A program made the position numbers and the translations under genes. From the NCBI GenBank assembly GCA_017640605.1, contig JAEPQH010000002.1, positions 248,001 to 312,000 of the forward strand: a DNA stretch of 64,000 bases. Reading direction: 5' to 3'. The number at the start of each line of letters is the position of its first letter. Positions within the stretch are counted from its first letter, which is position 1. Shown here piece by piece: positions 1-64,000 of this stretch. The notes beneath the pieces were generated by a model. That model saw only the letters and a program-made list of their open reading frames with translations. It was not told the origin of the DNA and did no database searches. This DNA comes from Balneolaceae bacterium (GTDB lineage Bacteria > Bacteroidota > Rhodothermia > Balneolales > Balneolaceae).

Positions 1-374
1 ATAATGTGCCTTTCGAATATATTAAGGGAATTGCGGATGCCGGATTGCTAGAAAATTTTGGGGGAACTTCAATTTCAAGATTATACAACAATCAGGTACC
101 TCTTGAATACATTGCCGGCTTTCAACCCAATGGGTTAATTGATAATTTTGGAAGCACCTCCATCTCCCGTTTGTACGAAAATCAGGTACCTATCTCCTAC
201 ATTTCGGAATTGAATGAGAAAGGATTGCTCGATAATTTCGGAAGCACTTCTATCTCAAATTTATACTCGAACCAAGTGCCGGTTTCTTTTATCGAACAGT
301 TAAAAGATCGAGGGATACTTTATAATATGAGTTCATCTTCAGTCATAAACGCATATAAAATCGACGGAAATTAA
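1..374 (+). CDS. Repeat-containing membrane-protein paralogue 1 (C-terminal part, cut by window start)
   Basis: The frame is already open at the first base, so this is the 3' end of a longer gene; the GTG at position 6 is only an internal Val. About four 30-residue repeats are visible, each with a pattern like NFGSTSIS-LY-NQVP--YI followed by a Gly-Leu-Leu turn. The last repeat is degenerate and ends with NAYKIDGN. The same 30-residue periodicity and the closing pattern recur in the gene ending at 2213, so the two are paralogues. The stop is two bases before the next ATG, which suggests co-transcription. The repeats look like short paired helices and loosely recall repeats seen at the C-terminus of some Bacteroidota M56/BlaR1-like proteins. 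That resemblance is from memory, and no function can be assigned. Confidence 0.75.
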   Translation, partial: NVPFEYIKGIADAGLLENFGGTSISRLYNNQVPLEYIAGFQPNGLIDNFGSTSISRLYENQVPISYISELNEKGLLDNFGSTSISNLYSNQVPVSFIEQLKDRGILYNMSSSSVINAYKIDGN

Positions 375-376
375 AA

Positions 377-1162
377 ATGTCAACGAGAAACAGACCACAA
401 AAAAACGAAAACTTTGACCTAGATCAGTTCCTAGAAGATAAAGCCAGTGGATCGGAATCAAATTTTCAAGAGCCGGAAGAACAAAGGCCGTCAAAGATTG
501 CAGGGTTTTTCAGAAACACACTGATCGTGTTGGTTGCCATATTTGGTTTAATTCTTTGGTACCATGATTGGAATCCCAGACAAGCTTATGCGAGTATTTT
601 TGGAAGTGAGACAAATGAGCCTGTTGTTATAGAAAGCACCAATTCTTTTCCTGAAGTACCTGCTCCACCGGTTCCTGTCTCCCCTAATGCAGATCGGATT
701 GCGGAATTAGAACGTAGTGCAGTAGCATTGGCTCAATCAGAAGAGCTGGAACGACTAACTGAACAATCTGTGGCACTAGCTTTAGAATCTGCTTTTCAAG
801 CGTTAGGGAGCTTGGAAAACATGGACTTTTCCGGGCTAGAAGGTCTTGAAAGTTTAGAAGCACTAGAGGGTTTAGAAGGGTTGGAAGGATTTGAAGTGTT
901 TGCCGAACAAGCTGCTCTTGAAGCGTTGCGAAATATTGATTTTTCACAGATCGAAATTGAAACCGGAACCACTAATCTTGCCAGTTTTGAGCAATTTTCA
1001 AGAGAATTAACGGAAAAGTCGATCGATCAGTTTACTGATGAAGAGTTAAGAACGCTGCATAGCGCCGGGGTTCCCTCAAGTTTTTTATCACAATTAAATG
1101 ATGTGGGTTTGCTTGATCGACTCGATGCCGAAGAAATAATCGCTTTATTTGAAGACAATTAA
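377..1162 (+). CDS. Single-pass membrane protein paralogue 2 with a single C-terminal repeat
   Basis: Not a recognised family; 261 aa. Residues about 12-26 carry FDLDQFLEDKASG, almost the same as FDLDEYLEAKASG in the next gene. A hydrophobic segment at about 43-62 is probably a membrane anchor, placing the short N-terminus in the cytoplasm. It is followed by a Pro-rich stretch (PAPPVPVSP) and then a Glu/Leu-rich, probably coiled-coil or helical region with an LEGLE pseudo-repeat at about 150-175. The C-terminus (GVPSSFLSQLNDVGLLDRL and a closing EEIIALFEDN) is one copy of the 30-residue unit that is multiplied in the neighbours. ATG 377 follows the upstream stop by two bases. By architecture (short conserved cytosolic head, one TM, extracytoplasmic repeats) it could be a signalling or anti-sigma-like protein; that is inference. 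Confidence 0.75.
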   Translation: MSTRNRPQKNENFDLDQFLEDKASGSESNFQEPEEQRPSKIAGFFRNTLIVLVAIFGLILWYHDWNPRQAYASIFGSETNEPVVIESTNSFPEVPAPPVPVSPNADRIAELERSAVALAQSEELERLTEQSVALALESAFQALGSLENMDFSGLEGLESLEALEGLEGLEGFEVFAEQAALEALRNIDFSQIEIETGTTNLASFEQFSRELTEKSIDQFTDEELRTLHSAGVPSSFLSQLNDVGLLDRLDAEEIIALFEDN

Positions 1163-1163
1163 T

Positions 1164-2213
1164 ATGCAACGAACAAAACAAAACCCCGGTAACAACGATT
1201 TTGATCTGGATGAATATCTGGAAGCAAAAGCATCGGGAGCAGAAACTGAAGATTATGGGTTACCCAATCGCGAAGAACATAAGCCAACTCTAAAGCGAAA
1301 TCTCTTGGCTATTGGCGTGTTTTTAGTTGCCGCAGCATTATGGAGTTTTGTTGGAGGTCCGTTTGGCTTTTTTGGTTTTGGCGATGGCGAGCAAGTTGAA
1401 ATTACCGAAGTTTTTCCGCCGCTACCTCCTGTTTCAAATCTGCCCGAAGCTCCACCTGTCCCCATGCCAGAATACGCAGAAATTGAAGGTGCATATTTAG
1501 ATTATTTACAACAGATTCAGGAGCAAAATCTTACAATGTTCTCAGGAAATGCGACTCAAGCATTTTACAATTCTGGAGTTCCTATTCAATATCTTTTGGA
1601 TCTTCAAACAGCCGGCTTAATCAATAATTTTTCATACAGTGCCATTATTGGTCTATACAATAGTAATGTACCTGTAAATTATTTAGTTGCTATGCTGAAT
1701 GCCGGTTATTTAGATGATTTTAGCTATTCTGCCATCATTGGGCTCTATAACAGTAACGTAACTATTAGTTACTTAAATGGAATGGAGCAGGCCGGTTTTC
1801 TCGACGATTTTAGCTACTCGGCAATCATTGGGCTTTATAACAGTAACGTTACCATTAGTTATCTCGAACAAATGCAGCAGGCGGGCTTTTTGGATGAATT
1901 TAGTTACTCTGCAATCATCGGCTTGTACAATAGTAATGTTACTACGAGCTATTTAAATACAATGCAAGAAGCTGGCTTCCTTGATGAGTTTAGTTATTCA
2001 GCAATTATAGGCTTGTATTCGTCTAATGTCACCATCGATTACCTACAGCAATTAAACAACGCCGGATTCTTAGATACCTTTTCCTATTCAGGAATAATTG
2101 GTTTATACAGCAATAATGTGCCTGTTCAGTTTTTGCAAATACTCGATGAACGTAATCTTCTGGATAATATGAGTTATTCGGAAGTTATTGGGGCATATTT
2201 GACCGACAATTAA
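1164..2213 (+). CDS. Single-pass membrane protein paralogue 3 with about seven 30-residue repeats
   Basis: The best start is the ATG at 1164, one base after the preceding stop; a TTG at 1149 would overlap that gene. About 349 aa. Order: cytosolic head with FDLDEYLEAKASG, a hydrophobic segment at about residues 45-67 (NLLAIGVFLVAAALWSFVGG), a Pro-rich linker (FPPLPPVS, PEAPPVPMP), then from about residue 120 seven tandem 30-residue repeats built on FSYSAIIGLYNSNV and a xxYLxxMxxAGFLD partner helix. The final unit is degenerate (NMSYSEVIGAYLTDN), just as in the first paralogue. Repeats are nearly identical in protein but differ at many synonymous sites. The gene is last of three and overlaps the convergent ABC gene by four bases. 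Function unknown. Confidence 0.8.
   Translation: MQRTKQNPGNNDFDLDEYLEAKASGAETEDYGLPNREEHKPTLKRNLLAIGVFLVAAALWSFVGGPFGFFGFGDGEQVEITEVFPPLPPVSNLPEAPPVPMPEYAEIEGAYLDYLQQIQEQNLTMFSGNATQAFYNSGVPIQYLLDLQTAGLINNFSYSAIIGLYNSNVPVNYLVAMLNAGYLDDFSYSAIIGLYNSNVTISYLNGMEQAGFLDDFSYSAIIGLYNSNVTISYLEQMQQAGFLDEFSYSAIIGLYNSNVTTSYLNTMQEAGFLDEFSYSAIIGLYSSNVTIDYLQQLNNAGFLDTFSYSGIIGLYSNNVPVQFLQILDERNLLDNMSYSEVIGAYLTDN
1620..2205 (+). repeat. Tandem 90-bp coding repeat (about 6.5 units)
   Basis: The 30-residue protein repeats of the upstream-reading gene correspond to direct 90-bp DNA repeats from about 1620 to 2205. Unit-to-unit identity is high at codon positions 1 and 2 but scattered at position 3: the Asn, Ser, Gly and Ile codons of the motif vary freely. 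This argues for older repeats kept by selection on the protein rather than a fresh slippage expansion. Confidence 0.85.
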
Positions 2214-3994
2214 CCCAGTGCATCTTCGATATCTCTGAACTGTAGCGCATATAGATGGCTATATAAACCGTCTTGTTCAATGAGTTGTGCATGCGTTCCT
2301 TCTTCAACAATTCGACCGTTATCCATCACTAAAATACGATCGGCATGTTGTACTGTTGATAAACGATGCGCAATTACAAAAGTGGTTCTACCCTTCATCA
2401 AACGATATAAAGCTTCCTGAACCTGCGCCTCCGATTCGGAATCGAGCGAGGAAGTTGCCTCATCCAACAACAGAATTTCAGGATTTTTAAGAATGGCTCG
2501 GGCGATCGCTAATCGCTGTCGTTGCCCTCCGGATAACTTCACTCCTTTCTCACCAATTAAAGCATCGTACCCTTTTGGAGTTTCCATTATAAAATCATGG
2601 GCATTGGCATCTTTAGCTGCGGCTATAATTTCATCATCGGTGGCATCCAACCGTCCGTAACGAATATTCTCCTTGATGGAGGTTCCAAATAAATGCACTT
2701 CCTGAGGAACAATAGAAATATGATTTCTCAACGATTTGTGCGTTACCGATTTTATATCCACTCCATCCACTAAGATTCTTCCTTCCTGTGGATCATAAAA
2801 TCTGGGAATCAAATTCAGTAAGGTTGTTTTTCCGGCACCGCTTGGTCCAACCAACGCTATGGTTTGTCCTGCTTCTACGTCGATGGAAATGGAATCAAGT
2901 ATCTTCCTCTCTCGCTCATAGGCAAAAGTTAAGTTCTCAATTTCGATACTCCCTTTGATTGTGGTCAAATCTTTAGCATCGGGTAGGTCCAGGATTTCCG
3001 GTGTCTCTTCCAATAATTCAAAAATACGCTCCGAAGCGCCTGCTGCGGTATTTACAGCCGTATACAGTCGAGAAGTTTGACTGATAGATCGTGAGATATT
3101 TAGCGCATAAATAATGAAAGCCACTAAATCACCGGCGGTAAGTCGATCTGCCAGCACCTCTTTTCCACCATACCAGAAAATAATCACCAAGGTGCTAAGA
3201 AAGAGAATCCCAACTCCTGCCCAGAATAATTGTGTAAGTACAACTTTCTTTCGCGCTGTTCTAAACAAAGCTTCGATGGCATTCGAATATCGATTTACTT
3301 CGAAATCTTCGCGCACAAACGCTTTCACTAAACGAATAGCACCGAGTGCATCTTCCACAACAGCGGTAGACTCTGCCAACTCATCCTGAATATTTCTGGA
3401 TAGTTTTCTGATCTTCTGCCCAAAATATCGTGTAGCAATGGTTACAAATGGCACCGTCACAAAAATTACCGCACTTAGCCTCCAGTTTAGAATCACCATA
3501 AGTGTAACCGAACCAATCAGCGAAAACGAAATCGTTAGAAGTTGTGGCAAGGAATCGGTAAGGGCGGTTCGAATGGAGCCTACATCATTGGTTAATCTTG
3601 AGGTGATTTCTCCCAACCTGCGTTCAGCAAAAAATCGAAATCCAAGACGGTGCAGATGTTCATACACTTTCTTTCGCAGATCGGTAATCACACGTTCGCC
3701 CACCCATTCCAGGTGATAATTACCGGCAAAAGAAAATGCTGCCTGAACCACAAATAATGCCATCAAACCAAGGGCTAACATGTTTAATAGTCGTCCATCT
3801 CCTTGTTCAAATACGGCGTCAAGGAGTTCTCGCAATCCCAACGGCACCGACAGCCAGATTGCGGAAGCCACAATTACGAACATGGTTGCCGAATAAAATC
3901 TTAAGCGATAAGGTTTGCTAAGGCTAAAGATATTTACCAGCGTTTCCCAAAGGGTTGCCAGTCCACGGTTTTTGTCTTCCTGGGTTGATTTCAT
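2210..3994 (-). CDS. MsbA-like ABC exporter (fused membrane and ATPase domains)
   Basis: A 594-aa half-transporter of the lipid A/multidrug exporter type that acts as a homodimer in the inner membrane. Six membrane segments occupy about residues 30-310 and the nucleotide-binding domain about 348-585. Visible motifs are Walker A GPSGAGKTT (383-391), Q-loop VPQE (about 429-432), signature LSGGQ (487-491), Walker B LLLDEA (508-513) and the switch His in VIAHRLS (about 541). All catalytic motifs are intact. Length is normal for the family. Substrate cannot be read from sequence; lipid or lipid-linked oligosaccharide export is the usual role of close relatives. It starts at ATG 3994 and stands alone; its 3' end overlaps the convergent repeat-protein gene by four bases. 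Confidence 0.92.
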   Translation of the reverse strand: MKSTQEDKNRGLATLWETLVNIFSLSKPYRLRFYSATMFVIVASAIWLSVPLGLRELLDAVFEQGDGRLLNMLALGLMALFVVQAAFSFAGNYHLEWVGERVITDLRKKVYEHLHRLGFRFFAERRLGEITSRLTNDVGSIRTALTDSLPQLLTISFSLIGSVTLMVILNWRLSAVIFVTVPFVTIATRYFGQKIRKLSRNIQDELAESTAVVEDALGAIRLVKAFVREDFEVNRYSNAIEALFRTARKKVVLTQLFWAGVGILFLSTLVIIFWYGGKEVLADRLTAGDLVAFIIYALNISRSISQTSRLYTAVNTAAGASERIFELLEETPEILDLPDAKDLTTIKGSIEIENLTFAYERERKILDSISIDVEAGQTIALVGPSGAGKTTLLNLIPRFYDPQEGRILVDGVDIKSVTHKSLRNHISIVPQEVHLFGTSIKENIRYGRLDATDDEIIAAAKDANAHDFIMETPKGYDALIGEKGVKLSGGQRQRLAIARAILKNPEILLLDEATSSLDSESEAQVQEALYRLMKGRTTFVIAHRLSTVQHADRILVMDNGRIVEEGTHAQLIEQDGLYSHLYALQFRDIEDALG

Positions 3995-4088
3995 GCGCTC
4001 AAATTGGCAAATATAATGCCAAGTAATTGGGTTTTTTAATGCTCATTTTGCTATCTACCAATCAACAATAAAAACAGAACGTAAGCTC

Positions 4089-4580
4089 ATGGACGGAGAA
4101 ACGCTTACCTGGATTTTTTTAATCGGTGGCATCTTATTAATGGTTCTTGAAGCTGCTTTGCCAAGCGGTATGGCACTAATTTTAGGCTTCAGTGGGCTAT
4201 TAGTTGGAGTGTTACGGTTTTTAGGATTATTAACTGATCCAACCACTGCAACTTTGGCATGGTTCCTCACGTCCGTTGTGTTAACTGTTGGGGCATTACC
4301 ATTCATTAAGAAATATTTTGGTGGAGAAACCACCTTTAAATATGCCGATGAAGATTTCGAAGCCATGGATCAGATCGTGGAAGTTGTTGAGGACATCAAT
4401 GACCTCAATAATGAAGGAAGAATTCGCTTTCAGGGAATTTCGTGGCAAGCTCGAACGTTGGAAGGTGATGTTCCTAAGGGCTCAACTGTACGTATAAAAT
4501 ATCGTGATAATACTACCTGGATTGTGGAACCGGTAGACATAATTGAACCACCCACTCAACAACAAAAGCTTAAAGAGTAA
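4089..4580 (+). CDS. NfeD-like membrane protein (short form)
   Basis: 163 aa. Hydrophobic segments at about residues 7-48 and 55-76 are followed by a soluble C-terminal domain (about 92-150) with the GRIRFQGISWQA...GSTVRI pattern typical of the NfeD OB-fold. There is no N-terminal ClpP-like protease domain, so this is the truncated NfeD1b type. Members of this type are found next to stomatin/SPFH genes and are thought to scaffold SPFH oligomers in membrane microdomains. That matches the two SPFH genes directly downstream, with a 13-bp gap to the first. It starts at ATG 4089 in a 94-bp gap shared with the divergent ABC exporter gene. Confidence 0.88.
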   Translation: MDGETLTWIFLIGGILLMVLEAALPSGMALILGFSGLLVGVLRFLGLLTDPTTATLAWFLTSVVLTVGALPFIKKYFGGETTFKYADEDFEAMDQIVEVVEDINDLNNEGRIRFQGISWQARTLEGDVPKGSTVRIKYRDNTTWIVEPVDIIEPPTQQQKLKE

Positions 4581-4593
4581 TAGGGCTTATTCT

Positions 4594-5517
4594 ATGTTTT
4601 GGACATTTACACTCTTATCCATTTTGGTGATGTATTTCATCTTTACAAAACTCTTCATTATCGTAGAGTTTCGCGAAGAAGTAATTCAAGAGCGATTGGG
4701 TAAATTCAAAAAAAACTTACAACCCGGATTTCATTTCCTAGTCCCATTTGTAGATCGACCTGCTTACCGACGAGAAATGCGCGAGCAAGTGTTGGATGTA
4801 CCCAGCCAAACTTGTATCACCAAAGATAATATTGAAGTTGCGGTAGATGGCTTAGTATATATCAAAGTGATGAATGCCTATAAAGCGAGTTATGGGATTT
4901 CCAATTATCAGGCTGCAGCTGTGAACCTTGCTCAAACTACGATGAGAAGTGAAGTGGGTAAAATCACACTCGACGATACCTTTAGCGAGCGCGAAAAAAT
5001 GAATGAAAACATCGTTCGCGAAATTGATAAAGCCGCTGAACCATGGGGAATTAAAGTACTTCGCTACGAAATAAAGAACATTCGTCCTTCTAACGAAATC
5101 GTAGATACGATGGAAAAACAAATGGAAGCTGAACGTGAAAAACGAGCTGAAATCACACATTCTGAAGGTTTCAGACAGTCTCGAATTAATGAATCGGAAG
5201 GTGAGCAAAGTAGTCAGGTGTTGATTTCGGAAGCCAATCGGCAAAAAAGAATCAACGAAGCTATGGGTAAAGCCAAAGAGATCGAATTAGTGGCAGAAGC
5301 AACGGCTAATGGGATTCAAAGAATTGCACAAGCAATGCAGCGACCGGGCGGTGAACTTGCTGTTAAAACAAAATTAGTTGAACAATATATAGATGAATTC
5401 GGTCGAATTATCGAATCTTCAAATATTTCGGTGCTGCCTACCGAAACAGCAAATCTAAAAACCTTTTTCGAAGGGGTTAGCAAAGTAAGCGATCACACAA
5501 AATCTAAAGGAGAGTAA
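4594..5517 (+). CDS. SPFH/band-7 (stomatin-like) membrane protein 1
   Basis: 307 aa from ATG 4594; a longer frame starting upstream would overlap nfeD and lacks a plausible start. An N-terminal membrane anchor (about residues 2-23) is followed by the PHB/SPFH domain (about 25-200), including the ERLGKFKKNLQPGFHFLVPF signature of stomatin/slipin proteins. A charged helical region at about 180-250 (EREKRAEI...SEGFRQSRINESEGE) is the usual oligomerisation coiled coil. Relatives form ring or cage assemblies around membrane proteases or in lipid rafts. It is the middle gene of an nfeD-SPFH-SPFH operon and is followed two bases later by its paralogue. Confidence 0.9.
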   Translation: MFWTFTLLSILVMYFIFTKLFIIVEFREEVIQERLGKFKKNLQPGFHFLVPFVDRPAYRREMREQVLDVPSQTCITKDNIEVAVDGLVYIKVMNAYKASYGISNYQAAAVNLAQTTMRSEVGKITLDDTFSEREKMNENIVREIDKAAEPWGIKVLRYEIKNIRPSNEIVDTMEKQMEAEREKRAEITHSEGFRQSRINESEGEQSSQVLISEANRQKRINEAMGKAKEIELVAEATANGIQRIAQAMQRPGGELAVKTKLVEQYIDEFGRIIESSNISVLPTETANLKTFFEGVSKVSDHTKSKGE

Positions 5518-5519
5518 TC

Positions 5520-6494
5520 ATGACCGGATTAGAAATCTTAGATACCGTCAGTTTTGGCCTGGTAATGGCCTTTTTGGTCTATTTGTTGGTTAAAGTAATT
5601 CTATCCTTTCGATTGGTGCCCAATCAGTTTGCCTACATCGTTGAGCGGTTGGGGAATTATCAAAAAACACTGGGACCGGGTTTTCACGCACTCATTCCTT
5701 TTGTGGATCAGGTGGTTTACAAGCAAGATTTAAGAGAGGAAACCATCGAAGTAGAACCACAGGAATGCTTCACCAAAGACAACGTTAAAGTAGAAGTTGA
5801 TGGTGTGATTTATCTAAGTGTGATGGATCCGGTAAACGCAAGTTATGGTGTTACTGATTATCGATATGCAGCCATCCAACTCGCGCAAACTACCACTCGA
5901 TCAGTAATTGGTTTAATGGATTTGGACGAGACCTTCGAAGAACGTGCGTTTATGAGCAAAGAAGTAGTAAAAGTGCTGGCTGAGATGGAATTACCTTGGG
6001 GAATAAAAGTGCATCGTTATGAGATAAAGAACATCATTCCTCCTCGCACGGTACAAAAAGCCATGGAACGCCAAATGACTGCTGAGCGTGATCGACGTGC
6101 TGTAATCGCCCGTTCCGAAGGTGTAAAAGGCTCTAAAATTAATGACGCAGAAGGTATTCGTGCCGAAATCATCAATATTTCTGAAGCGGAAATGCAAAGC
6201 CGCATCAACGAAGCTGAAGGGGTTGCAAAAGAAATTGAAGCTCTTGCTGAAGCTACAGCAATTTCAATCGAAAAAGTAGCTGACGCCTTAAATGCCCCAA
6301 TGGGTACCGAGGCAATGCGGCTTCGATTAGCCGAAAAATATCTCGGAAAATTGAAAGGATTAGCACGAGAAGGCAATGATATTATCCTACCAAAAGATAT
6401 CTCTGATTACGATACCGTTATGGAAGGTTTATCACTGAAAGAACTGGAGTTAAAATCGACTACTGCTCCTACTCCTGTTCCTTCAAAAAAGTAG
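5520..6494 (+). CDS. SPFH/band-7 (stomatin-like) membrane protein 2
   Basis: 324 aa, paralogous to the preceding gene over its whole length. An N-terminal TM segment (about 9-30) leads into a PHB domain with VERLGNYQKTLGPGFHALIPF, the DLREETIEVEPQECFTKDN strand region, and a C-terminal Glu/Arg-rich helix (ERDRRAVIARSEGVKGSKIN) ending in a Pro/Thr tail. A purine-rich GGAG-type ribosome site lies in the last codons of the upstream gene. Two SPFH copies in one operon suggest hetero-oligomers, as for HflK/HflC, but these look like QmcA/slipin-type rather than HflKC; no protease gene is adjacent. The stop is one base from the convergent M23 gene. Confidence 0.9.
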   Translation: MTGLEILDTVSFGLVMAFLVYLLVKVILSFRLVPNQFAYIVERLGNYQKTLGPGFHALIPFVDQVVYKQDLREETIEVEPQECFTKDNVKVEVDGVIYLSVMDPVNASYGVTDYRYAAIQLAQTTTRSVIGLMDLDETFEERAFMSKEVVKVLAEMELPWGIKVHRYEIKNIIPPRTVQKAMERQMTAERDRRAVIARSEGVKGSKINDAEGIRAEIINISEAEMQSRINEAEGVAKEIEALAEATAISIEKVADALNAPMGTEAMRLRLAEKYLGKLKGLAREGNDIILPKDISDYDTVMEGLSLKELELKSTTAPTPVPSKK

Positions 6495-6495
6495 C

Positions 6496-7290
6496 TTAAT
6501 ACGCCCGATACTTTCGTCCCTCACGGGGCACTATCGGGCCGTTAGGTGTTGCAAACTTTACGGGAATAGTTTCATATCTCCCTCCCTCGGTTGTCTTTTT
6601 TACACCAAAATGTAAATGAGGTCCGGTAACAAAGCCGGTTGCGCCAGAGTAACCGATAAATTGTCCTAATTTCACGGACTGCCCAACTCGAACATGAGCC
6701 CCATTAACTTGCAGATGAGAATAATCCGCCATCGTACCATCGGCGTGTAAAATGGTGATGGTATTAGCATCGTCAACGAATTTTTTATCATCTCCTCCTA
6801 TCTCAGAATCTTCTTTAACTTCAATCACCATTCCCGCTCTAGCTGCATAAATTGGCGTACCCTCGGGCATCGAGAAATCTATCGAATATTTAATATTGCC
6901 CTGATGAGAAAACTCTCCGTTGTACCCTTGAGAAACACCGTATTCGCTTCCATTGCGGAATGGGAACCTGTATGCGAATGAATCGTCGTGCCTTGCGAAT
7001 ACATCTCCTTTGTAGGTGGTATAATTAGTTTCAAAGTTCCATGTTTTTGCAGGATCCACCGGTACCAGAGTAAATAGCTTTTCTTCACGATCGTATTTCA
7101 AAACTTCGATATGTGGAAGTGGTTTATCGCTGCTTAAATTATGTAGCGATGCCGATAATTCGATGGTCATCGGATATATATTAGGGTTGACCGCCCATAT
7201 TTCGATCACTCCGTTTTTCTCCAACTTGTACACCTCAACTTCCTGATGGGAGGCGATAGACAGTAAAATCGAAAGTATCAGAAAAATCAT
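6496..7290 (-). CDS. Exported M23/LytM-type metallopeptidase
   Basis: 264 aa from ATG 7290, giving a clean hydrophobic export signal (MIFLILSILLSIASH); longer frames run into the sigma-factor promoter. The C-terminal half (about residues 115-240) is a LytM/M23 domain: an H...D pair at FSHQGNIKYSIDFSMPEGTPIYAA and the second-site motif GPHLHFG, so both zinc-binding motifs are intact. The N-terminal 100 residues are beta-rich and unrecognised. Family members cut peptidoglycan cross-bridges or, if inactive, activate amidases; intact ligands favour real hydrolase activity. It is monocistronic and divergent from the downstream sigma-factor gene. Confidence 0.88.
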   Translation of the reverse strand: MIFLILSILLSIASHQEVEVYKLEKNGVIEIWAVNPNIYPMTIELSASLHNLSSDKPLPHIEVLKYDREEKLFTLVPVDPAKTWNFETNYTTYKGDVFARHDDSFAYRFPFRNGSEYGVSQGYNGEFSHQGNIKYSIDFSMPEGTPIYAARAGMVIEVKEDSEIGGDDKKFVDDANTITILHADGTMADYSHLQVNGAHVRVGQSVKLGQFIGYSGATGFVTGPHLHFGVKKTTEGGRYETIPVKFATPNGPIVPREGRKYRAY

Positions 7291-7350
7291 GCTGTAATTT
7301 AGTTGAGATAAAAGTACACACAAGTTTTGAAATTGCCTGTATATTCGGCC

Positions 7351-7935
7351 ATGAATTTATTGATGTTTTATTTACTAATTCTACTCGCTCTTAAAAAAGG
7401 TAGCGACCAAGACGATCCCGAGCTTTTGCTGGCTATAAAATCAGGCGATCATGGTGCGTTTAAAAAATTTTTCGATAAGCATCACTCATTCCTGTACCAC
7501 TTTCTGCTGAAGAAAGGTCTATCTGAACAACAAGCCGAAGACTTAGTGCAACAAGCTTTTGTATTGATCTGGGAAAAGAGAGCCGATATCGACGAGCATA
7601 AATCGTTACGGGCTTATCTCTTTCGAATTGCATACACACGCATGTTGAATGTGTTTAGAGATCATGAGAAGTTTGATGATAATGCAGAAAGTGAATTGTC
7701 AGAAACTGAACAAACTGCGGATGGTGCGATTGAAAATCAGGAACTGGCTAATGCTTTAACAAAGGCTATTAATCAGATGCCCGAGAAAAGACAAGAAGTG
7801 TTTCGGTTATGTTTTATTCAGGAATTCACCTATAAAAGTGCAGCTGAAGTTTTGGGTGTTTCCGTGAAAACGATTGAAAACCACATGGGACTCGCGCTCA
7901 AAGAACTACGCAATAAACTAGAAGGATTTCGGTGA
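7351..7935 (+). CDS. ECF sigma factor, Bacteroidota FecI-like type
   Basis: About 194 aa. Region 2 spans the core from AFKKFFDKHHSFLYHFLL to FRIAYTRMLNVFRD, with the conserved DLVQQAFVLIWEKR promoter-melting segment. Region 4 is the C-terminal QEFTYKSAAEVLGVSVKTIENHMG helix-turn-helix. It should direct RNA polymerase to a small regulon and be held by the FecR protein encoded at 9128. The start is uncertain. ATG 7351 adds a strange hydrophobic leader (MNLLMFYLLILLALKK) before the expected beginning GSDQDDPELLLAIKSGD; ATG 7363 trims it only in part; TTG 7327 lengthens it. No in-frame ATG/GTG/TTG lies nearer the sigma core. A lipoprotein gene separates it from fecR. Confidence 0.88.
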   Translation: MNLLMFYLLILLALKKGSDQDDPELLLAIKSGDHGAFKKFFDKHHSFLYHFLLKKGLSEQQAEDLVQQAFVLIWEKRADIDEHKSLRAYLFRIAYTRMLNVFRDHEKFDDNAESELSETEQTADGAIENQELANALTKAINQMPEKRQEVFRLCFIQEFTYKSAAEVLGVSVKTIENHMGLALKELRNKLEGFR

Positions 7936-7980
7936 GGTTGCCGGTTGCTGGTTGCTGGTTGCTGGTTGCTGGTTGCTGGT
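7936..7980 (+). repeat. Heptanucleotide tandem repeat GGTTGCT (6.4 copies)
   Basis: Starting with GGTTGCC at 7936, five perfect GGTTGCT copies and a partial one follow without interruption. The array begins directly after the sigma-factor stop codon. It is intergenic, although a spurious frame reads through it. Confidence 0.95.
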
Positions 7981-8000
7981 AAAAAACTCGAAATTTCCCC

Positions 8001-8033
8001 CACTTTTCACTTTTCACTTTTCACTTTTCACTT
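8001..8033 (+). repeat. Heptanucleotide tandem repeat TTTTCAC (4.7 copies)
   Basis: CAC followed by four perfect TTTTCAC units and TT. It lies 20 bases after the GGTTGCT array, in the same sigma-lipoprotein intergenic region. The same heptamer recurs at 31036-31049 upstream of dnaG. Confidence 0.95.
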
Positions 8034-8136
8034 AAACAAAAAAAATCCAAACTCCATTAGGGGTACTTTCAATCTGGCGTGTATTAAGGGTGAGACACAA
8101 AAAATCATCCTTAAAAACAAACATGAGGTAACTCAA

Positions 8137-9069
8137 ATGAAAACTCTAAGCAACTTAAACAACCTATCACTTCTGGCGCTTGCCTTATTGGTAACTTTTG
8201 GTGCTTGCTCGTCGGTTAATAACGATGTGGAAGCCATTTCAGCTGAAGATGTTGATCTAGCCGCACACATTGTAACTACTTCCATCGCCGACGATGAGTC
8301 TGGCATGATGAGCAGCTTATATGATGCCTTTTCTGATGTATCATCCGAAGGAATCACCTATGGGGCAAACAGCGCACGTTTCAAAGCCGATCCTGAATCA
8401 GGAAATGATGGCAGAGGCCGCGAACGCAACTTCACGTACAGCTACGATCCGGAAACCGGAATCCATAGCCTTGATTACTCACGAAGTGTTCAAAATGGAC
8501 TTTTCAGTAAATCGATTGAAGTAAATCAGGATATTATTTTTACTGATCTTGACGGTTCATTCATCGAATTTCCACGCCAAAACCGAGCTGATATAGAAGC
8601 TATTGCTTACTCTGGCTCTAAAGTTGGTGAACACTCCGGTCGTTATCGCAGTGGCAGTTTCTCTAAAGCGGATGATTTCCGATTAGCAGGAATCCACAAT
8701 TCAAGTTCGATTCTAACTTTAAGCGGTACACACACCGGTTCCGGAAATGCCGAAGGTGTAACCCGTGATTCGGTTGAAGCTTCACGTTCATACTCAATCA
8801 ACCTTGAGTTTTCGGATATCGAAGTAAATAAAGACACCGTGAAAGCCCATGGTTCACTTGAGTTTGCAGTGAGCGGAACGATTACCTACAGCGTAACCAT
8901 GAATAAAACCATTAATGGCGTTCCTGAAGAAACAGTGATGGATGGAACCATCGATTTATCTGAAGATGGAACCGCTTTAATGAGATTCAACAAACTCCCT
9001 AATACCGTACGATTTGCACTAGGTAATGGCGAGCGACGTGATAATGCAGCCAATCGACGTGGCAACTAA
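8137..9069 (+). CDS. Unrecognised lipoprotein in a sigma/FecR locus
   Basis: 310 aa from ATG 8137, which gives a proper lipoprotein signal (hydrophobic run ending LVTFGAC, lipid-modified Cys at about residue 24). Frames extending upstream are translations of the intergenic heptamer repeats. The mature part is rich in Ser, Asp, Gly and beta-strand-like alternation, with GRGRERNFTYSYDPETG and several SGT/SGS segments, and ends in a basic tail (ERRDNAANRRGN). No known domain was recognised. The position between an ECF sigma gene and its fecR is unusual and suggests an envelope component, ligand-binding or reporter protein of the same signalling unit. That role is inference from context only. Confidence 0.75.
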   Translation: MKTLSNLNNLSLLALALLVTFGACSSVNNDVEAISAEDVDLAAHIVTTSIADDESGMMSSLYDAFSDVSSEGITYGANSARFKADPESGNDGRGRERNFTYSYDPETGIHSLDYSRSVQNGLFSKSIEVNQDIIFTDLDGSFIEFPRQNRADIEAIAYSGSKVGEHSGRYRSGSFSKADDFRLAGIHNSSSILTLSGTHTGSGNAEGVTRDSVEASRSYSINLEFSDIEVNKDTVKAHGSLEFAVSGTITYSVTMNKTINGVPEETVMDGTIDLSEDGTALMRFNKLPNTVRFALGNGERRDNAANRRGN

Positions 9070-9083
9070 TTAACCCGAATACT

Positions 9084-9118
9084 AGCAGGTCGTTGTAAAA
9101 GCGACCTGCTTTCCTATT
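9084..9118 (+). terminator. Hairpin, weak terminator or attenuator between lipoprotein gene and fecR
   Basis: AGCAGGTCG (9084-9092) pairs perfectly with CGACCTGCT (9102-9110) across a 9-nt loop, followed by TTCCTATTT. The U tract is interrupted, so read-through into fecR is likely. It begins 14 bases after the lipoprotein stop and 18 bases before fecR. Confidence 0.6.
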
Positions 9119-9127
9119 TCTACTATC

Positions 9128-10090
9128 ATGGCAACTGATCAACAACTTCCACAAAACGATCCAGATTTGATGCTGGCTATGCAGTTGGGTACAATCTTAG
9201 ATCTAGGTTCACCTTTTAGTGCGTTGAATAATCCGCTTATCGATCAGTTATTAACCGTTAAAGACAACGAACTAGCCGCATATTCTATGCCGGCATCTGT
9301 TTCAGATAACATCTGGAATCAAATCAATAAACAAACTGAACCAAAACAAGCCAATGTTACTCCTCTCTTTTCTCGTTCATCTGCTTTTGCTTGGGCTTCT
9401 GCTGCAGTGCTTGTAATTGCAGCATTTATCGGAATTTATTGGATATCGATGCAACCGCAGCTTGAATTAGTTGCGCAAAGTGATTCAACGATATTAGAAA
9501 TCACACTGGATGATGGTTCTGAAGTAACACTTCGTCCATTTACGAAATTATATGCAGACAAATCTTCCGCTGATCGTACGTATCGCTTAGAAGGAGAAGC
9601 TTTCTTTGATGTAGTTTCTGATCCAACTGCTCCTTTTTCTGTGGATGCAACATATGGAACGGTTACCGTGCTTGGCACTCGATTTAATGTAAGTGATTGG
9701 GGTGGCAAAGCAGTGGTTTATCTGGAAGAAGGACGTGTTTCATTCGCCTCCAATCAAACTGGAGAACAGATTGTGTTAGAACCCGGTCAGGCTTCTGAAA
9801 TTTCTACTGATACAATTCAATTATTAACCGAAGCCGACGCAGATCAATATATCGATTGGCAATCAAATCGAGTATTCTTCGACAATTCTGATCCACAGCA
9901 GGTAATCAACGAAATCAATCAACATTTTGGCATCACTATTACGATTAATCAACTTGAGGATCGTTCTGAAATTTCAGGTACTTTAATGCTTGAATCCATT
10001 CAACAAACTTTGGACGATTTAGGCTTGGTATTAGGTGGAACATTCCGAACCGTAAATGCCAACGAATACGAATTTATTTCAATGGAATAG
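9128..10090 (+). CDS. FecR-type anti-sigma factor
   Basis: 320 aa. The cytosolic N-terminal region (about 1-82) is followed by one TM helix (about 84-107: SSAFAWASAAVLVIAAFIGIYWI). Next comes the periplasmic FecR beta domain (about 118-230), with SEVTLRPFTKLYADK, RTYRLEGEAFFDVVSD and GTVTVLGTRFNVSDW. The C-terminal DUF4974-like domain (about 245-318) has the QQVINEINQHFGITI and TLDDLGLVLGGTF patterns. In the FecIR paradigm this protein binds the sigma factor and relays a signal from the N-terminal STN domain of a TonB receptor; that receptor is the next gene, 10 bp downstream. The unusually long N-terminus differs from typical Bacteroides FecR. Confidence 0.9.
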   Translation: MATDQQLPQNDPDLMLAMQLGTILDLGSPFSALNNPLIDQLLTVKDNELAAYSMPASVSDNIWNQINKQTEPKQANVTPLFSRSSAFAWASAAVLVIAAFIGIYWISMQPQLELVAQSDSTILEITLDDGSEVTLRPFTKLYADKSSADRTYRLEGEAFFDVVSDPTAPFSVDATYGTVTVLGTRFNVSDWGGKAVVYLEEGRVSFASNQTGEQIVLEPGQASEISTDTIQLLTEADADQYIDWQSNRVFFDNSDPQQVINEINQHFGITITINQLEDRSEISGTLMLESIQQTLDDLGLVLGGTFRTVNANEYEFISME

Positions 10091-10100
10091 CAAGCAAATA

Positions 10101-12740
10101 ATGCATCGGTTTTACTGTTTACTCGGGTGGTTTTTAGCTGTTTCAGTATCTATTTCTGCGCAGGATTATTCCTATCAACAAAAAGCGCTGCTGGAAGTAA
10201 TCCGTGATATCGAAACTCAAACGGAGTATCGTTTTTTATATCGCGAAGCTCTAGTAGCATCAATAACCCTTAGTTTTGATGCAGACCGTACCGAATTATT
10301 TGACGCACTTGAGTCAGCTATTTCTCCCACCGGTTTAGGCTTAAAAGTAGACCCCGAAAGAAAGCAAGCTATTATCTACAAAACCGGCATCCCAACTGAA
10401 TCCCTAGAAACTGTTATAAGTGGATTTATTGTGGATGAAAATTCCGGAGAGCGTCTTCCGTATGCAACTATTTCCTGGCGCGAGCAAGGTGAAATACGAG
10501 GTGTAAACAGCGATGAATCCGGAAGGTTTAAAGTTTCAGCATCTGTATCTCAGCCATCATTTACCCTATTAATTAGCTATGTGGGCTATGCCAGTCAAAC
10601 AGTAACTTTGTCTCAAGATGAAACATCGAACATAGATGATCTTACGGTTCGGTTACGTCCAAAAAAGTACGATGGAAAAGAAATCATCGTTCAGGGAGTC
10701 AACTTTTATACTCCTAACGATACTCTCCTGCACGGGTTGATGAAAATCGGAAGTTTTAGTCCTTTAGGTGAAAGTAATGCTGTTAGATCGTTGCAAACCT
10801 TGCCGGCTGTTTCACTAAACACAGCGATCAACGATGGCATCAATATTCGTGGGAGTGCTTCGGACGGTTTTCAAGTGTTACTAGACGGACAAACGTTGTA
10901 TAGCCAAAGTCATTTATTTGGGCTGCTCGATGCGATGAACTCGGAGGTTCTTCGATCAAGTGGTTTTTATTACGATATAACGCCAGCTCAATATCAGGCA
11001 CCACTGGGTGGAACACTTTCATTGATCACCCGCACAGGATCGCTAAACCAATACTCCACGAGCGTTGGTGTGAGTAACACAGCCTTTTCTTCTACGATTG
11101 AAGGTCCAATCAAACGAGGTAGTTCCAGTTTCCTTCTATCCGGGCGTTGGTCGTATTTAGACGAACTTGATTGGTTCAACAATGCATCGATGATTGAATA
11201 CGGTTTGGATGTAGATCGCCCACTTGATTTGTTTGTCGACCCCAGACTAGAAAACCGATTCGTCCGGGACGTAACCCTCGATAAAATTGACGTGCAAAGT
11301 ACAAATGCTTCTTTTTATGATTTGCATGGAAAACTGTATAACGAGTTCAAGAATGGAAATCATTTAATGATTAGTGGATACCTTGGGCAAGATGAAGCTA
11401 GGCAAGAGTATTTACGCGACGAAACGAATACTATTACGTTAAATGAAACCTCCAATAATTGGGAAAATCATACAATTAGTGCCACATTTTCAGCGAGTTT
11501 ATTATCTAAGCTATTCTCACAAACAAGCATTGGCTACACGAAATATTCCAGCGATTACTTAAAAGATGATTTTGCTTTTCCTGTTCGAGGAAATTCAACC
11601 AATGGAAATGGCATCCTGAGTGATTCGGTACTCATTCAGCCCTTAAACCTTGATAATACGGTTAAGCAAATCGAAATAAAGCAGGATTTCAGTACACAAC
11701 TGCAAAACGGAACTGCGAATTTTGGTATCAATTACACCGACTTCGATGTGCGATATACTGAAATTGGGATTATTAGAGAATCGTTTATCAGCCGCAGAAC
11801 AAGTCAACTTGTTGATCTTTATTCTCAGTGGGATCAAACACTTGATTCGAAAACTTTTTTAAGCTTAGGCAGTCGTCTTCATTATTTTAGTAATGGGCAG
11901 TATTTAAGATTCTCGCCTAGAATCAAGTTATCCATTCAGGAAAGTGAAGCATTGAGGTTGGGACTCGGTTTCAGCAGAAATTATCAGTTTATCAACCGAC
12001 TCACCTTTTATAATATTAATAGCAACGATTTTTGGATACTCGCTAACGAAGATCAACCACCTTCTTCAGTAAATCATTTTTCTACAGGATTATATTATCG
12101 TTTTGATGAATCCACCTATTTTCAAATAGAAGGGTATTTGAAGCAATTTGCGAATATTCGTCTGCATGAATTAAATACCGGTTTAGTTTCTCAATCCTTC
12201 AGAAATGAAGAATCGCCATGGTTTTATCAAAATGATGGAAGATCTCACGGGGTAGAATTCTTACTCAAAAACTGGTTTTCGGATGTAACGCTAACCAATA
12301 CTTACACTTATTCATCGGCAGAATTGAAAAATCAGTTAATCAATAATGGAGAGTATTTTTATGCTGATTGGGATCGCAGACATCAAATAACTACTAGTTC
12401 AGACATAACCTTACATGAAGGTTTAGATTTATTATTGGCCTGGACATTTGGCACCGGAACTCCAAGTCGCACAGATATTTCCCGATTATCAGAATCTGTC
12501 GAACGATTACCAAATTACTCAAGATTCGACATCTCCCTGAATTACAAAACAGTAGTAAATAAAGCTAAACTTGAGGCAGTATTTTCTATCTATAATGCAT
12601 TTAATCGAGACAATGTTTGGTATTCCGAGCGTAAACAAGTTACAATCAATACTCTGAACAACACTTTTCAAGGTGCGGCATTAACTCACGTGTACGATCT
12701 GGGAATTCAACCTTCGTTTAGTATTAAAATCAGCTACTAA
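10101..12740 (+). CDS. STN-domain TonB-dependent outer-membrane receptor (signal transducer)
   Basis: 879 aa from ATG 10101. The signal peptide ends near ISAQ (residue about 21). An STN domain (about 22-105, YSYQQKALLEVIRDIETQTEYRFLY) is present, the module that contacts FecR. Then come a carboxypeptidase-regulatory-like beta domain (about 112-200, GFIVDENSGERLPYATISW), a plug (about 220-330, QTLPAVSLNTAINDGINIRG, then QVLLDGQTLYS) and a beta barrel to the C-terminal PSFSIKISY. It imports an unknown ligand with TonB energy and should activate the sigma factor encoded at 7351 through FecR. It lies 10 bp after fecR, and its 3' end overlaps the convergent cyclase gene by 11 bases. Confidence 0.92.
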   Translation: MHRFYCLLGWFLAVSVSISAQDYSYQQKALLEVIRDIETQTEYRFLYREALVASITLSFDADRTELFDALESAISPTGLGLKVDPERKQAIIYKTGIPTESLETVISGFIVDENSGERLPYATISWREQGEIRGVNSDESGRFKVSASVSQPSFTLLISYVGYASQTVTLSQDETSNIDDLTVRLRPKKYDGKEIIVQGVNFYTPNDTLLHGLMKIGSFSPLGESNAVRSLQTLPAVSLNTAINDGINIRGSASDGFQVLLDGQTLYSQSHLFGLLDAMNSEVLRSSGFYYDITPAQYQAPLGGTLSLITRTGSLNQYSTSVGVSNTAFSSTIEGPIKRGSSSFLLSGRWSYLDELDWFNNASMIEYGLDVDRPLDLFVDPRLENRFVRDVTLDKIDVQSTNASFYDLHGKLYNEFKNGNHLMISGYLGQDEARQEYLRDETNTITLNETSNNWENHTISATFSASLLSKLFSQTSIGYTKYSSDYLKDDFAFPVRGNSTNGNGILSDSVLIQPLNLDNTVKQIEIKQDFSTQLQNGTANFGINYTDFDVRYTEIGIIRESFISRRTSQLVDLYSQWDQTLDSKTFLSLGSRLHYFSNGQYLRFSPRIKLSIQESEALRLGLGFSRNYQFINRLTFYNINSNDFWILANEDQPPSSVNHFSTGLYYRFDESTYFQIEGYLKQFANIRLHELNTGLVSQSFRNEESPWFYQNDGRSHGVEFLLKNWFSDVTLTNTYTYSSAELKNQLINNGEYFYADWDRRHQITTSSDITLHEGLDLLLAWTFGTGTPSRTDISRLSESVERLPNYSRFDISLNYKTVVNKAKLEAVFSIYNAFNRDNVWYSERKQVTINTLNNTFQGAALTHVYDLGIQPSFSIKISY

Positions 12741-15700
12741 TCGCTTCAGGAATTTCATCTTCCACAAAATACATGTCGATATCACCCTGACCTTCCACAT
12801 GTACTTTTCCTCGATAATCACATTTGTACTTATCGTGTACAAAATCACAAGTGGTTGCAGAGATATTTATTTTCCCAATCTCCCCTACTTCTTCTAATCT
12901 GCTCGCCAAAATTACCGTTGACCCCCAAATGTCGTAGGTAAATTTCTTCTTACCAACTACTCCTGCAATCAGGCTTCCACTGTGGATACCAATGCGCATT
13001 TTCCATTTAACGGCAGATTTCTCGTTACGTTGTTCGATGAATACTTGCATTGCTTTTGCGGCTTTTACACACAACAAAGCGTGATCTTCTTTCTCGTCTG
13101 GCAAGCCGGAAACTGCCAGATAAGCATCACCTATGGTTTTAATTTTTTCGAGCCCGAATTCCTCACAAATTGCATCAAAAGCCTCAAATATCTCATTTAC
13201 TTCTGAAACCAATTTTTTAGCCGACATGGTGGCTGCTGTAGAAGTAAAGTTCTCGAAATCGGTAAATAACACACTCACTTCCTCATATCTACGGGGCGAA
13301 GCAAAACCTTTGTCCTTTATTTCGTCTGCAATACCTTTTGGTAGCATGTTATACAACAAGTTGTCGCTCTTTTCTTTCTCATTTTCGAGCAAGAGTGTAC
13401 GTTCCTTTACTAAGGCTTCCAGTTCTTCGTTGTATTTCTGTACCTGCTCTTTCTTTTTGCGCTCTTTGCCAATTTGGTGATTGATAAATCCAACTATCAG
13501 CGTAGCCCCGAACAGTGTATAGATGCCGTAAGCCCACCATGTTTGCCATGGCGGTGGAAGTACCTTTATTTTGATGGAGCGCCCAACAGTATTCCAGATT
13601 CCATCTTTATTTGATGCACGAACCATAAAAGTATAGGTTTCACCCGGTGGTAAATTCGTATAGGATACGAATCTACGGCTACCAACCTCCTGCCATTGAG
13701 GATCAAAACCTTCCATTTTATACATGTACTTATTTTGCTCTGGGGCAGCATAATGCAAGGCAGAAAACTCAAATGAAAATACTTTCTCGCGCCAGGTAAG
13801 TACTATTTCATCGGTTTCAGAAATGGATTTTGTTAACGGAGAACCTACCGAAGAGATCGGGACATTCTCGTTAAAAATCTGGAAATCTGTAATAACAACG
13901 GGCGGCACGTACGGATTATCACGAATGCTATCAGGCTTAAAAATCACGATTCCGTTAATCCCGCCAAAGTACATGGTTCCGTCATTTCCTTTATGAAATG
14001 CATTAAAACGGTACTCATTACTCGGTAAACCATCGCCGCGATCGTAGACTCGAATATTTTCTGTGTCAGGGTCGAAATCAACGATGCCGTTATTGGTACT
14101 CAACCATAAATGCCCACGATAATCTACAATAATTCCGTAAATCACATTATTGGGTAAACCATCTGCGGTTGTATAACGCGTAAAGGTTTCAGTTTCCGGA
14201 TCGAATTTATTGAGACCGTTTATCCCACCAACCCACAAATTTCCTTCATTATCCTGCCGAATCACATTGATGAAGTTATCACTAATGCTGTTTGGGTCAT
14301 TAGGGTCGTTAACGAATCGCGTAAACTCTTCCCGCACACGATCGTAGCGATTTAATCCAAAACCGTGGGTTCCTACCCAGAAAATTCCACGGTCGTCTTC
14401 GAACATCGACCATATTTTATTGTGGCTGATTGTGTTTGGATCAGTGCTTGAGTGCTTAAATCGTTGAAATTCACCGGATTCACGATCATACGCATTAAGA
14501 CCGTTATTAAGTGTTCCAACCCATATAATATTCTTACTGTCTTCGAAAATAGTAGTAATAATATTACCACTGATGGTTCGCTCATCATCTGCATCATGCT
14601 TAAAATGAATGAATGAATCTGTGAGCTCATTATATAAATTCAATCCTTCGATAGTACCAATCCAGATATTACCGAAACTATCCTGGTAAATAGCGTTAAT
14701 GAAATCGCTACTTATGGATGTTGGGTCGTTTGGATTGTGCACATAATTGATAAACGATAACGTACGGGCATCTTGGCGATTTAAGCCGCCACCTTGTGTT
14801 CCAACCCAAAAATCGCCAGATCCATCTTCGAATAGTGAAGTGATGGAGTTATTACTTAAACTGTTCGCATTCGACGGATCATTTTGATAAACCGTAAAAC
14901 TTTCTGATGAAGAACGAATAAACTTGTTTAAGGCTCCGTTTTGAGTTCCCACCCAAAATACCCCTGACCGATCTTCAAAAAGTGATGTAATGGAGTTATT
15001 ACTCAGGTTAATCGGGTAATTTAACTCCATGAAATTGGTAAACTCGTCGGTTTGGCGATTTAAAATATTCAGCCCGTTTAAGGTACCTACCCAAAATGTA
15101 CCTCTGGAATCTTCATACATGGAAAGAACCCAGTTATTAGAAATGCTATTTTTGTCGGCAGGATTGGCCTTGTAGCTCGTAAAGTTTTCAGAAATTGGAT
15201 CGAATTTATTTAAACCGCCCGACTGTGTTCCAATCCACAACATTCGTTTTTTATCCTCATAAATGGAAACGATCCAATTGTCGCTTATCGAGTTTTCATC
15301 ACTCGGAATATTGGTATAATGCTTGATGGCGAAAGTTTTTCGATCGAAGCTATACAATCCGTCATCAGCCGTTCCAATCCAAATAAAACTGTTCGAATCT
15401 TTAAAAACCGTGGTAATATTTGCTGTAGATAGGTTGATGTGGTCTTCAACTTCCTTATAAACACTAAAGGTGTTAGTTCGAGGATTCAGAATATTTAGCC
15501 CGCTCTGTGTGCCCACCAATATTACCCCAATCGGATCCTGAAAGAGTGTGGTTATGTAATTATGGTTGATGGAGGTGATGTCGGAATTATCATGCTGGAA
15601 GCGTAAAAACCGATCCTGATCCCGATCAAATTTATTAAGTCCACCTCCCTTAGTTCCTACCCAAATGGAACCATCTCTGTCTTCCAGAATACTTGATATT

Positions 15701-15966
15701 TGATTTGAAGAGATTGAAAACTGATCATAGGGATCGTTTCTGTACACTTTAAATTCGTAGCCATCGTAGCGGTTTAATCCGTCTTCGGTAGCAAACCAAA
15801 GGAAACCTCGGCTATCCTGCAAAATATCGTTGATAGTGCTTTGCGACAGTCCATCCTGAGTGGTGATTTGCTCGAATCGAATAGACATTTCTTGAGCATT
15901 TGATGGCTCTAGCAGAAGCGTGAAAGAAATGAGAAGTAGTAGAGTTGCTTTAAATGTGCTGTTCAT
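12730..15966 (-). CDS. Two-component-regulator-propeller sensor fused to a class III nucleotide cyclase
   Basis: 1078 aa. Signal peptide at 1-24; about 14 ligand-binding propeller repeats (about 30-690) with the recurrent ILQDSRGFLWFATEDGLNRYD-type pattern; Y_Y_Y domain (about 700-800); TM helix (about 810-832); coiled coil (about 834-880); class III cyclase (about 890-1060). This replaces the histidine kinase usually fused to such propellers. Metal-binding Asp903 (FTDFENF) and Asp947 (GDAYLAV) are present, as are the adenine-selecting Lys943 and Asp1012 and the transition-state Arg1023. The transition-state Asn expected at 1019 is Ile (WGSTVILASRLE). The likely product is cAMP at reduced rate, or the domain is a binding-only sensor. 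It is monocistronic, with start ATG 15966. Confidence 0.9.
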   Translation of the reverse strand: MNSTFKATLLLLISFTLLLEPSNAQEMSIRFEQITTQDGLSQSTINDILQDSRGFLWFATEDGLNRYDGYEFKVYRNDPYDQFSISSNQISSILEDRDGSIWVGTKGGGLNKFDRDQDRFLRFQHDNSDITSINHNYITTLFQDPIGVILVGTQSGLNILNPRTNTFSVYKEVEDHINLSTANITTVFKDSNSFIWIGTADDGLYSFDRKTFAIKHYTNIPSDENSISDNWIVSIYEDKKRMLWIGTQSGGLNKFDPISENFTSYKANPADKNSISNNWVLSMYEDSRGTFWVGTLNGLNILNRQTDEFTNFMELNYPINLSNNSITSLFEDRSGVFWVGTQNGALNKFIRSSSESFTVYQNDPSNANSLSNNSITSLFEDGSGDFWVGTQGGGLNRQDARTLSFINYVHNPNDPTSISSDFINAIYQDSFGNIWIGTIEGLNLYNELTDSFIHFKHDADDERTISGNIITTIFEDSKNIIWVGTLNNGLNAYDRESGEFQRFKHSSTDPNTISHNKIWSMFEDDRGIFWVGTHGFGLNRYDRVREEFTRFVNDPNDPNSISDNFINVIRQDNEGNLWVGGINGLNKFDPETETFTRYTTADGLPNNVIYGIIVDYRGHLWLSTNNGIVDFDPDTENIRVYDRGDGLPSNEYRFNAFHKGNDGTMYFGGINGIVIFKPDSIRDNPYVPPVVITDFQIFNENVPISSVGSPLTKSISETDEIVLTWREKVFSFEFSALHYAAPEQNKYMYKMEGFDPQWQEVGSRRFVSYTNLPPGETYTFMVRASNKDGIWNTVGRSIKIKVLPPPWQTWWAYGIYTLFGATLIVGFINHQIGKERKKKEQVQKYNEELEALVKERTLLLENEKEKSDNLLYNMLPKGIADEIKDKGFASPRRYEEVSVLFTDFENFTSTAATMSAKKLVSEVNEIFEAFDAICEEFGLEKIKTIGDAYLAVSGLPDEKEDHALLCVKAAKAMQVFIEQRNEKSAVKWKMRIGIHSGSLIAGVVGKKKFTYDIWGSTVILASRLEEVGEIGKINISATTCDFVHDKYKCDYRGKVHVEGQGDIDMYFVEDEIPEAISS

Positions 15967-16158
15967 CAGCTAAATCGTTTAATATTACCCCAAAATAGTA
16001 ACCAACTGACCGTTTAGAGTGGGTTAAATTTCTTTATACAATCATAAATTGCCTTAATGTACCCAGCTGATTCATGATAAAAGTATCTTTTTTTTAATGA
16101 ACGTAATCAAGCACGAAGTTGCAACAGAATGAAATGAGGAATCTGTACTTAATTTCAC

Positions 16159-17034
16159 TTATAGTTCGAAAGTGAAAGAGAAGCTATCTCTTCTAATTGC
16201 GCCAATAAATCCAATTCCATTATCGATGGTTTCAGAATCTACAAACATATCAGAAAGAAATTCGGTACCCCTGAATTGCTCCCATTCCGGCCCGAAATGA
16301 ATGTATCTGATATACATAGTGGGTTCATCAAGTTCATTACAACTTACGGTAGGCAGCCAAAATCTTGGTGGGATATTAATAGTAGCCTCCGGTGGAGGTG
16401 GAAAAATATCCACTAACAAATTAGTTACTGTAAGTTGAAGCTCCATTTCGTCCAATCCATCAATAAATTCTGGCGTTTGGATTGTTTGGATGGGTGCCCA
16501 ATGCATTGAACCTTGATACAGCACCCCAACTTCAGCATTAATGAATTCAGGACGTTTTACATTTTTGAAGGAAATCCTCAGGTTTTGTCTGCAGTTCGAT
16601 GCTTTATCCGGAGTTGTATCGGCTATGGTAACTGCCGGTGTTGTAATAGTAGTGCTAGATTCTTGCCCACCATCGAATACTAGTTTCACACCGTATGTAG
16701 ATGAAGGTTGTAAATTTTGCTTTAGTAAATAATTGTAGGTGTAGTTCCCGTTAAAATTAATGATGGTATCAGGAAGTTGTAACTCTGTATCTGTTGAAGG
16801 ATCAATAAAAAATAGATTGACGTCTTCATACCCGATAGTACTATCAATTAAGAAGGGAGTACTTACATTTCGTATTCTGATTGCATTGGTTGATTTACCT
16901 AAGTCTAGAGCACCGTAGGCCGAATAGGTTCCGATATTATCTTCGAATGGGTTAATTACCCGATCTCGATTACACGAACTCCCTACTCCACATAGCAAAA
17001 GAAGTATAATAAGTTGGCAGGGAGTTCTATGCAT
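16159..17034 (-). CDS. DUF4249-like lipoprotein, copy B of operon 1
   Basis: 291 aa with a lipoprotein signal (LLLLCGVGSSC, Cys at about 21). It is a clear paralogue of the gene upstream of it in the operon. Both share INPFEDN or IEPFEEV near the N-terminus, a beta-rich middle with a Thr-rich TTITTPAVT strand, a conserved Cys in the centre, and a strongly conserved block near residue 225 (PPRFWLPTVSCNELD, then IRYIHFGPEWE). Two Cys in the mature part are conserved between the paralogues and could form a disulfide. DUF4249 proteins occur beside TonB receptors in Bacteroidota and are presumed surface or periplasmic partners. It is third in the operon, with a 10-bp gap; function beyond this is unknown. 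Confidence 0.75.
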   Translation of the reverse strand: MHRTPCQLIILLLLCGVGSSCNRDRVINPFEDNIGTYSAYGALDLGKSTNAIRIRNVSTPFLIDSTIGYEDVNLFFIDPSTDTELQLPDTIINFNGNYTYNYLLKQNLQPSSTYGVKLVFDGGQESSTTITTPAVTIADTTPDKASNCRQNLRISFKNVKRPEFINAEVGVLYQGSMHWAPIQTIQTPEFIDGLDEMELQLTVTNLLVDIFPPPPEATINIPPRFWLPTVSCNELDEPTMYIRYIHFGPEWEQFRGTEFLSDMFVDSETIDNGIGFIGAIRRDSFSFTFEL

Positions 17035-17044
17035 TTTTTACGAA

Positions 17045-17929
17045 TTAATTATTATTTGGTACGCCATTCGTAGTGAATAGAATTTGTTTGGTATTTTTTG
17101 CACCAAAAAAGCCAAGTCCGTTTTCAACATCCCCAGATTCAAGAACATCTAAAGCGAGTGTATTTTCGCGGATTACTTCCCACTCCGGCCCAAAGTGTGT
17201 ATATCGAATCCGCATAACACCATTATCGAGCTGATTACAATTTACGGTTGGATTCCAAAAACGTGGCGGCACATTTACAGTGGCTTCTGCTACCGGTGGA
17301 AATACATCAACCAGCATGTTTTTGATATTTAGCACCACAGCTAACTTATTAGAGCCTTCCACTTTTTGAAGCTGACGGACAGATTTCACTTCACCAAAAA
17401 AGAAACTACCACCGTATTGAACTCCCAACTCGAACCGGATAAACTCATCATCTGCAACATTATCGAACTCAATCAATATGTCGTCCAAACAAGTTTCTGT
17501 AACCGCAGGAGTTAGTGAAATAGTGGATACACCCGGTGTTTTAGCGCGAGTAGTAGAAACATCACCTTCCTGCCCTTCTACGGTTAATCGGTAGTTTGTT
17601 CGAGGTGTTAACACTTCGTTAATGATAAAATTCAGCGTAGGATTGTTGTTGAAAAAAACTACGGTGTCGCTTAATTGTGTACTTGTACCAGCGTCTAAGT
17701 TTTCGAAGGTTACCGTAAAGTCGCGTATCTCTTCAAGGTCAGCCAACAGTGGAGACTGAGTATCTTTAATACGCACATAATTAAGTGTAGAGTCGAGTTC
17801 CATTGCTCCATAAATGGAATAGGCACTTTCTACTTCTTCAAAAGGTTCAATTACAACCTCGTCACAGGCGCTTAATCCCGCAAACAAAATCAACACTGCA
17901 CCAAAATATCTAAATGAAATCATTTTCAT
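17045..17929 (-). CDS. DUF4249-like lipoprotein, copy A of operon 1
   Basis: 294 aa with a lipoprotein signal (ILFAGLSAC, Cys at about 22). The sequence pattern matches the following gene: CDEVVIEPFEEVESAYSIYG, central Thr-rich strands, TETCLDDILIEF, and PPRFWNPTVNCNQLDNGVM with IRYTHFGPEWE near residue 240. The C-terminal GLGFFGAKNTKQILFTT mirrors GIGFIGAIRRDSFSFTF of the partner, so the two arose by tandem duplication and then diverged. It starts 37 bp after the TonB receptor gene and is probably co-transcribed. The proposed role is accessory lipoprotein of the receptor. The DUF4249 assignment rests on general pattern and context, as overall similarity is low. Confidence 0.75.
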   Translation of the reverse strand: MKMISFRYFGAVLILFAGLSACDEVVIEPFEEVESAYSIYGAMELDSTLNYVRIKDTQSPLLADLEEIRDFTVTFENLDAGTSTQLSDTVVFFNNNPTLNFIINEVLTPRTNYRLTVEGQEGDVSTTRAKTPGVSTISLTPAVTETCLDDILIEFDNVADDEFIRFELGVQYGGSFFFGEVKSVRQLQKVEGSNKLAVVLNIKNMLVDVFPPVAEATVNVPPRFWNPTVNCNQLDNGVMRIRYTHFGPEWEVIRENTLALDVLESGDVENGLGFFGAKNTKQILFTTNGVPNNN

Positions 17930-17966
17930 GTTCTAGTAAATCTAAAAATCTAAATTAGTTGAATAA

Positions 17967-20270
17967 TTAATTGATATTTAAGCTGATAGAAGCATAAGGA
18001 AGCATCGGCAGCTCATTTACTTGTCGCAGCGTGTTCACATCGAAATAAAACACATTGGTCATGTCGTAGCTATTGATAGCCCCTATTTCTGTCTCTAGCT
18101 CCAGTTTTGGTGAGAGTTGAAACTTTCTATCGATGGATACATCAAGTCGCTGAAATGCAGGAAGATTTCCATCAAATGGAACAGAGTAAAGCGTAACAGC
18201 TTTGCCTTGATTTTGTAGCGGATCCTGATAAGGCACTCGAACGATTAAGTCAATTGCATACAACTTGGTGTAGGGCGCGCCACTGCTATATCTCCAAATT
18301 GCATTGGCTGTAAATTTTCCAATTTTATAACTCGCTAATATATTCAACTGATGACGTCGATCGTGGCTTGGATTATATACGAATTCATCGGTTTCAATCC
18401 ATGCAACTAAATCATCTGCAGATGCACTGTATTCAACCTCAGCTAGACCATAACCAAGCGTTAGGTAAAGTAAATCTGTTTTCAACTGAAGTTGTAAATC
18501 CAATCCATACGTTTCTGCAGTTGCAAAAGCTGTTCGAATGGTGTTTCCCGGCTCACGTGTCCATTCGGCTACAGGTACGTTATCGTTGTGCTTATAATAA
18601 GTTTCGATATTAGCTTCGATAAAATCACCTATACGTTGGCGGTAACCGGTTATAGCGTGAATAGCTGTTGGCACTGGCTCGTCTACCCCAACAGGTTTAT
18701 ACACATAAAAAACCGTTCCTGCATCTCTTTCATCGGTAATGGCTTCGCGTAGCTGTACATATTTACCAACTGCGAAACTCAATTCCTGATTATCGGTTCC
18801 CAATGGTTTCCATGTCATTCTAAATCTGGGCTCAAACGTCATACTTACGTTCTCTTGCCTGATTTGTGTTGTAATACCGGGAGTGATAGATAACGTATTG
18901 GTTGGCTTAAACTCGGTACTCAAGTACGTACTGAACACCGAGGTGTATTCTTCGAGTGTTGCTCCTAAACCAAATCGTTGTGGCTTACCGGTAATTTCAG
19001 GAAATGGCTCGTCGAGATTCGCTTTATAAAAGTTTAAGTTCCAACGAAATCCATAGTTGTAAGGATGATCAAAAGCTGTACCGGTGTTATCCATTCTTAA
19101 GTACCCGATAGAAATATTTGATGTTCTACCAAGATCATCGAATCCAATTTCACTACTCTTATAGCTGCTGTAACCGATCGTAAAATCCACTGAATTTTTG
19201 AGCTCTTCGCTATACCCTAAACAGCGAGCACCAACTGCCGTGTTTTCCCAACCAAGGCTAATATTTCTTTGCGGATTAATTTTTCCTCTATCATAGGTGT
19301 GCAAAGCGGTCATATTACAAGTAAATCCGTCCCAGTTGATCGAATATCTTGCCATGATATCAGAAAACTTTAGAGGCACATCTTCGCCGGTTAAACTTGG
19401 CCCGGCTTGTTCAATTACACTATATCGCCCCATTACCAATAGCGACTGTTTATCGGTTTCGAGCGGACCTTCTGCAAGTGCCGAAATAATATATGGACTT
19501 GCTGCAACCTGACTTTGAAATTGCCTCATGTTTCCTTGTCTAAGGCTTACATCCATTACAGAAGATGTCGCGCCTTCATATTCAGCTCCAAATCCACCGG
19601 CGTATAAATCAACATTACTAATAACCGACTGCGGAAATGCAGAAAACAAATTCGAGATGTGAAATGGTTTAATAACCGGCATTTTATCCACTAAAATGAG
19701 GTTTTGAGCGGGTGTTCCTCCACGAATAAACAATTCGCCACCACGGTCGCCACTGGTTACAACTCCGGGAAGTGTTTGCAAATACACACTTAGGTCACCA
19801 CCTGGGCCCGGCGCCGGTATTAATTGAATATCAGTAACAGAAATTGATTGCTTACCGGCAACACGTTGCACGGCGCCACTTCTGGTTCCGCTTACAATTA
19901 CTTCGCCTAGTTCGGAGTTTGCCGTAGGTAATTCAGTTCGGTATAAGCGAGTTTCGCCCGGAGCTAATGTTATTTCTGCTTCGTGTTTCTCGAAACCAAT
20001 CGATGATATCGCCAAATCGTACGTACCATTATTCACGTTTATGAACTCCCATAAACCATCGGCGTTAGTTGCGCCGGCCTTATACATGGTTCCACTTTTT
20101 CTGAATAAAATTACATTGGCACCTATAATAGGGTTTCCATCTTCTTCAGAAATTACCAACACACGGAGCGTGGATCTGGTTTGGGCGTAAATTTGAGAAG
20201 GGAGCAGCGTAAACAATACGCCAAGAAAAAACCCGCATAAAGCGAGTTTACGAATAGAATTGATGACCAT
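17967..20270 (-). CDS. TonB-dependent receptor with N-terminal carboxypeptidase-regulatory domain
   Basis: 767 aa. Signal peptide ends at about residue 29 (SQIYAQ); a carboxypeptidase-regulatory-like domain spans about 33-120 (VISEEDGNPIIGANVILFRKSG), then a plug (about 125-245) with VYLQTLPGVVTSGDRGGELFIRGG and QNLILVDKMPV, then a beta barrel ending MLPYASISLNIN. No STN domain, so no direct FecR signalling is expected. It heads an operon with two DUF4249-like lipoproteins. A similar receptor heads the second locus at 23595, and the two resemble each other more (ELFIRGGTPAQNLILVD versus GLYIRGGSPDQTLIMLD) than either resembles the STN receptor. Ligand unknown. Confidence 0.9.
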   Translation of the reverse strand: MVINSIRKLALCGFFLGVLFTLLPSQIYAQTRSTLRVLVISEEDGNPIIGANVILFRKSGTMYKAGATNADGLWEFINVNNGTYDLAISSIGFEKHEAEITLAPGETRLYRTELPTANSELGEVIVSGTRSGAVQRVAGKQSISVTDIQLIPAPGPGGDLSVYLQTLPGVVTSGDRGGELFIRGGTPAQNLILVDKMPVIKPFHISNLFSAFPQSVISNVDLYAGGFGAEYEGATSSVMDVSLRQGNMRQFQSQVAASPYIISALAEGPLETDKQSLLVMGRYSVIEQAGPSLTGEDVPLKFSDIMARYSINWDGFTCNMTALHTYDRGKINPQRNISLGWENTAVGARCLGYSEELKNSVDFTIGYSSYKSSEIGFDDLGRTSNISIGYLRMDNTGTAFDHPYNYGFRWNLNFYKANLDEPFPEITGKPQRFGLGATLEEYTSVFSTYLSTEFKPTNTLSITPGITTQIRQENVSMTFEPRFRMTWKPLGTDNQELSFAVGKYVQLREAITDERDAGTVFYVYKPVGVDEPVPTAIHAITGYRQRIGDFIEANIETYYKHNDNVPVAEWTREPGNTIRTAFATAETYGLDLQLQLKTDLLYLTLGYGLAEVEYSASADDLVAWIETDEFVYNPSHDRRHQLNILASYKIGKFTANAIWRYSSGAPYTKLYAIDLIVRVPYQDPLQNQGKAVTLYSVPFDGNLPAFQRLDVSIDRKFQLSPKLELETEIGAINSYDMTNVFYFDVNTLRQVNELPMLPYASISLNIN

Positions 20271-20549
20271 CTATAGAATTATTAATAGGATTAGTACAAT
20301 TATTAAGAAAGGGATGAGATTTGAAATTATTGTGCTCTAATTCAACCTCAATTACATTTTTTTATGTATCTCTTTTCTTGATGAAGCTTCGAATATACAA
20401 TCAAATAGATCAGATTATGAAACCTATTTTATTTGCATAAAATTATTCTAGCTGATCTAAGGCAGCAAATGCCCACGAATACTCAAAGACTAAATCAATA
20501 TATAGATTTTTACACCTGAATCTATTGACTGGAGTTTTGGAAGAAGAGC

Positions 20550-22649
20550 TTAGGCTTTAGGAAGTTCAAAATAGAAGGTAGAGCCTTTACCAACAGTGCT
20601 ATCGCAGTAGAGGTTACCTTTCATTTTGTTTACGAACGCTTTACACATAGATAAACCAAAGCCATTTCCTTGTTCTGCATTAGTTCCTTTTCTCGAAGGC
20701 ACAGCGTCTTTGAATAAGTCTTTTTTCAATTCTTCATCAATACCAATTCCGGTATCTTCAATTTCTACGATTACCTTACTTTCATCTTTAGAATTCCGTG
20801 TACGAATGTAGATGTTGCCACCTTTCTCGGTAAACTTGATTGCGTTGATCAGTAAGTTTCTTAACACCATACGAATTGCGCTATCATCTCCATTTACTTT
20901 CGAAAGATCATCTAATTCCATCGTTAATGACAGATTTTTCTGATTTAGATTATAAGACTGTCGATCTACCACAGAGTTTATAATCTCAGTCAAATCCACA
21001 CTCTTAAATTCCAGATTCAACCCATTACTCTGGCTCTGCGACCATGCCAATAACCCTTCAATGGTATCTGAGTTCTTCTGTAGCGTAGGTTCAATCGTTT
21101 TCGATAATTCTCTGATTTCTTCGATCGTTAATACATCCGAGCTAATTAAATCGAGTAACCCTTGTAATGTAGCTAATGGTGACCTTAAATCATGAGCAAT
21201 TACCCCCATCAAATGATCACGAGATTCAAGAATTTCTTCTAATTGTTTGGTGGTGTTTCTTAGTTCAAGATTTTTCCTTTCAATAGCTTTCCTAGATTTT
21301 AAAACCAGATAAACAATTAAAAGCAATAAACTTAATGCAATTAAAGAAGCAATCAATGCAACTACCTGAAATCTCAATTTTTGATCCTGTGCCCTTTGTT
21401 GCTCTTTTAATGCCTCGTTTACTTGGATTTGTTGCTCTAACTCTAATTTGCTGGTCAAATCAGCAAATTCCTTTTCCTTTTCCAAATCAAATAGAGAGTC
21501 GGTGAGTTGTGTGTAATTCTCAAAATGTTCGAGAGCTGACTGATAATCAGCTAATTCTTTATTTGTGGTATAAAGGTTATTGTATGCTGTACTTATTAAC
21601 GAAGATGAACCAAGTTTTTTAGCACTAGTTAAACCTTTCTCAAACCAAGTTCGCGCTTCTGAGAATTGCTGCTGATCAACAAACAGTTCTCCCAATGCAT
21701 TGGAATTATGATAAATACCTTCTACTACATCAAATTTTTCACTAAAAAGAAGAGATTCTCTGAAATATCTTTCCGCTTCCTGGTAGTCTCCTCTTTGGCG
21801 ATTCAAATTTCCCATATTATGCAGCAATATAAATGGTGGCACCCCTTCTCTGATAATAGTGTGCAGGTCAAATGCCTGTTCATACATTTCAAGAGCTTTA
21901 TCAAGTTCACCTAGGTCAGTTAACGCATTCGCGTAATTTGTAAGCACTCTGAGCTCATCAACTTTCGAATCAATACCCCTTGCAATATCGAGAGCTCTTT
22001 CCAAATAGATTACAGCTTTCTCAGGTTCTTCAAAGGAGACAAAAGTATCACCTAAATTATTCAGAATTACTGCAAGGAATGCTGAATCGTTAGCTTGTTC
22101 AGCAAATTGAAGACTTTCCAGATAATGCTCGAGCATCAAGTTATAATCGCCAAGCTCGCCATATACTACCCCCATATTCATTTTGATTCCTGCCTTTAAA
22201 CGAGGATTAGAAGTATTCTCCCGCAAGCTTGCCTCGTTAAGGGCTTCATCATAAGATTCAATCGATTTAGCATAGTCTCCTTTCATTCGATATGCCGTGG
22301 CTCGTAGATTTAGAAATTGAACCTTTAAACGATTATCAACTAGATTTTCTATAAACCCCTCGCCAACAACCAGCGCCGAATCAGCTAATCGCATGGTAAC
22401 CAACAGATCGATTAGTGCAAGATCAGCAAGTGACTTTCCATATCCATAGTCTAACGAATCGGCCAGTGATTTCCCCTGCTTAATAATCCTTTTCACCTCG
22501 TCGTTCTCACCCCGATCTACCAACTCCATCGCTTGCAAAAGCATTTCTTTTACATGAGTGGTATCCGCAATATCTGAATGCTGCGCCTGTACCTGAACTA
22601 ACGAAAATCCAAAGAATCCAATAAAAATAGCCTTAATTAATGTTCCCAT
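20550..22649 (-). CDS. TPR-containing sensor histidine kinase
   Basis: 699 aa. Signal peptide (about 1-22); about seven tetratricopeptide repeats in the periplasm (about 35-390); coiled coil (about 385-425); one TM helix (about 427-451); HisKA with phospho-acceptor His486 in VIAHDLRSPLATL; HATPase with N-box NLLINAIKF, G1 DTGIGID and a GNGFGLSMCKAF G2 box at the C-terminal end. All kinase motifs are intact. No response regulator or receiver domain is nearby, so it is an orphan kinase, as is common in Bacteroidota. It sits between the TonB/DUF4249 operon 1 and the tmRNA gene and is transcribed toward the operon, with a 279-bp gap that shows no clear motif. Confidence 0.9.
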   Translation of the reverse strand: MGTLIKAIFIGFFGFSLVQVQAQHSDIADTTHVKEMLLQAMELVDRGENDEVKRIIKQGKSLADSLDYGYGKSLADLALIDLLVTMRLADSALVVGEGFIENLVDNRLKVQFLNLRATAYRMKGDYAKSIESYDEALNEASLRENTSNPRLKAGIKMNMGVVYGELGDYNLMLEHYLESLQFAEQANDSAFLAVILNNLGDTFVSFEEPEKAVIYLERALDIARGIDSKVDELRVLTNYANALTDLGELDKALEMYEQAFDLHTIIREGVPPFILLHNMGNLNRQRGDYQEAERYFRESLLFSEKFDVVEGIYHNSNALGELFVDQQQFSEARTWFEKGLTSAKKLGSSSLISTAYNNLYTTNKELADYQSALEHFENYTQLTDSLFDLEKEKEFADLTSKLELEQQIQVNEALKEQQRAQDQKLRFQVVALIASLIALSLLLLIVYLVLKSRKAIERKNLELRNTTKQLEEILESRDHLMGVIAHDLRSPLATLQGLLDLISSDVLTIEEIRELSKTIEPTLQKNSDTIEGLLAWSQSQSNGLNLEFKSVDLTEIINSVVDRQSYNLNQKNLSLTMELDDLSKVNGDDSAIRMVLRNLLINAIKFTEKGGNIYIRTRNSKDESKVIVEIEDTGIGIDEELKKDLFKDAVPSRKGTNAEQGNGFGLSMCKAFVNKMKGNLYCDSTVGKGSTFYFELPKA

Positions 22650-22866
22650 TGCTGCCGTGCATACTTACAAATAACGACTGTGATAATACTATGAAATAAC
22701 TCTTCGAGTGAGTGTAATTGATCTTATCGGATGAATCAAACGATTAATAACAAATTATTTAAAATTATATCATTTCAACATTAATCAACCGTAAAGTCTT
22801 TTCATTTCCGAACGTGTAAAACTAACCTGTTTAGTTAGTATTTATAATTCTGCAATGAACTCCAGA

Positions 22867-22970
22867 TAAAAAAAGCCAACCAGAACAATGTCTGATTGGC
22901 TTCATCTATTTTTAGTGGAGATGCGGGGAGTCTTCCATCGGAATGCCTTCGGCAGAACCCCGGTTCGACC
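22867..22970 (-). repeat. Partial duplicate of tmRNA 3' end and terminator, with a 22-nt insertion
   Basis: Positions 22867-22932 copy 22977-23043 with few mismatches: the terminator, the AT-rich spacer and the last acceptor/T-arm bases of tmRNA. After the 22-nt insert at 22933-22954 the match resumes for GAACCCCGGT (22955-22964). Read on the minus strand, the insert sits inside the T loop, between TTC and GACT. There is no upstream tag region, so this is a remnant, not a second tmRNA. Confidence 0.85.
22868..22903 (-). terminator. Second (duplicate) rho-independent terminator behind tmRNA
   Basis: On the minus strand AGCCAATCAGA pairs with TCTGGTTGGCT across a 6-nt loop and is followed by a run of T. 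It repeats the first tmRNA terminator 111 bp further downstream, giving a tandem termination site. Confidence 0.85.
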
Positions 22971-22978
22971 GAATTCAT

Positions 22979-23014
22979 AAAAAAAGCCAACCAGAACAAC
23001 GTCTGATCGGCTTT
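22979..23014 (-). terminator. Rho-independent terminator of tmRNA gene
   Basis: The minus-strand stem AGCCGATCAGA/TCTGGTTGGCT with loop CGTTGT is followed by seven T. It begins about 12 bases after the mature tmRNA 3' end. Confidence 0.9.
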
Positions 23015-23026
23015 ATTTATTTTTAG

Positions 23027-23392
23027 TGGAGATGCGGGGAGTCGAACCCCGGTCCGAAACGGCAAACCTGCAAATATCTACATGTTTAGTTGCTAATTAA
23101 CATTCGCCTGAAGCCGAGCCTAGCAACCAAGCGACTTCAAACTATTCTGTGAAAAATTCACGCAGCAGAGACAGAAGGCCCTGTTACGCTATCCTGTCTG
23201 TTATGGCGATCCAAACTGACGCTGACAGGCACGCTTTCAGCGGATCGGCTCAGTCAGTTTATGCTGCTAAGCGGTAAGAATAATTGTTGTCAATTATTTT
23301 TGTGTCCATAATGGGTGTTTTACGAGAACCATTGGTCATCCTCGACATGCAACCTGCGGTGTTACTCATCCCGTCAAATCCAGAACATCCCC
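23027..23392 (-). ncRNA. ssrA: tmRNA (transfer-messenger RNA)
   Basis: About 366 nt on the minus strand, rescuing stalled ribosomes. The 5' end GGGGATG pairs with CATCTCC near the 3' end to form the acceptor stem, followed by discriminator A. The genome continues ACTA, so the CCA end is not encoded. TTCTGGATTTGACGGG after the 5' end and the T arm CGGGG-TTCGACT-CCCCG are diagnostic. The tag frame ends at a TAA at 23259-23261; reading back gives DNNYSYRLAA if the GAC at 23289-23291, about 102 nt from the 5' end, is the resume codon. The tag ends in LAA as needed for protease recognition. The 3' end and terminator are partly duplicated downstream. Confidence 0.95.
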
Positions 23393-23594
23393 AGTAATTC
23401 AAAGAGCGACTATCAATATACGAATTATATCGCAGAAAAATTGTTGTGTTCCTTATGGAAACTATTATCCATTACAAAAGTTTTAGCGTTCTTTATGGCA
23501 ATAATTTCATAACAAATCCGATTCTTTTTTAAACCTAACTTTTTACAGCTCATCCCGTTTAAGTCGGGCGAACTTTATAATACTACGACTATTC

Positions 23595-25865
23595 ATGACA
23601 CTTAGAACATTACTGCTTTCGGGGATTCTTATCATTGGTTCGCTCTCGCTACACGCGCGGCAATCGGTAAGCATTACAGGGTATGTTAGAGACGCCAAAA
23701 CCGGCGAAACTTTGATAAGCGCGAACGTTGCCCTCATCGAAATAAACCGCGGCGGCGCTACTAACGCACAAGGCTATTACAGTATCCAAAATGTAGAGCC
23801 GGGAACCTACACGATAGCCGGATCTTATATTGGCTATGATTTATTTACGCAAGAAATCACTTTAGAAAGAGGTCAGAATTTAAGATTTGATATCGAATTA
23901 GTGCCCGACGTTTTTGAGGGTGACGAAATTATTGTAGAATCAGAAGCCGAACGACAGGAACTCAAATCCATTGGTACTGCACAGGTAAAAACTGAACTGA
24001 TTAAAGCTTTACCTGCCATTTTTGAAGCCGACGTTTTTCGCTCAATTCAATATTTACCCGGTGTGAAATCTGCTAGCGATTTTTCCAGTGGATTGTATAT
24101 CAGAGGTGGAAGTCCGGATCAGACACTCATCATGCTTGATCAAACTACGGTGTATAATCCGAGCCACTTTTTTGGGTTTTTCTCCACCTTCAATCCCGAC
24201 GCAATCAAAGATGTACGGTTATTTAAAGGTGGCTACCCGGCTGAGTACGGCGGCAGATTAGGCTCCGTACTTTCGGTGTATAACAAGGATGGGAATCGTA
24301 ATAATTATCAAGGGTCGGTTACTTTGGGGATGCTTGCCTCGCGCGTTGCCATCGAAGGTCCGATCAAAAAAGGTTCTTTTATGCTTGCAGCTCGACGTTC
24401 TACCTTAGAGCCATTGTTATCTGCCTTGCGCCAATCAAACGATAACATCCCCTCCCTCTTTTACTTTTACGATTTTAATGGAAAGATCAATTACGATGCT
24501 TCTTTGAACGATAAATTTAGCTTGGCCTTTTATTCAGGTGCCGATAAAGTTCGCTTTCCATTTGCTGATGATGCCGAGTTTACACTGAATTATGGAAATC
24601 AAACCGTAAGTGGTAACTGGACCCATATTTTCAGCGATAAAGTATTTTCCAATTTTGTAATTACAGGCTCCCGCTATTTCAATTTCCCGGAATTTGAGTT
24701 TGGCGGCACCCCTTTTGAGCGTGATAATAACATTTATGATTTTTCGATTAAATCTGATCTGGAATATCTCCCTAACGAAAAACACCTTATAGCAACCGGA
24801 GTTTGGGCAGGTGTATTTACGCTGCGTTTGCAAGATCGCTTCGATAATCAGGATTCGTTTAGTTCACGAATCCATTCCAGATATGCGAGTTACTATTTGC
24901 AGGATACCTGGCGCCCTACCGAGCAGTGGAAAGTGATTGGTGGAATCAGAGCTAATTATTTTTCTGATGGTGATTACCTGCGTTTAGAACCACGCCTTTC
25001 GGCCGAATATTTCGCTACAGATCGCTTCACACTTCAAGCAGCTTATGGCCGATATAACCAATTCTTTACACTAATCACCAACGAGGCATTTTCAGGCTTT
25101 GATTTGTGGCTTACAGCCGATGAAGGAATTCGCCCTGCGTTTGGTGATCAATTTGTATTGGGGGCCAAAACAGTTCCTTTTAAAGATTATGGGCTCGATA
25201 TTGAACTGTATTACCGTACGATGAACGACTTATTTGAGCTCGATCCATTTTTACCGGATGCAGCCGGACTTCTTTATGAGGATTTATTCAGAATTGGTGA
25301 AGGATACGCGTACGGAACTGAAATCATGTTTGAAAAAAGAGTGGGTCGATTGAACGGCTACATCGGCTACACATTCGGCTACACCTGGCGAAAATGGCCT
25401 ACTTTTAACGTGGCTATAGGTGATGAAAGCCAAACCGCACGTTTTTATCCACCTAAATACGACCGTCGAAATGATGTAAAAATTATCCTGAATTACGAAT
25501 TAAGTAGAAAGTGGAAATTTACGGGAGCGTGGGTTTATGCCACCGGTCAGGCTTATACCGAAGCTACCGGCCGTTATGCCGTTTACGACACTCCTTGGAG
25601 TGCTATCAACCAAAACAATTTGTTGGTAGTAGAAAATGTGAATGCATCACGCCTTCCGAACTATCACCGAGCTGATGTTTCATTTAGTCGTAGTGGCACC
25701 TTTTTTGGGTTAGGCGAAGCTGAACTTCAGTTACAAGTAATAAATATATACAGCCGCCGAAATGTGTGGTTCACCCAAATTGATTTTGAAGAAAACCCGG
25801 TTAGCAGAACCGATGTAACTCTATTACCCATTATACCAGCCATTTCTTACACCGTGAAATTTTAG
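23595..25865 (+). CDS. TonB-dependent receptor with carboxypeptidase-regulatory domain (locus 2)
   Basis: 756 aa from ATG 23595. Signal peptide to about residue 22 (LSLHARQ); carboxypeptidase-regulatory domain at about 25-110 (ITGYVRDAKTGETLISANVAL); plug at about 125-240 with SIQYLPGVKSASDFSSGLYIRGG and YPAEYGGRLGSVLSV; beta barrel to the end (PAISYTVKF). No STN domain. It is followed after one base by a DUF4249 lipoprotein, then by a DUF4159 gene, so it is the second receptor/DUF4249 locus in 10 kb, on the opposite strand. A 15-bp element CCCGTTTAAGTCGGG (a 4-bp stem) lies about 30 bp upstream of the ATG and may be regulatory. Ligand unknown. Confidence 0.9.
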   Translation: MTLRTLLLSGILIIGSLSLHARQSVSITGYVRDAKTGETLISANVALIEINRGGATNAQGYYSIQNVEPGTYTIAGSYIGYDLFTQEITLERGQNLRFDIELVPDVFEGDEIIVESEAERQELKSIGTAQVKTELIKALPAIFEADVFRSIQYLPGVKSASDFSSGLYIRGGSPDQTLIMLDQTTVYNPSHFFGFFSTFNPDAIKDVRLFKGGYPAEYGGRLGSVLSVYNKDGNRNNYQGSVTLGMLASRVAIEGPIKKGSFMLAARRSTLEPLLSALRQSNDNIPSLFYFYDFNGKINYDASLNDKFSLAFYSGADKVRFPFADDAEFTLNYGNQTVSGNWTHIFSDKVFSNFVITGSRYFNFPEFEFGGTPFERDNNIYDFSIKSDLEYLPNEKHLIATGVWAGVFTLRLQDRFDNQDSFSSRIHSRYASYYLQDTWRPTEQWKVIGGIRANYFSDGDYLRLEPRLSAEYFATDRFTLQAAYGRYNQFFTLITNEAFSGFDLWLTADEGIRPAFGDQFVLGAKTVPFKDYGLDIELYYRTMNDLFELDPFLPDAAGLLYEDLFRIGEGYAYGTEIMFEKRVGRLNGYIGYTFGYTWRKWPTFNVAIGDESQTARFYPPKYDRRNDVKIILNYELSRKWKFTGAWVYATGQAYTEATGRYAVYDTPWSAINQNNLLVVENVNASRLPNYHRADVSFSRSGTFFGLGEAELQLQVINIYSRRNVWFTQIDFEENPVSRTDVTLLPIIPAISYTVKF

Positions 25866-25866
25866 A

Positions 25867-26763
25867 ATGATGAAAGCATATTTATTAACCTTAATCGCCC
25901 TATTTACTGTATTATCTGCTTGCGAAGTGTACGAGCAGGATTCTTACGAAGAATATTATGTAGTAGAATCTTATTTGGTCGCAAACCGACAACTCCCTCA
26001 AGTTAGAGTTTCAACCACTGCACCAGTGAACGATTTTTACGCTTTTAGTAGATCAGCTATTGCAGATGCACAGGTTCAGATTCGATTATTAGATACATCC
26101 GGATCCTCCATCGAAGAAGTATTTACATACACCAGCGATTCTGCCGGTATCTATCAACCAATGGACACACACGATGTTTTACCCACACGCAGTTATCAAT
26201 TGTATGTGACGATACCAACTACATCCGCTGAGATTACGGCTACAACCGTTGTCCCAGATACGTTTAAAGTAATCAGCACCGTACTCGATACGTTGGTTTA
26301 TCAATCTACCGAACAATTAGAAATTACCGTTTCGGAGAGTAGTTATCCAGGCAGGCAGAATATTTTCATATTCAACACCATTGCATTAGATCCTGATCCG
26401 GCTATGCTAACTCCCATTTATGCTGATTTTTTGGAAGATGAAATTGTTACCCTCGATGAATTGACCAACACAGAATCAGGATTGCTAAATGCGGCAAATT
26501 TTACTGTAAATCAGGATCAGAGCATTACCATTCGATATCCTTGGATTGCGGTAGCTTTTTACGGCGATAATAAACTCATTGCTACTACCATAGATGACAA
26601 TGTGTACGATTTTGTCCGTTCGGAATCGGTTCAACTTGGAGGCTCTACCCTATCACCCGGTGAAATTCAAAATGTGATTACCCATGTTGAAGGTGGTTTA
26701 GGAATTTTTGGTTCCTTAGCTTCCGATACGATTCAAACCTACATCAAACCGTTTGAATTTTAG
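25867..26763 (+). CDS. DUF4249 domain lipoprotein (locus 2)
   Basis: 298 aa with a lipoprotein signal (LFTVLSAC, Cys at about 19). This is a more typical DUF4249 member than the pair at 16-18 kb: an N-terminal VVESYLVANRQLPQVRVSTTAPV strand set, a middle GIYQP...YQLYVTIPTTSAEITATTVVP pattern (a ligand-style sandwich followed by a Thr-rich strand), and a C-terminal LGIFGS. It lacks the PPRFW/CN block of the operon 1 copies. The start is one base after the receptor stop, and a second ATG follows at once. It probably works as the partner of the receptor at 23595. Confidence 0.85.
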   Translation: MMKAYLLTLIALFTVLSACEVYEQDSYEEYYVVESYLVANRQLPQVRVSTTAPVNDFYAFSRSAIADAQVQIRLLDTSGSSIEEVFTYTSDSAGIYQPMDTHDVLPTRSYQLYVTIPTTSAEITATTVVPDTFKVISTVLDTLVYQSTEQLEITVSESSYPGRQNIFIFNTIALDPDPAMLTPIYADFLEDEIVTLDELTNTESGLLNAANFTVNQDQSITIRYPWIAVAFYGDNKLIATTIDDNVYDFVRSESVQLGGSTLSPGEIQNVITHVEGGLGIFGSLASDTIQTYIKPFEF

Positions 26764-26793
26764 CATACTATTCAATTTTAAAATACTTCACTT

Positions 26794-27474
26794 GTGAAGC
26801 GCACATCGGCTATACTCTTTTTGATTTGTTCTTTCATGTTTCCACCTTTGGTTCAAGAAGTTGTGGCACAACAGAATGGTGCTTTTGAAATTGCCCGTAT
26901 CAAATATCGCGGTGGGGGCGACTGGTATAACGACCCATCTTCTCTCTCAAACCTGATCGCATTTGCCCAAGCGAATGTGCCTATCAGCGTGAATCGTAAA
27001 TATGTGGATGTTGCTCTGGGTAGCACCGATCTGCATAACTATCCCTTTGCATATTTAACAGGTCATGGCACCATAACGGCCAACAATACCGAAGTTCGTA
27101 ACCTTAGAAATTATCTCGAAAATGGTGGTTTTTTATATGTGGACGACGATTACGGTCTTGATGAACACATCCGCAATTTGATGAGTGAAGTGTTTCCTGA
27201 GGAAGAGTTTATCGAGCTTCCATTCTCACATCCTATCTATCAACAGGTATTTCGATTTAATAACGGAGTACCAAAAATTCATGAACATGATAATAAAGCC
27301 CCACGCGGTTATGGATTGTTTCATAAAGGGCGATTGGTGATGTTTTATACTTACGAGTCTAATCTTGGAGATGGCTGGGCCGATGCTGAAGTGCACAATA
27401 ATCCACCTGAGAAAAGAGAACAAGCCTTAAAAATGGGTGTTAACATTTTAGTGTATGCTTTGACACGCATTTAG
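26794..27474 (+). CDS. DUF4159 domain exported protein
   Basis: 226 aa with a GTG start at 26794; the signal peptide (FLICSFMFPPLVQEVVAQ) ends near residue 26. The mature protein is one DUF4159 domain: FEIARIKYRGGGDWYNDPSSL, YLTGHGTI, LRNYLENGGFLYVDDDYG and HPIYQQVFRF. These match a family with a class I glutamine-amidotransferase-like fold that, as far as known, has no proven enzyme activity. In other Bacteroidota it occurs near MoxR/DUF58/vWA genes. Here it follows a TonB/DUF4249 pair with a 30-bp gap, so its partner set differs. Cellular role unknown; secretion to the periplasm is supported by the signal peptide. Confidence 0.87.
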   Translation: MKRTSAILFLICSFMFPPLVQEVVAQQNGAFEIARIKYRGGGDWYNDPSSLSNLIAFAQANVPISVNRKYVDVALGSTDLHNYPFAYLTGHGTITANNTEVRNLRNYLENGGFLYVDDDYGLDEHIRNLMSEVFPEEEFIELPFSHPIYQQVFRFNNGVPKIHEHDNKAPRGYGLFHKGRLVMFYTYESNLGDGWADAEVHNNPPEKREQALKMGVNILVYALTRI

Positions 27475-27511
27475 ATTTAGAGTATAATCTGCGAACCAAA
27501 ATTCACTGATT

Positions 27512-27922
27512 ATGCAAAGCATTTCTCCTTATCTGTTCTTTCCCGGCAATTGCGAAGAAGCTCTCAATTTTTATCAAAAAGTGTTTAATGCTGAGATTAC
27601 CGCATTACAACGGTTTGGTGACGCCAGCATGCCGGTTGAGGATGATTACAAATCAAAAATTATGCACGGAGAACTAAGCATTGGCTCTATAAAATTAATG
27701 TTTTCTGATGGCGCTCCCCATCGTGAAATTACCAATGGCGATAATGTACACTTAAATTTGTCATTTTCTGATGAAACCTCTCTTCGCTTAACCTGGGGTA
27801 AATTGGCTGAAGGCGGCTCCATTCACATGGACTTACAGGATACGTTTTGGGGCGCCCTTTTCGGACAATTAGAAGATAAATACGGCATTCGCTGGATGTT
27901 GAATTATCAACGAGAGGTATAG
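27512..27922 (+). CDS. PhnB/YjdN-like VOC superfamily protein
   Basis: 136 aa. It begins with ISPYLFFPGNCEEALNFYQKVFNAEI, the usual opening of PhnB-like proteins of the vicinal-oxygen-chelate fold, and continues MHGELSIGSIKLMFSDG, with a C-terminal GALFGQLEDKYGIRWMLN. Families with this fold include glyoxalases and bleomycin-resistance proteins, but the PhnB branch has no settled reaction. Length is normal for the family. It is probably a single-gene unit, starting 37 bp after the DUF4159 gene without obvious functional link. Confidence 0.88.
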   Translation: MQSISPYLFFPGNCEEALNFYQKVFNAEITALQRFGDASMPVEDDYKSKIMHGELSIGSIKLMFSDGAPHREITNGDNVHLNLSFSDETSLRLTWGKLAEGGSIHMDLQDTFWGALFGQLEDKYGIRWMLNYQREV

Positions 27923-27949
27923 GCACAAAGGCACAAAGGCACAGAGTGG
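27922..27949 (+). repeat. Octanucleotide tandem repeat (GGCACAAA, about three copies)
   Basis: Three consecutive copies, the last degenerate (GGCACAGA), starting directly at the stop of the VOC gene. It is another short tandem array placed exactly behind a stop codon. Confidence 0.85.
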
Positions 27950-28082
27950 ATATTAGTTATCCTTTCGTATTCATTCACTCGTACAAATTTTTGTGTCTAA
28001 GTTCAAAATTCACAAAAAATTCATCGCAGTTAGCAATATTTTTTCTTCCTTTTGGTTACAGGTAGAAATTGGGGTATATAAG

Positions 28083-28889
28083 ATGCGTAGCTATACTTTA
28101 CTTGGTTTAATTATTGCTTATACAATAAGCTGTGATACTGCTAATTCAGATAGAAATGCACCGCTGGTAGAGGCAAAATATGAATATGAATCTGTGAATG
28201 GATATCCGGATTTTATTCAAGCGCACTCAAATGAAGAAATCGAATCATTTATAGCGTCTCTCCCACATTCTATGCGAAAGTATACAGAAGTAAATAAGTT
28301 TGGGAATTTTGAGTTTAATTTTTTGGATGGTGAATACTTAGAGGATCTAAGACCACTTAATAATGCAGATAGTATTAAAATAGAATTTGAAAATTTCCTT
28401 TTAGAGTACTCCAAGTTCACCAACATAGTCGATACCACTAATATTTATTTCTATAATCCAGAGAGTATTAACGATAATGAATTCTGGCATATTTCTACTT
28501 CTGAGCAATATACATCATCCGGGTTCATACTGCCTTATACAGGATATCGATTAGGTTTAACTTCAAAAGGAATCACTTCAATTCAGGGAATTTGGTACGA
28601 GAAAGACATATTCGTTCCTCCTCCACGATTTGAACCTCAGATTAGTGCAGTTGAAGCAATTGATATTGTAGTAGATAAATCTTACAAAGTTTGTGGTATT
28701 GAAGGATCATTCGAAGATGAACACGTTACAGGCGTATATGATGAGCTAGTGACTCACGACCAAAATGATAAGCGATATTTTCTATATGCCTGGGTAGTTG
28801 AATTTGGAAATGGCACCTTAGAAATATTTGTCGACAAAGTTAGTGGCCAAATATTCCGCATTACTGATGGAACGACATGCTATCCATGA
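28083..28889 (+). CDS. Unrecognised lipoprotein with PepSY-like C-terminus
   Basis: 268 aa from ATG 28083; a longer frame upstream lacks a sensible start. Lipoprotein signal MRSYTLLGLIIAYTISC with the Cys at 17. The C-terminal third (ISAVEAIDIVVDKSYKVCGIEG, then YFLYAWVVEFGNGTLEIFVDKVSGQIF) resembles a PepSY-type strand-helix pattern in which residues read out as I-D-V-SG-I-. This resemblance is weak. The rest is not recognised. It stands alone between the VOC gene and dnaG and is convergent with dnaG. Confidence 0.7.
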   Translation: MRSYTLLGLIIAYTISCDTANSDRNAPLVEAKYEYESVNGYPDFIQAHSNEEIESFIASLPHSMRKYTEVNKFGNFEFNFLDGEYLEDLRPLNNADSIKIEFENFLLEYSKFTNIVDTTNIYFYNPESINDNEFWHISTSEQYTSSGFILPYTGYRLGLTSKGITSIQGIWYEKDIFVPPPRFEPQISAVEAIDIVVDKSYKVCGIEGSFEDEHVTGVYDELVTHDQNDKRYFLYAWVVEFGNGTLEIFVDKVSGQIFRITDGTTCYP

Positions 28890-28919
28890 AGAACTCGTTT
28901 CAGATTTGTGCGATTCAGT

Positions 28920-28951
28920 AATTCAAAATTTTGAATTTTAAATTTTGAATT
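28920..28951. repeat. AT-only inverted repeat between convergent genes
   Basis: AATTCAAAATTTTGAATT is an 18-bp perfect palindrome (28920-28937), followed by a further half TTAAATTTTGAATT. It lies between the 3' ends of the lipoprotein gene and dnaG and touches the dnaG stop codon. It may be a recognition or termination structure. Confidence 0.75.
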
Positions 28952-30980
28952 ATTTCTCCCCTTTCATCTTGTAGGAAAACACTTTATCACTATTGGGGTT
29001 GTCTTTCTCGCCTTTGGGATCGGGATAGAAATCGTCGGAATCTACGCGTTCTCTTTGCGTGATTTTTGATTGGATATCGGCCTGTATCTTAATAATCTGA
29101 TGCTTTTCTTCTGATGAAGCTGTTTTTAACTTCTCAGCTAATTCCTCTCTTTTACGCTTAAAAAAACTCAATTCCATGGTTTTTATCGTACTTTTTGCAG
29201 TGCGGTACGGGTTACGATCAACTTTGTATTCGACCCCGATTTTTTCGGCATGTCGCTCGCTGGCACTGTGCTGTTTCAATAGTACGTCACCCACCAATCT
29301 TGGATATGGATCCGATTTTTCCGAATAAACCTCGATATTTATTTCTTCCCCTTGTTTGAATCGCTCCACGATATCACGGTAAAACCCGGCCAGTTCTTCA
29401 TCTTCAAATAACCGATCGTTGGTCAACGAACAAATATATTCCACCATAGGATTCTTGTAGGTGATCATCAGGCGGATTAATTCCTTTTCGTAGCTGGGTT
29501 TTTTCTTTGTTGGAGCACGAAATTGCTCTTCATCAATAATTAAATCATCAACAGGAAATTCTTCGTCCGGTAATGGGGGCTCATCACTATTTTGAATTCG
29601 CTGCTGTATTTCCCTTTCCTGCTGTTTTTTTGCCCGGAATCGTTCTTTCTCTTTCTGCTTTTGCTTTCGTGCCAACACCCGATCTAATTCATCAAATAAA
29701 TCTCGATCGCTACCCCGGCGGAATTTTTGTGTTTTTTGATGCAGATGCTGCACATACAACTGTTGTTGAATAGATTCTGAAATATTGGCTATTGCTTCCA
29801 GTATTTCTGATATCACTTTCGCGAGTTCAGTTGGTTTTTCGAGTCGGCCCTCTTCATCGGCCTTAAGCATCAGGAAATCGACAAAATCTTGTGCCTTTTT
29901 CTGCTTTAACTCATCAAACGATTCTTTGCCAAATTGCTTGACAAAGGAATCCGGATCTTCCCCATCAGGTAATTCCAATAGCTGAACTTCCATCCCTTCT
30001 GCTAATGCAATATTTATTCCACGTTTCATGGCGGCCTGACCTGCATTATCTGAATCATAGATCATGATAATACGCTCTCCGTATCGATGAAGAATTTTCA
30101 TTTGTCCGGGAGTAAGTGCCGTTCCCGAACTAGCTACAACGTTTTTGATTCCATGCTCATTTAAGGTGATTACATCGGTGTAGCCTTCAACCAAAATCAC
30201 TTCTTTATTTTTTCGAATGTCGTTTTTAGCGAAGTTTACTCCATATACAACCTCACTTTTATTGTACACTTTGGTTTGAGCCGAGTTTATATACTTCGCT
30301 GTTTTCTCATTACCCAGCACTCTCCCGGCAAAAGCGATCACTTTATTAGTTGGCGAGAAAATCGGAAACATTAATCGACCTCTAAAGGTGTCGTAAAATC
30401 CTTCCCCTCGGTTGCTAGGTTTAATTAGATCAGCCTCAATAAGATATTTTTTATCAATTCCGGCACCTTCTGCAGCTGCAAACAATTCGTTTCCCGATCC
30501 AGGGGAATACCCTAAACCAAAACGTTTTATTATTTCCCGATTGTAGCCTCTTTTTTGCAGATAGGTCATCGCTTTTTCGGCTTCGGGGTTTTCAATCAAA
30601 TTTCGATAATAGAACCGTCCGGCAAACCTTAAGGCATTATACATCCCCTCTTTAAGCTGGTAATTCTCATCACGAACTTCATTAGGATCATCTTCAGGAA
30701 TAAAAACTCCGTAACGATCGGCCAATTCTCTAACAGCTTCGGTAAAACTTATCCCATCCTGATCCATCACAAACTTGAATACATCGCCCGATTCGCCACA
30801 CCCAAAACATTTATAAATCCTCAGATTTGGATTCACATTAAAAGATGGTGTTTTCTCATTGTGATAGGGACATAAACCGATGAAACCACTGCCCGATCGC
30901 TTCAGCTTCACATAGTCTGAAACAACCTCAACAATATCGGCAGCATCTTTTACTTCTTCTTTTTTGGCATCGGTGATCAT
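28950..30980 (-). CDS. dnaG: DNA primase
   Basis: 676 aa from ATG 30980. The frame extends 23 codons upstream, but these are translated TTTTCAC repeats. The N-terminal CHC2 zinc-binding domain has Cys37, His40, Cys58 and Cys61 (CPYHNEKTPSF, then CFGCGESGD). The core polymerase subdomain and TOPRIM fold follow, with VILVEGYTDVITL and the acidic DSDNAGQAAMKRG metal site. The C-terminal helicase-binding region is linked by a Lys/Glu/Gln-rich coil (about 440-500, EKERFRAKKQQEREIQQRI). All catalytic residues seem intact. The enzyme makes RNA primers at the fork with DnaB. It is not in the usual rpsU-dnaG-rpoD arrangement; neighbours are unrelated. Confidence 0.96.
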   Translation of the reverse strand: MITDAKKEEVKDAADIVEVVSDYVKLKRSGSGFIGLCPYHNEKTPSFNVNPNLRIYKCFGCGESGDVFKFVMDQDGISFTEAVRELADRYGVFIPEDDPNEVRDENYQLKEGMYNALRFAGRFYYRNLIENPEAEKAMTYLQKRGYNREIIKRFGLGYSPGSGNELFAAAEGAGIDKKYLIEADLIKPSNRGEGFYDTFRGRLMFPIFSPTNKVIAFAGRVLGNEKTAKYINSAQTKVYNKSEVVYGVNFAKNDIRKNKEVILVEGYTDVITLNEHGIKNVVASSGTALTPGQMKILHRYGERIIMIYDSDNAGQAAMKRGINIALAEGMEVQLLELPDGEDPDSFVKQFGKESFDELKQKKAQDFVDFLMLKADEEGRLEKPTELAKVISEILEAIANISESIQQQLYVQHLHQKTQKFRRGSDRDLFDELDRVLARKQKQKEKERFRAKKQQEREIQQRIQNSDEPPLPDEEFPVDDLIIDEEQFRAPTKKKPSYEKELIRLMITYKNPMVEYICSLTNDRLFEDEELAGFYRDIVERFKQGEEINIEVYSEKSDPYPRLVGDVLLKQHSASERHAEKIGVEYKVDRNPYRTAKSTIKTMELSFFKRKREELAEKLKTASSEEKHQIIKIQADIQSKITQRERVDSDDFYPDPKGEKDNPNSDKVFSYKMKGEK

Positions 30981-31010
30981 TTTTGAATGATAGCCACAAA
31001 GTATCAAAAG

Positions 31011-31060
31011 GGAAAAGGGAAAAGTGAGAAATCCCTTTTCACTTTTCACTTTTACAAAAA
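31011..31060. repeat. TTTTCAC heptamers in an inverted-repeat context upstream of dnaG
   Basis: Two perfect TTTTCAC units (31036-31049) continue into TTTT. The preceding GGGAAAAGTGAG is their inverted counterpart, so the segment can form a stem of about eight pairs. The same heptamer forms the array at 8001-8033. Confidence 0.8.
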
Positions 31061-31155
31061 AAATATTTAACCAGAATTAAAGCCTTGCTTTTAGCTACTT
31101 TGATGAACAGCCCGTATATTCCCGCCCGAAAAATCACACTTCAAAAACTTATAGA

Positions 31156-32025
31156 ATGAGCGTATTAGTTGGAAAAGACACTCGCCTTGTAGTTCAAGGC
31201 TTTACCGGCAGCGAAGGTAGCTTCCATGCCGGACAAATGATCGAATATGGAACCAATGTAATCGGTGGTGTAACTCCCGGTAAAGGTGGTCAATCTCACC
31301 TCGATCGCCCGGTATTTAACACCGTTGCAGAAGCCGTAGAAAATGAAGGCGCTAATACCTCTATTATTTTTGTGCCACCGGCATTTGCTGCCGATGCTAT
31401 TACCGAAGCAGCTTTCGCAGGTATCAAAACTATCATCGCAATTACCGAAGGAATTCCGGTAAAAGATATGATCGTGGCTAAACAAATAGTTAAGAGCCAT
31501 GGTGCTACCCTGATTGGTCCTAACTGCCCGGGAGTTATCACTCCGGGTGAAGCTAAAGTTGGAATTATGCCGGGATTCATTTTCTCACCGGGAACTGTTG
31601 GTTTAATTTCACGATCCGGTACCCTCACTTATGAAGCGGTTGATCAGCTCACAAAAGCAGGACTAGGACAAAGTACCGCTATTGGTATTGGTGGTGATCC
31701 GGTAATCGGAACTACTCACCTTGATGCTGTTAAATTGCTTCAGGAAGATCCTGATACCGAATCTATTGTATTAATTGGTGAGATTGGTGGTTCTGCTGAG
31801 GAAGAAGCGGCCGCTTACATCAAAGACAATGTTACTAAGCCTGTGGTGGCATTTATTGCAGGTTCAACTGCGCCTCCGGGCCGACGAATGGGGCATGCAG
31901 GTGCAATTATCTCTGGTGGAAAAGGAACTGCTCAGGATAAAAAGAAAGCACTTGCTGATGCAGGAATTACCGTTGTAGAAAGTCCTGCCGATATCGGCGA
32001 CACACTAAAAGGAGTACTTGCTTAA
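31156..32025 (+). CDS. sucD: Succinyl-CoA ligase, alpha subunit
   Basis: 289 aa, full length. It forms succinate from succinyl-CoA with the beta subunit, yielding ATP or GTP in the TCA cycle. The N-terminal CoA-binding Rossmann domain shows [15 protein letters not shown] and [15 protein letters not shown]. The phosphorylated active-site His is His247 in [28 protein letters not shown] and [14 protein letters not shown] are also diagnostic. No sucC is adjacent, which is common in Bacteroidota. A strong terminator follows the stop by about 30 bp, so it is a single-gene transcript. The start ATG 31156 is well supported by the family N-terminus. Confidence 0.97.
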
Positions 32026-32055
32026 CAACAGCAAAGTTTCTTTATACAATTTTCT

Positions 32056-32088
32056 AAGCCTTATTCGTTGACGGATAAGGCTTTTTTA
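32056..32088 (+). terminator. Rho-independent terminator of sucD
   Basis: AAGCCTTAT (32056-32064) pairs perfectly with ATAAGGCTT (32075-32083) across a 10-nt loop and is followed by a T run to 32088. Confidence 0.92.
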
Positions 32089-32097
32089 TTTAGTATT

Positions 32098-32871
32098 ATG
32101 AAACTTATGGGTAAGCAAAAATTTACACTTTATCTTTTGATTTTTTTGGGTGCAGTTTGGGTTAGCAGCACACCATCTTATGCTCAATCATTAAGTGATT
32201 CCACTATTGTTATGGGCACTCCGCATGATATTGAAAATGGTAAGGGCTATATCAGAAATTATTACCTAAACTATAATCTAGTTGGTATCGGAATTGGCAA
32301 ACATGCTTTTTTACGAGCCGGCTTTGGGATTGTAGAGCTAATTAACTTAAGGGAAACTGCCTATTACTTTCAGCCAAGCATATCTGCCCCAATATCCGAC
32401 CGTGTAAAACTAACTGTTGGAGTTGGATTCTCACAATATCATCGGGAACTATCATCGAGAACCATTGATACTGAATTTTCAGTAAAAACCAGAAAAGGAC
32501 TGCTACAATTTGGAATGAGTATAGGTGTGATGGAAAAGTACTCTGAAACGATTTCTGATTTCAGATCACAACCCTCTTTTAAACTTAATTATGCGCTACA
32601 TATTACTCGTAAATCTTTATTAATATTTGAGAATAGAACATTTCAAAATTTGATTGACGAAACGGTTTATCTTGATGGAAGTTCATTTGGTCGCCCCTTA
32701 AATACTTCAAATTCTTCAACAGATTTTGTAAGCTCTTTCACTTACCGCGTATTAAACAACAAAGCCGGGTTTGACCTCGGCTTCATTGCTTTCTATAATT
32801 TTCCAACTGGTGGTGATTTCATTCTTCCTCACTTCGGCTTTGTTATTCCATTCGATCGATTTACTGAATAG
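32098..32871 (+). CDS. Unrecognised exported, probably outer-membrane protein
   Basis: 257 aa from ATG 32098; a start inside the sucD terminator (32068) is unlikely, and ATG 32107 is the alternative. The signal peptide (LYLLIFLGAVWVSSTPSYAQ) ends near residue 30. The mature part has alternating hydrophobic/polar strands with Tyr/Phe/Gly (YIRNYYLNYNLVGIGIGKHAF, KLTVGVGFSQYH), like a small outer-membrane beta barrel, and ends HFGFVIPFDRFTE. No named family was recognised. Its 3' end overlaps the convergent glgC end by 11 bases. Confidence 0.65.
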   Translation: MKLMGKQKFTLYLLIFLGAVWVSSTPSYAQSLSDSTIVMGTPHDIENGKGYIRNYYLNYNLVGIGIGKHAFLRAGFGIVELINLRETAYYFQPSISAPISDRVKLTVGVGFSQYHRELSSRTIDTEFSVKTRKGLLQFGMSIGVMEKYSETISDFRSQPSFKLNYALHITRKSLLIFENRTFQNLIDETVYLDGSSFGRPLNTSNSSTDFVSSFTYRVLNNKAGFDLGFIAFYNFPTGGDFILPHFGFVIPFDRFTE

Positions 32872-34135
32872 CTGTACCATCCGGAATTACAGTGCCTTTG
32901 GGTACAATTACAATCCCATCTCGAATGTAGTGATATTGTCCATCGCTATCTGGTAAATGATCGCCACCTACAATCCGAACATCGTTACCCATACACACAT
33001 TTTTATCGATTATGCAATTACTGATGTAACATCGTTGACCAATTCCCATGGCGGGATTGTCAACGGAGGCGTTATCAATAAATTCTTTGGATTGATAATT
33101 ATCATTACCCATAACTATAGAATGTTCGATGGTTGTCCCTTTCCCTATTCTTGATCGAATTCCGATCACTGATCTAACCATTCTACTAGCTTCAATAATA
33201 GAGCCTTCCGCAACCAGCGAGTTTTCCAGGGTTGTGCCCATAATTTTAGATGGAGGTAATAAACGAGCACGAGTGAAAATCATATTATCATTATCGTACA
33301 CATTAAAAGCCGGAACAGTATCAGCAAGCTCTAGATTTGCTTCAAAAAATGATTTTATAGTTCCAATATCCGTCCAATAACCACCAAATTCGTAACTACT
33401 TACCTTAAATCCTTCGTCAAGAGTTTTGGGGATGATCTCTTTACCGAAATCGGTGGCCTCAGGGTTTCTGGCTAATAAATCCAATAAGGTCTTACGATTG
33501 AAAATATAAATCCCCATTGAAGCCAAATAATTCTTTCCGGCACTTGCATACGGCTCGGGCACGTTTGATCCCCAGTCTTTGAGTTCATCCAACGAAGGTT
33601 TTTCAACAAAACTGTCAATCATTCCATCTTCATTGGTTTTCATGATACCGAAACCGGTAGCGTCCTCTGCCACTACAGGAATTGTAGCAACCGTTAAGTG
33701 CGATTTATTTTGTTTATGCCGCGCTAACATTTTCCGGTAATCCATTTGGTATAATTGATCACCCGAAAGAATCAGTACATACTTATAGGTATGATTCTCC
33801 AAATGACGCATACATTGCCGCACTGCATCGGCCGTACCTTGAAACCAATCTGGATTATCTGCAGTTTGCTCAGCTGCTAAGATATCCACAAATCCACGGC
33901 TAAACATATCGAAATTAAACGTGTTCTTAATATGTCGGTTTAGCGAAGCAGAGTTGAATTGCGTTAGCACATAAATTCTGCGTATGTCTGAGTTCAAACA
34001 ATTCGAGATTGGAATATCCACCAATCTATATTTACCCCCAACCGGAACTGCAGGTTTCGACCGATGGTCGGTTAGCGGGAACAGCCTTGTTCCTCTCCCT
34101 CCTCCTAGAATAATCGAAATCACAGAGTCTTTCAT
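32861..34135 (-). CDS. glgC: Glucose-1-phosphate adenylyltransferase
   Basis: 424 aa. It makes ADP-glucose from glucose-1-phosphate and ATP, the committed step of glycogen synthesis. N-terminal nucleotide-binding GGGRGTRLFPLTDHRSKPAVPVGG (starting at about residue 10), sugar-binding FVEKP, GDQLYQMDY, a middle YWTDIGTI segment, and a left-handed beta-helix C-terminus with IVEASRM-type turns. Length is normal. It starts 9 bp after glgA and is co-transcribed with it. The 3' end overlaps the convergent gene at 32871. Confidence 0.95.
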   Translation of the reverse strand: MKDSVISIILGGGRGTRLFPLTDHRSKPAVPVGGKYRLVDIPISNCLNSDIRRIYVLTQFNSASLNRHIKNTFNFDMFSRGFVDILAAEQTADNPDWFQGTADAVRQCMRHLENHTYKYVLILSGDQLYQMDYRKMLARHKQNKSHLTVATIPVVAEDATGFGIMKTNEDGMIDSFVEKPSLDELKDWGSNVPEPYASAGKNYLASMGIYIFNRKTLLDLLARNPEATDFGKEIIPKTLDEGFKVSSYEFGGYWTDIGTIKSFFEANLELADTVPAFNVYDNDNMIFTRARLLPPSKIMGTTLENSLVAEGSIIEASRMVRSVIGIRSRIGKGTTIEHSIVMGNDNYQSKEFIDNASVDNPAMGIGQRCYISNCIIDKNVCMGNDVRIVGGDHLPDSDGQYHYIRDGIVIVPKGTVIPDGTAIQ

Positions 34136-34144
34136 TTTGTCCCT

Positions 34145-35587
34145 TTACTTTAAATTAATTAGTTCTTTGTACATGTTAATATATTCCTTCGCCGAGTTGT
34201 TCCATGAGTAATCAAGCTTTGCAATTCTTGACACAACACGTTGTAATTCCTTCTTATCAGCAAATAAATCAATGGCACGGTCGACGGCTCCTTCAGCTTC
34301 ATGTAATGCAAAGTTATCAAATCGAATTCCGTAACCATCGCTTTCACTAATATCTTTTACGGTGTCGATAAGACCACCCACCGATCGAACAATTGGAATG
34401 GTGCCATAACGCATGGCAAACATCTGATTAAGCCCGCAAGGCTCTACCCTAGACGGCATTAAGATGAAATCGGAACCTGCATACATTTGGTGAGCCAGTT
34501 TCTCGTTGTATTCCAAGGTTGCATCAAAATACCCGAAATGATCGTTTTCCATTCGGGCAAAAATTTCATGCAGGGTTGGGTCTCCTGTGCCCAGCAAAAT
34601 GAAATTCACTTCTTTATCACTGTGCATGAAATGTGAAATTAAATCAGGAAGAAGGTCCGCTCCTTTTTCACGTACCAATCTACCAATAAACGCCACTGTA
34701 GGGAGTTCGGGATTTAACCCAAACTGCTTACAAAGTACCGCCTTGTTTTTCTTTTTTCCGGTTTTAATGCTTCTAACTGTATAATTATGTTCAATCAGGG
34801 GATCTGTTTTTGGATCCCAAACTTCGGTATCAATTCCGTTTATTATTCCACGCGATTTCGCTGCTTCCTGATTAAATAAAGGTTCTAACCCACTTGAACT
34901 CTGCCCAAGCTCTTGCATATAACTTTGCGAAACGGTAGTAATTTGCCATGCGCATTTTAGCGCGGAGGCTAAAGAATTCAACTGACCATTCCACTCTAAT
35001 AATCCATAGTTATGCGGAATGAAAGGCGGAATCATTTCGGCATGCATCATACTCTGCTGTCCCTGATACTCTGCGTTATGAACCGTTATGATAGATGGAA
35101 TATGCTCTAGCTCATTAAAACGAACACATTGCTTCAGCATAAAAGGCACCAGACCGGTATGATGATCGTGGCAATGAATGATATCTGGTTTATCATGAAA
35201 AGTACGAATCCATTCTAAAGCAGCAATTTGAAAGGATAACGCCCGTTCAAATTCATCCCAATATCCATGCCCCGACCATGGATCGATATACACCCCAGGA
35301 CGATCAAAACGCCCGGGAATATCAATTACATACAGGGGAAAGCCGAGCTTATTCGTTTTTTCTTTCAGTATGGAAAAGCCAAAATAATCTTGTCCTAAAG
35401 GCGCACTCGATTCCCAAACCAAATCCCACTCTTGCTCATTGAGCCACGGAGTGCGATACTTAGGCAAAATAACTTCGCAAAACTCGCCATGCTGGTTTAA
35501 ATATTTTGGGAGCGATCCAACTACATCTCCCAATCCACCGGCTTTTGCGGCAGGATAACATTCGGCACTGAGATGAATTATATGCAT
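34145..35587 (-). CDS. glgA: Glycogen synthase (GT5)
   Basis: 480 aa, full length, first gene of a glgA-glgC operon. It extends alpha-1,4-glucan from ADP-glucose. N-terminal KAGGLGDVVGSLP (residues 15-27, ADP-glucose binding) and the C-terminal GT-B half with FIGRLVREKGADLL, the catalytic SRVEPCGLNQMFAMRYGTIPIV motif with the Glu pair, and a GGLIDTV turn. The product should be stored glycogen; a branching enzyme is not seen here, but a GH57-like gene begins at the right end of the window. A GTTGCAAC palindrome in the 134-bp upstream gap is unassigned. Confidence 0.95.
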   Translation of the reverse strand: MHIIHLSAECYPAAKAGGLGDVVGSLPKYLNQHGEFCEVILPKYRTPWLNEQEWDLVWESSAPLGQDYFGFSILKEKTNKLGFPLYVIDIPGRFDRPGVYIDPWSGHGYWDEFERALSFQIAALEWIRTFHDKPDIIHCHDHHTGLVPFMLKQCVRFNELEHIPSIITVHNAEYQGQQSMMHAEMIPPFIPHNYGLLEWNGQLNSLASALKCAWQITTVSQSYMQELGQSSSGLEPLFNQEAAKSRGIINGIDTEVWDPKTDPLIEHNYTVRSIKTGKKKNKAVLCKQFGLNPELPTVAFIGRLVREKGADLLPDLISHFMHSDKEVNFILLGTGDPTLHEIFARMENDHFGYFDATLEYNEKLAHQMYAGSDFILMPSRVEPCGLNQMFAMRYGTIPIVRSVGGLIDTVKDISESDGYGIRFDNFALHEAEGAVDRAIDLFADKKELQRVVSRIAKLDYSWNNSAKEYINMYKELINLK

Positions 35588-35721
35588 AAATTTATGTAAC
35601 TCATTTCTATCGTCTTCGTAATTCCGTTTTGCTTACAAATAAGAAATCTTTATAGATGTTGCAACGTAGTTGCGTAGCTTATTCAAACTTTTATAAAATG
35701 ATAAAATAGAAATCAGGATAC

Positions 35722-36642
35722 ATGGAAATAATTCATTTAGAAGAGGTATCAAAGGCATTTGGTAAAAACAAAGCAGTGAGTGATGTGAGCTTTTCCGTAG
35801 AGAAAGGTCGCATTTTTGGATTACTAGGCCCGAACGGCGCCGGTAAAACCACAACTATCCGAATGATTAATAACATTTTAGCACCGGATACCGGTTCAAT
35901 TACCATTAATGGACAAACGGCCAGCCCGGCTACACAAAAGATGATCGGATACATGCCCGAGGAACGAGGTCTTTATAAAAAGATGAAAGTAGGTGAGCAG
36001 CTCCTCTACCTCACTCAGTTAAAAGGCATGGAAACAAGCGCTGCGAAAAAAGCCATAAATTTCTGGCTAGATCGTTTTGGCGCCACCGATTGGAAAAAGA
36101 AAGAAGTATCAGAACTTTCTAAAGGGATGTCGCAGAAAATTCAGTTTATCGCCACCATTGCGCACGATCCTGATATTTATATTTTCGATGAGCCTTTTTC
36201 CGGATTGGATCCCATCAATTCAGAAACATTGAAAGAAGTAATTATCGATCTGAGATCACAGGGTAAAACGATTCTATTTTCAACGCATCGTATGGAACAG
36301 GTGGAACAAATGTGCGACGATATCTGCTTATTCAACAAAGGAAAAACCGTACTTCAAGGTGATTTACGCGAAGTGAAGTCATCATTTGGAAAAAACACCA
36401 TCAATTTGGAGTTCGAAGGCGATGGCTCTTTCCTCGACAAACTGGAAGGAGTTCGCATTAACAACAGATCTACTAATTTTGCTGAAATAAGAGTGTTAAA
36501 CGGACAAAATATGCAGGAGATTCTCCACTTAGCGATCGATCATGCCGAGATTCATAAATTCGAACGGGTCCAACCTTCCCTAAATGAGATTTTTATTTCT
36601 ACCGTTGGCGAAGACAATCTTAAAAATGAGGAGGTAGCCTAA
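35722..36642 (+). CDS. ABC transporter ATPase, NatA-like
   Basis: 306 aa. Walker A GPNGAGKTT (about residues 38-46), signature region ELSKGMSQKIQ (LSKGM replaces LSGGQ, as usual for this subfamily), Walker B IYIFDEPFSGLDP, H-loop FSTHRM. A C-terminal extension of about 80 residues (DLREVKSSFGKNTINLEFEGDG) is typical of ATPases that pair with ABC-2 permeases. It is translationally linked to the permease gene, one base apart. Sodium extrusion (NatAB) is the classic assigned role but is not provable from sequence; multidrug or other export is as likely. Confidence 0.9.
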   Translation: MEIIHLEEVSKAFGKNKAVSDVSFSVEKGRIFGLLGPNGAGKTTTIRMINNILAPDTGSITINGQTASPATQKMIGYMPEERGLYKKMKVGEQLLYLTQLKGMETSAAKKAINFWLDRFGATDWKKKEVSELSKGMSQKIQFIATIAHDPDIYIFDEPFSGLDPINSETLKEVIIDLRSQGKTILFSTHRMEQVEQMCDDICLFNKGKTVLQGDLREVKSSFGKNTINLEFEGDGSFLDKLEGVRINNRSTNFAEIRVLNGQNMQEILHLAIDHAEIHKFERVQPSLNEIFISTVGEDNLKNEEVA

Positions 36643-36643
36643 C

Positions 36644-37939
36644 ATGGATTTCGGAAAAGTATTTCTAGTATTAAAGCGTGAATATTTAACAAGGGTGCGC
36701 ACCAAATCTTTCATTCTGTCTACCTTGTTAACTCCACTGGCTTTTATTGCCATGATGGCCATCGTGATTTACGTTTCTATTTCGGATGGCGAAGTTACAC
36801 GAACCGTAGCCGTAATCGATCAAACTGAGGTTCTATATAATAACCTAGAAGAGCTTGATCCGGCTCGATACTCGGATGCAAGCTCTCTCCCGCTTGATAG
36901 TGTTCGAGCTCAAGTGCTGGCAGGCGATGTTGACGGATACATCATTTTAACTGAAGACAATATCAGCTATACCGAAAAACCAACCTTAGTGTACGGTGGA
37001 GCCGGTGGAATCAGCTTTATCGAATCGGTTGAATCGGATGTGCGACGAGTTTTGAGGGAGGAACGACTCGCTCGAAGTAACGTTTCAACCGAAGTTCGCG
37101 AAATCTTTGAGACCCGCTACAACATTGATTCCCTAAAATTAACCGAGGAAGGTGAAGAAGAAGATAATGCCATAGTTGGGGCAGTATTCGGCTTCATTCT
37201 CGGACTTCTGATATTTATCGGTGTATTTGGTTACGGAGCCGTATTAATGCGCAGCGTGATTGAAGAAAAAACCAATCGTATTGTTGAGGTGATAGCTTCA
37301 TCTGTGAAACCGATTGAACTGATGACGGGTAAACTATTGGGCATCTGTGTGTTAGCTCTCACTCAATTTGGTATCTGGATTGTGTCATATATCGGGCTTT
37401 CGCTGGCAGCTGCGCCGGTAGCTACCATGTTTGTAGATGCACAAATGAGTAACATTCCACCGGAAGCAGTGGAAGCATCGGCTTCTTTCGATCCATCGAA
37501 ATTGGAAGCTTTTATCGTAGACCCAACCATCTTCCTGTTTTTCTTTGTGTTCTTTATTATCGGCTTTTTGATTTACGCCGGTATATTTGCTGCAATCGGA
37601 GCTGCTGTTGATTCGGAGCAAGATACACAGCAATTCATGATGCCCGTGATGATTCCTATTTTCATCGCCTATTTCCTGAATTTACGCGTTATGGAAAATC
37701 CCGATTCTACCATTGCGGTAGTTGCAAGCATGTTTCCATTAACAGCTCCCATCAACATGATTTCCAGAATTGCGGCAACCGATGTACCAATACTGCAAAT
37801 CATCACTTCCCTTTTGTTGATGAGCGTAACTTTTGTAGGACTGATGTGGTTAGCCGCTAAAATTTATCGAGTAGGAATTCTGATGTACGGCAAAAAACCA
37901 TCGTACAAGGAACTTGCTAAGTGGATTCGCCAAGGTTAA
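36644..37939 (+). CDS. ABC-2 type permease, NatB-like
   Basis: 431 aa. An N-terminal TM (about 22-45, ILSTLLTPLAFIAMMAIVIYVSI) is followed by a large extracytoplasmic loop (about 46-170, SDGEVTRTVAVIDQTEV and LAGDVDGYIIL), then about five C-terminal TMs from about 180 to 410, including VGAVFGFILGLLIFIGVFGYG and EEKTNRIVEVIASSVKP, the signature of ABC-2 NatB-type permeases. It forms the membrane partner of the preceding ATPase, with one base between them. A strong hairpin terminator follows at 37963. Confidence 0.9.
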   Translation: MDFGKVFLVLKREYLTRVRTKSFILSTLLTPLAFIAMMAIVIYVSISDGEVTRTVAVIDQTEVLYNNLEELDPARYSDASSLPLDSVRAQVLAGDVDGYIILTEDNISYTEKPTLVYGGAGGISFIESVESDVRRVLREERLARSNVSTEVREIFETRYNIDSLKLTEEGEEEDNAIVGAVFGFILGLLIFIGVFGYGAVLMRSVIEEKTNRIVEVIASSVKPIELMTGKLLGICVLALTQFGIWIVSYIGLSLAAAPVATMFVDAQMSNIPPEAVEASASFDPSKLEAFIVDPTIFLFFFVFFIIGFLIYAGIFAAIGAAVDSEQDTQQFMMPVMIPIFIAYFLNLRVMENPDSTIAVVASMFPLTAPINMISRIAATDVPILQIITSLLLMSVTFVGLMWLAAKIYRVGILMYGKKPSYKELAKWIRQG

Positions 37940-37962
37940 ATCCTGATCGATCAATAGTTTAG

Positions 37963-37999
37963 AAAGTCACCCTAATGCATAATTGGGGTGACTTTTTTT
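37963..37999 (+). terminator. Rho-independent terminator of the NatAB-like operon
   Basis: AAAGTCACCC (37963-37972) pairs with GGGTGACTTT (37986-37995), loop 13 nt, followed by T to 37999. The stem is AAA-rich on the other side as well, so it can also serve the convergent minus-strand gene ending at 38056. Confidence 0.92.
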
Positions 38000-38055
38000 G
38001 TTATAAAACAATCTCGCAACAAGAAGAACTGAGTTTGAATGAAGGAATTACTAGC

Positions 38056-40359
38056 TCAACGTAATTCTTCAATCACGGCAAAAATCATTGCTTTTACTCG
38101 TGGATCCATCTCGTTGAGCATTGCGGATTCCAAAAACTCGACAGCTGCAGTAGAGGATAAGAATCTTGGAGCGTGTTCTGCTGCCCAAAACCGAATTCTT
38201 GGGTCGGCATCGCTTGCTAAGGTTGCAAGTTTGTCTTGCCAGCTACTTGCATCGGTATCGTAATTTTCAAGATAGTTTAAGGCCGATTTTCGGATTTCAA
38301 AGGGGTAATCGCTCCCGGAATATTCATCGGCAATCGAACGGGCTTCCTCCGTAAAGTGCAAGCTATCTGCTTCGGAAATTAGATAAAGAGTTCGAACGCC
38401 CACGGTGTCTCTGCGCTGTAAGGTGTTCATGGTAGAAATCAATTCCTGGGTGTTAGCAAGTTGTTGATACACTTGAACACTTGCCCGGAAAACCTCTCCA
38501 TCTGCACGCAATAATTTCGAGCGAAGGCTCGATCGAACGTATTCGTTTCCTGAATAATTGATTAGTGCTTGAATTGAAGCCAATTGAATAGCTTCTGAAT
38601 CATTATTCAACCCTCTGATAAATTGTTCTTCGGTACCGGTTGCTCCATTGGTGAGTGCACCTAATGCTTCATAAAGTGCTGCAATAACCTCCGGATTCTC
38701 CTCAAAATTGAGAATATCGGTAAGGGCGAGTTGTAGATCAGGATTATCGCGATGTAGCTTTAGTTGCTTTGCCGCTTCTATTCTGTTCTCAGGCCGTTCG
38801 CTACGCAATTGGTTCAACAGAAAATATAGAGGCGCTTTACGAATCGTCAAATTATCCAGTGGAAATTCAGTCTCGTTAAATGTGATGAACTCTGTCGTTT
38901 CGGGTATAGCGATTCTAAGTGTATCAGATTCTCCGGTAAATGTGAGTTCCTGTTCGGAAACGTTATCGAATTCATGAATCACGATTTCGGTGGCGTACAG
39001 GTTTTCACCCACACCTTGTTCCAATTCGAACAGTAGAGTCAACTCAGAATCGAACTCGTCATATAAGATTTCTACTTCATAAGCTGGCAATACTTCATCG
39101 GCTTCACTCTCATCAACCAAAGATGGTGACGGTTTGAACCAGGAAATTCCTGTTTTTGAATACCAATATTCCGCATAATCGTCGAAAGTAGTTAAGCCGG
39201 AATATTGTCGCATTAAATCAGTTAAGCTCTCAAGAAGCGTATTTCTGAAAGTCTCCTGTTCGCCAGGAAACGCGGCTTGCCATCGATTCCAATGCTGTAT
39301 GGTCCATAAAGAATCAGGATTTTGAATTCGCGCCGGTTCATCGTTAATACTGTAGTGCAATGCCGATGTAAGTAACCCATTTACACCTTCATTTTCTAGG
39401 TGCAGATATTGCTCATCAAATTGATATTCCCCGAACCACTGTTTGCTTACATTGCGTGATAATTGATGACTTGGCTCTCCCAAGCGATCAAACAAGTAAA
39501 CGGTTCCGGTTCCGTGCGTCCTTTCCATCCACAAATTATCAGGTAACAGAACCATATTCAGGCTTTCGTGTGGATACTCGAAACTTAATTCATCCTCGAT
39601 TTCTTTTTTTAATCGCGCCGCTTCTACTATAATGGAATTTGCCAACGCTTGATGCTCTTCACCCGCCGGATGAAAAAGTCTTACTTTTGTAAACCCAGCT
39701 GTCATTTCTGAAATCAGAAAATCACCTACTACAAAACCTATACCCGTTGCATTAATTTCATTCTCGGTGGTGTAATGCACACGCTTTTTGGTTTCGGTGA
39801 TCGCCAGCGTTTCTTCAAGATTGCCGTTAAACATCACTTCCATTTGCAAGGGAATACTTAAATACGCATCCACCGTAAACTGCTCTCTGGGATGGTCGAA
39901 AACCGGCATCCAATGCCTATGAGCCAACGGATTCATCGATGACCACATATTCCCTAAGTGATCGTTATGCAATCCGTAATCAGATTGTGATTGCCATTGG
40001 ATGGTTAGCTCAAATTCCTCGCCAGCTGATATCATTTCTTCAAAAAGTATATCCAGCGTATCGCCTCGAACTTCAAAATCAGAGGCTTCTCCATCTACCG
40101 ACAATTCCGTAATTGAAAGCTCGGCTGCATGCATCGAAAGTACCGACAAATCGATGGCTTTTGCTTTGATGGTATAGGTAACCTGTCCGCTGAGCAGTTT
40201 ATTCGCAGGATCGATATCCAGCCTTAGTTCGGCATGAGAAATATCATAAGGATGAAAAGGATGATTTTCGTAGTCGAATTGAATTTCCTCGCATGATTGT
40301 ACAAGCGAGAAAGCTGAAAAAATGAAGGTAACTAAGTGTAGCGCGAGCGATCTGATCAT
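38056..40359 (-). CDS. Lipoprotein related to M1 aminopeptidase, catalytic zinc site lost, with HEAT-like C-terminus
   Basis: 767 aa. Signal peptide ends SAFSLVQSC, Cys at about 23, so lipid-anchored. Residues about 35-215 are the beta-rich M1 N-terminal domain (ISHAELRLDIDP, the start pattern of M1). The zinc region is broken: HELAHQWFG of active enzymes reads RNVSKQWFG (302-310), so both His ligands and the catalytic Glu are gone, while QWFG and the NEG third-ligand strip (LENEGVNG) remain. The GAMEN exopeptidase loop is replaced by WMERTHGTG. From about residue 520 the chain is alpha-helical and HEAT-like (NRIEAAKQLKLHRD, PEVIAALYEALGALT). Best guess: a substrate-binding or scaffold pseudo-enzyme. 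One-base overlap (TAATG) with the upstream gene implies an operon. Confidence 0.8.
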   Translation of the reverse strand: MIRSLALHLVTFIFSAFSLVQSCEEIQFDYENHPFHPYDISHAELRLDIDPANKLLSGQVTYTIKAKAIDLSVLSMHAAELSITELSVDGEASDFEVRGDTLDILFEEMISAGEEFELTIQWQSQSDYGLHNDHLGNMWSSMNPLAHRHWMPVFDHPREQFTVDAYLSIPLQMEVMFNGNLEETLAITETKKRVHYTTENEINATGIGFVVGDFLISEMTAGFTKVRLFHPAGEEHQALANSIIVEAARLKKEIEDELSFEYPHESLNMVLLPDNLWMERTHGTGTVYLFDRLGEPSHQLSRNVSKQWFGEYQFDEQYLHLENEGVNGLLTSALHYSINDEPARIQNPDSLWTIQHWNRWQAAFPGEQETFRNTLLESLTDLMRQYSGLTTFDDYAEYWYSKTGISWFKPSPSLVDESEADEVLPAYEVEILYDEFDSELTLLFELEQGVGENLYATEIVIHEFDNVSEQELTFTGESDTLRIAIPETTEFITFNETEFPLDNLTIRKAPLYFLLNQLRSERPENRIEAAKQLKLHRDNPDLQLALTDILNFEENPEVIAALYEALGALTNGATGTEEQFIRGLNNDSEAIQLASIQALINYSGNEYVRSSLRSKLLRADGEVFRASVQVYQQLANTQELISTMNTLQRRDTVGVRTLYLISEADSLHFTEEARSIADEYSGSDYPFEIRKSALNYLENYDTDASSWQDKLATLASDADPRIRFWAAEHAPRFLSSTAAVEFLESAMLNEMDPRVKAMIFAVIEELR

Positions 40360-41135
40360 TAATTTTTGTGTGCTTCGAGTATTTTTAGAACTTGAGGATA
40401 AAGAGCTTTATTCGTTGAAAATCCATTGCCGGAATGAATCGTTTCTACTCCGTTTTTATCACTAAAGATCCCACCAGCTTCTTTAAGAACAGGCAAAAGA
40501 GCAGCGGCATCCCAGATATTCAATTCCGGATCAAACATAATATCAGCACGACCGATTGCTACCATCATGTGCCCGTATGCATCTCCCCATGTTCTATGCA
40601 ATTTGGTTTCCGTCATTAACTGCTGAAATTCTTCTTCCATACCGCAATCTCTAAACCGACGAATTTCTGTAACAAGAAAAGTGGCTTCATCCATATTTTC
40701 GGTATTTCTTACCGAGATCGGTTCATCGTTCAAAGTAGCTCCTTCTCCTATTCCTGCCGCACAAAGTTCATCGAGAGCAGGTGCATTAATTACCCCAACT
40801 ACCGGCTCATTATCTATCATAATTCCAATTAACGTGGTGTAGAACGGCACACCGTGGATGAAAGATTTTGTGCCATCAATCGGATCAAGCACCCATTGAA
40901 TATTACTTTCCTCATTGGTACGACCAAATTCCTCGCCAATGATGCCGTGATCGGGATATCGCTTTAAAATCTCTTCTCTGATAATTTGTTCGGTTTCGCG
41001 GTCGGCAATGGTAACCGGGGAATCATCGGCTTTGCTGATTACTTCGAAATCTTTCTTGAAGTATTTGAGTGTATGTTGCCCGCCGATATATGCAATTTCC
41101 TTTGCAGCTTCAAGAAGCTCTTTAATGTCTGCCAT
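40359..41135 (-). CDS. hisN: Inositol monophosphatase-family phosphatase (HisN-like)
   Basis: 258 aa. Metal-binding motif WVLDPIDGTKSF (about 81-92), first-site Glu in IGEEFGR, and second-site DPELNIWDAAAL near residue 205, the set of IMPase-type phosphatases. The length and the WGDAYGHMMVAIGRADIMFDPEL segment are close to histidinol-phosphatases of the HisN branch rather than to SuhB, so hisN is a probable, not certain, symbol. It hydrolyses a sugar- or amino-alcohol phosphate with Mg2+. It is the first gene of an operon with the pseudo-M1 lipoprotein; the link is not understood. Confidence 0.8.
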   Translation of the reverse strand: MADIKELLEAAKEIAYIGGQHTLKYFKKDFEVISKADDSPVTIADRETEQIIREEILKRYPDHGIIGEEFGRTNEESNIQWVLDPIDGTKSFIHGVPFYTTLIGIMIDNEPVVGVINAPALDELCAAGIGEGATLNDEPISVRNTENMDEATFLVTEIRRFRDCGMEEEFQQLMTETKLHRTWGDAYGHMMVAIGRADIMFDPELNIWDAAALLPVLKEAGGIFSDKNGVETIHSGNGFSTNKALYPQVLKILEAHKN

Positions 41136-41241
41136 GTTGAATAGTTCGTTTTAAGTGAGTGAATGAGTGACAGCCTTAAAATTAAGCAATCTGAATACGA
41201 ACTATGAAGTTAATTTCGGCAGATTAAAAATTCATAGCCAT

Positions 41242-41275
41242 AAAAAAAGGGCACGCCGTTCAAAGCCTACCCTTT
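41242..41275 (-). terminator. Rho-independent terminator of the VIT-domain gene (minus strand)
   Basis: On the minus strand AAGGGTAGGC and GCGTGCCCTT form a stem with one mismatch, followed by seven T. It lies about 120 bp behind the stop at 41395. Confidence 0.75.
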
Positions 41276-41394
41276 GGTTAATAGAGGTATTTTTAGAAAG
41301 CGATCACAGCTTCTAATACCTTACAAAACTATCTATTGCTCAACTACAGGGTAGGTTTTATAGATGAAGAAAGTGTGAAGAACGTACCTTATAT

Positions 41395-43530
41395 TTATTT
41401 TAAATAAGTGATTTTCAGGGTTTTGATGGTGTACGGAGTTTTAAGTACAACCAGATAAACTCCGGTAGCAATATTCGTCGAATTATTTACATCCCAGCTT
41501 ACCTGAAAGTTTTTCAACCCTGAAAATTCTTGAGTATTAAGGGTAGCCACTTTTTGCCCAATGATATTATAAATTTCAATGCTGCTTGTGGATGCATCCC
41601 AAAGTTCTGACACTTCTACATTGATATTTACACTTGGGTTAAACGGATTGGGATATGCACTTAAAGAGTCGATTTCGAACGATTCCGGCACGATTTCTTC
41701 TTCGATAGGTACGATGGCCGACTCATCGATACAGGTTGCGCAGGCAAACACAGTATCACTTGGTTCTAACGCCAAAAACGAGGTGTACCTAGAAAGCACT
41801 CGATTCTCAAGACTCATTTCGATGATATCTTCAATCTCTTCGTTGGATGGATTCCCATTCTCTAATTGTTTGATGCGCTGGCCAACCCAAATCTTTTTCA
41901 AAACACTATCTGCCGGACTTAGATCTTCTTCCGCAACCGTGATTTGTTTAGAAAATACTTCATCCCGATAAAATCCTGATATTTGAATGTCGAAGGGAGC
42001 CGCACCGGTAAACTTACCCAATTGGTAATAAGATGATGAACTCAAACTGCTGTTTTCATCTTCTGAAGTGTATCTACCATAACTGAAACCACCATTTATC
42101 AACGGATACACCTCCATATCAGAAATCGCTCCGTTTACTTTTTGTAAGGATGTGGACAAGATCTCATATTCATTGGATGAATCATTGTGATCGGTGAGTT
42201 CGCCCGCGGTATCACGAGTTAAATTCAAATAGAAATATTCATTGCCGAGATAGTAACGACCATTTCGCCACTCGTAATTGAAATTTTTTGTTTGAATATC
42301 TGCCACATGTACCGTGGGAAAGTTACCTCCTGCATAATCTACTAGTGCGTCAAGCAGTGTGTTTGCATTTTCGATATTACTATAGTTCTGTGAAGAGGCT
42401 ATCAATAAAATGGAACTGTTTTGCTCACTAGATTCCGTAAAATCGTACGCATCGGTGAGTAAATTATCCATGTTGCTAAACGCTGACTCTAAATCTTCAT
42501 TTTCCAAAAAAGCAGTAAAAGCACTATCGATAGTGGCATCGTTTGCCAATATCCATTCATCCGACATTTTTAATGTTGTTAATCCTGAAAAGAAGACATT
42601 AAAAGAATCCTTGTCGGATAGATATGTTTTGAGCTGTTCTTGCACGTTTTGCATCAAATCTGTTTCAACCAGATTTGTGTTATTCATGTCCAAATCTACT
42701 AAAACAAGAACATTCTGTGTGAACTCCGAATCAATCAACTCAAACGGTAATAATGAGATGTCAAAATATTTATCGGTACCGTCATCGTAGGTTCGCACTT
42801 GTATGGAATCTTGTTTTTCCTGATGTGTGATACTGAATGAACGCACATATCCGCTAGAAGGAATAGTAGTTTTTATAAAAGGACGTTCCTCTAAAGATCC
42901 TGACTCAAATGTGACGGAAGATTCTCCCGAAATCTTCACTTTTTCTGCATTAGAATCAGTGAAAATCAAAAAACCGGGATCAGCAGTTTCTGAAGTAGTA
43001 AGTTTTTGCAGCTGATCAGGTAAACGAACACTTTTTGATGATGAATTTACAGTGTTGGGCACCAAATAAGTAAGCCTGATTTTCCGCTCTTCGGTTGGCT
43101 TAAACGGATAGATTCTTAATTCGTACCACCCATCACCGTTTTTATAAATAATGGCAGGATCTTTTCGTCGATTTACAATCCCTTCATAAATTCGCTCGGC
43201 GGTCCACCGGTCGTACATTCGGGCTTCCATAATTTCATCCCCTACCCAGAGCCAAAGGTTTGTAATCTCGTAAGTTTCAGGGAGCCTGAAATACGCATAT
43301 AACTCAATTTGTGTGCCTGCTGCGAACTCGTTGGGATTATCTGACTTAAAACTCAGGTATGAGTTCACCTCAGAATAAGCTCCCTTATCTGTAACACTGT
43401 AAACATTTTCAGTTAACGTAACCCCCGTATTTTGCCATGTCCGATCAGGATTTGAAATCCTCATATACTGTGCATTGGCACTTATTGAAATTATCCCGAA
43501 AAAAAGAATTGCAATTATTGACTTATACAT
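41395..43530 (-). CDS. VIT-domain secreted protein with T9SS type A sorting domain
   Basis: 711 aa. Signal peptide to about residue 20 (IISISANAQ). The vault/inter-alpha-trypsin (VIT) domain spans about 30-160 (YAYFRLPETYEITNLWLWVGDEIMEARMYDRWTAERIYEGIV, with ELRIYPFKPTEERKIRLTYLV). A vWA-like region starts near 265 (NVLVLVDLDMNNTNL), but the MIDAS DxSxS is not kept (DLDMNN). A linker follows, and a C-terminal sorting domain covers about 610-711 (AYPNPFNPSVNINVE, IEIYNIIGQKVATL, KTLKITYLK), which directs transport across the outer membrane by the type IX system. It is probably a large surface or secreted adhesion-type protein. It stands alone with its own terminator. Confidence 0.88.
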   Translation of the reverse strand: MYKSIIAILFFGIISISANAQYMRISNPDRTWQNTGVTLTENVYSVTDKGAYSEVNSYLSFKSDNPNEFAAGTQIELYAYFRLPETYEITNLWLWVGDEIMEARMYDRWTAERIYEGIVNRRKDPAIIYKNGDGWYELRIYPFKPTEERKIRLTYLVPNTVNSSSKSVRLPDQLQKLTTSETADPGFLIFTDSNAEKVKISGESSVTFESGSLEERPFIKTTIPSSGYVRSFSITHQEKQDSIQVRTYDDGTDKYFDISLLPFELIDSEFTQNVLVLVDLDMNNTNLVETDLMQNVQEQLKTYLSDKDSFNVFFSGLTTLKMSDEWILANDATIDSAFTAFLENEDLESAFSNMDNLLTDAYDFTESSEQNSSILLIASSQNYSNIENANTLLDALVDYAGGNFPTVHVADIQTKNFNYEWRNGRYYLGNEYFYLNLTRDTAGELTDHNDSSNEYEILSTSLQKVNGAISDMEVYPLINGGFSYGRYTSEDENSSLSSSSYYQLGKFTGAAPFDIQISGFYRDEVFSKQITVAEEDLSPADSVLKKIWVGQRIKQLENGNPSNEEIEDIIEMSLENRVLSRYTSFLALEPSDTVFACATCIDESAIVPIEEEIVPESFEIDSLSAYPNPFNPSVNINVEVSELWDASTSSIEIYNIIGQKVATLNTQEFSGLKNFQVSWDVNNSTNIATGVYLVVLKTPYTIKTLKITYLK

Positions 43531-43668
43531 GTTAGAGCCTTGAATAATTAATTGTAATAATTGTATTTACAATACAAACCTACGAAGAATATTAAACTCT
43601 AGTGTGAACTATTTGTGAATATATTTTATACTTAATTTCCATACATCAAAAACACAATTCAGGTTATT

Positions 43669-44835
43669 TTGAACGCCCAGCAATTAGAGAAAAAGCATCA
43701 TTTTCAGGTTTACAATCGCTACCCGGTAACACTTAAAGAAGGAAGTGGAGCTAAAGTCTGGGATATTGAAGGAAAAGAGTATATCGACCTACTGGCAGGA
43801 ATTGCTGTGAATAACTTGGGGCATTGTCACCCGGCCATTGTTGAGGCCATCAATGAGCAATCCAAAAAACTTCTGCATACCTCGAATTTCTATTATACCG
43901 AGGAACAAAGTGAGTTCATTTCCCGACTGGCTTTCCTAAGTGGATTGGATCGTGTGTTCTTGTGTAATTCCGGATTAGAGGCAATGGAAGCCTGTGTAAA
44001 ACTTGCTCGCGCGTGGGGACATCAACATGGCAAATCCGGCCATATTATTTCTCTTACAAATGGATTTCATGGTCGATCACTTGCCGGAGTTACGTTAAGC
44101 AAGCCTTTTTATCAACAAGGTTTTGATCCTCTGCCTGCTGGTTTCCAACAATCACCATTTAATGATTTTGAGGCGCTACTGGAACACGTTGATGATCAAA
44201 CTATAGCTATCGCTTTTGAATTGATTCAGGGAAATAGTGGTGTACATATTGCAGAGAAAGAGTTTGTACAACAAGTGCGCGATTTGTGTACAGAAAAGGG
44301 AATCTTGTTGATCATCGACGAAGTGCAAACCGGTGTTGCCCGAACTGGAAAATTCTGGTGTTACGAACATTATGGCATCAAACCGGACGTTGTTGCAAGT
44401 GCAAAAGCTCTGGCCGGGGGCATCCCAATTGGAGCTATTATGGCGGAAGAATCGGTGGCAGCGGCTTTTGACTTTGGCCAACACGGCACCACATTTGGTG
44501 GTAATCCCTTTGCATGTGCAGTTGGCAATGCCTGTTTAAAAACCATTTCGCAACATAACATTGCAGAACAGGCCGCCGAAAAGGGGCATTACATGATGGA
44601 ATTGATTCGAAACAAAACCAAAGGTAATTCTGTTGTAAAAGAAGTGCGGGGAATGGGCTTAATGATTGGCGTTGAGTTAGATATCCCGGGTCGCCCTGTG
44701 GTAGAGCGTATGTTTGAACTGGGAGTACTCAGTAATGTTGCCGGTGGAAATGTGTTACGAATTGTGCCGCCGTTAATTATCTCGCAAGAAGAAATTGATC
44801 GCTCTGTTGAGATTCTAGCTCAAGCCCTAAGTTGA
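43669..44835 (+). CDS. argD: Acetylornithine/ornithine-type aminotransferase
   Basis: 388 aa, PLP-dependent class III aminotransferase. The Schiff-base Lys is Lys246 in SAKALAGGIPIGAI; LLIIDEVQTGVARTGKFWCYEHYGI precedes it, and LHTSNFYYTEEQSEFISRL, FLCNSGLEAMEACVKLAR and NGFHGRSLAGVTLSK match ArgD. In arginine synthesis it makes N-acetylornithine. No other arg gene is near, so a role with another omega-amino donor (for example succinylornithine) is possible. The start is a TTG at 43669; no in-frame ATG fits, and the N-terminal sequence matches the family start. AGG six bases upstream could serve as ribosome site. Confidence 0.85.
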   Translation: MNAQQLEKKHHFQVYNRYPVTLKEGSGAKVWDIEGKEYIDLLAGIAVNNLGHCHPAIVEAINEQSKKLLHTSNFYYTEEQSEFISRLAFLSGLDRVFLCNSGLEAMEACVKLARAWGHQHGKSGHIISLTNGFHGRSLAGVTLSKPFYQQGFDPLPAGFQQSPFNDFEALLEHVDDQTIAIAFELIQGNSGVHIAEKEFVQQVRDLCTEKGILLIIDEVQTGVARTGKFWCYEHYGIKPDVVASAKALAGGIPIGAIMAEESVAAAFDFGQHGTTFGGNPFACAVGNACLKTISQHNIAEQAAEKGHYMMELIRNKTKGNSVVKEVRGMGLMIGVELDIPGRPVVERMFELGVLSNVAGGNVLRIVPPLIISQEEIDRSVEILAQALS

Positions 44836-44866
44836 AAATAGAATTGTACAAAACAGTTCATCGTCT

Positions 44867-45463
44867 ATGCATAAAATATCTACATTTTTGTTTCCTTTAT
44901 TGTTGATGGGATATCATTCAAACGCACAGTCCTTTGAGTTTACTTCAGATATACTACCCAACAGTTCCATTTCTATCAATGGTAAATCGAATGTGAATTC
45001 TTTTAGTTGTAGCTACAATAATCCCTTTCCTGATGTAACCCTTCAACATACTTCCACATTAAAAGAAAACACTTTTTTGGTGAATGGTGATACTCTGGCA
45101 CTAAAAATTAAAGAGTTTGACTGCGGTAAGCGTGGGGTAAATCGTGATATGCGAAAAACCCTGAAAGCGGATGATTATCCTACCATAGATGCCTGGATCG
45201 ATCGCATTACTTTAAACGAATCGGGCGAAGCAATCGCCATTATGCTGGTTTCAATTGCAGGAACAACTAATCAGTACGAAGTGAAAATAGATGAAACGCC
45301 GGATACTGAAGTACTCGAAATCAAAGGAGAGCAGGAAATTTTTCTTTCCGATTTTAACCTCGATACACCAAGCGCACTTTTCGGATTAGTAACCGTTGAG
45401 GATCGGTTCGTAGTTGAGTTTGAGCTGAACATCAAACAAAAAAAAGGCAGCCTAGAAAACTAA
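44867..45463 (+). CDS. YceI-like exported protein (divergent)
   Basis: 198 aa, signal peptide to about residue 21 (LLLMGYHSNAQ). The pattern SISINGKSNVNSFSC, KADDYPTIDAWIDRITL, VSIAGTTNQYEVKID and FLSDFNLDTPSALFG follows YceI/lipocalin-like isoprenoid-binding proteins in order and spacing, although similarity to the second copy at 46788 is modest. YceI proteins bind polyisoprenoids in the periplasm. It starts 31 bp after argD and could share its transcript. Its last codons contain the stem of the convergent porin terminator (45444-45471). Confidence 0.75.
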   Translation: MHKISTFLFPLLLMGYHSNAQSFEFTSDILPNSSISINGKSNVNSFSCSYNNPFPDVTLQHTSTLKENTFLVNGDTLALKIKEFDCGKRGVNRDMRKTLKADDYPTIDAWIDRITLNESGEAIAIMLVSIAGTTNQYEVKIDETPDTEVLEIKGEQEIFLSDFNLDTPSALFGLVTVEDRFVVEFELNIKQKKGSLEN

Positions 45464-45471
45464 GCTGCCTT
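45437..45471 (-). terminator. Rho-independent terminator of the porin gene, inside the YceI-like coding end
   Basis: On the minus strand AAGGCAGCTTAG pairs with CTAGGCTGCCTT across a TTTT loop and is followed by about eight T. Most of the stem lies within the last codons of the convergent gene ending at 45463. Confidence 0.88.
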
Positions 45472-45488
45472 AAGAGGGTTCTATTAAT

Positions 45489-46769
45489 TTAGAAGCTTAC
45501 TACTGCCTCAATATTAATTCCGCTGAATGAAGCACCATCGTACTTGCTACCTGTTGGATAGTCGTTCCAGTTTTGTACAACGTATTCTACTTTAGTTAAT
45601 ACGTTTGGAGTTAGGAACCAACCACCACCAATATTGAATCGGTTTACGCTAATATCAGTACCGGCTGCAATTTCGCCACTTACTGTATTGTAACGTGTAC
45701 CTACGTACACATCGTTGTTGTCGCCAAAGCGGTACAATAATTCTGCACCAATGTGATTGAATGAACGAGTGTCTGACTCAACAGCAGTTTTACCACTACT
45801 CATTTCGTACACACCGAAGAACTCGATACCTTGGAACTTCACGAATGGATTAACCATGATTGAAGTCATTTCGCCACCAATTGGTCCACCAGGAGCAAAA
45901 CGAGAAACTACAAAGTTAGGGCTGAAACGTCCGCTTCTGAAGTCATCATCAAGAACGTTGTAATAACGAGATCCTGCACGGTCACCGGTATATAGGTACT
46001 GTGAACCGGATTCAGCAGAGTTGTAAAGTGATGCACTTAAACGAACTCTAAGATCTTCGTTAACTTGGCTGTCGTATCCTGCTTTTAGCAATAAATTGAT
46101 TTTCTCATCAATAGCTGGCTTAACAGTGCTTTGGTTCAATTTACCGTTGGTAAGACCAATCATACCGAAGAAATCGTCGGCGAAGTAATATACTTCTGCA
46201 CCCACTTCTGTGGTGAACGAATCCATTAGGTAGTTACCTACAAAAGGATTGAATAAAGCCTGACCATTATCACTTCTTCTGAAGTGCGTATCACCGTAGT
46301 TATTTTCCATGTGACCTACTCGAATTCGAACATTTTCCATCAAACCGGATAGGAAGCCTTCTTGTACGAAGTCAAGATTATCAATTTGGATAAATCCACC
46401 TTTAACCCATGCTTCAGCGTGGTGTTGTGAAGATAAATAGGTTCTTAGGTGCATTACTAAACCCTTAGCCAGAACTACATCGATATCAAGATTCGAAGTA
46501 GCGAGGTTAAAGTTATTTACTAGTTCAGGAAGATCGTCATTTGCATTTTCATGGCTTATACCTTGAAATTGTAAGGTGTTTGCTCCACCTACGCGAACGT
46601 ATAGTCCATCGAAGGTAAGATCACTTACTTTTGCAGGCTCAAATACATTAAGCCCCGATTTGTCCTGATTTCTGAGATTATCAATTTGCCGATCGCTTTG
46701 TGCGTACACCGAAAAGGCACTTAAACTGACCACTAGCGCACCGAGAATGATACTTTTTAACGTTTTCAT
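45489..46769 (-). CDS. Outer-membrane porin-like protein
   Basis: 426 aa. Signal peptide MKTLKSIILGALVVSLSAFSVYAQ, then KVSDLTFDGLYVRVGGANTLQFQG. Antiparallel strands rich in Gly, Asn and aromatic residues follow throughout (RIRVGHMENNYGD, YNTVSGEIAAGTDISVNRFNIGGGWF). The sequence ends in FSGINIEAVVSF with a C-terminal Phe, as expected for a beta barrel. It is of the phosphate-selective-porin-like length and style, but no signature was identified. It is transcribed with the YceI gene at 46788 upstream, 18 bp apart, so the pair may act together. Confidence 0.8.
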   Translation of the reverse strand: MKTLKSIILGALVVSLSAFSVYAQSDRQIDNLRNQDKSGLNVFEPAKVSDLTFDGLYVRVGGANTLQFQGISHENANDDLPELVNNFNLATSNLDIDVVLAKGLVMHLRTYLSSQHHAEAWVKGGFIQIDNLDFVQEGFLSGLMENVRIRVGHMENNYGDTHFRRSDNGQALFNPFVGNYLMDSFTTEVGAEVYYFADDFFGMIGLTNGKLNQSTVKPAIDEKINLLLKAGYDSQVNEDLRVRLSASLYNSAESGSQYLYTGDRAGSRYYNVLDDDFRSGRFSPNFVVSRFAPGGPIGGEMTSIMVNPFVKFQGIEFFGVYEMSSGKTAVESDTRSFNHIGAELLYRFGDNNDVYVGTRYNTVSGEIAAGTDISVNRFNIGGGWFLTPNVLTKVEYVVQNWNDYPTGSKYDGASFSGINIEAVVSF

Positions 46770-46787
46770 GATTTCTCCTCTACATGT

Positions 46788-47348
46788 TTATTGTTTGGTT
46801 AGGAATAATTTAAAGTCGATGGTAACCTCGTCACCTGTTTTCATAGTCCCCATCATTGCTGTTGGTGGATCTATTCCAAAATCGCTCATTAGAATGGCTT
46901 TAGCGCCGGTTAATTGCAGTACATCATTGTTTAAACTATGCCCTGCAGAAACTGTAATTGGCTGCTCTTTGCCTGCGATGGATAAAAGTCCACTGGCTGT
47001 AATGGAGTCTGCAGAAACAGATTCTATGCCGCTAAGCGTAAAGGTGATTTGAGGATGATCTTTTTCATTTAATGCACCCATGGTTTTACGATCCATAATG
47101 CGCTTTCCGCTTTCGATCGATTTTACCTGTGCTGTAAATGAGAAAGATGTTATATCTATACTTCCCTCTTCTGTGGAAGCTATTTTGGTGTTTACCGAAA
47201 ACTCTTCGACTACACTTTCCCAATCATGTACCGTTGATGTACCCTGAATGGTTACCTTGCTTTGTTCTTTGTCAAGAATGTAGCTGTTTTGTGTAAACCC
47301 AGAACTGAATAAGATGATACTGAATAATAGTGTACAGAAAACCTTCAT
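46788..47348 (-). CDS. YceI family periplasmic protein
   Basis: 186 aa, signal peptide to about 19 (LFSSGFTQ). Typical YceI sequence: SYILDKEQSKVTIQGTSTVHDWE, the HDW core, RIMDRKTMGALNEKDHPQITFTL, LSIAGKEQPITV, and DFGIDPPTAMMGTMKTGDEVTIDF. It binds isoprenoid-type lipids in a lipocalin-like barrel and often goes with electron-transfer or stress genes. First gene of a two-gene unit with the porin; a distant YceI copy lies on the other side of the porin, so two YceI proteins flank it. Start ATG 47348. Confidence 0.92.
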   Translation of the reverse strand: MKVFCTLLFSIILFSSGFTQNSYILDKEQSKVTIQGTSTVHDWESVVEEFSVNTKIASTEEGSIDITSFSFTAQVKSIESGKRIMDRKTMGALNEKDHPQITFTLSGIESVSADSITASGLLSIAGKEQPITVSAGHSLNNDVLQLTGAKAILMSDFGIDPPTAMMGTMKTGDEVTIDFKLFLTKQ

Positions 47349-47737
47349 TGTACTACCTCTATTAATTGTTAGAAGTTCTTAGTTATGAAGATTGGCCAAT
47401 CTGTCCTTAATGCGTGAGCAAACTAATGGTGAAAAATGAAGATTATGTGAATTCTAATATCCATATTAGATTATCGCATTAATATTCACCTTTTCGTTTG
47501 CAATGCTTGCTATATTAAGCTCTTAAATAACTGTAATAACTGAAATTATTTATCCAATTTTTTACAAAATCTAACGCCCTAAAATAATTTTACCGGAAAC
47601 CGACTATAAAATAATTATACGACGTTAATTTATTGATAGTCAATGACTTAAATAATATACGATGAGTGTATCCAACAACTTTCAGTTTTTGAACAATTTT
47701 TTAGAATTGGTTTTTTCCGCACCCTTTTTTTGCGGAA
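47349..47737. other. Gene-free 389-bp AT-rich stretch
   Basis: Between the YceI and threonine-aldolase genes, both on the minus strand. It holds no convincing small gene or RNA. A hairpin TTCCGC/GCGGAA with an A/G-rich loop (47716-47737) lies at its right edge, directly after the ltaE stop, but its flank is A-rich on the transcribed strand, so it is not a regular terminator. Presumably the YceI promoter lies here. Confidence 0.5.
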
Positions 47738-48757
47738 TTAGTTAAACAATTCAACCATAGTTTCCAGTAATTGAGTGAACTCATTTTCTGAAATTTGAAA
47801 ATGAAAGGTAGCCCGAATTGTTTTTGGGCCGAATTGAACCATCCGAATTCCGGCTTGCTCCAATTTCTCTAACGCCTGCTCAGCTTCCCCCCCTTTCACA
47901 TCAAAAATTACGATGTTGGTCTCTACAGAATCTTTATCTATTTCCAGTTGGCTACACTTGGAAACAACATCAGCAAATAAAGCAGCTCTGCGATGATCTT
48001 CAGCCAGTAACGGCCAATGGTATTCCACGGCGAAATCGGCAGCTGCTGCCAAAATTCCAACCTGACGCATTCCCCCTCCCCACATTTTACGGTAACGACG
48101 AGCTTGTTGGATATGCTGTTTGCTGGAAAGTAACATCGAGCCAATTGGAGCTCCCAATCCCTTACTAAAACAGACTGATATAGTATCAGCAATGGTTCCA
48201 AAGAAAACTGCTTCAATATTCGTTGCAGTCATGGCATTCCAAATTCGAGCTCCGTCGATATGAACCAAAAGCTCTTGTTCATCGGCAAAAGCTTTTAATG
48301 CTTTTAGCTCATCTTTGCTGTAACAGGCTCCGCCCCCTTTATTGGTTGAATTCTCAAGACAAAGTACTTTTGTTGATGGTTCCCAATCATAACGCCCACG
48401 TTTAAGCGCAATTAAATGATCTGGATCTAATTTGCCATGATTTCCATCTACAGGATGAATCTGCACCCCAGATAAAAAAGCCGTTGCTCCGGTTTCGTAA
48501 TTAAAAATATGTCCCTTTTTTTCGATCAAAATCTCATCACCGGGTTGGGTCAACACTTTCACCGCCAGTTGATTACTCATGGTTCCGCTCGGTACAAATA
48601 AACCAGCCTCCATCCCAAACATTGCGGCCATCTTTTGTTCAAATGCGTTAACCGTACTATCTTCGCCAAACACATCGTCACCCACTTCCGCTGAAGTCAT
48701 AGCTACCAGCATTTTTGGAGTTGGTTTGGTGATGGTATCGCTTCGTAAATCTATCAT
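47738..48757 (-). CDS. ltaE: Low-specificity L-threonine aldolase
   Basis: 339 aa, fold type I PLP enzyme that cleaves L-threonine (and allo-threonine) to glycine and acetaldehyde. MIDLRSDTITKPTPKMLVAM and GDDVFGEDSTVNAFE at the N-terminus, VPSGTMSNQLAV, HIDGARIWNA, and the PLP Lys199 in SVCFSKGLGAPIGS. Length is normal. Divergent from the nitrilase gene with a 64-bp gap that must hold both promoters. Confidence 0.95.
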   Translation of the reverse strand: MIDLRSDTITKPTPKMLVAMTSAEVGDDVFGEDSTVNAFEQKMAAMFGMEAGLFVPSGTMSNQLAVKVLTQPGDEILIEKKGHIFNYETGATAFLSGVQIHPVDGNHGKLDPDHLIALKRGRYDWEPSTKVLCLENSTNKGGGACYSKDELKALKAFADEQELLVHIDGARIWNAMTATNIEAVFFGTIADTISVCFSKGLGAPIGSMLLSSKQHIQQARRYRKMWGGGMRQVGILAAAADFAVEYHWPLLAEDHRRAALFADVVSKCSQLEIDKDSVETNIVIFDVKGGEAEQALEKLEQAGIRMVQFGPKTIRATFHFQISENEFTQLLETMVELFN

Positions 48758-48821
48758 AATCTGTTTTGGATTTTAAAAGGGATGGAATATACTGAATGCA
48801 CTTTCACTGTAAATCAACAAT

Positions 48822-49805
48822 TTGGCTTTGCAACAAAAAATTACTGTAGCGCTGATTCAGCAACCGCCTGTGTTTATGAATGCCAAAGCGAGTACTGCTA
48901 AGGCTTTGGAGTTCATCAAAGAAGTAACAGAACAAGGCGCTCAACTAATCGTTTTTCCTGAAACCTGGTTTCCGGGCTATCCTGTTTGGCTCGATTATTC
49001 TCCAAATGCAGCGCTTTGGGATCATCCGCCGGCTAAAGCTCTTTTTCGTTTATTGATGGCTAATTGCATACAGATTGATGACAAACATTATCAGGCATTT
49101 TCTAAAGCTGCAGAAGAAAATAACTGCACCATTGTAATGGGGGCGCAAGAGCGCGTAGGTAGAAGTATCTACAATACCATCTTTTATTTTTTACCAAATG
49201 GCACGGTTGATAAACACCGAAAACTAATGCCTACGTACACCGAACGTTTAATCTGGGCTTATGGTGATGGAAGCACCTTACCTGTTGTTGAAGTTGATGG
49301 AATTCGAATTGGTGGTTTGATCTGTTGGGAACACTGGATGCCACTGGCGCGCGCAGCCATGCAACAGCAGCAAGAACATATCCATATTGCGCAATGGCCA
49401 ATGGTTAAAAGCGCAAACCTGATCGCATCCCAAAGTTACGCATTCGAAGCACAATGCTATGTTCTAGCCGTTGGATGTACGCTCACAAAACAGCAAATGC
49501 TGGATGGGTTATCCACTGTATGTGAAACAGATGAAGACCGAACTGGCTTGGAAATCTTCGAGCAAATTCCGATCGAAAATGAAGCGTTAATCCTTAAAGG
49601 TGGAAGTGCGATCATCCACCCTGATACTTCATTTTTAATCGAGCCTATTTACAACTCCACCGAACTTATTGTGCAAGAATTAGATTTATCCAAGCTCAGC
49701 GAGGGTAACTTGTTCTTAGATACTGCCGGACATTATTCTCGTCCTGATGTATTTACATTAACGGTTGATGCCCGACCTAAATCCAATATCACTTTTGAGC
49801 ACTAA
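48822..49805 (+). CDS. Nitrilase (true nitrilase branch)
   Basis: 327 aa. Catalytic triad is visible: Glu47 (VFPETWFPGYP), Lys134 (HRKLMPTYTERLIW), Cys168 (GGLICWEHWMPLAR). CWEHWMPL and LMPTYTER mark the aliphatic/aromatic nitrilase branch rather than an amidase. It converts organic nitriles to carboxylates and ammonia. It starts at TTG 48822; an upstream ATG at 48796 is out of frame. The 3' end overlaps or abuts the lycopene cyclase start, so the two are translationally linked. The pairing with a carotenoid gene has no obvious pathway logic. Confidence 0.93.
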   Translation: MALQQKITVALIQQPPVFMNAKASTAKALEFIKEVTEQGAQLIVFPETWFPGYPVWLDYSPNAALWDHPPAKALFRLLMANCIQIDDKHYQAFSKAAEENNCTIVMGAQERVGRSIYNTIFYFLPNGTVDKHRKLMPTYTERLIWAYGDGSTLPVVEVDGIRIGGLICWEHWMPLARAAMQQQQEHIHIAQWPMVKSANLIASQSYAFEAQCYVLAVGCTLTKQQMLDGLSTVCETDEDRTGLEIFEQIPIENEALILKGGSAIIHPDTSFLIEPIYNSTELIVQELDLSKLSEGNLFLDTAGHYSRPDVFTLTVDARPKSNITFEH

Positions 49806-50949
49806 AACCTTTGATATCATAATTGCCGGTGCCGGACTTTCCGGCTTAAGCTTGGCGTGGTATCTGGCAGAAGGTAATTACAAAGGCAATGTACTTTTGG
49901 TCGACAACAGTTTTGCACCTCACAACAGTAAAACCTGGTGCTTTTGGGCTAATCATAAGCCGTTCTTTCCTGAAATCATTTATAAAAAGTGGCGGAAATC
50001 CTATTTCGCAGCACAGGATTATCAGTCATTTTTATATATGAATGAATACGCCTACTACTGCATTCGGGAAAATGATTTCAAGGAATTTGTTTTAACAAAG
50101 CTCAGAAAGAAATCAAATTTTACTCTACTTGAAGAAGGCATTCTGGATATTTATGGAAGCAAGAAAAAAGGTGTTCTGGTTACCAAAAACAGCGACACTT
50201 ATGTAGCAGATTTTATTTTCCAAAGTATCATTCAACCGGAATCTTCCAAAAAAGAACATCTGAAATATCCATTGCTCCAACACTTCTATGGCATTGAAAT
50301 TGAAACGGAAGACGGAATTTTTGATCCAAATACTTTTGTGATTATGGATGTGGATCATTCCTTCGACGATGGGTATGCTTTCATGTATGTTCTCCCCTAC
50401 GACCATAACCGGGCGTTGATTGAGTTCACCGTATTTTCAGAAAATGTATTGCCTAAAAAAGAGTACCGGAAGAAAATTCGTACTTATATAAAGGAGAAAT
50501 ACGGCTTCGGGAAAAAAGAGTACAAATCTGTTCGTAAAGAATTTGGAGTTATTCCGATGGATGACCGTCCTTTTGAGCCTACATTGGATGTGAACATCTA
50601 TAATTTAGGAACGATGGGAGGACTCACAAAAGCTTCAACCGGATATACTTTTACTCGTGTTCAGCGATATTCCAGGCTATTGGCGGGCTCTTTAATCAAC
50701 GGTGAATCTCCGCAAATCACAAATCCATCGAAAAACAGATATCGGTATTACGATAAACTTTTGCTTCACATCCTGTCTACATCGGTTCCAGAATCGCGGC
50801 GTGTGTTCACTCATCTCTTTAAAAACAACTCCGTTGACGAAATCTTCACATTCCTAAATGAAGACACTTCCATTGTCCAAGATTTGAAGATTATGAATAG
50901 CGTACCGTATATGCCTTTTTTCCGAGCTATCGGTAACAATCTGATTTAA
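49795..50949 (+). CDS. crtY: Lycopene cyclase
   Basis: About 384 aa from TTG 49795, which puts the FAD-binding Rossmann motif (FDIIIAGAGLSGLSLAWYL) near the N-terminus. ATG 49768 is an alternative that adds nine residues and overlaps the nitrilase gene by 38 bases. VDNSFAPHNSKTWCFWA, YVLPYDHNRALIEFTVFSE and GGLTKASTGYTFTRVQRY near residue 280 are characteristic of Bacteroidota lycopene cyclases. It closes beta rings on lycopene to give beta-carotene. No phytoene synthase or desaturase is in the window, so it is separated from the rest of the carotenoid pathway, unlike the usual crt cluster. Confidence 0.88.
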   Translation: MSTKTFDIIIAGAGLSGLSLAWYLAEGNYKGNVLLVDNSFAPHNSKTWCFWANHKPFFPEIIYKKWRKSYFAAQDYQSFLYMNEYAYYCIRENDFKEFVLTKLRKKSNFTLLEEGILDIYGSKKKGVLVTKNSDTYVADFIFQSIIQPESSKKEHLKYPLLQHFYGIEIETEDGIFDPNTFVIMDVDHSFDDGYAFMYVLPYDHNRALIEFTVFSENVLPKKEYRKKIRTYIKEKYGFGKKEYKSVRKEFGVIPMDDRPFEPTLDVNIYNLGTMGGLTKASTGYTFTRVQRYSRLLAGSLINGESPQITNPSKNRYRYYDKLLLHILSTSVPESRRVFTHLFKNNSVDEIFTFLNEDTSIVQDLKIMNSVPYMPFFRAIGNNLI

Positions 50950-51021
50950 TTCATAATTCTTTATCAGAAATTCATAGTGCTAAGTTATGCTACGAGAGAA
51001 ACTTCAACGCATGGAGGCACT

Positions 51022-51495
51022 ATGGATACGCTTATCGTTTACGCATCCAAACACGGAACTACGCATGAAATTGCCGAACGTATTAGTCGATTGATCGGAT
51101 TTAATCGTTGCAGAACCATTAATATCGCGAAAGAAAAGGTTCCTTCACTCGAAAATTACGATACGGTTATCATTGGCGGCTCTATATACTTTGGGAAAAT
51201 TCAAAAGAAGATTCAGCGTTTCTGTGAAGAGAATTTGCAGGAATTACTAACCAAGCGCATTGGCCTGTTTATCTGTTGTATGAATAATGAGGCCGCCAAA
51301 GAAGAATTTAATGGTGCGTTTCCGGCTGATTTAATATCACATGCTGCGGCAACCGGTGAATTTGGTGGAACTTTCAATTTCGAGGATATGAACTTTATCG
51401 AGAAGTTTATCGTGCGTAAACATATTGGTGTCGACCATACAATTCGAAGAATCAATGCGCAATCCATCAATCATTTTGCTATTCTGATGCAGTAA
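51022..51495 (+). CDS. Flavodoxin-domain protein, HemG-like protoporphyrinogen dehydrogenase family
   Basis: 157 aa from ATG 51022, preceded by a good GGAGG ribosome site; the frame is open upstream, but an earlier start has no such site. YASKHGTTHEIAERI (phosphate loop of FMN), IIGGSIYFGKIQKKIQRFC, LFICCMNNE and GEFGGTFNF. Family members are FMN proteins; the HemG branch oxidises protoporphyrinogen IX with menaquinone in the membrane. Heme genes are not near, so a general flavodoxin role is also possible. It is 72 bp after the lycopene cyclase gene. Confidence 0.82.
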   Translation: MDTLIVYASKHGTTHEIAERISRLIGFNRCRTINIAKEKVPSLENYDTVIIGGSIYFGKIQKKIQRFCEENLQELLTKRIGLFICCMNNEAAKEEFNGAFPADLISHAAATGEFGGTFNFEDMNFIEKFIVRKHIGVDHTIRRINAQSINHFAILMQ

Positions 51496-51517
51496 CTCAG
51501 AATTCATTTAGCAAACA

Positions 51518-52246
51518 TTGAACTATCACATTCTTAATAGCGATGCGCTCGCTGAACGTTTTCCAGAGGAAATAGAAGGAAATCAAATCATTTTCCGTGA
51601 ATGCTTGATTGAAGGACCCCTGAAAGCAGAAAACCTTGATCATTTTTTATCGATCCGCGAGAGTTATCTCACTCAAACCTACCCCGAACATGGCGAAGAT
51701 TATTATGCCAAGTTTACCAGATCAGAATTAGAGAAATTATCAACCATCCCTAACAATGCACGAGTTTACTTATGGTTTGAAGAAGATTTATTCTGTCTGA
51801 TGAATGCCTTGTATGTGTTGTATTTATTAACAACATCAAACAGAAACTATCAGGTGTTTTGGGTTCATCCCCCAATGAGTATGCAGTATGGGTTTGCAGG
51901 ATTGAGTCCCGATGAATTGAGACGTGCACCGGAACACGCTAAGGAAATCAAGGAAGATGACCTCAAAACAGCTTCCAAATTGTGGGAGCTTATAGCTACC
52001 GAAAACTATAATCCGATTTCGAATCTACGATTTACAGAACCCTTCGACTTTCTGAACAACGGCATCGAATTACTTCTAAGTTTTAAAGTGAAAGGTCAAG
52101 CAGAAGCAATCCTGAAATCAATAATCTCGGAAACAGAACCACTCGCTTTTGGTCCGGTATTCAGAGCTTTTCACGCCAAGGCTCCTGAATACGGTTTAGG
52201 GGATCTTCAGGTAAAAAGGTTGTATGACAAAATCATAAATCACTGA
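51518..52246 (+). CDS. DUF1835 domain protein
   Basis: 242 aa. N-terminal NYHILNSDALAERFPEEIEGNQIIFRECLIEGP is the DUF1835 pattern (metal-binding style, seen beside sigma or oxidoreductase genes), followed by VYLWFEEDLFCLMNALYVLYLL, another DUF1835 hallmark. Biochemical role unknown. It starts at TTG 51518, 22 bp after the flavodoxin gene, and is probably in the same transcript as crtY and the flavodoxin. Ends in LGDLQVKRLYDKIINH. Confidence 0.85.
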   Translation: MNYHILNSDALAERFPEEIEGNQIIFRECLIEGPLKAENLDHFLSIRESYLTQTYPEHGEDYYAKFTRSELEKLSTIPNNARVYLWFEEDLFCLMNALYVLYLLTTSNRNYQVFWVHPPMSMQYGFAGLSPDELRRAPEHAKEIKEDDLKTASKLWELIATENYNPISNLRFTEPFDFLNNGIELLLSFKVKGQAEAILKSIISETEPLAFGPVFRAFHAKAPEYGLGDLQVKRLYDKIINH

Positions 52247-52315
52247 CATATTAGTTTCGTTTTATTATCATAGTAAACACATTCCCACAAGACTTAAACT
52301 TTTAACTGTAATTGT

Positions 52316-52828
52316 ATGCCTCAACTTTATATTAAATCAAAGCAGAGGTCTATTTCCGGCAGTTTTTTTATACTGATTCTCCTTGCGTTGTTCTCAGCTA
52401 ACTGCGCATCCATATTTAAAGGCAGTAGTGCGGCAATATCAATGAATTCAACTCCAACGGGTGCTACTGTATTGGTAAATAACATTGAGATTGGGTTAAC
52501 ACCCAATACCTTTTTCTTATCAAGAAATAAAGACCATGTAATTACTTTTCAAAAAGACGGATATGAAGATGTGAGCATTAACATTTCTCGCACTTTTGAT
52601 TTAGAAACAAGTGTAATCGGAAACCTTTTCTCTTGGTCGATTGTGGGATTTTGTGTCGATTACGTTACTGGAGCTGCATTCTCTCTAACTCCTGCAGATT
52701 TACAAGCAAATTTTGATTCTATGGCAAAAGCCGGACTGATTGATCCCAATTTCAAACAAAAAGAAGGCGAGATTATGGTAATCATGATAACTACTGAGCA
52801 ATGGGAAGCTATTCAGACTGCTAAATAA
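52316..52828 (+). CDS. PEGA-domain lipoprotein
   Basis: 170 aa. The signal peptide ends LALFSANC (Cys at about 30), so it is lipid-anchored. The mature N-terminus carries a PEGA domain (about 38-85: ISMNSTPTGATVLVNNIEIGLTPNTF, then VITFQKDGYEDVSI), a beta domain often found on surface proteins. The remainder includes a hydrophobic turn (SWSIVGFCVDYVTGAAF) and is unknown; DFDSMAKAGLIDPNFKQKEGE near the C-terminus is helical. Alone between DUF1835 and a terminator. Confidence 0.82.
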   Translation: MPQLYIKSKQRSISGSFFILILLALFSANCASIFKGSSAAISMNSTPTGATVLVNNIEIGLTPNTFFLSRNKDHVITFQKDGYEDVSINISRTFDLETSVIGNLFSWSIVGFCVDYVTGAAFSLTPADLQANFDSMAKAGLIDPNFKQKEGEIMVIMITTEQWEAIQTAK

Positions 52829-52850
52829 ACCGTTCTCAAATTATTTTACA

Positions 52851-52884
52851 AAGCTCAGCTTATACTGCTGAGCTTTTTTATTTT
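52851..52884. terminator. Bidirectional rho-independent terminator
   Basis: AAGCTCAGC (52851-52859) pairs with GCTGAGCTT (52867-52875) across a TTATACT loop and is followed by six T, so it stops the PEGA gene. A-rich sequence before the stem suggests it also serves the convergent rsmE operon. Confidence 0.9.
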
Positions 52885-52902
52885 AGACAACGGTTAATTT
52901 TC

Positions 52903-53601
52903 TCACCTCGTAAACAAAAACTGTGATAGTAGCGCCATAACCGCAGTTTCAGCCCGTAGCCGATGTTCCCCCAAAGAAACAATTCTTCCACCAGCATTTT
53001 CAACCGTTTCCACTTCGTTTTGAGAAAAACCTCCTTCGGGTCCTACCAAGAGTAAGGCACTCTTCGAGATATTGAAGTCGTTGGCGGAAACTTCTTTTTT
53101 TTCATGCGCCATAATTACTTCATGATCGGCGAAATCAAGTAAAACATCACTTAATGAGTTCTTGGTCACAATTTCGGGCATCCACCAACGGCCACTTTGT
53201 TTAAATGCACTTTGCACGATAGCATCAATTCGATCTTTGTTGATGCGCGTTCGTTCACTGCGCTCTGCATCAAATAAACAAATGGTAGTGGCACCTAACT
53301 CTACGGCTTTTTCGATGGCAAACTCGAACCGATCTCTTTTTTTGATCACGCCAAAACCCAACACTTTTTGAATTACCGGTCGGGCTTTCGCCTCTTTTTC
53401 TGTGATGGTGATTGAGACACTCTGTTTACTTATAGCAGAAATTTCACCGGTGGCTTTGCAACCCATTCCATTGGCAAGATGAATGATATCTCCAACCTTT
53501 TTGCGAAGTACTCGGGCAGCATGTTTTGCTTCCTGACCTTGTAATTGAACCTCAGAGCATGCACATAATTCCGGATCAGGTAAGTAGAAAAGCGTATCCA
53601 A
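52903..53601 (-). CDS. rsmE: 16S rRNA m3U1498 methyltransferase
   Basis: 232 aa, SPOUT family. MDTLFYLPDPELCACSEVQLQGQEAKHAARVLRKKVGD at the N-terminus, then IQKVLGFGVIKKRDRFEFAIEKAVELGAT, QSGRWWMPEIV and the C-terminal trefoil-knot motif LLVGPEGGFSQNEVE with LGEHRLRAETAVMALLSQ. It methylates U1498 in the decoding site using SAM. Last gene of a dcd-bfd-rsmE operon, one base after the bfd stop. Confidence 0.95.
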   Translation of the reverse strand: MDTLFYLPDPELCACSEVQLQGQEAKHAARVLRKKVGDIIHLANGMGCKATGEISAISKQSVSITITEKEAKARPVIQKVLGFGVIKKRDRFEFAIEKAVELGATTICLFDAERSERTRINKDRIDAIVQSAFKQSGRWWMPEIVTKNSLSDVLLDFADHEVIMAHEKKEVSANDFNISKSALLLVGPEGGFSQNEVETVENAGGRIVSLGEHRLRAETAVMALLSQFLFTR

Positions 53602-53602
53602 A

Positions 53603-53827
53603 TTAAGACGATTGTTTTCTGCCTATGTAAGCACCGGGCTCAAAGGAAACCTCTCCGGTTTCTAGCACTAACTCCACATACGGAGCACACATATGGCATT
53701 TATTACTACATATCTCTTTGGCCTGCAATTGCTTAATGTCAGTGATCTGATGCACTCTCGCATAGTCTTTGATTTCGTCAAAGCTAATTTTTTGGCACAC
53801 ACATCTATCTACTTTAAATCCACCCAT
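53603..53827 (-). CDS. Small [2Fe-2S] BFD-like protein
   Basis: About 74 aa. Start ATG 53827 overlaps the dcd stop as TGATG; a GTG three bases earlier is an alternative. CVCQKISFDEI near residue 9 and ICSNKCHMCAPYV near 40 provide four cysteines (CxC...CxxC plus one more Cys), the layout of bacterioferritin-associated-ferredoxin-like [2Fe-2S] proteins. It may assist iron release or be a small electron carrier. Its tight coupling to a dCTP deaminase and an rRNA methyltransferase has no textbook explanation. Confidence 0.8.
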   Translation of the reverse strand: MGGFKVDRCVCQKISFDEIKDYARVHQITDIKQLQAKEICSNKCHMCAPYVELVLETGEVSFEPGAYIGRKQSS

Positions 53828-55041
53828 CACTGTTTAAAATGCTTTCCTAGCTTTAATCCCTGTCCTTGGTAATTACTTTCGATTTCTGTGCCATATATGA
53901 AAGATGGCACTTCTGTGTTTGGTTCAAACTGCATACTAAATAAGGTTTGACCATCTTCGATCATAAATGGCACATCGTGCGATCGAACTTCCAATACTGC
54001 TCTTGCACCTTTATCGTTCACCGAGCCACCAAAACCTGAGTCGAAGAAACCGGCGTAATGGGTTCGAAGTTCACCTGAACCGGTATCGTAGGCCATCATT
54101 TCGCAGGCGAGATTTGCAGGAACCCGAATTCGTTCTTTGGATGCAAAGATATAAAAAGCTTCAGGCTCTAAGATGATTCGTGCATCTTTGTTTGCATAAA
54201 TCGGCTCCCAAAAATCGTCCACCGGATAATGCCCAATATTTTCCAGATCAATAAAATTGCTGTGCTTCTTTGCTTTGTAACCGATTACTTCGCCTTGCTC
54301 TCCTTTCAATTGTACACTCATAAACAGACCCTGATTCACTTTGATCTGCTCCATGCTCACCGGCTTAATATCCTCGTTAAACAGCAACGGATCGGTATCA
54401 TGAATACGTAATAAATCCTGATCGGAAACTACTTCAAAGCCATGGCGCACTCGAAGCTGATTCAACCGCTGACCGGTTCGCACTTTAATCGAGAAAGATT
54501 TTGGCACAACCTCAAGGTATAAGTTCCCTTGATAACCCGGATTTATTTCCTCAAAACGATGCGAGTAATCGGTGATCACACGTGTGAATACATCCAATCG
54601 TCCGGTAGAACTTTTTGGATTGGCTTTAGCACTGAGATTTTCCATCGCGTGCAACTGCACTTCTTCCCCGTTTGACTGGCCATTCGTAAGTCCCTGATGC
54701 TGAATGGAGTAATGAGATTTTGGAAGTTTCAAAGACTCCAATAAAGGAATAATGTAGACGCAATTTTCTTCCAAAACAGCGCCGTTACGCAGCGAAAATG
54801 AATATTGCTCGAGTTTCTCCAGCTTTTCTTCCACCGTTTCATTTTCCGGTAAAAAACTGCAACGCACACGGTAAGCAACTTCGCCAAGTCGTAAATCTAA
54901 AGAATTAGGTTGAAATTGATTGTCTTTGATTGGATAGTCGGGATGAGAAGTTAAAATTCCCAGATCCCGTAGAATCTTCAATTTCTGAACAGGGAGCACC
55001 CCTTTGGTGCGAAGATGAACAGCGTTGGATGATTGCGACAT
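53827..55041 (-). CDS. dcd: 2'-deoxycytidine 5'-triphosphate deaminase (long, two-domain form)
   Basis: 404 aa, first gene of the operon. The DCD family fold appears twice in the chain, first with ILRDLGILTSHPDYPIKDNQFQPNSLDLRLGEVAYRV and later with ACEMMAYDTGSGELRTHYAGFFDSGFGGS, the active-site region with a DSGFGG turn. It deaminates dCTP to dUTP for dTMP synthesis. At 404 aa it is the long form found in alpha-proteobacteria and Bacteroidota, more than twice the length of E. coli Dcd. A long upstream gap of 165 bp, shared with the ADP-ribosylglycohydrolase gene, holds the promoters. Confidence 0.9.
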   Translation of the reverse strand: MSQSSNAVHLRTKGVLPVQKLKILRDLGILTSHPDYPIKDNQFQPNSLDLRLGEVAYRVRCSFLPENETVEEKLEKLEQYSFSLRNGAVLEENCVYIIPLLESLKLPKSHYSIQHQGLTNGQSNGEEVQLHAMENLSAKANPKSSTGRLDVFTRVITDYSHRFEEINPGYQGNLYLEVVPKSFSIKVRTGQRLNQLRVRHGFEVVSDQDLLRIHDTDPLLFNEDIKPVSMEQIKVNQGLFMSVQLKGEQGEVIGYKAKKHSNFIDLENIGHYPVDDFWEPIYANKDARIILEPEAFYIFASKERIRVPANLACEMMAYDTGSGELRTHYAGFFDSGFGGSVNDKGARAVLEVRSHDVPFMIEDGQTLFSMQFEPNTEVPSFIYGTEIESNYQGQGLKLGKHFKQ

Positions 55042-55206
55042 GTACGGTTTTTCGATTGAAGATAAATGGTGGAATGGCTAATTCCCAATCAACTGATTCA
55101 ACTTTTTAATTATTGAGCAGATAATCAAGTTCAACCAAAAATTACGTGTATAAGGCCATCCAAATTAGTTAGATTTGGAATCAAAATTAATCTCTGCAGT
55201 ACAAAA

Positions 55207-56571
55207 ATGGCTTTTTCAGATCTCAAACCTAGTCTAGATAAACTAATCCATTTAAAAGTAGTATTTATTCTCTGCTTGATGATAACGCTCGGGTGTTCAC
55301 CTGCCGGAAAAGATGGCGATAAAAAAGTAACTGACTCAGAATTTATTGAGATATCCCGTGCAGAATATGCCAATCAATTATATGGCTTCTGGCTGGGTCA
55401 AAGCATTGCAAACTGGACCGGGTTAGTTACCGAAATGGATAAGATTGGAAATATTGGTGAGATCAAAACCGGGGGTTTTTATACGAGAGAAGATTGGGGA
55501 AAGCCCGATCAACCGAGCATTTGGGGTGAAGGAGTTCCCAGTGATCTTTCTCCCACTATTGATTTCGTGTTACGTGGCACTGAAGAGGTGTGGGGATCCG
55601 ACGACGATACCGACATCGAATACATGTACCAATATTTGATGTATTCACAAGAAACTTCAATTCTTACACCACAACAGATTCGGGATGGATGGCTAACCCA
55701 CATAAAAGCTGAAGAAGAAAATTATTTATGGGTTTCCAATCAGCGTGCATTCGATTTGATGCGAGAAGGAATGCTGCCTTCAGCAACCGGTACACCTGAA
55801 AACAATGAGCATTATGCGATGATTGATGCTCAGCTTACCACTGAGATCTTTGGAATATTATCGCCTGCGCGACCGGATGTAGCACGGAATATCGCCGAAC
55901 TGCCTATTCAAACCACTGCACGTTATGAAGCACAATATATCTCCGAATTTTATGTAACCATGCATGCTTTGGCTACTAATCGAAAAGCTATTGAATCATT
56001 GAAAGAGTTTGTTCAACAGATTGCTGATGAAGCGAGATTGATTCTCCCGGACTCCACCTACCCTGCAAAAATGTATGATTTCGTTAAATCTATGTATGAA
56101 TCAGGAGTTCCCTGGGAAACTACCCGCGATTCCATTTATCAACGCTATCAGGTAGAGCAGGCGGATGGATACGATCTCACTTCCCAAAACTTATACTGTA
56201 ATGGTTGTTTCGCTGCAGGAATCAATTTTGCTGCAAGCTTAGTTAGCTTGTTTTATGGTGAAGGTGATTTTATTGAAACCGTAAAAATTGGCACGCTCGC
56301 CGGCTGGGATTCGGATAACCCAACGGCTACCTGGGGCGGTTTGCTGGGTTTTCTTTATGGAAAAGAATCCTTAGAAAATGCATACGATCAGCCATTATCG
56401 AATCGGTTTAATATTCATCGAACTCGACAAAATTTCCCCGGAAATGGAATTGAAACCTTCGATCACATAGCAGAAATGGGAATTTCAGTGATTGATCGGG
56501 TAGTTGTTGAGCAGATGAATGGTCGTATAGATTCCGAAAAAAATGTTTGGGTGATACCTTTGCTCAACTAA
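55207..56571 (+). CDS. Exported ADP-ribosylglycohydrolase-family lipoprotein
   Basis: 454 aa. Signal with lipobox (VVFILCLMITLGC, Cys at about residue 30), so it is lipid-anchored outside the cytoplasm. The family fold is clear: RAEYANQLYGFWLGQSIANWTGL, first metal motif WGSDDDTDIEYMY (about 136-148), and second motif TLAGWDSDNPTATWGGLLGFLYGKES (about 360-385). All expected acidic residues for the two magnesium ions are present. Family enzymes remove ADP-ribose from proteins or related substrates; most are cytosolic, so the substrate here must be external or periplasmic. It stands alone, 45 bp before the pyrophosphatase gene. Confidence 0.88.
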   Translation: MAFSDLKPSLDKLIHLKVVFILCLMITLGCSPAGKDGDKKVTDSEFIEISRAEYANQLYGFWLGQSIANWTGLVTEMDKIGNIGEIKTGGFYTREDWGKPDQPSIWGEGVPSDLSPTIDFVLRGTEEVWGSDDDTDIEYMYQYLMYSQETSILTPQQIRDGWLTHIKAEEENYLWVSNQRAFDLMREGMLPSATGTPENNEHYAMIDAQLTTEIFGILSPARPDVARNIAELPIQTTARYEAQYISEFYVTMHALATNRKAIESLKEFVQQIADEARLILPDSTYPAKMYDFVKSMYESGVPWETTRDSIYQRYQVEQADGYDLTSQNLYCNGCFAAGINFAASLVSLFYGEGDFIETVKIGTLAGWDSDNPTATWGGLLGFLYGKESLENAYDQPLSNRFNIHRTRQNFPGNGIETFDHIAEMGISVIDRVVVEQMNGRIDSEKNVWVIPLLN

Positions 56572-56616
56572 GTGTATTTTAAAAGTGCAATCGCAAATAC
56601 TTAGCCTAGCCGATAT

Positions 56617-57159
56617 ATGAATTCTTTTAATCCATGGCATTCTGTTTCAACCGGAGAACATGCACCCGAAGTTGTAAATGGGATCATCGAAATTCCACGA
56701 GCTTCCCGTGCTAAATACGAACTAGACAAAGAATCCGGCTTACTCAAAATGGATAGAGTGCTGTACTCTTCGGTGTATTATCCTGCTAATTATGGCTTCA
56801 TCCCGCAAACCTACTGCGACGATAAAGATCCACTGGATATCCTGATTCTTTCGCAAGTTACCGTTGTGCCCATGTGCATAGTTTCGGCTCGGGTAATTGG
56901 TGTGATGCGCATGGTAGATCATGGCGAAATGGATGACAAGATTATTGCTATCGCAGAAAATGATATGAGTGTGGAGCATATCAACGACATTTCTGAGTTA
57001 CCAAACCATTTTATTCGGGAACTCCGTAGTTTTTTCGAAGACTACAAAAAGCTTGAACACAAAGAGGTAATTGTGGAGGAATTTCAGGATGCTACCATAG
57101 CACGCGAAATTGTGCAGCAAAGTATTGTTGATTACAGAGAGCGTTTCTCAGGACTTTAA
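56617..57159 (+). CDS. ppa: Soluble inorganic pyrophosphatase, family I
   Basis: 180 aa. Hydrolyses PPi to two phosphates with Mg2+. [49 protein letters not shown] (the family signature with metal-binding Asp), and [24 protein letters not shown] are diagnostic. Length is standard for bacterial family I. Convergent with the PPK2 gene, 18 bp apart, so two polyphosphate/pyrophosphate enzymes meet tail to tail. Confidence 0.97.
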
Positions 57160-57177
57160 TCTGATTCAGGTCATCGA

Positions 57178-57999
57178 TTAACTACGCTCGTCATCTACCG
57201 GATTTTCCCCAAATTTTGCCGGTACCCAATTCATATTTTCGATAGGTGGACGTTTATAATCCGGATCTTTTACAGATGGCGGTAATTCGATGGGTTCCGG
57301 CGTGATATCGCCATAAGGAATTTGTTCTAATAAATGTGAAATACAGTTTAGTCGCGCATGGCGTTTGATGTCGGCATTTACCACAAACCAAGGCGATTTT
57401 TTGGTGTCTGTATGCCGGAACATTTCATCTTTAGCTTTTGAATATTCAACCCATCTGCTTCGGGAAGCGAGATCCATCGGGCTTAGTTTCCAACGTTTCA
57501 GAGGATCTTCATTTCGCGCTGTAAACCGTTTCTCTTGTTCTTTATCAGAAATTGAAAACCAATATTTGAGTAAAATCAGCCCGTCTCTGATTAACATATT
57601 TTCAAACTCGGGGCACGTTCTTAAAAATTCCTGATATTCATCCTCGGTGCAAAACCCCATCACTCGTTCCACTCCAGCCCGATTGTACCAGCTACGATCG
57701 AATAACACCATCTCTCCCGCTGCAGGCAGGTGTTTGATGTATCGTTGAAAATACCACTGCGTTCGTTCGGTTTCGGTCGGTTTTTGCAGGGCAACCACTC
57801 GTACAATTCGAGGATTTACCACTTCCGTAATCCGCTTGATCACCCCTCCTTTTCCGGCGGCATCTCTTCCTTCAAATATTACCGCTACTCGAAGTCCCTT
57901 TTCCTTAATCCAGTACTGAAGCTTTATCAGTTCCCGATGGAGCTTTTCCAGCTCTTCTTCGTAAATATCTTTATCGAGTTTTCCTTTCTTATCGTACAT
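57178..57999 (-). CDS. ppk2: Polyphosphate kinase 2
   Basis: 273 aa, one-domain PPK2. Walker A FEGRDAAGKGG (43-52), lid and Walker B region MVLFDRSWYNRAGVERVMGF (about 97-116), and WFSISDKEQEKRFTARNEDPLKRWKLSPMDL with the Arg/Lys cluster of PPK2. It uses polyphosphate to phosphorylate nucleoside di- or monophosphates; class assignment (I, II or III) is not safe by eye. Likely start ATG 57999. Upstream lies a 9-copy heptamer array and then the divergent pseudouridine synthase gene. Confidence 0.92.
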   Translation of the reverse strand: MYDKKGKLDKDIYEEELEKLHRELIKLQYWIKEKGLRVAVIFEGRDAAGKGGVIKRITEVVNPRIVRVVALQKPTETERTQWYFQRYIKHLPAAGEMVLFDRSWYNRAGVERVMGFCTEDEYQEFLRTCPEFENMLIRDGLILLKYWFSISDKEQEKRFTARNEDPLKRWKLSPMDLASRSRWVEYSKAKDEMFRHTDTKKSPWFVVNADIKRHARLNCISHLLEQIPYGDITPEPIELPPSVKDPDYKRPPIENMNWVPAKFGENPVDDERS

Positions 58000-58020
58000 A
58001 ATGCGTCATTTATTCAATTT

Positions 58021-58083
58021 CCGTCATCCGTCATCCGTCATCCGTCATCCGTCATCCGTCATCCGTCATCCGTCATCCGTCAT
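58021..58083 (+). repeat. Heptanucleotide tandem repeat CCGTCAT (9 perfect copies)
   Basis: Nine uninterrupted CCGTCAT units plus one C. It lies between the divergent ppk2 and pseudouridine-synthase starts, 21 bp from the ppk2 ATG, so it falls in a likely promoter or leader. Confidence 0.98.
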
Positions 58084-58190
58084 CTAAGGTAAAACTTTCA
58101 TCATATATAAATCCGCGCGATTTCCATTTTTGTGAATTCCTCCAAGAAATTGCTTTAAGTGAATTGAAAAGTCCGTAGCTTTGAAGCCTC

Positions 58191-58883
58191 ATGAAAAGCA
58201 CTCGCACTCACCCCGACATCCCCATTATTTTTGAAGACAATCACCTGTTGGTTATCGATAAACCGGCCGGCGTGTTATCGCAAGAAGACCACACCAGCGA
58301 CCCTGATGTGCTTACTTTGTGCAAAAAATACATTAAGAAGCGCTACAATAAACCGGGCAACGTGTGGCTGGGTTTAGTACATCGTCTCGATCGACCGGTA
58401 AGCGGAGTAATGGTCCTTGCGAAAACCTCGAAAGCAGCTTCCAGACTTTCTGAACAAATTAGAAATCACAGCCTAAAAAAAGTGTATTGGGCGTTGGTAT
58501 ATGGGATGACGCCCATGGAAAAAACATTGATCCATTACATCGAAAAAGACCATAAAACCAATACGGTTAAAGTGTACAATTCGAAAAAAGGAAGAGCGAA
58601 AAAAGCAGAACTCAGTTTCACTACCATCAAACAAAGTGCCCATTACAGTGTGGTTGAAGTTGATTTGAAAACAGGTCGTCCACATCAAATACGAGTGCAA
58701 TTAGATAAAATCGGGCATCCAATCTGGGGCGATTATAAATACGCCGAAGAAGATACCGGCCCGGGAAAAGAGCTGGCTTTGCGTGCCGTTCACTTAGAAG
58801 TTGAGCATCCTACAAAGAAAGAAAAAATGGTGTTTAAGGCACCTAAACCCAGAACGCAACCTTGGGATAATTTCGAATATTGA
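58191..58883 (+). CDS. RluA-type pseudouridine synthase
   Basis: 230 aa. Isomerises uridine to pseudouridine in RNA. The catalytic Asp67 lies in LVHRLDRPVSGVMVLAKTSKAA; DNHLLVIDKPAGVLSQED and KTGRPHQIRVQL complete the RluA pattern. No S4 domain, so a short form (RluA/TruC/YqcB-like); target site cannot be read. It is the first of two coupled genes, ending TGATG onto the methyltransferase start. A TAGCTTTG upstream resembles the Bacteroidota -7 consensus TAnnTTTG. Confidence 0.93.
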   Translation: MKSTRTHPDIPIIFEDNHLLVIDKPAGVLSQEDHTSDPDVLTLCKKYIKKRYNKPGNVWLGLVHRLDRPVSGVMVLAKTSKAASRLSEQIRNHSLKKVYWALVYGMTPMEKTLIHYIEKDHKTNTVKVYNSKKGRAKKAELSFTTIKQSAHYSVVEVDLKTGRPHQIRVQLDKIGHPIWGDYKYAEEDTGPGKELALRAVHLEVEHPTKKEKMVFKAPKPRTQPWDNFEY

Positions 58884-59758
58884 TGACGATCTCGCACACG
58901 GCAGCCTACATTGCTGTCAAACTGTATGGACTCACACGGAAGTCCGCTTTTGCAGAAAAGTTCGATCCATTTATTCTAAACTACTACGAACAACTGGTTT
59001 CGGCTCTGCCCCCTCATTTGCGATGGCATCGAAAGGCGCTGCGGTCATCGGCTATGCGTTCATTCTTCATCCTCTCGGAAGAATTATTACTGCCCGGCGA
59101 TCTAATGCACATTCTCTGCCGTAAATATTATGTTGGCAAGCAAGTACAAGCATTGTTAGATGAAGGGTTTGAACAAATTGTAAATCTTGGAGCCGGCTTT
59201 GATCACCTCGGAGCATATCACTCTCAACAAAAAATACCCGTATTTGAACTAGATCGTGCTTCGATGATTTCGGAAAAGAAGTCATTTTTAGAGCAGCATG
59301 ATTTCTCTAACAATAATCTTCACCTGGTCCCTTGCGATTTTGAACAGCAGCGAGCTGGTGAAGTGTTAAAATCACTGGAAGCCTTCGATCCCAAAAAGAA
59401 AACCGTATTCGTTGCTGAAGGACTATTCGACTATCTCGATTTGTTGCCATCAGAAAATTTGATCGAGGATATTCTTTCAATGAACCGAAAAAATAAACTG
59501 GTTACGACCTTCTTCTCCATCGATCAACTCAACTATTTCCATAGATCAGTTTTTAAAGGAGGCGTTGCTTTGGTTGGTGAATCGTTGAAATTCAAAATTA
59601 CACGCGATGAATTTGTTGAATTGCTCGAAGAACTGGGACTAATCCTCGAAGAAGAAATTGATCGAGCTTATATGAAGCAGGATTTCATGAAAGAAATCGG
59701 CACCAACTTACCAGTAATGAAAGGTTTTTACGTACAGCAGTATAGTATCAAAGTCTAA
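58883..59758 (+). CDS. SAM-dependent methyltransferase, leucine carboxyl methyltransferase type
   Basis: 291 aa from ATG 58883, which overlaps the preceding stop by one base (TGATG). LRSSAMRSFFILSEELLLPGDLMHILCRKYYVG, FEQIVNLGAGFDHLGAYH (SAM loop), PVFELDRASMISEKKSFL and the acidic VFVAEGLFDYLDL belong to the PPM1/LCMT-like bacterial family. Its substrate is a small molecule or a polyketide-type acid in known cases, but unknown here. Convergent with the HisKA_2 kinase gene by one base of spacing. Confidence 0.85.
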   Translation: MTISHTAAYIAVKLYGLTRKSAFAEKFDPFILNYYEQLVSALPPHLRWHRKALRSSAMRSFFILSEELLLPGDLMHILCRKYYVGKQVQALLDEGFEQIVNLGAGFDHLGAYHSQQKIPVFELDRASMISEKKSFLEQHDFSNNNLHLVPCDFEQQRAGEVLKSLEAFDPKKKTVFVAEGLFDYLDLLPSENLIEDILSMNRKNKLVTTFFSIDQLNYFHRSVFKGGVALVGESLKFKITRDEFVELLEELGLILEEEIDRAYMKQDFMKEIGTNLPVMKGFYVQQYSIKV

Positions 59759-59759
59759 A

Positions 59760-61274
59760 TCATACCGCGATTGAAACCGAAGAAGCCGATCCTTTCAGAT
59801 CTCTTTGTGATTTAAAACGTAATTCGAAGCGGCTTCCATTTTTTGATTGTATGTCTACTTCAGCATTCAGTTGATCGGAATACGAATACATCAAAGTAGC
59901 ACCTAAAGTGGGAGATTGTTCAAACACGAAATCTTCTGGAAGCCCAATCCCATCGTCCTCTACAGTGAGTAGAACTTCGTCGTCTACTTGTTTTAAGGTA
60001 ATATGAATGTTGCCTGAATCACGGTCAAAAAATGCGTATTCATAGGCATTAGCGATGAGTTCGTTCAATATTAGGGCACAAGGCAATGCCTGATTGATAT
60101 TGAGCAACACATAATCAGCCGTGTAATTAAGGGAAATATGACTAAATTTAGACGCTCGTTTTTCCCTGGTTTCTTTGATCAGATTATGAATGTATTGATC
60201 GAAAATTACAGCTGTAAAATCAGATTCCTGATACAGTTGTTCGTGAATAAGGGCCATGGTATTCACCCTCATATAATTGGAAAACAAACTCCGTTGAACG
60301 GCTTCATTTTCGGTTTTGAACTCTTCGAGTTGAAGAAAACTTGAGATTACCGCCAGATTGTTTTTAACTCGATGATGAATTTCAGCCAATAGCACGTTCT
60401 TTTCCTCTAACGAGCGCTCTAAGGATGCCTGATATTGTTTTTTATGCGAGATATCATTTCCCGAAAGGTAGAATTTATCTCCATTCTTATGAATATTCAG
60501 GGCAACGTGTCGCAGTTTAGAATCTTCATCATTTAATACCGTTTCAATATTCAGGGTGTGATTAGAATTTGGGTAATTCCATGCCTTTAATTTTGCCAGT
60601 AATTCAACATCGGTAAACAAATTGTACAAACTCAGTATACCGTGCCGATCACTCCCATCTTCCAAAACGGCAGCAACCTGACTGGTATATTTTTCTACTC
60701 TAAAAGTGTTGGCATCGGCAACTATCATCACATCAACCGAGGATTCCAGAAACCGTGAAATGGTATCCAGTTCAATATTTCGGCGACGTAATTCTAATCG
60801 AGCTTCCACCTCTTTGGCTAAGGTTTCTAAAGCTTTTTTTTGATGATCCTGCAGCTGCTTTGGCTCCAATCCAATCACACAAATAGTGCCCATATTCAAC
60901 GCATTGGAGCGTACGTTAAAGCCGGCGTAAAACCGAACACCCGGAGCGTCTTTCACAAAGGGCATTTCGTTAAATCTATCATCATCCAGCGTATTTTCAA
61001 CAATCATGAATGATTCTTGCTGAATAGTGTGATGGCAAAACCCAACTTCGCGAGGGATTTCTGTAAACTCTACACCTACTTTTGCTTTACTCCATTGGCG
61101 TGTATCATCGATAAAATTGATCTGAGCCACGGGAACTTCGCAAATCTGAGCGGCAAGTGTAACCAGGTTATCAAATTCTGATTCCGTGCCTGAATCCATA
61201 ATATTGAACCGCTTAAGTTCCTGGATTCTGTTGGTTTCATGAGGTGCGATTGAAGCCATTGCGTTTTCAGTCAT
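59760..61274 (-). CDS. GAF-PAS-type HisKA_2 sensor histidine kinase (soluble)
   Basis: 504 aa from ATG 61274; the frame continues 13 codons upstream, but the ATG fits the GAF start. No TM segment, so cytosolic. GAF domain at about 18-145 (SEFDNLVTLAAQICEVPVAQINFIDD, GFCHHTI, FYAGFNVRS), a PAS-like middle, HisKA_2 with phospho-acceptor His near 300 in LLAEIHHRVKNNLAVISSFLQLE, and an HATPase end with LILNELIANAYEYAF and DDGIGLPEDF. No response regulator is adjacent. It may sense an intracellular small molecule or redox state through GAF. Confidence 0.9.
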   Translation of the reverse strand: MTENAMASIAPHETNRIQELKRFNIMDSGTESEFDNLVTLAAQICEVPVAQINFIDDTRQWSKAKVGVEFTEIPREVGFCHHTIQQESFMIVENTLDDDRFNEMPFVKDAPGVRFYAGFNVRSNALNMGTICVIGLEPKQLQDHQKKALETLAKEVEARLELRRRNIELDTISRFLESSVDVMIVADANTFRVEKYTSQVAAVLEDGSDRHGILSLYNLFTDVELLAKLKAWNYPNSNHTLNIETVLNDEDSKLRHVALNIHKNGDKFYLSGNDISHKKQYQASLERSLEEKNVLLAEIHHRVKNNLAVISSFLQLEEFKTENEAVQRSLFSNYMRVNTMALIHEQLYQESDFTAVIFDQYIHNLIKETREKRASKFSHISLNYTADYVLLNINQALPCALILNELIANAYEYAFFDRDSGNIHITLKQVDDEVLLTVEDDGIGLPEDFVFEQSPTLGATLMYSYSDQLNAEVDIQSKNGSRFELRFKSQRDLKGSASSVSIAV

Positions 61275-61380
61275 AGTCGATATTCGTTTCGGTGGGTTAT
61301 CGACGATGCACACGCTAAACTTTATAACACAATCGCTTAATTAACAGATTCTAAAACTTCTGAGTTTATAAACTCAATCT

Positions 61381-62748
61381 TCAATCAAACAAAGATTTTG
61401 CATCTCCGTCAATCTCAGGCTTAGCCGATTCCGGTAGTGATTTTGTAGCTTTTGCACCCAATTCTTTCAGCATTTCAGCTTGGCGTACTAAATTCCCTGA
61501 TCCTGAATTTAAGCGCTTCATTGCCGTTTCGTAGCTATCCTGCGTTTGGCGAATTCTATTTCCGATGTCGTCCATACTCTCTACAAATCCCACAAATTTA
61601 TCGTACATCGCTCCACCACGTTCAGCAATTTCCAAGGCATATTTATTCTGCCGGTCTCGCTTCCAAATGGTATTTATCGTAAATAAAGTGGCTAATAAAG
61701 TGGAAGGACTTACAATCACGATATTCTTCTCGAACGACTCATTATATAATTCCGGCTCAGACTGCAGAGCGGCCGCAAAAGCGGGTTCAACAGGAATAAA
61801 TAACAACACAAAATCGGGCGTTTTATCCTGATATAGTTGAGTATAGTTCTTGTCACTTAATCCCTTTACATGCGCTCTGATAGATAGCACATGTTGCTTA
61901 AGTTGCTTTTCACGCTCGTCTTTATCATCAGCTGCTACAAAACGCTCGTAGGCTGTGAGTGATACTTTGGAATCCACAATTAGGAACTTTTCATCGGGTA
62001 ATTTTACCACCACATCCGGTTGAAGTCGGCGCCCATCTGCAGTAGTCTCACTTTGCTGAGTAAAATACTCCTCATCTTTTCGAAGTCCGGATTTTTCCAG
62101 AATGCTTGCCAGAACAACCTCGCCCCAGTTTCCTTGCGCTTTAGAGTCCCCTTTTAGCGCTTTGGTGAGGTTTTTAGTGTCTTCGCTCATTTGCTGATTT
62201 AGCTCAGCCATTTGGCGAATCTGTTCTTTTAATGTAGCTCTTTGTCGATTTTCGTCGTTGTACGTCTCTTCCACTTTTTTGCGGAACTCTTCCAATTTAG
62301 TGCCTAATGGATTTAACAATTGATCCAGACTTTCACGGTTTTGTTTGGTGAATTTCGCTGATTTTTCGTCCAGGATTTTATTCGCAAGATTCTCAAACTG
62401 CACTTTCAGCTGTTCCTGCATCTGTTCTAATTCCCCTTTTTGTTCGTTCAATTTTTTTTGAAGCGCTTCATATTCAGCTTTTAATCCTGCCAATTCCCGA
62501 TCGATCTTCGAGGCATGTTCGCGTTCTTCCTTCAACGCTACTTCTTTCTGCTCAATTAATAGATCGTGATTGGATTTTGCCGCTTGCAACTCTTTTTCTA
62601 ATCGATCCCTCTCTTCTGTTTTCTGCTGTTCCAGATTCGCGATTCTCTCCTCGAGTCTACCCGATTCCGATTTTGATTTGAAATGAGCGATGGCATAACC
62701 TATTCCAATTCCTAACAACAGCGCTACAGCCCCAATTACAATTTCCAA
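61381..62748 (-). CDS. rmuC: RmuC family DNA recombination protein
   Basis: 455 aa. N-terminal TM or signal anchor (about 2-22: EIVIGAVALLLGIGIGYAIAHF), a long coiled coil (about 28-190, Glu/Lys/Gln-rich), and the RmuC nuclease-like domain with GNWGEVVLASILEKSGLRKDEEYF, LQPDVVVKLPDEKFLIVDSKVSLTAYE and a PDFVLLFIPVEPAF end. It limits inversions and rearrangements at short inverted repeats. Followed by a hydrolase gene on the same strand, two bases apart. Confidence 0.95.
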   Translation of the reverse strand: MEIVIGAVALLLGIGIGYAIAHFKSKSESGRLEERIANLEQQKTEERDRLEKELQAAKSNHDLLIEQKEVALKEEREHASKIDRELAGLKAEYEALQKKLNEQKGELEQMQEQLKVQFENLANKILDEKSAKFTKQNRESLDQLLNPLGTKLEEFRKKVEETYNDENRQRATLKEQIRQMAELNQQMSEDTKNLTKALKGDSKAQGNWGEVVLASILEKSGLRKDEEYFTQQSETTADGRRLQPDVVVKLPDEKFLIVDSKVSLTAYERFVAADDKDEREKQLKQHVLSIRAHVKGLSDKNYTQLYQDKTPDFVLLFIPVEPAFAAALQSEPELYNESFEKNIVIVSPSTLLATLFTINTIWKRDRQNKYALEIAERGGAMYDKFVGFVESMDDIGNRIRQTQDSYETAMKRLNSGSGNLVRQAEMLKELGAKATKSLPESAKPEIDGDAKSLFD

Positions 62749-62750
62749 GT

Positions 62751-63554
62751 CTATTCCTCCAATAAAATTTCAGCCATTTTGGCTTTTAATACTTCGTTAT
62801 TAAATACTCTGTTATGCCCTTGTCCGGCAAGCATTACAAATTCATCATTTCCATCAAGATATGCATTCAATTTCATGGCTCGATCAACAGGAAGGAGTTC
62901 ATCTTCGGCAGCGTAAAAAATAGTGATCGGTTCTTCGATGGTTTGCAATGCCAAATCGGTCCGTAACGGATAGCGCACCAGAAAATCGGGCAAAAACCAA
63001 TACTGAGCATCTTTCATATCCAACATGCTGTAGTAAGGTGTCCAAAGTATGACTTCACGCGGATCGTTTGCAGCAGCTACCTGAGCCGCTACGCCGGAAC
63101 CTAATGAGTAGCCCACAATTACAATATCATCTTCGGGATATTCTTGAGTCATCACTTGGTACACAACCTTCATATCGCCCACTAAATCTTCTTCATTCCA
63201 CATTTCACCTTCTGTGATACCGTAACCTCTGTAGTCGGGATATAACACATCGTACCCATTTTCCAAAAACAGCATGAATTTAGACGGATTCGTTTGTGCG
63301 CTTCCTCCATTTCCGTGGAAAAAAATCACCAAACCTTTACTGGAATCTGCTTTGGCATGAATGGCGTGGATTCTAGCTTCATCTTCTATCTCGAACCATC
63401 GCTCCTCGAAGTTGAAGTTGTAATTGAATTCATGTCCGGATGCCAATACAGTTGGATTAAATAAGATGGCATTTTGAATGAAGTAAAAATAAACACATAC
63501 TCCGGCGTACAGTCCAAGAATTAAAATTAACGTAGAAAGAAATCCTTTTTTCAT
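62751..63554 (-). CDS. Membrane-anchored alpha/beta hydrolase
   Basis: 267 aa. N-terminal hydrophobic anchor (about 6-27: LSTLILILGLYAGVCVYFYF). Oxyanion HGNGGSAQ, DYRGYGITEGEM, nucleophile Ser in VGYSLGSGVAAQV, acid Asp in AAEDELLPVD, and base His in GQGHNRVF form a complete catalytic triad. Resembles BEM46/ABHD13-type lipid or ester hydrolases. It is upstream of rmuC in the same transcript, with two bases between; no functional link is known. Confidence 0.88.
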   Translation of the reverse strand: MKKGFLSTLILILGLYAGVCVYFYFIQNAILFNPTVLASGHEFNYNFNFEERWFEIEDEARIHAIHAKADSSKGLVIFFHGNGGSAQTNPSKFMLFLENGYDVLYPDYRGYGITEGEMWNEEDLVGDMKVVYQVMTQEYPEDDIVIVGYSLGSGVAAQVAAANDPREVILWTPYYSMLDMKDAQYWFLPDFLVRYPLRTDLALQTIEEPITIFYAAEDELLPVDRAMKLNAYLDGNDEFVMLAGQGHNRVFNNEVLKAKMAEILLEE

Positions 63555-63654
63555 GAGGTGATTTATTTCTTGATAAGATAGTTGTTGACAAGCCGAACAC
63601 CAACCTTTTAAGGCGTCTAACTTAGCTAGATTTTTATAGTTGGATTGATTAAAA

Positions 63655-63668
63655 TGTAAGCGCTTACA
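63655..63668. promoter_or_regulatory. LacI/GalR-type operator palindrome
   Basis: TGTAAGCGCTTACA is a perfect 14-bp palindrome with the central CG expected of LacI/CcpA-family operators. It lies 13 bp before the GH57-like ATG, so a bound repressor would block transcription of that gene. No lacI-type gene is in the window. Confidence 0.7.
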
Positions 63669-63681
63669 AATTTACAATAAT

Positions 63682-64000
63682 ATGCGTTCACTATTTTCCT
63701 TTTTTGTGCTTTTGCTACTCTCGAATTCAGTAATTGCACAAAATTCTTCCGAATCTCAATCAACAAACCCTCCTATTTATATTGCCTTTTGTGGCATATG
63801 CATCAGCCTTTATACTGGCCGGGAGAAACCATCCTTGAAACACAGGCGAATAATTATTACCCGTATTCCGTGTTTGATATCCATAATTCGAGAACCGGTC
63901 CGTACACAAATTGGCCCAAAGTAGCCGTTCAAAAAGCGATCGATGCCAACCTCCCTCATGCCGGTGCATCCGTTAGTTTTTCAGGGACATTAATCGAAAA
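63682..64000 (+). pseudogene. GH57-like glycoside hydrolase start, frameshifted as written, cut by window end
   Basis: From ATG 63682 a signal peptide (LFSFFVLLLLSNSVIAQ) leads to NPPIYIAF, the expected GH57 opening. The continuation LWHMHQPLYWPGE, a hallmark of GH57 enzymes, is read in another frame starting at 63789. One missing T in the TTTT run at 63787-63790 would join the two. The second frame stays open to the window end (TNWPKVAVQKAIDANLPHAG, VSFSGTLIE). In the original frame the gene stops at 63924. The cause may be a true mutation or an error in a T run. Family members act on alpha-glucans, which fits the glg genes and the operator. Confidence 0.75.

Follow-up and report, generated by a model that had tools for sequence, protein, structure and literature searches.

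The stretch of DNA analysed here (the window) comprises 64,000 nt of a Balneolaceae genome and carries on its minus strand an intact tmRNA gene (ssrA) and, downstream of it, a displaced copy of its 3' end. The features of the locus are as follows:

23024-23392, minus strand: native tmRNA (ssrA), intact (Rfam RF00023 match; ARAGORN)
22983-23014, minus strand: first intrinsic-terminator-like hairpin, after the native tmRNA (hairpin prediction)
22955-22968, minus strand: displaced copy, 5' half of the T arm, TCGAACCGGGGTTC (sequence and repeat match)
22944-22954, minus strand: mini-hairpin 1, TGCC-GAA-GGCA, in the T loop of the displaced copy (sequence; pairing backed by covariation in relatives)
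22933-22943, minus strand: mini-hairpin 2, TTCC-GAT-GGAA, in the T loop of the displaced copy (sequence; compensatory change in the same-genus relative G001)
22915-22932, minus strand: displaced copy, remainder of the T loop, 3' half of the T stem and 3' strand of the acceptor, GACTCCCCGCATCTCCAC (sequence and repeat match)
22872-22903, minus strand: second terminator-like hairpin, duplicated along with the 3' end (hairpin prediction)
22922-22965, minus strand: element core, match to covariance model R2 with 61 bits (covariance model)

The native tmRNA matched Rfam family RF00023 with 181.9 bits over model positions 1-374, ARAGORN gave DNNYSYRLAA as its tag peptide, and its T loop region reads GTTCGACTC. 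The tmRNA end and terminator at 22977-23043 were found again at 22866-22932 with 94% identity over 67 nt, ungapped and 111 bp apart, in agreement with a preliminary description of this DNA that had reported the duplication and its spacing. Each copy is followed by a terminator-like hairpin with a 13-bp stem (23014-22983 and 22903-22872), which makes up the tandem terminator described there. The 22-nt insert in the T loop of the remnant was also recovered, the loop being split on the minus strand between TTC and GACTC; the repeat indeed resumes past the insert, but over 14 nt at 93% (22955-22968 versus 23044-23057) and not over the ten bases given before. Read on the minus strand, the displaced copy consists of GGGGTTC, TGCCGAAGGCA, TTCCGATGGAA and the 3' part listed above. 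What had been overlooked is that the insert is made of two perfect mini-hairpins of 11 nt each, with 4-bp stems and 3-nt loops, and that it is recurrent. No ORF of at least 80 aa overlaps the tmRNA copies. Since the native tmRNA is intact, an intron or a split gene was rejected; what is present is an intact RNA gene followed by a displaced 3' copy with a split T loop.

The preliminary description had proposed to look for the insert elsewhere in the genome. A 25-nt pattern around it occurred only once. With structural modelling, however, two further strong copies were recognised in the same genome, located beside tRNA-Asn and tRNA-Ser. Successive models, one from four tmRNA copies and another from 21 copies, placed the element beside many tRNA genes. 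Many more copies were found in relatives, so that a chance origin of the insert was rejected and the significance attached to it was borne out. In the same-genus relative G001 the same tmRNA unit is present with CTCC-GAT-GGAG as hairpin 2, a compensatory change, and in other genera the same place is taken by the stem pairs TGCC/TCCC, TCCC/TTCC and TCGC/TCCC. A T loop split by the double hairpin adjoins tmRNA in seven Balneolaceae genomes and was also found beside tRNA-Ser, -Asn, -Pro, -Arg, -Met, -Ala, -Glu/His, -Thr, -Val and others; displaced 3' copies with a split T loop occur in Balneolaceae, in further families of the phylum and in Ignavibacteriota, and their acceptor half matches the neighbouring tRNA. 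The bare hairpin-pair pattern had more than 50 matches in 92 genomes and a control pattern none, and an exact 33-nt form was found in records of Balneola, Balneolaceae, Melioribacteraceae, Ignavibacteriales and Chlorobiota. With this recurrence across the order, the phylum and other records, a curiosity of a single genome was rejected as well; the copies are dispersed and have two adjacent short hairpins, as expected of double-hairpin elements. The element is present in 26 of 129 genomes of the order, a few of them with the bare hairpin pair only, and in 25 of 296 genomes of the phylum. The distribution is patchy in both, contrary to a duplication fixed in all relatives, which had been named as part of what would speak against a mobile origin; an otherwise identical pair of empty and filled loci was not found among the genomes compared.

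Pairing in the two hairpins is conserved by covariation. In 111 distinct rows, aligned by a fit to the model that biases the pairing counts towards it, 95.2% of the cells were paired, and double changes were seen in 213 cells compared to 63 in shuffles. An earlier MAFFT alignment (A2) gave 94.1% paired cells and a covariation score of 0.445 versus 0.137, and the signal was lost when the partners were slid. A single extended hairpin in place of two was rejected with a covariation of 0.242 versus 0.445 and 82% versus 94% paired; predicted RNA folds prefer the extended hairpin over two, and DNA folds are mixed. The loops fall into an RAA-type in hairpin 1 and a TTY-type in hairpin 2, which are mutual reverse complements. 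With respect to loop type, the pair therefore reads the same on both strands, which points to a site at the DNA level. Only tmRNA and tRNA exceeded the curated thresholds of Rfam, and a known RNA family was rejected.

In the genome of the window (G000, contig C11) a gene for a GIY-YIG protein lies between tRNA-Ser and its split copy, and GIY-YIG genes adjoin both tRNA-Ser and tRNA-Asn. The protein of the element has ~80 amino acids and is of the UPF0213 type: the tRNA-linked proteins match Pfam GIY-YIG and the solved UPF0213 proteins (PDB 1zg2, 1ywl), and the GIY-YIG tyrosines as well as the R, H and E positions were invariant in six sequences. When the family was searched with the tRNA-Ser-linked protein of G000, a tRNA adjoined 22 of the 30 best matches, as compared to a chance expectation of ~1% by our own estimate from ~45 tRNA genes in 3.7 Mb. 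All loci examined in which a GIY-YIG gene lies at most 400 bp from a tRNA, 39 of 39, have both on the same strand, part of these loci having been chosen for their hairpins. Among the tRNA-linked rows listed, a displaced tRNA copy was found within 450 bp in 28 of 35, with the 22-nt double hairpin in 17 of these. In many loci the GIY-YIG gene separates the intact tRNA from its displaced copy. The insert sits at fixed points, which are the D loop, the anticodon loop after the second anticodon base and the T loop after TTC. A tree of 41 proteins requires 7 changes of isotype, where 6 is the least possible and shuffling gave a mean of 25.9; therefore, the GIY-YIG lineages keep to one tRNA isotype. 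G062, G012 and G114, which carry strong copies of the double hairpin, had no GIY-YIG match at an E value of 1e-5.

A tmRNA locus with such a gene was found in G359, a genome of another family. Here, an 80-aa GIY-YIG ORF (Pfam GIY-YIG, 66.5 bits) starts 14 nt after the tmRNA and is followed by a displaced copy with the double hairpin, which reads ATTTCGGACGCGGGTTC, TGCACAGCA, TCCCTTTGGGA and GACTCCCGCCACCTCCAC in succession. This is the unit of the window with the gene in place. When phage records were searched with the G359 protein, all matches were partial and had less than 60% identity.

Displaced copies can also form arrays. Five copies follow tRNA-Pro in G019, and in the single-contig genome G381 eleven split 3' copies, spaced by ~112 bp and each with a terminator-like hairpin, come after tRNA-Thr (L247:1361-2800). 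In both arrays the terminator after the last copy is a different one, as would be expected if new units had entered behind the gene and ahead of the terminator that it had originally.

That a mobile element gave rise to the duplicated tmRNA end, as had been suggested before, is probably right, but not with regard to the kind of element, for which an integrase-type island had been considered. A genomic island of the tyrosine-recombinase type, once located between the copies in a tmRNA or tRNA gene and then lost with attL and attR left behind, would account for the duplication, and the tmRNA of the relative G008 is indeed occupied by an island (C4:199553-212423, L137) with copies 12.5 kb apart and an integrase-like ORF adjoining the tmRNA. 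Islands between the copies in relatives had been proposed as a check, and in this sense one was found. However, this island ends in a plain second 3' end with an uninterrupted T loop and no hairpin insert, while the scar of such an island in the window would have to be an equally plain duplicate and is split by 22 nt, which in the window and in relatives form a conserved, covarying double hairpin. An integrase or cargo would be required between the copies, but the 111 bp are without an ORF of at least 80 aa, and the genes that recur between such copies, also in the tmRNA version, encode GIY-YIG proteins and not integrases. We regard a lost island as very improbable.

The 22 nt could also be an independent mobile double hairpin that enters hairpin loops and the centres of palindromes, where displaced tRNA copies tolerate it next to an intact gene. 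The insert is indeed found in D, anticodon and T loops, similar double hairpins lie at the centres of palindromes and in simple-repeat tracts away from tRNAs, and double-hairpin elements of organelles are thought to be mobile (PMC2800124). Since this would leave unexplained why so many tRNA genes have a displaced copy next to them, why GIY-YIG genes intervene and why the T loop is split at the same point across phyla, we consider it unlikely, though less so than a lost island. Between these two in probability, and still rather improbable, is a function as RNA, with the displaced copies acting as tRNA-like decoys or tandem terminators under selection on RNA structure. The terminators of the units, the arrays of up to 11 copies and the compensatory changes would fit such a role, but the dyad symmetry of the RAA and TTY loops is what one would expect if the site acts as DNA and not as RNA, RNA folding predicts one extended hairpin in preference to the two, and presence in only 26 of 129 genomes is patchy.

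We favour an assignment of the locus to elements that inhabit tRNA and tmRNA genes and encode a UPF0213-type GIY-YIG protein. In full form, such an element comprises an intact tRNA or tmRNA, the gene for the ~80-aa protein and a displaced tRNA end with a T loop split by the two hairpins, often together with a copy of the terminator. Since the GIY-YIG gene is absent from the 111-bp unit of the window, the locus is probably an ORF-less copy or a remnant and not a full member; the gene may have been lost or may never have been present between the copies. The anatomy of the locus and its assignment to the family are held with high confidence. Spread by homing appears reasonably probable, somewhat less so than the identity of the locus as a copy or remnant: the GIY-YIG enzyme would cut sequences of the T loop, perhaps also of another loop, in tRNA genes, and the element would spread by repair of the cut. 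A precedent is SegB, a GIY-YIG homing endonuclease of T-even phages whose gene lies next to tRNA genes. It cuts inside tRNA genes with a preference for the motif RAWTSGAAC, which enhances cutting but is not required (PMC13096335). By our own reading, its reverse complement GTTCSAWTY would correspond to the T loop sequence of tRNAs. The native tmRNA sequence given above departs from GTTCSAWTY in a single position, and the insert interrupts the motif directly after GTTC. This suggests that the insert may block re-cutting, and because the double hairpin divides exactly a motif of the SegB type, we favour an element of the homing type, with a displaced copy that would have been rendered inert where the enzyme cuts. 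The double hairpin would inactivate the displaced copy by breaking the cut motif, by preventing the copy from serving as a tRNA arm, or both; this role is tentative. Against this model stands that the restored tRNA retains the T loop sequence, so that splitting of the displaced copy alone cannot explain immunity from re-cutting; further weak points are hairpins in other loops of some copies and hairpins away from tRNA genes. More speculative still is the wider proposal that bacterial chromosomes harbour a large, isotype-specific family of tRNA-invading GIY-YIG elements whose tRNA copies are disarmed because a double hairpin of dyad symmetry sits precisely within the cut motif, as self-immunity or copy silencing, and whose ORF-less copies spread and form arrays with the enzyme acting in trans. 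We know of no other homing element with self-immunity or copy silencing of this kind.

SegB and related free-standing GIY-YIG homing endonucleases of T-even phages share with the present element a nuclease gene beside tRNA genes and cutting within tRNA genes, which is presumed here, and SegB also drives tandem amplification of a tRNA segment; they reside in phage genomes, and the accessible part of the report gives no isotype preference and does not mention displaced tRNA copies with split loops (PMC13096335). The present element, in contrast, is found in bacterial chromosomes, with isotype-keeping lineages, double hairpins and ORF-less copies. Double-hairpin or repetitive hairpin-forming elements of fungal and sponge mitochondria likewise consist of two short adjacent hairpins and are dispersed, scattered and thought to be mobile, but are from organelles and have no partner nuclease named (PMC2800124), whereas those described here are bacterial, have dyad-symmetric loop classes and are located for the most part where a displaced tRNA copy forms a loop. 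Genomic islands in tRNA and tmRNA genes also leave a restored gene and a displaced 3' end, but with a plain attR, kilobases of cargo and an integrase instead of 111 bp, a split T loop and, in full form, a GIY-YIG gene. The UPF0213 proteins 1zg2 and 1ywl resemble the protein of the element in size and sequence family, but are stand-alone proteins deposited without an assigned role; to our knowledge, no linkage of UPF0213 proteins to tRNAs is known. GIY-YIG genes beside phage tRNAs and double-hairpin elements of organelles are already known. Elements with tRNA-linked GIY-YIG genes and isotype-keeping lineages in bacterial chromosomes were not described in the literature searched, a search with most subscription papers outside its reach, and the combination with the double hairpin looks like a little-known family of tRNA-invading selfish elements. 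If true, the tRNA and tmRNA genes of bacterial chromosomes would join phages and introns in the biology of homing endonucleases, an explanation would be at hand for a class of duplicated tRNA ends easily mistaken for scars of islands, and the unexplained double-hairpin elements of organelles would have a bacterial counterpart with a candidate enzyme.

Unusual copies were also observed. GIY-YIG loci at tRNA-Val, tRNA-Gly and some tRNA-Pro genes are without the 22-nt form; in L193-L196 and L200 the gene directly follows tRNA-Val(TAC), and most of these loci show no clear displaced copy in the adjoining 450 bp; the tRNA-Val loci are possibly older or differently built elements. Double hairpins centre palindromes other than tRNA arms at L110:1512, L112:373 and L132:3083, with no GIY-YIG gene seen nearby. 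Others, not near tRNA genes, are embedded in or adjoin short direct repeats or simple repeats, at L122:2606, L124:1012, L125:2905 and 5748 and L129:2227 and 2377. Some displaced copies have double hairpins in two loops. A Chlorobiota record (JAUXDH010000175.1, L149:1-540) holds two near-complete tRNA-Ser(GGA) copies with double hairpins in the anticodon and T loops and a GIY-YIG ORF between them; an intron in these doubly split copies was rejected because an intact anticodon-arm match is present elsewhere in the genome. A full second copy of tRNA-Arg(ACG) in Ignavibacteriales (L147:3080-3700) carries a hairpin in the D loop and a double hairpin in the T loop, and in G381 eight copies at a spacing of 92 bp follow tRNA-Cys (L253:846-1650).
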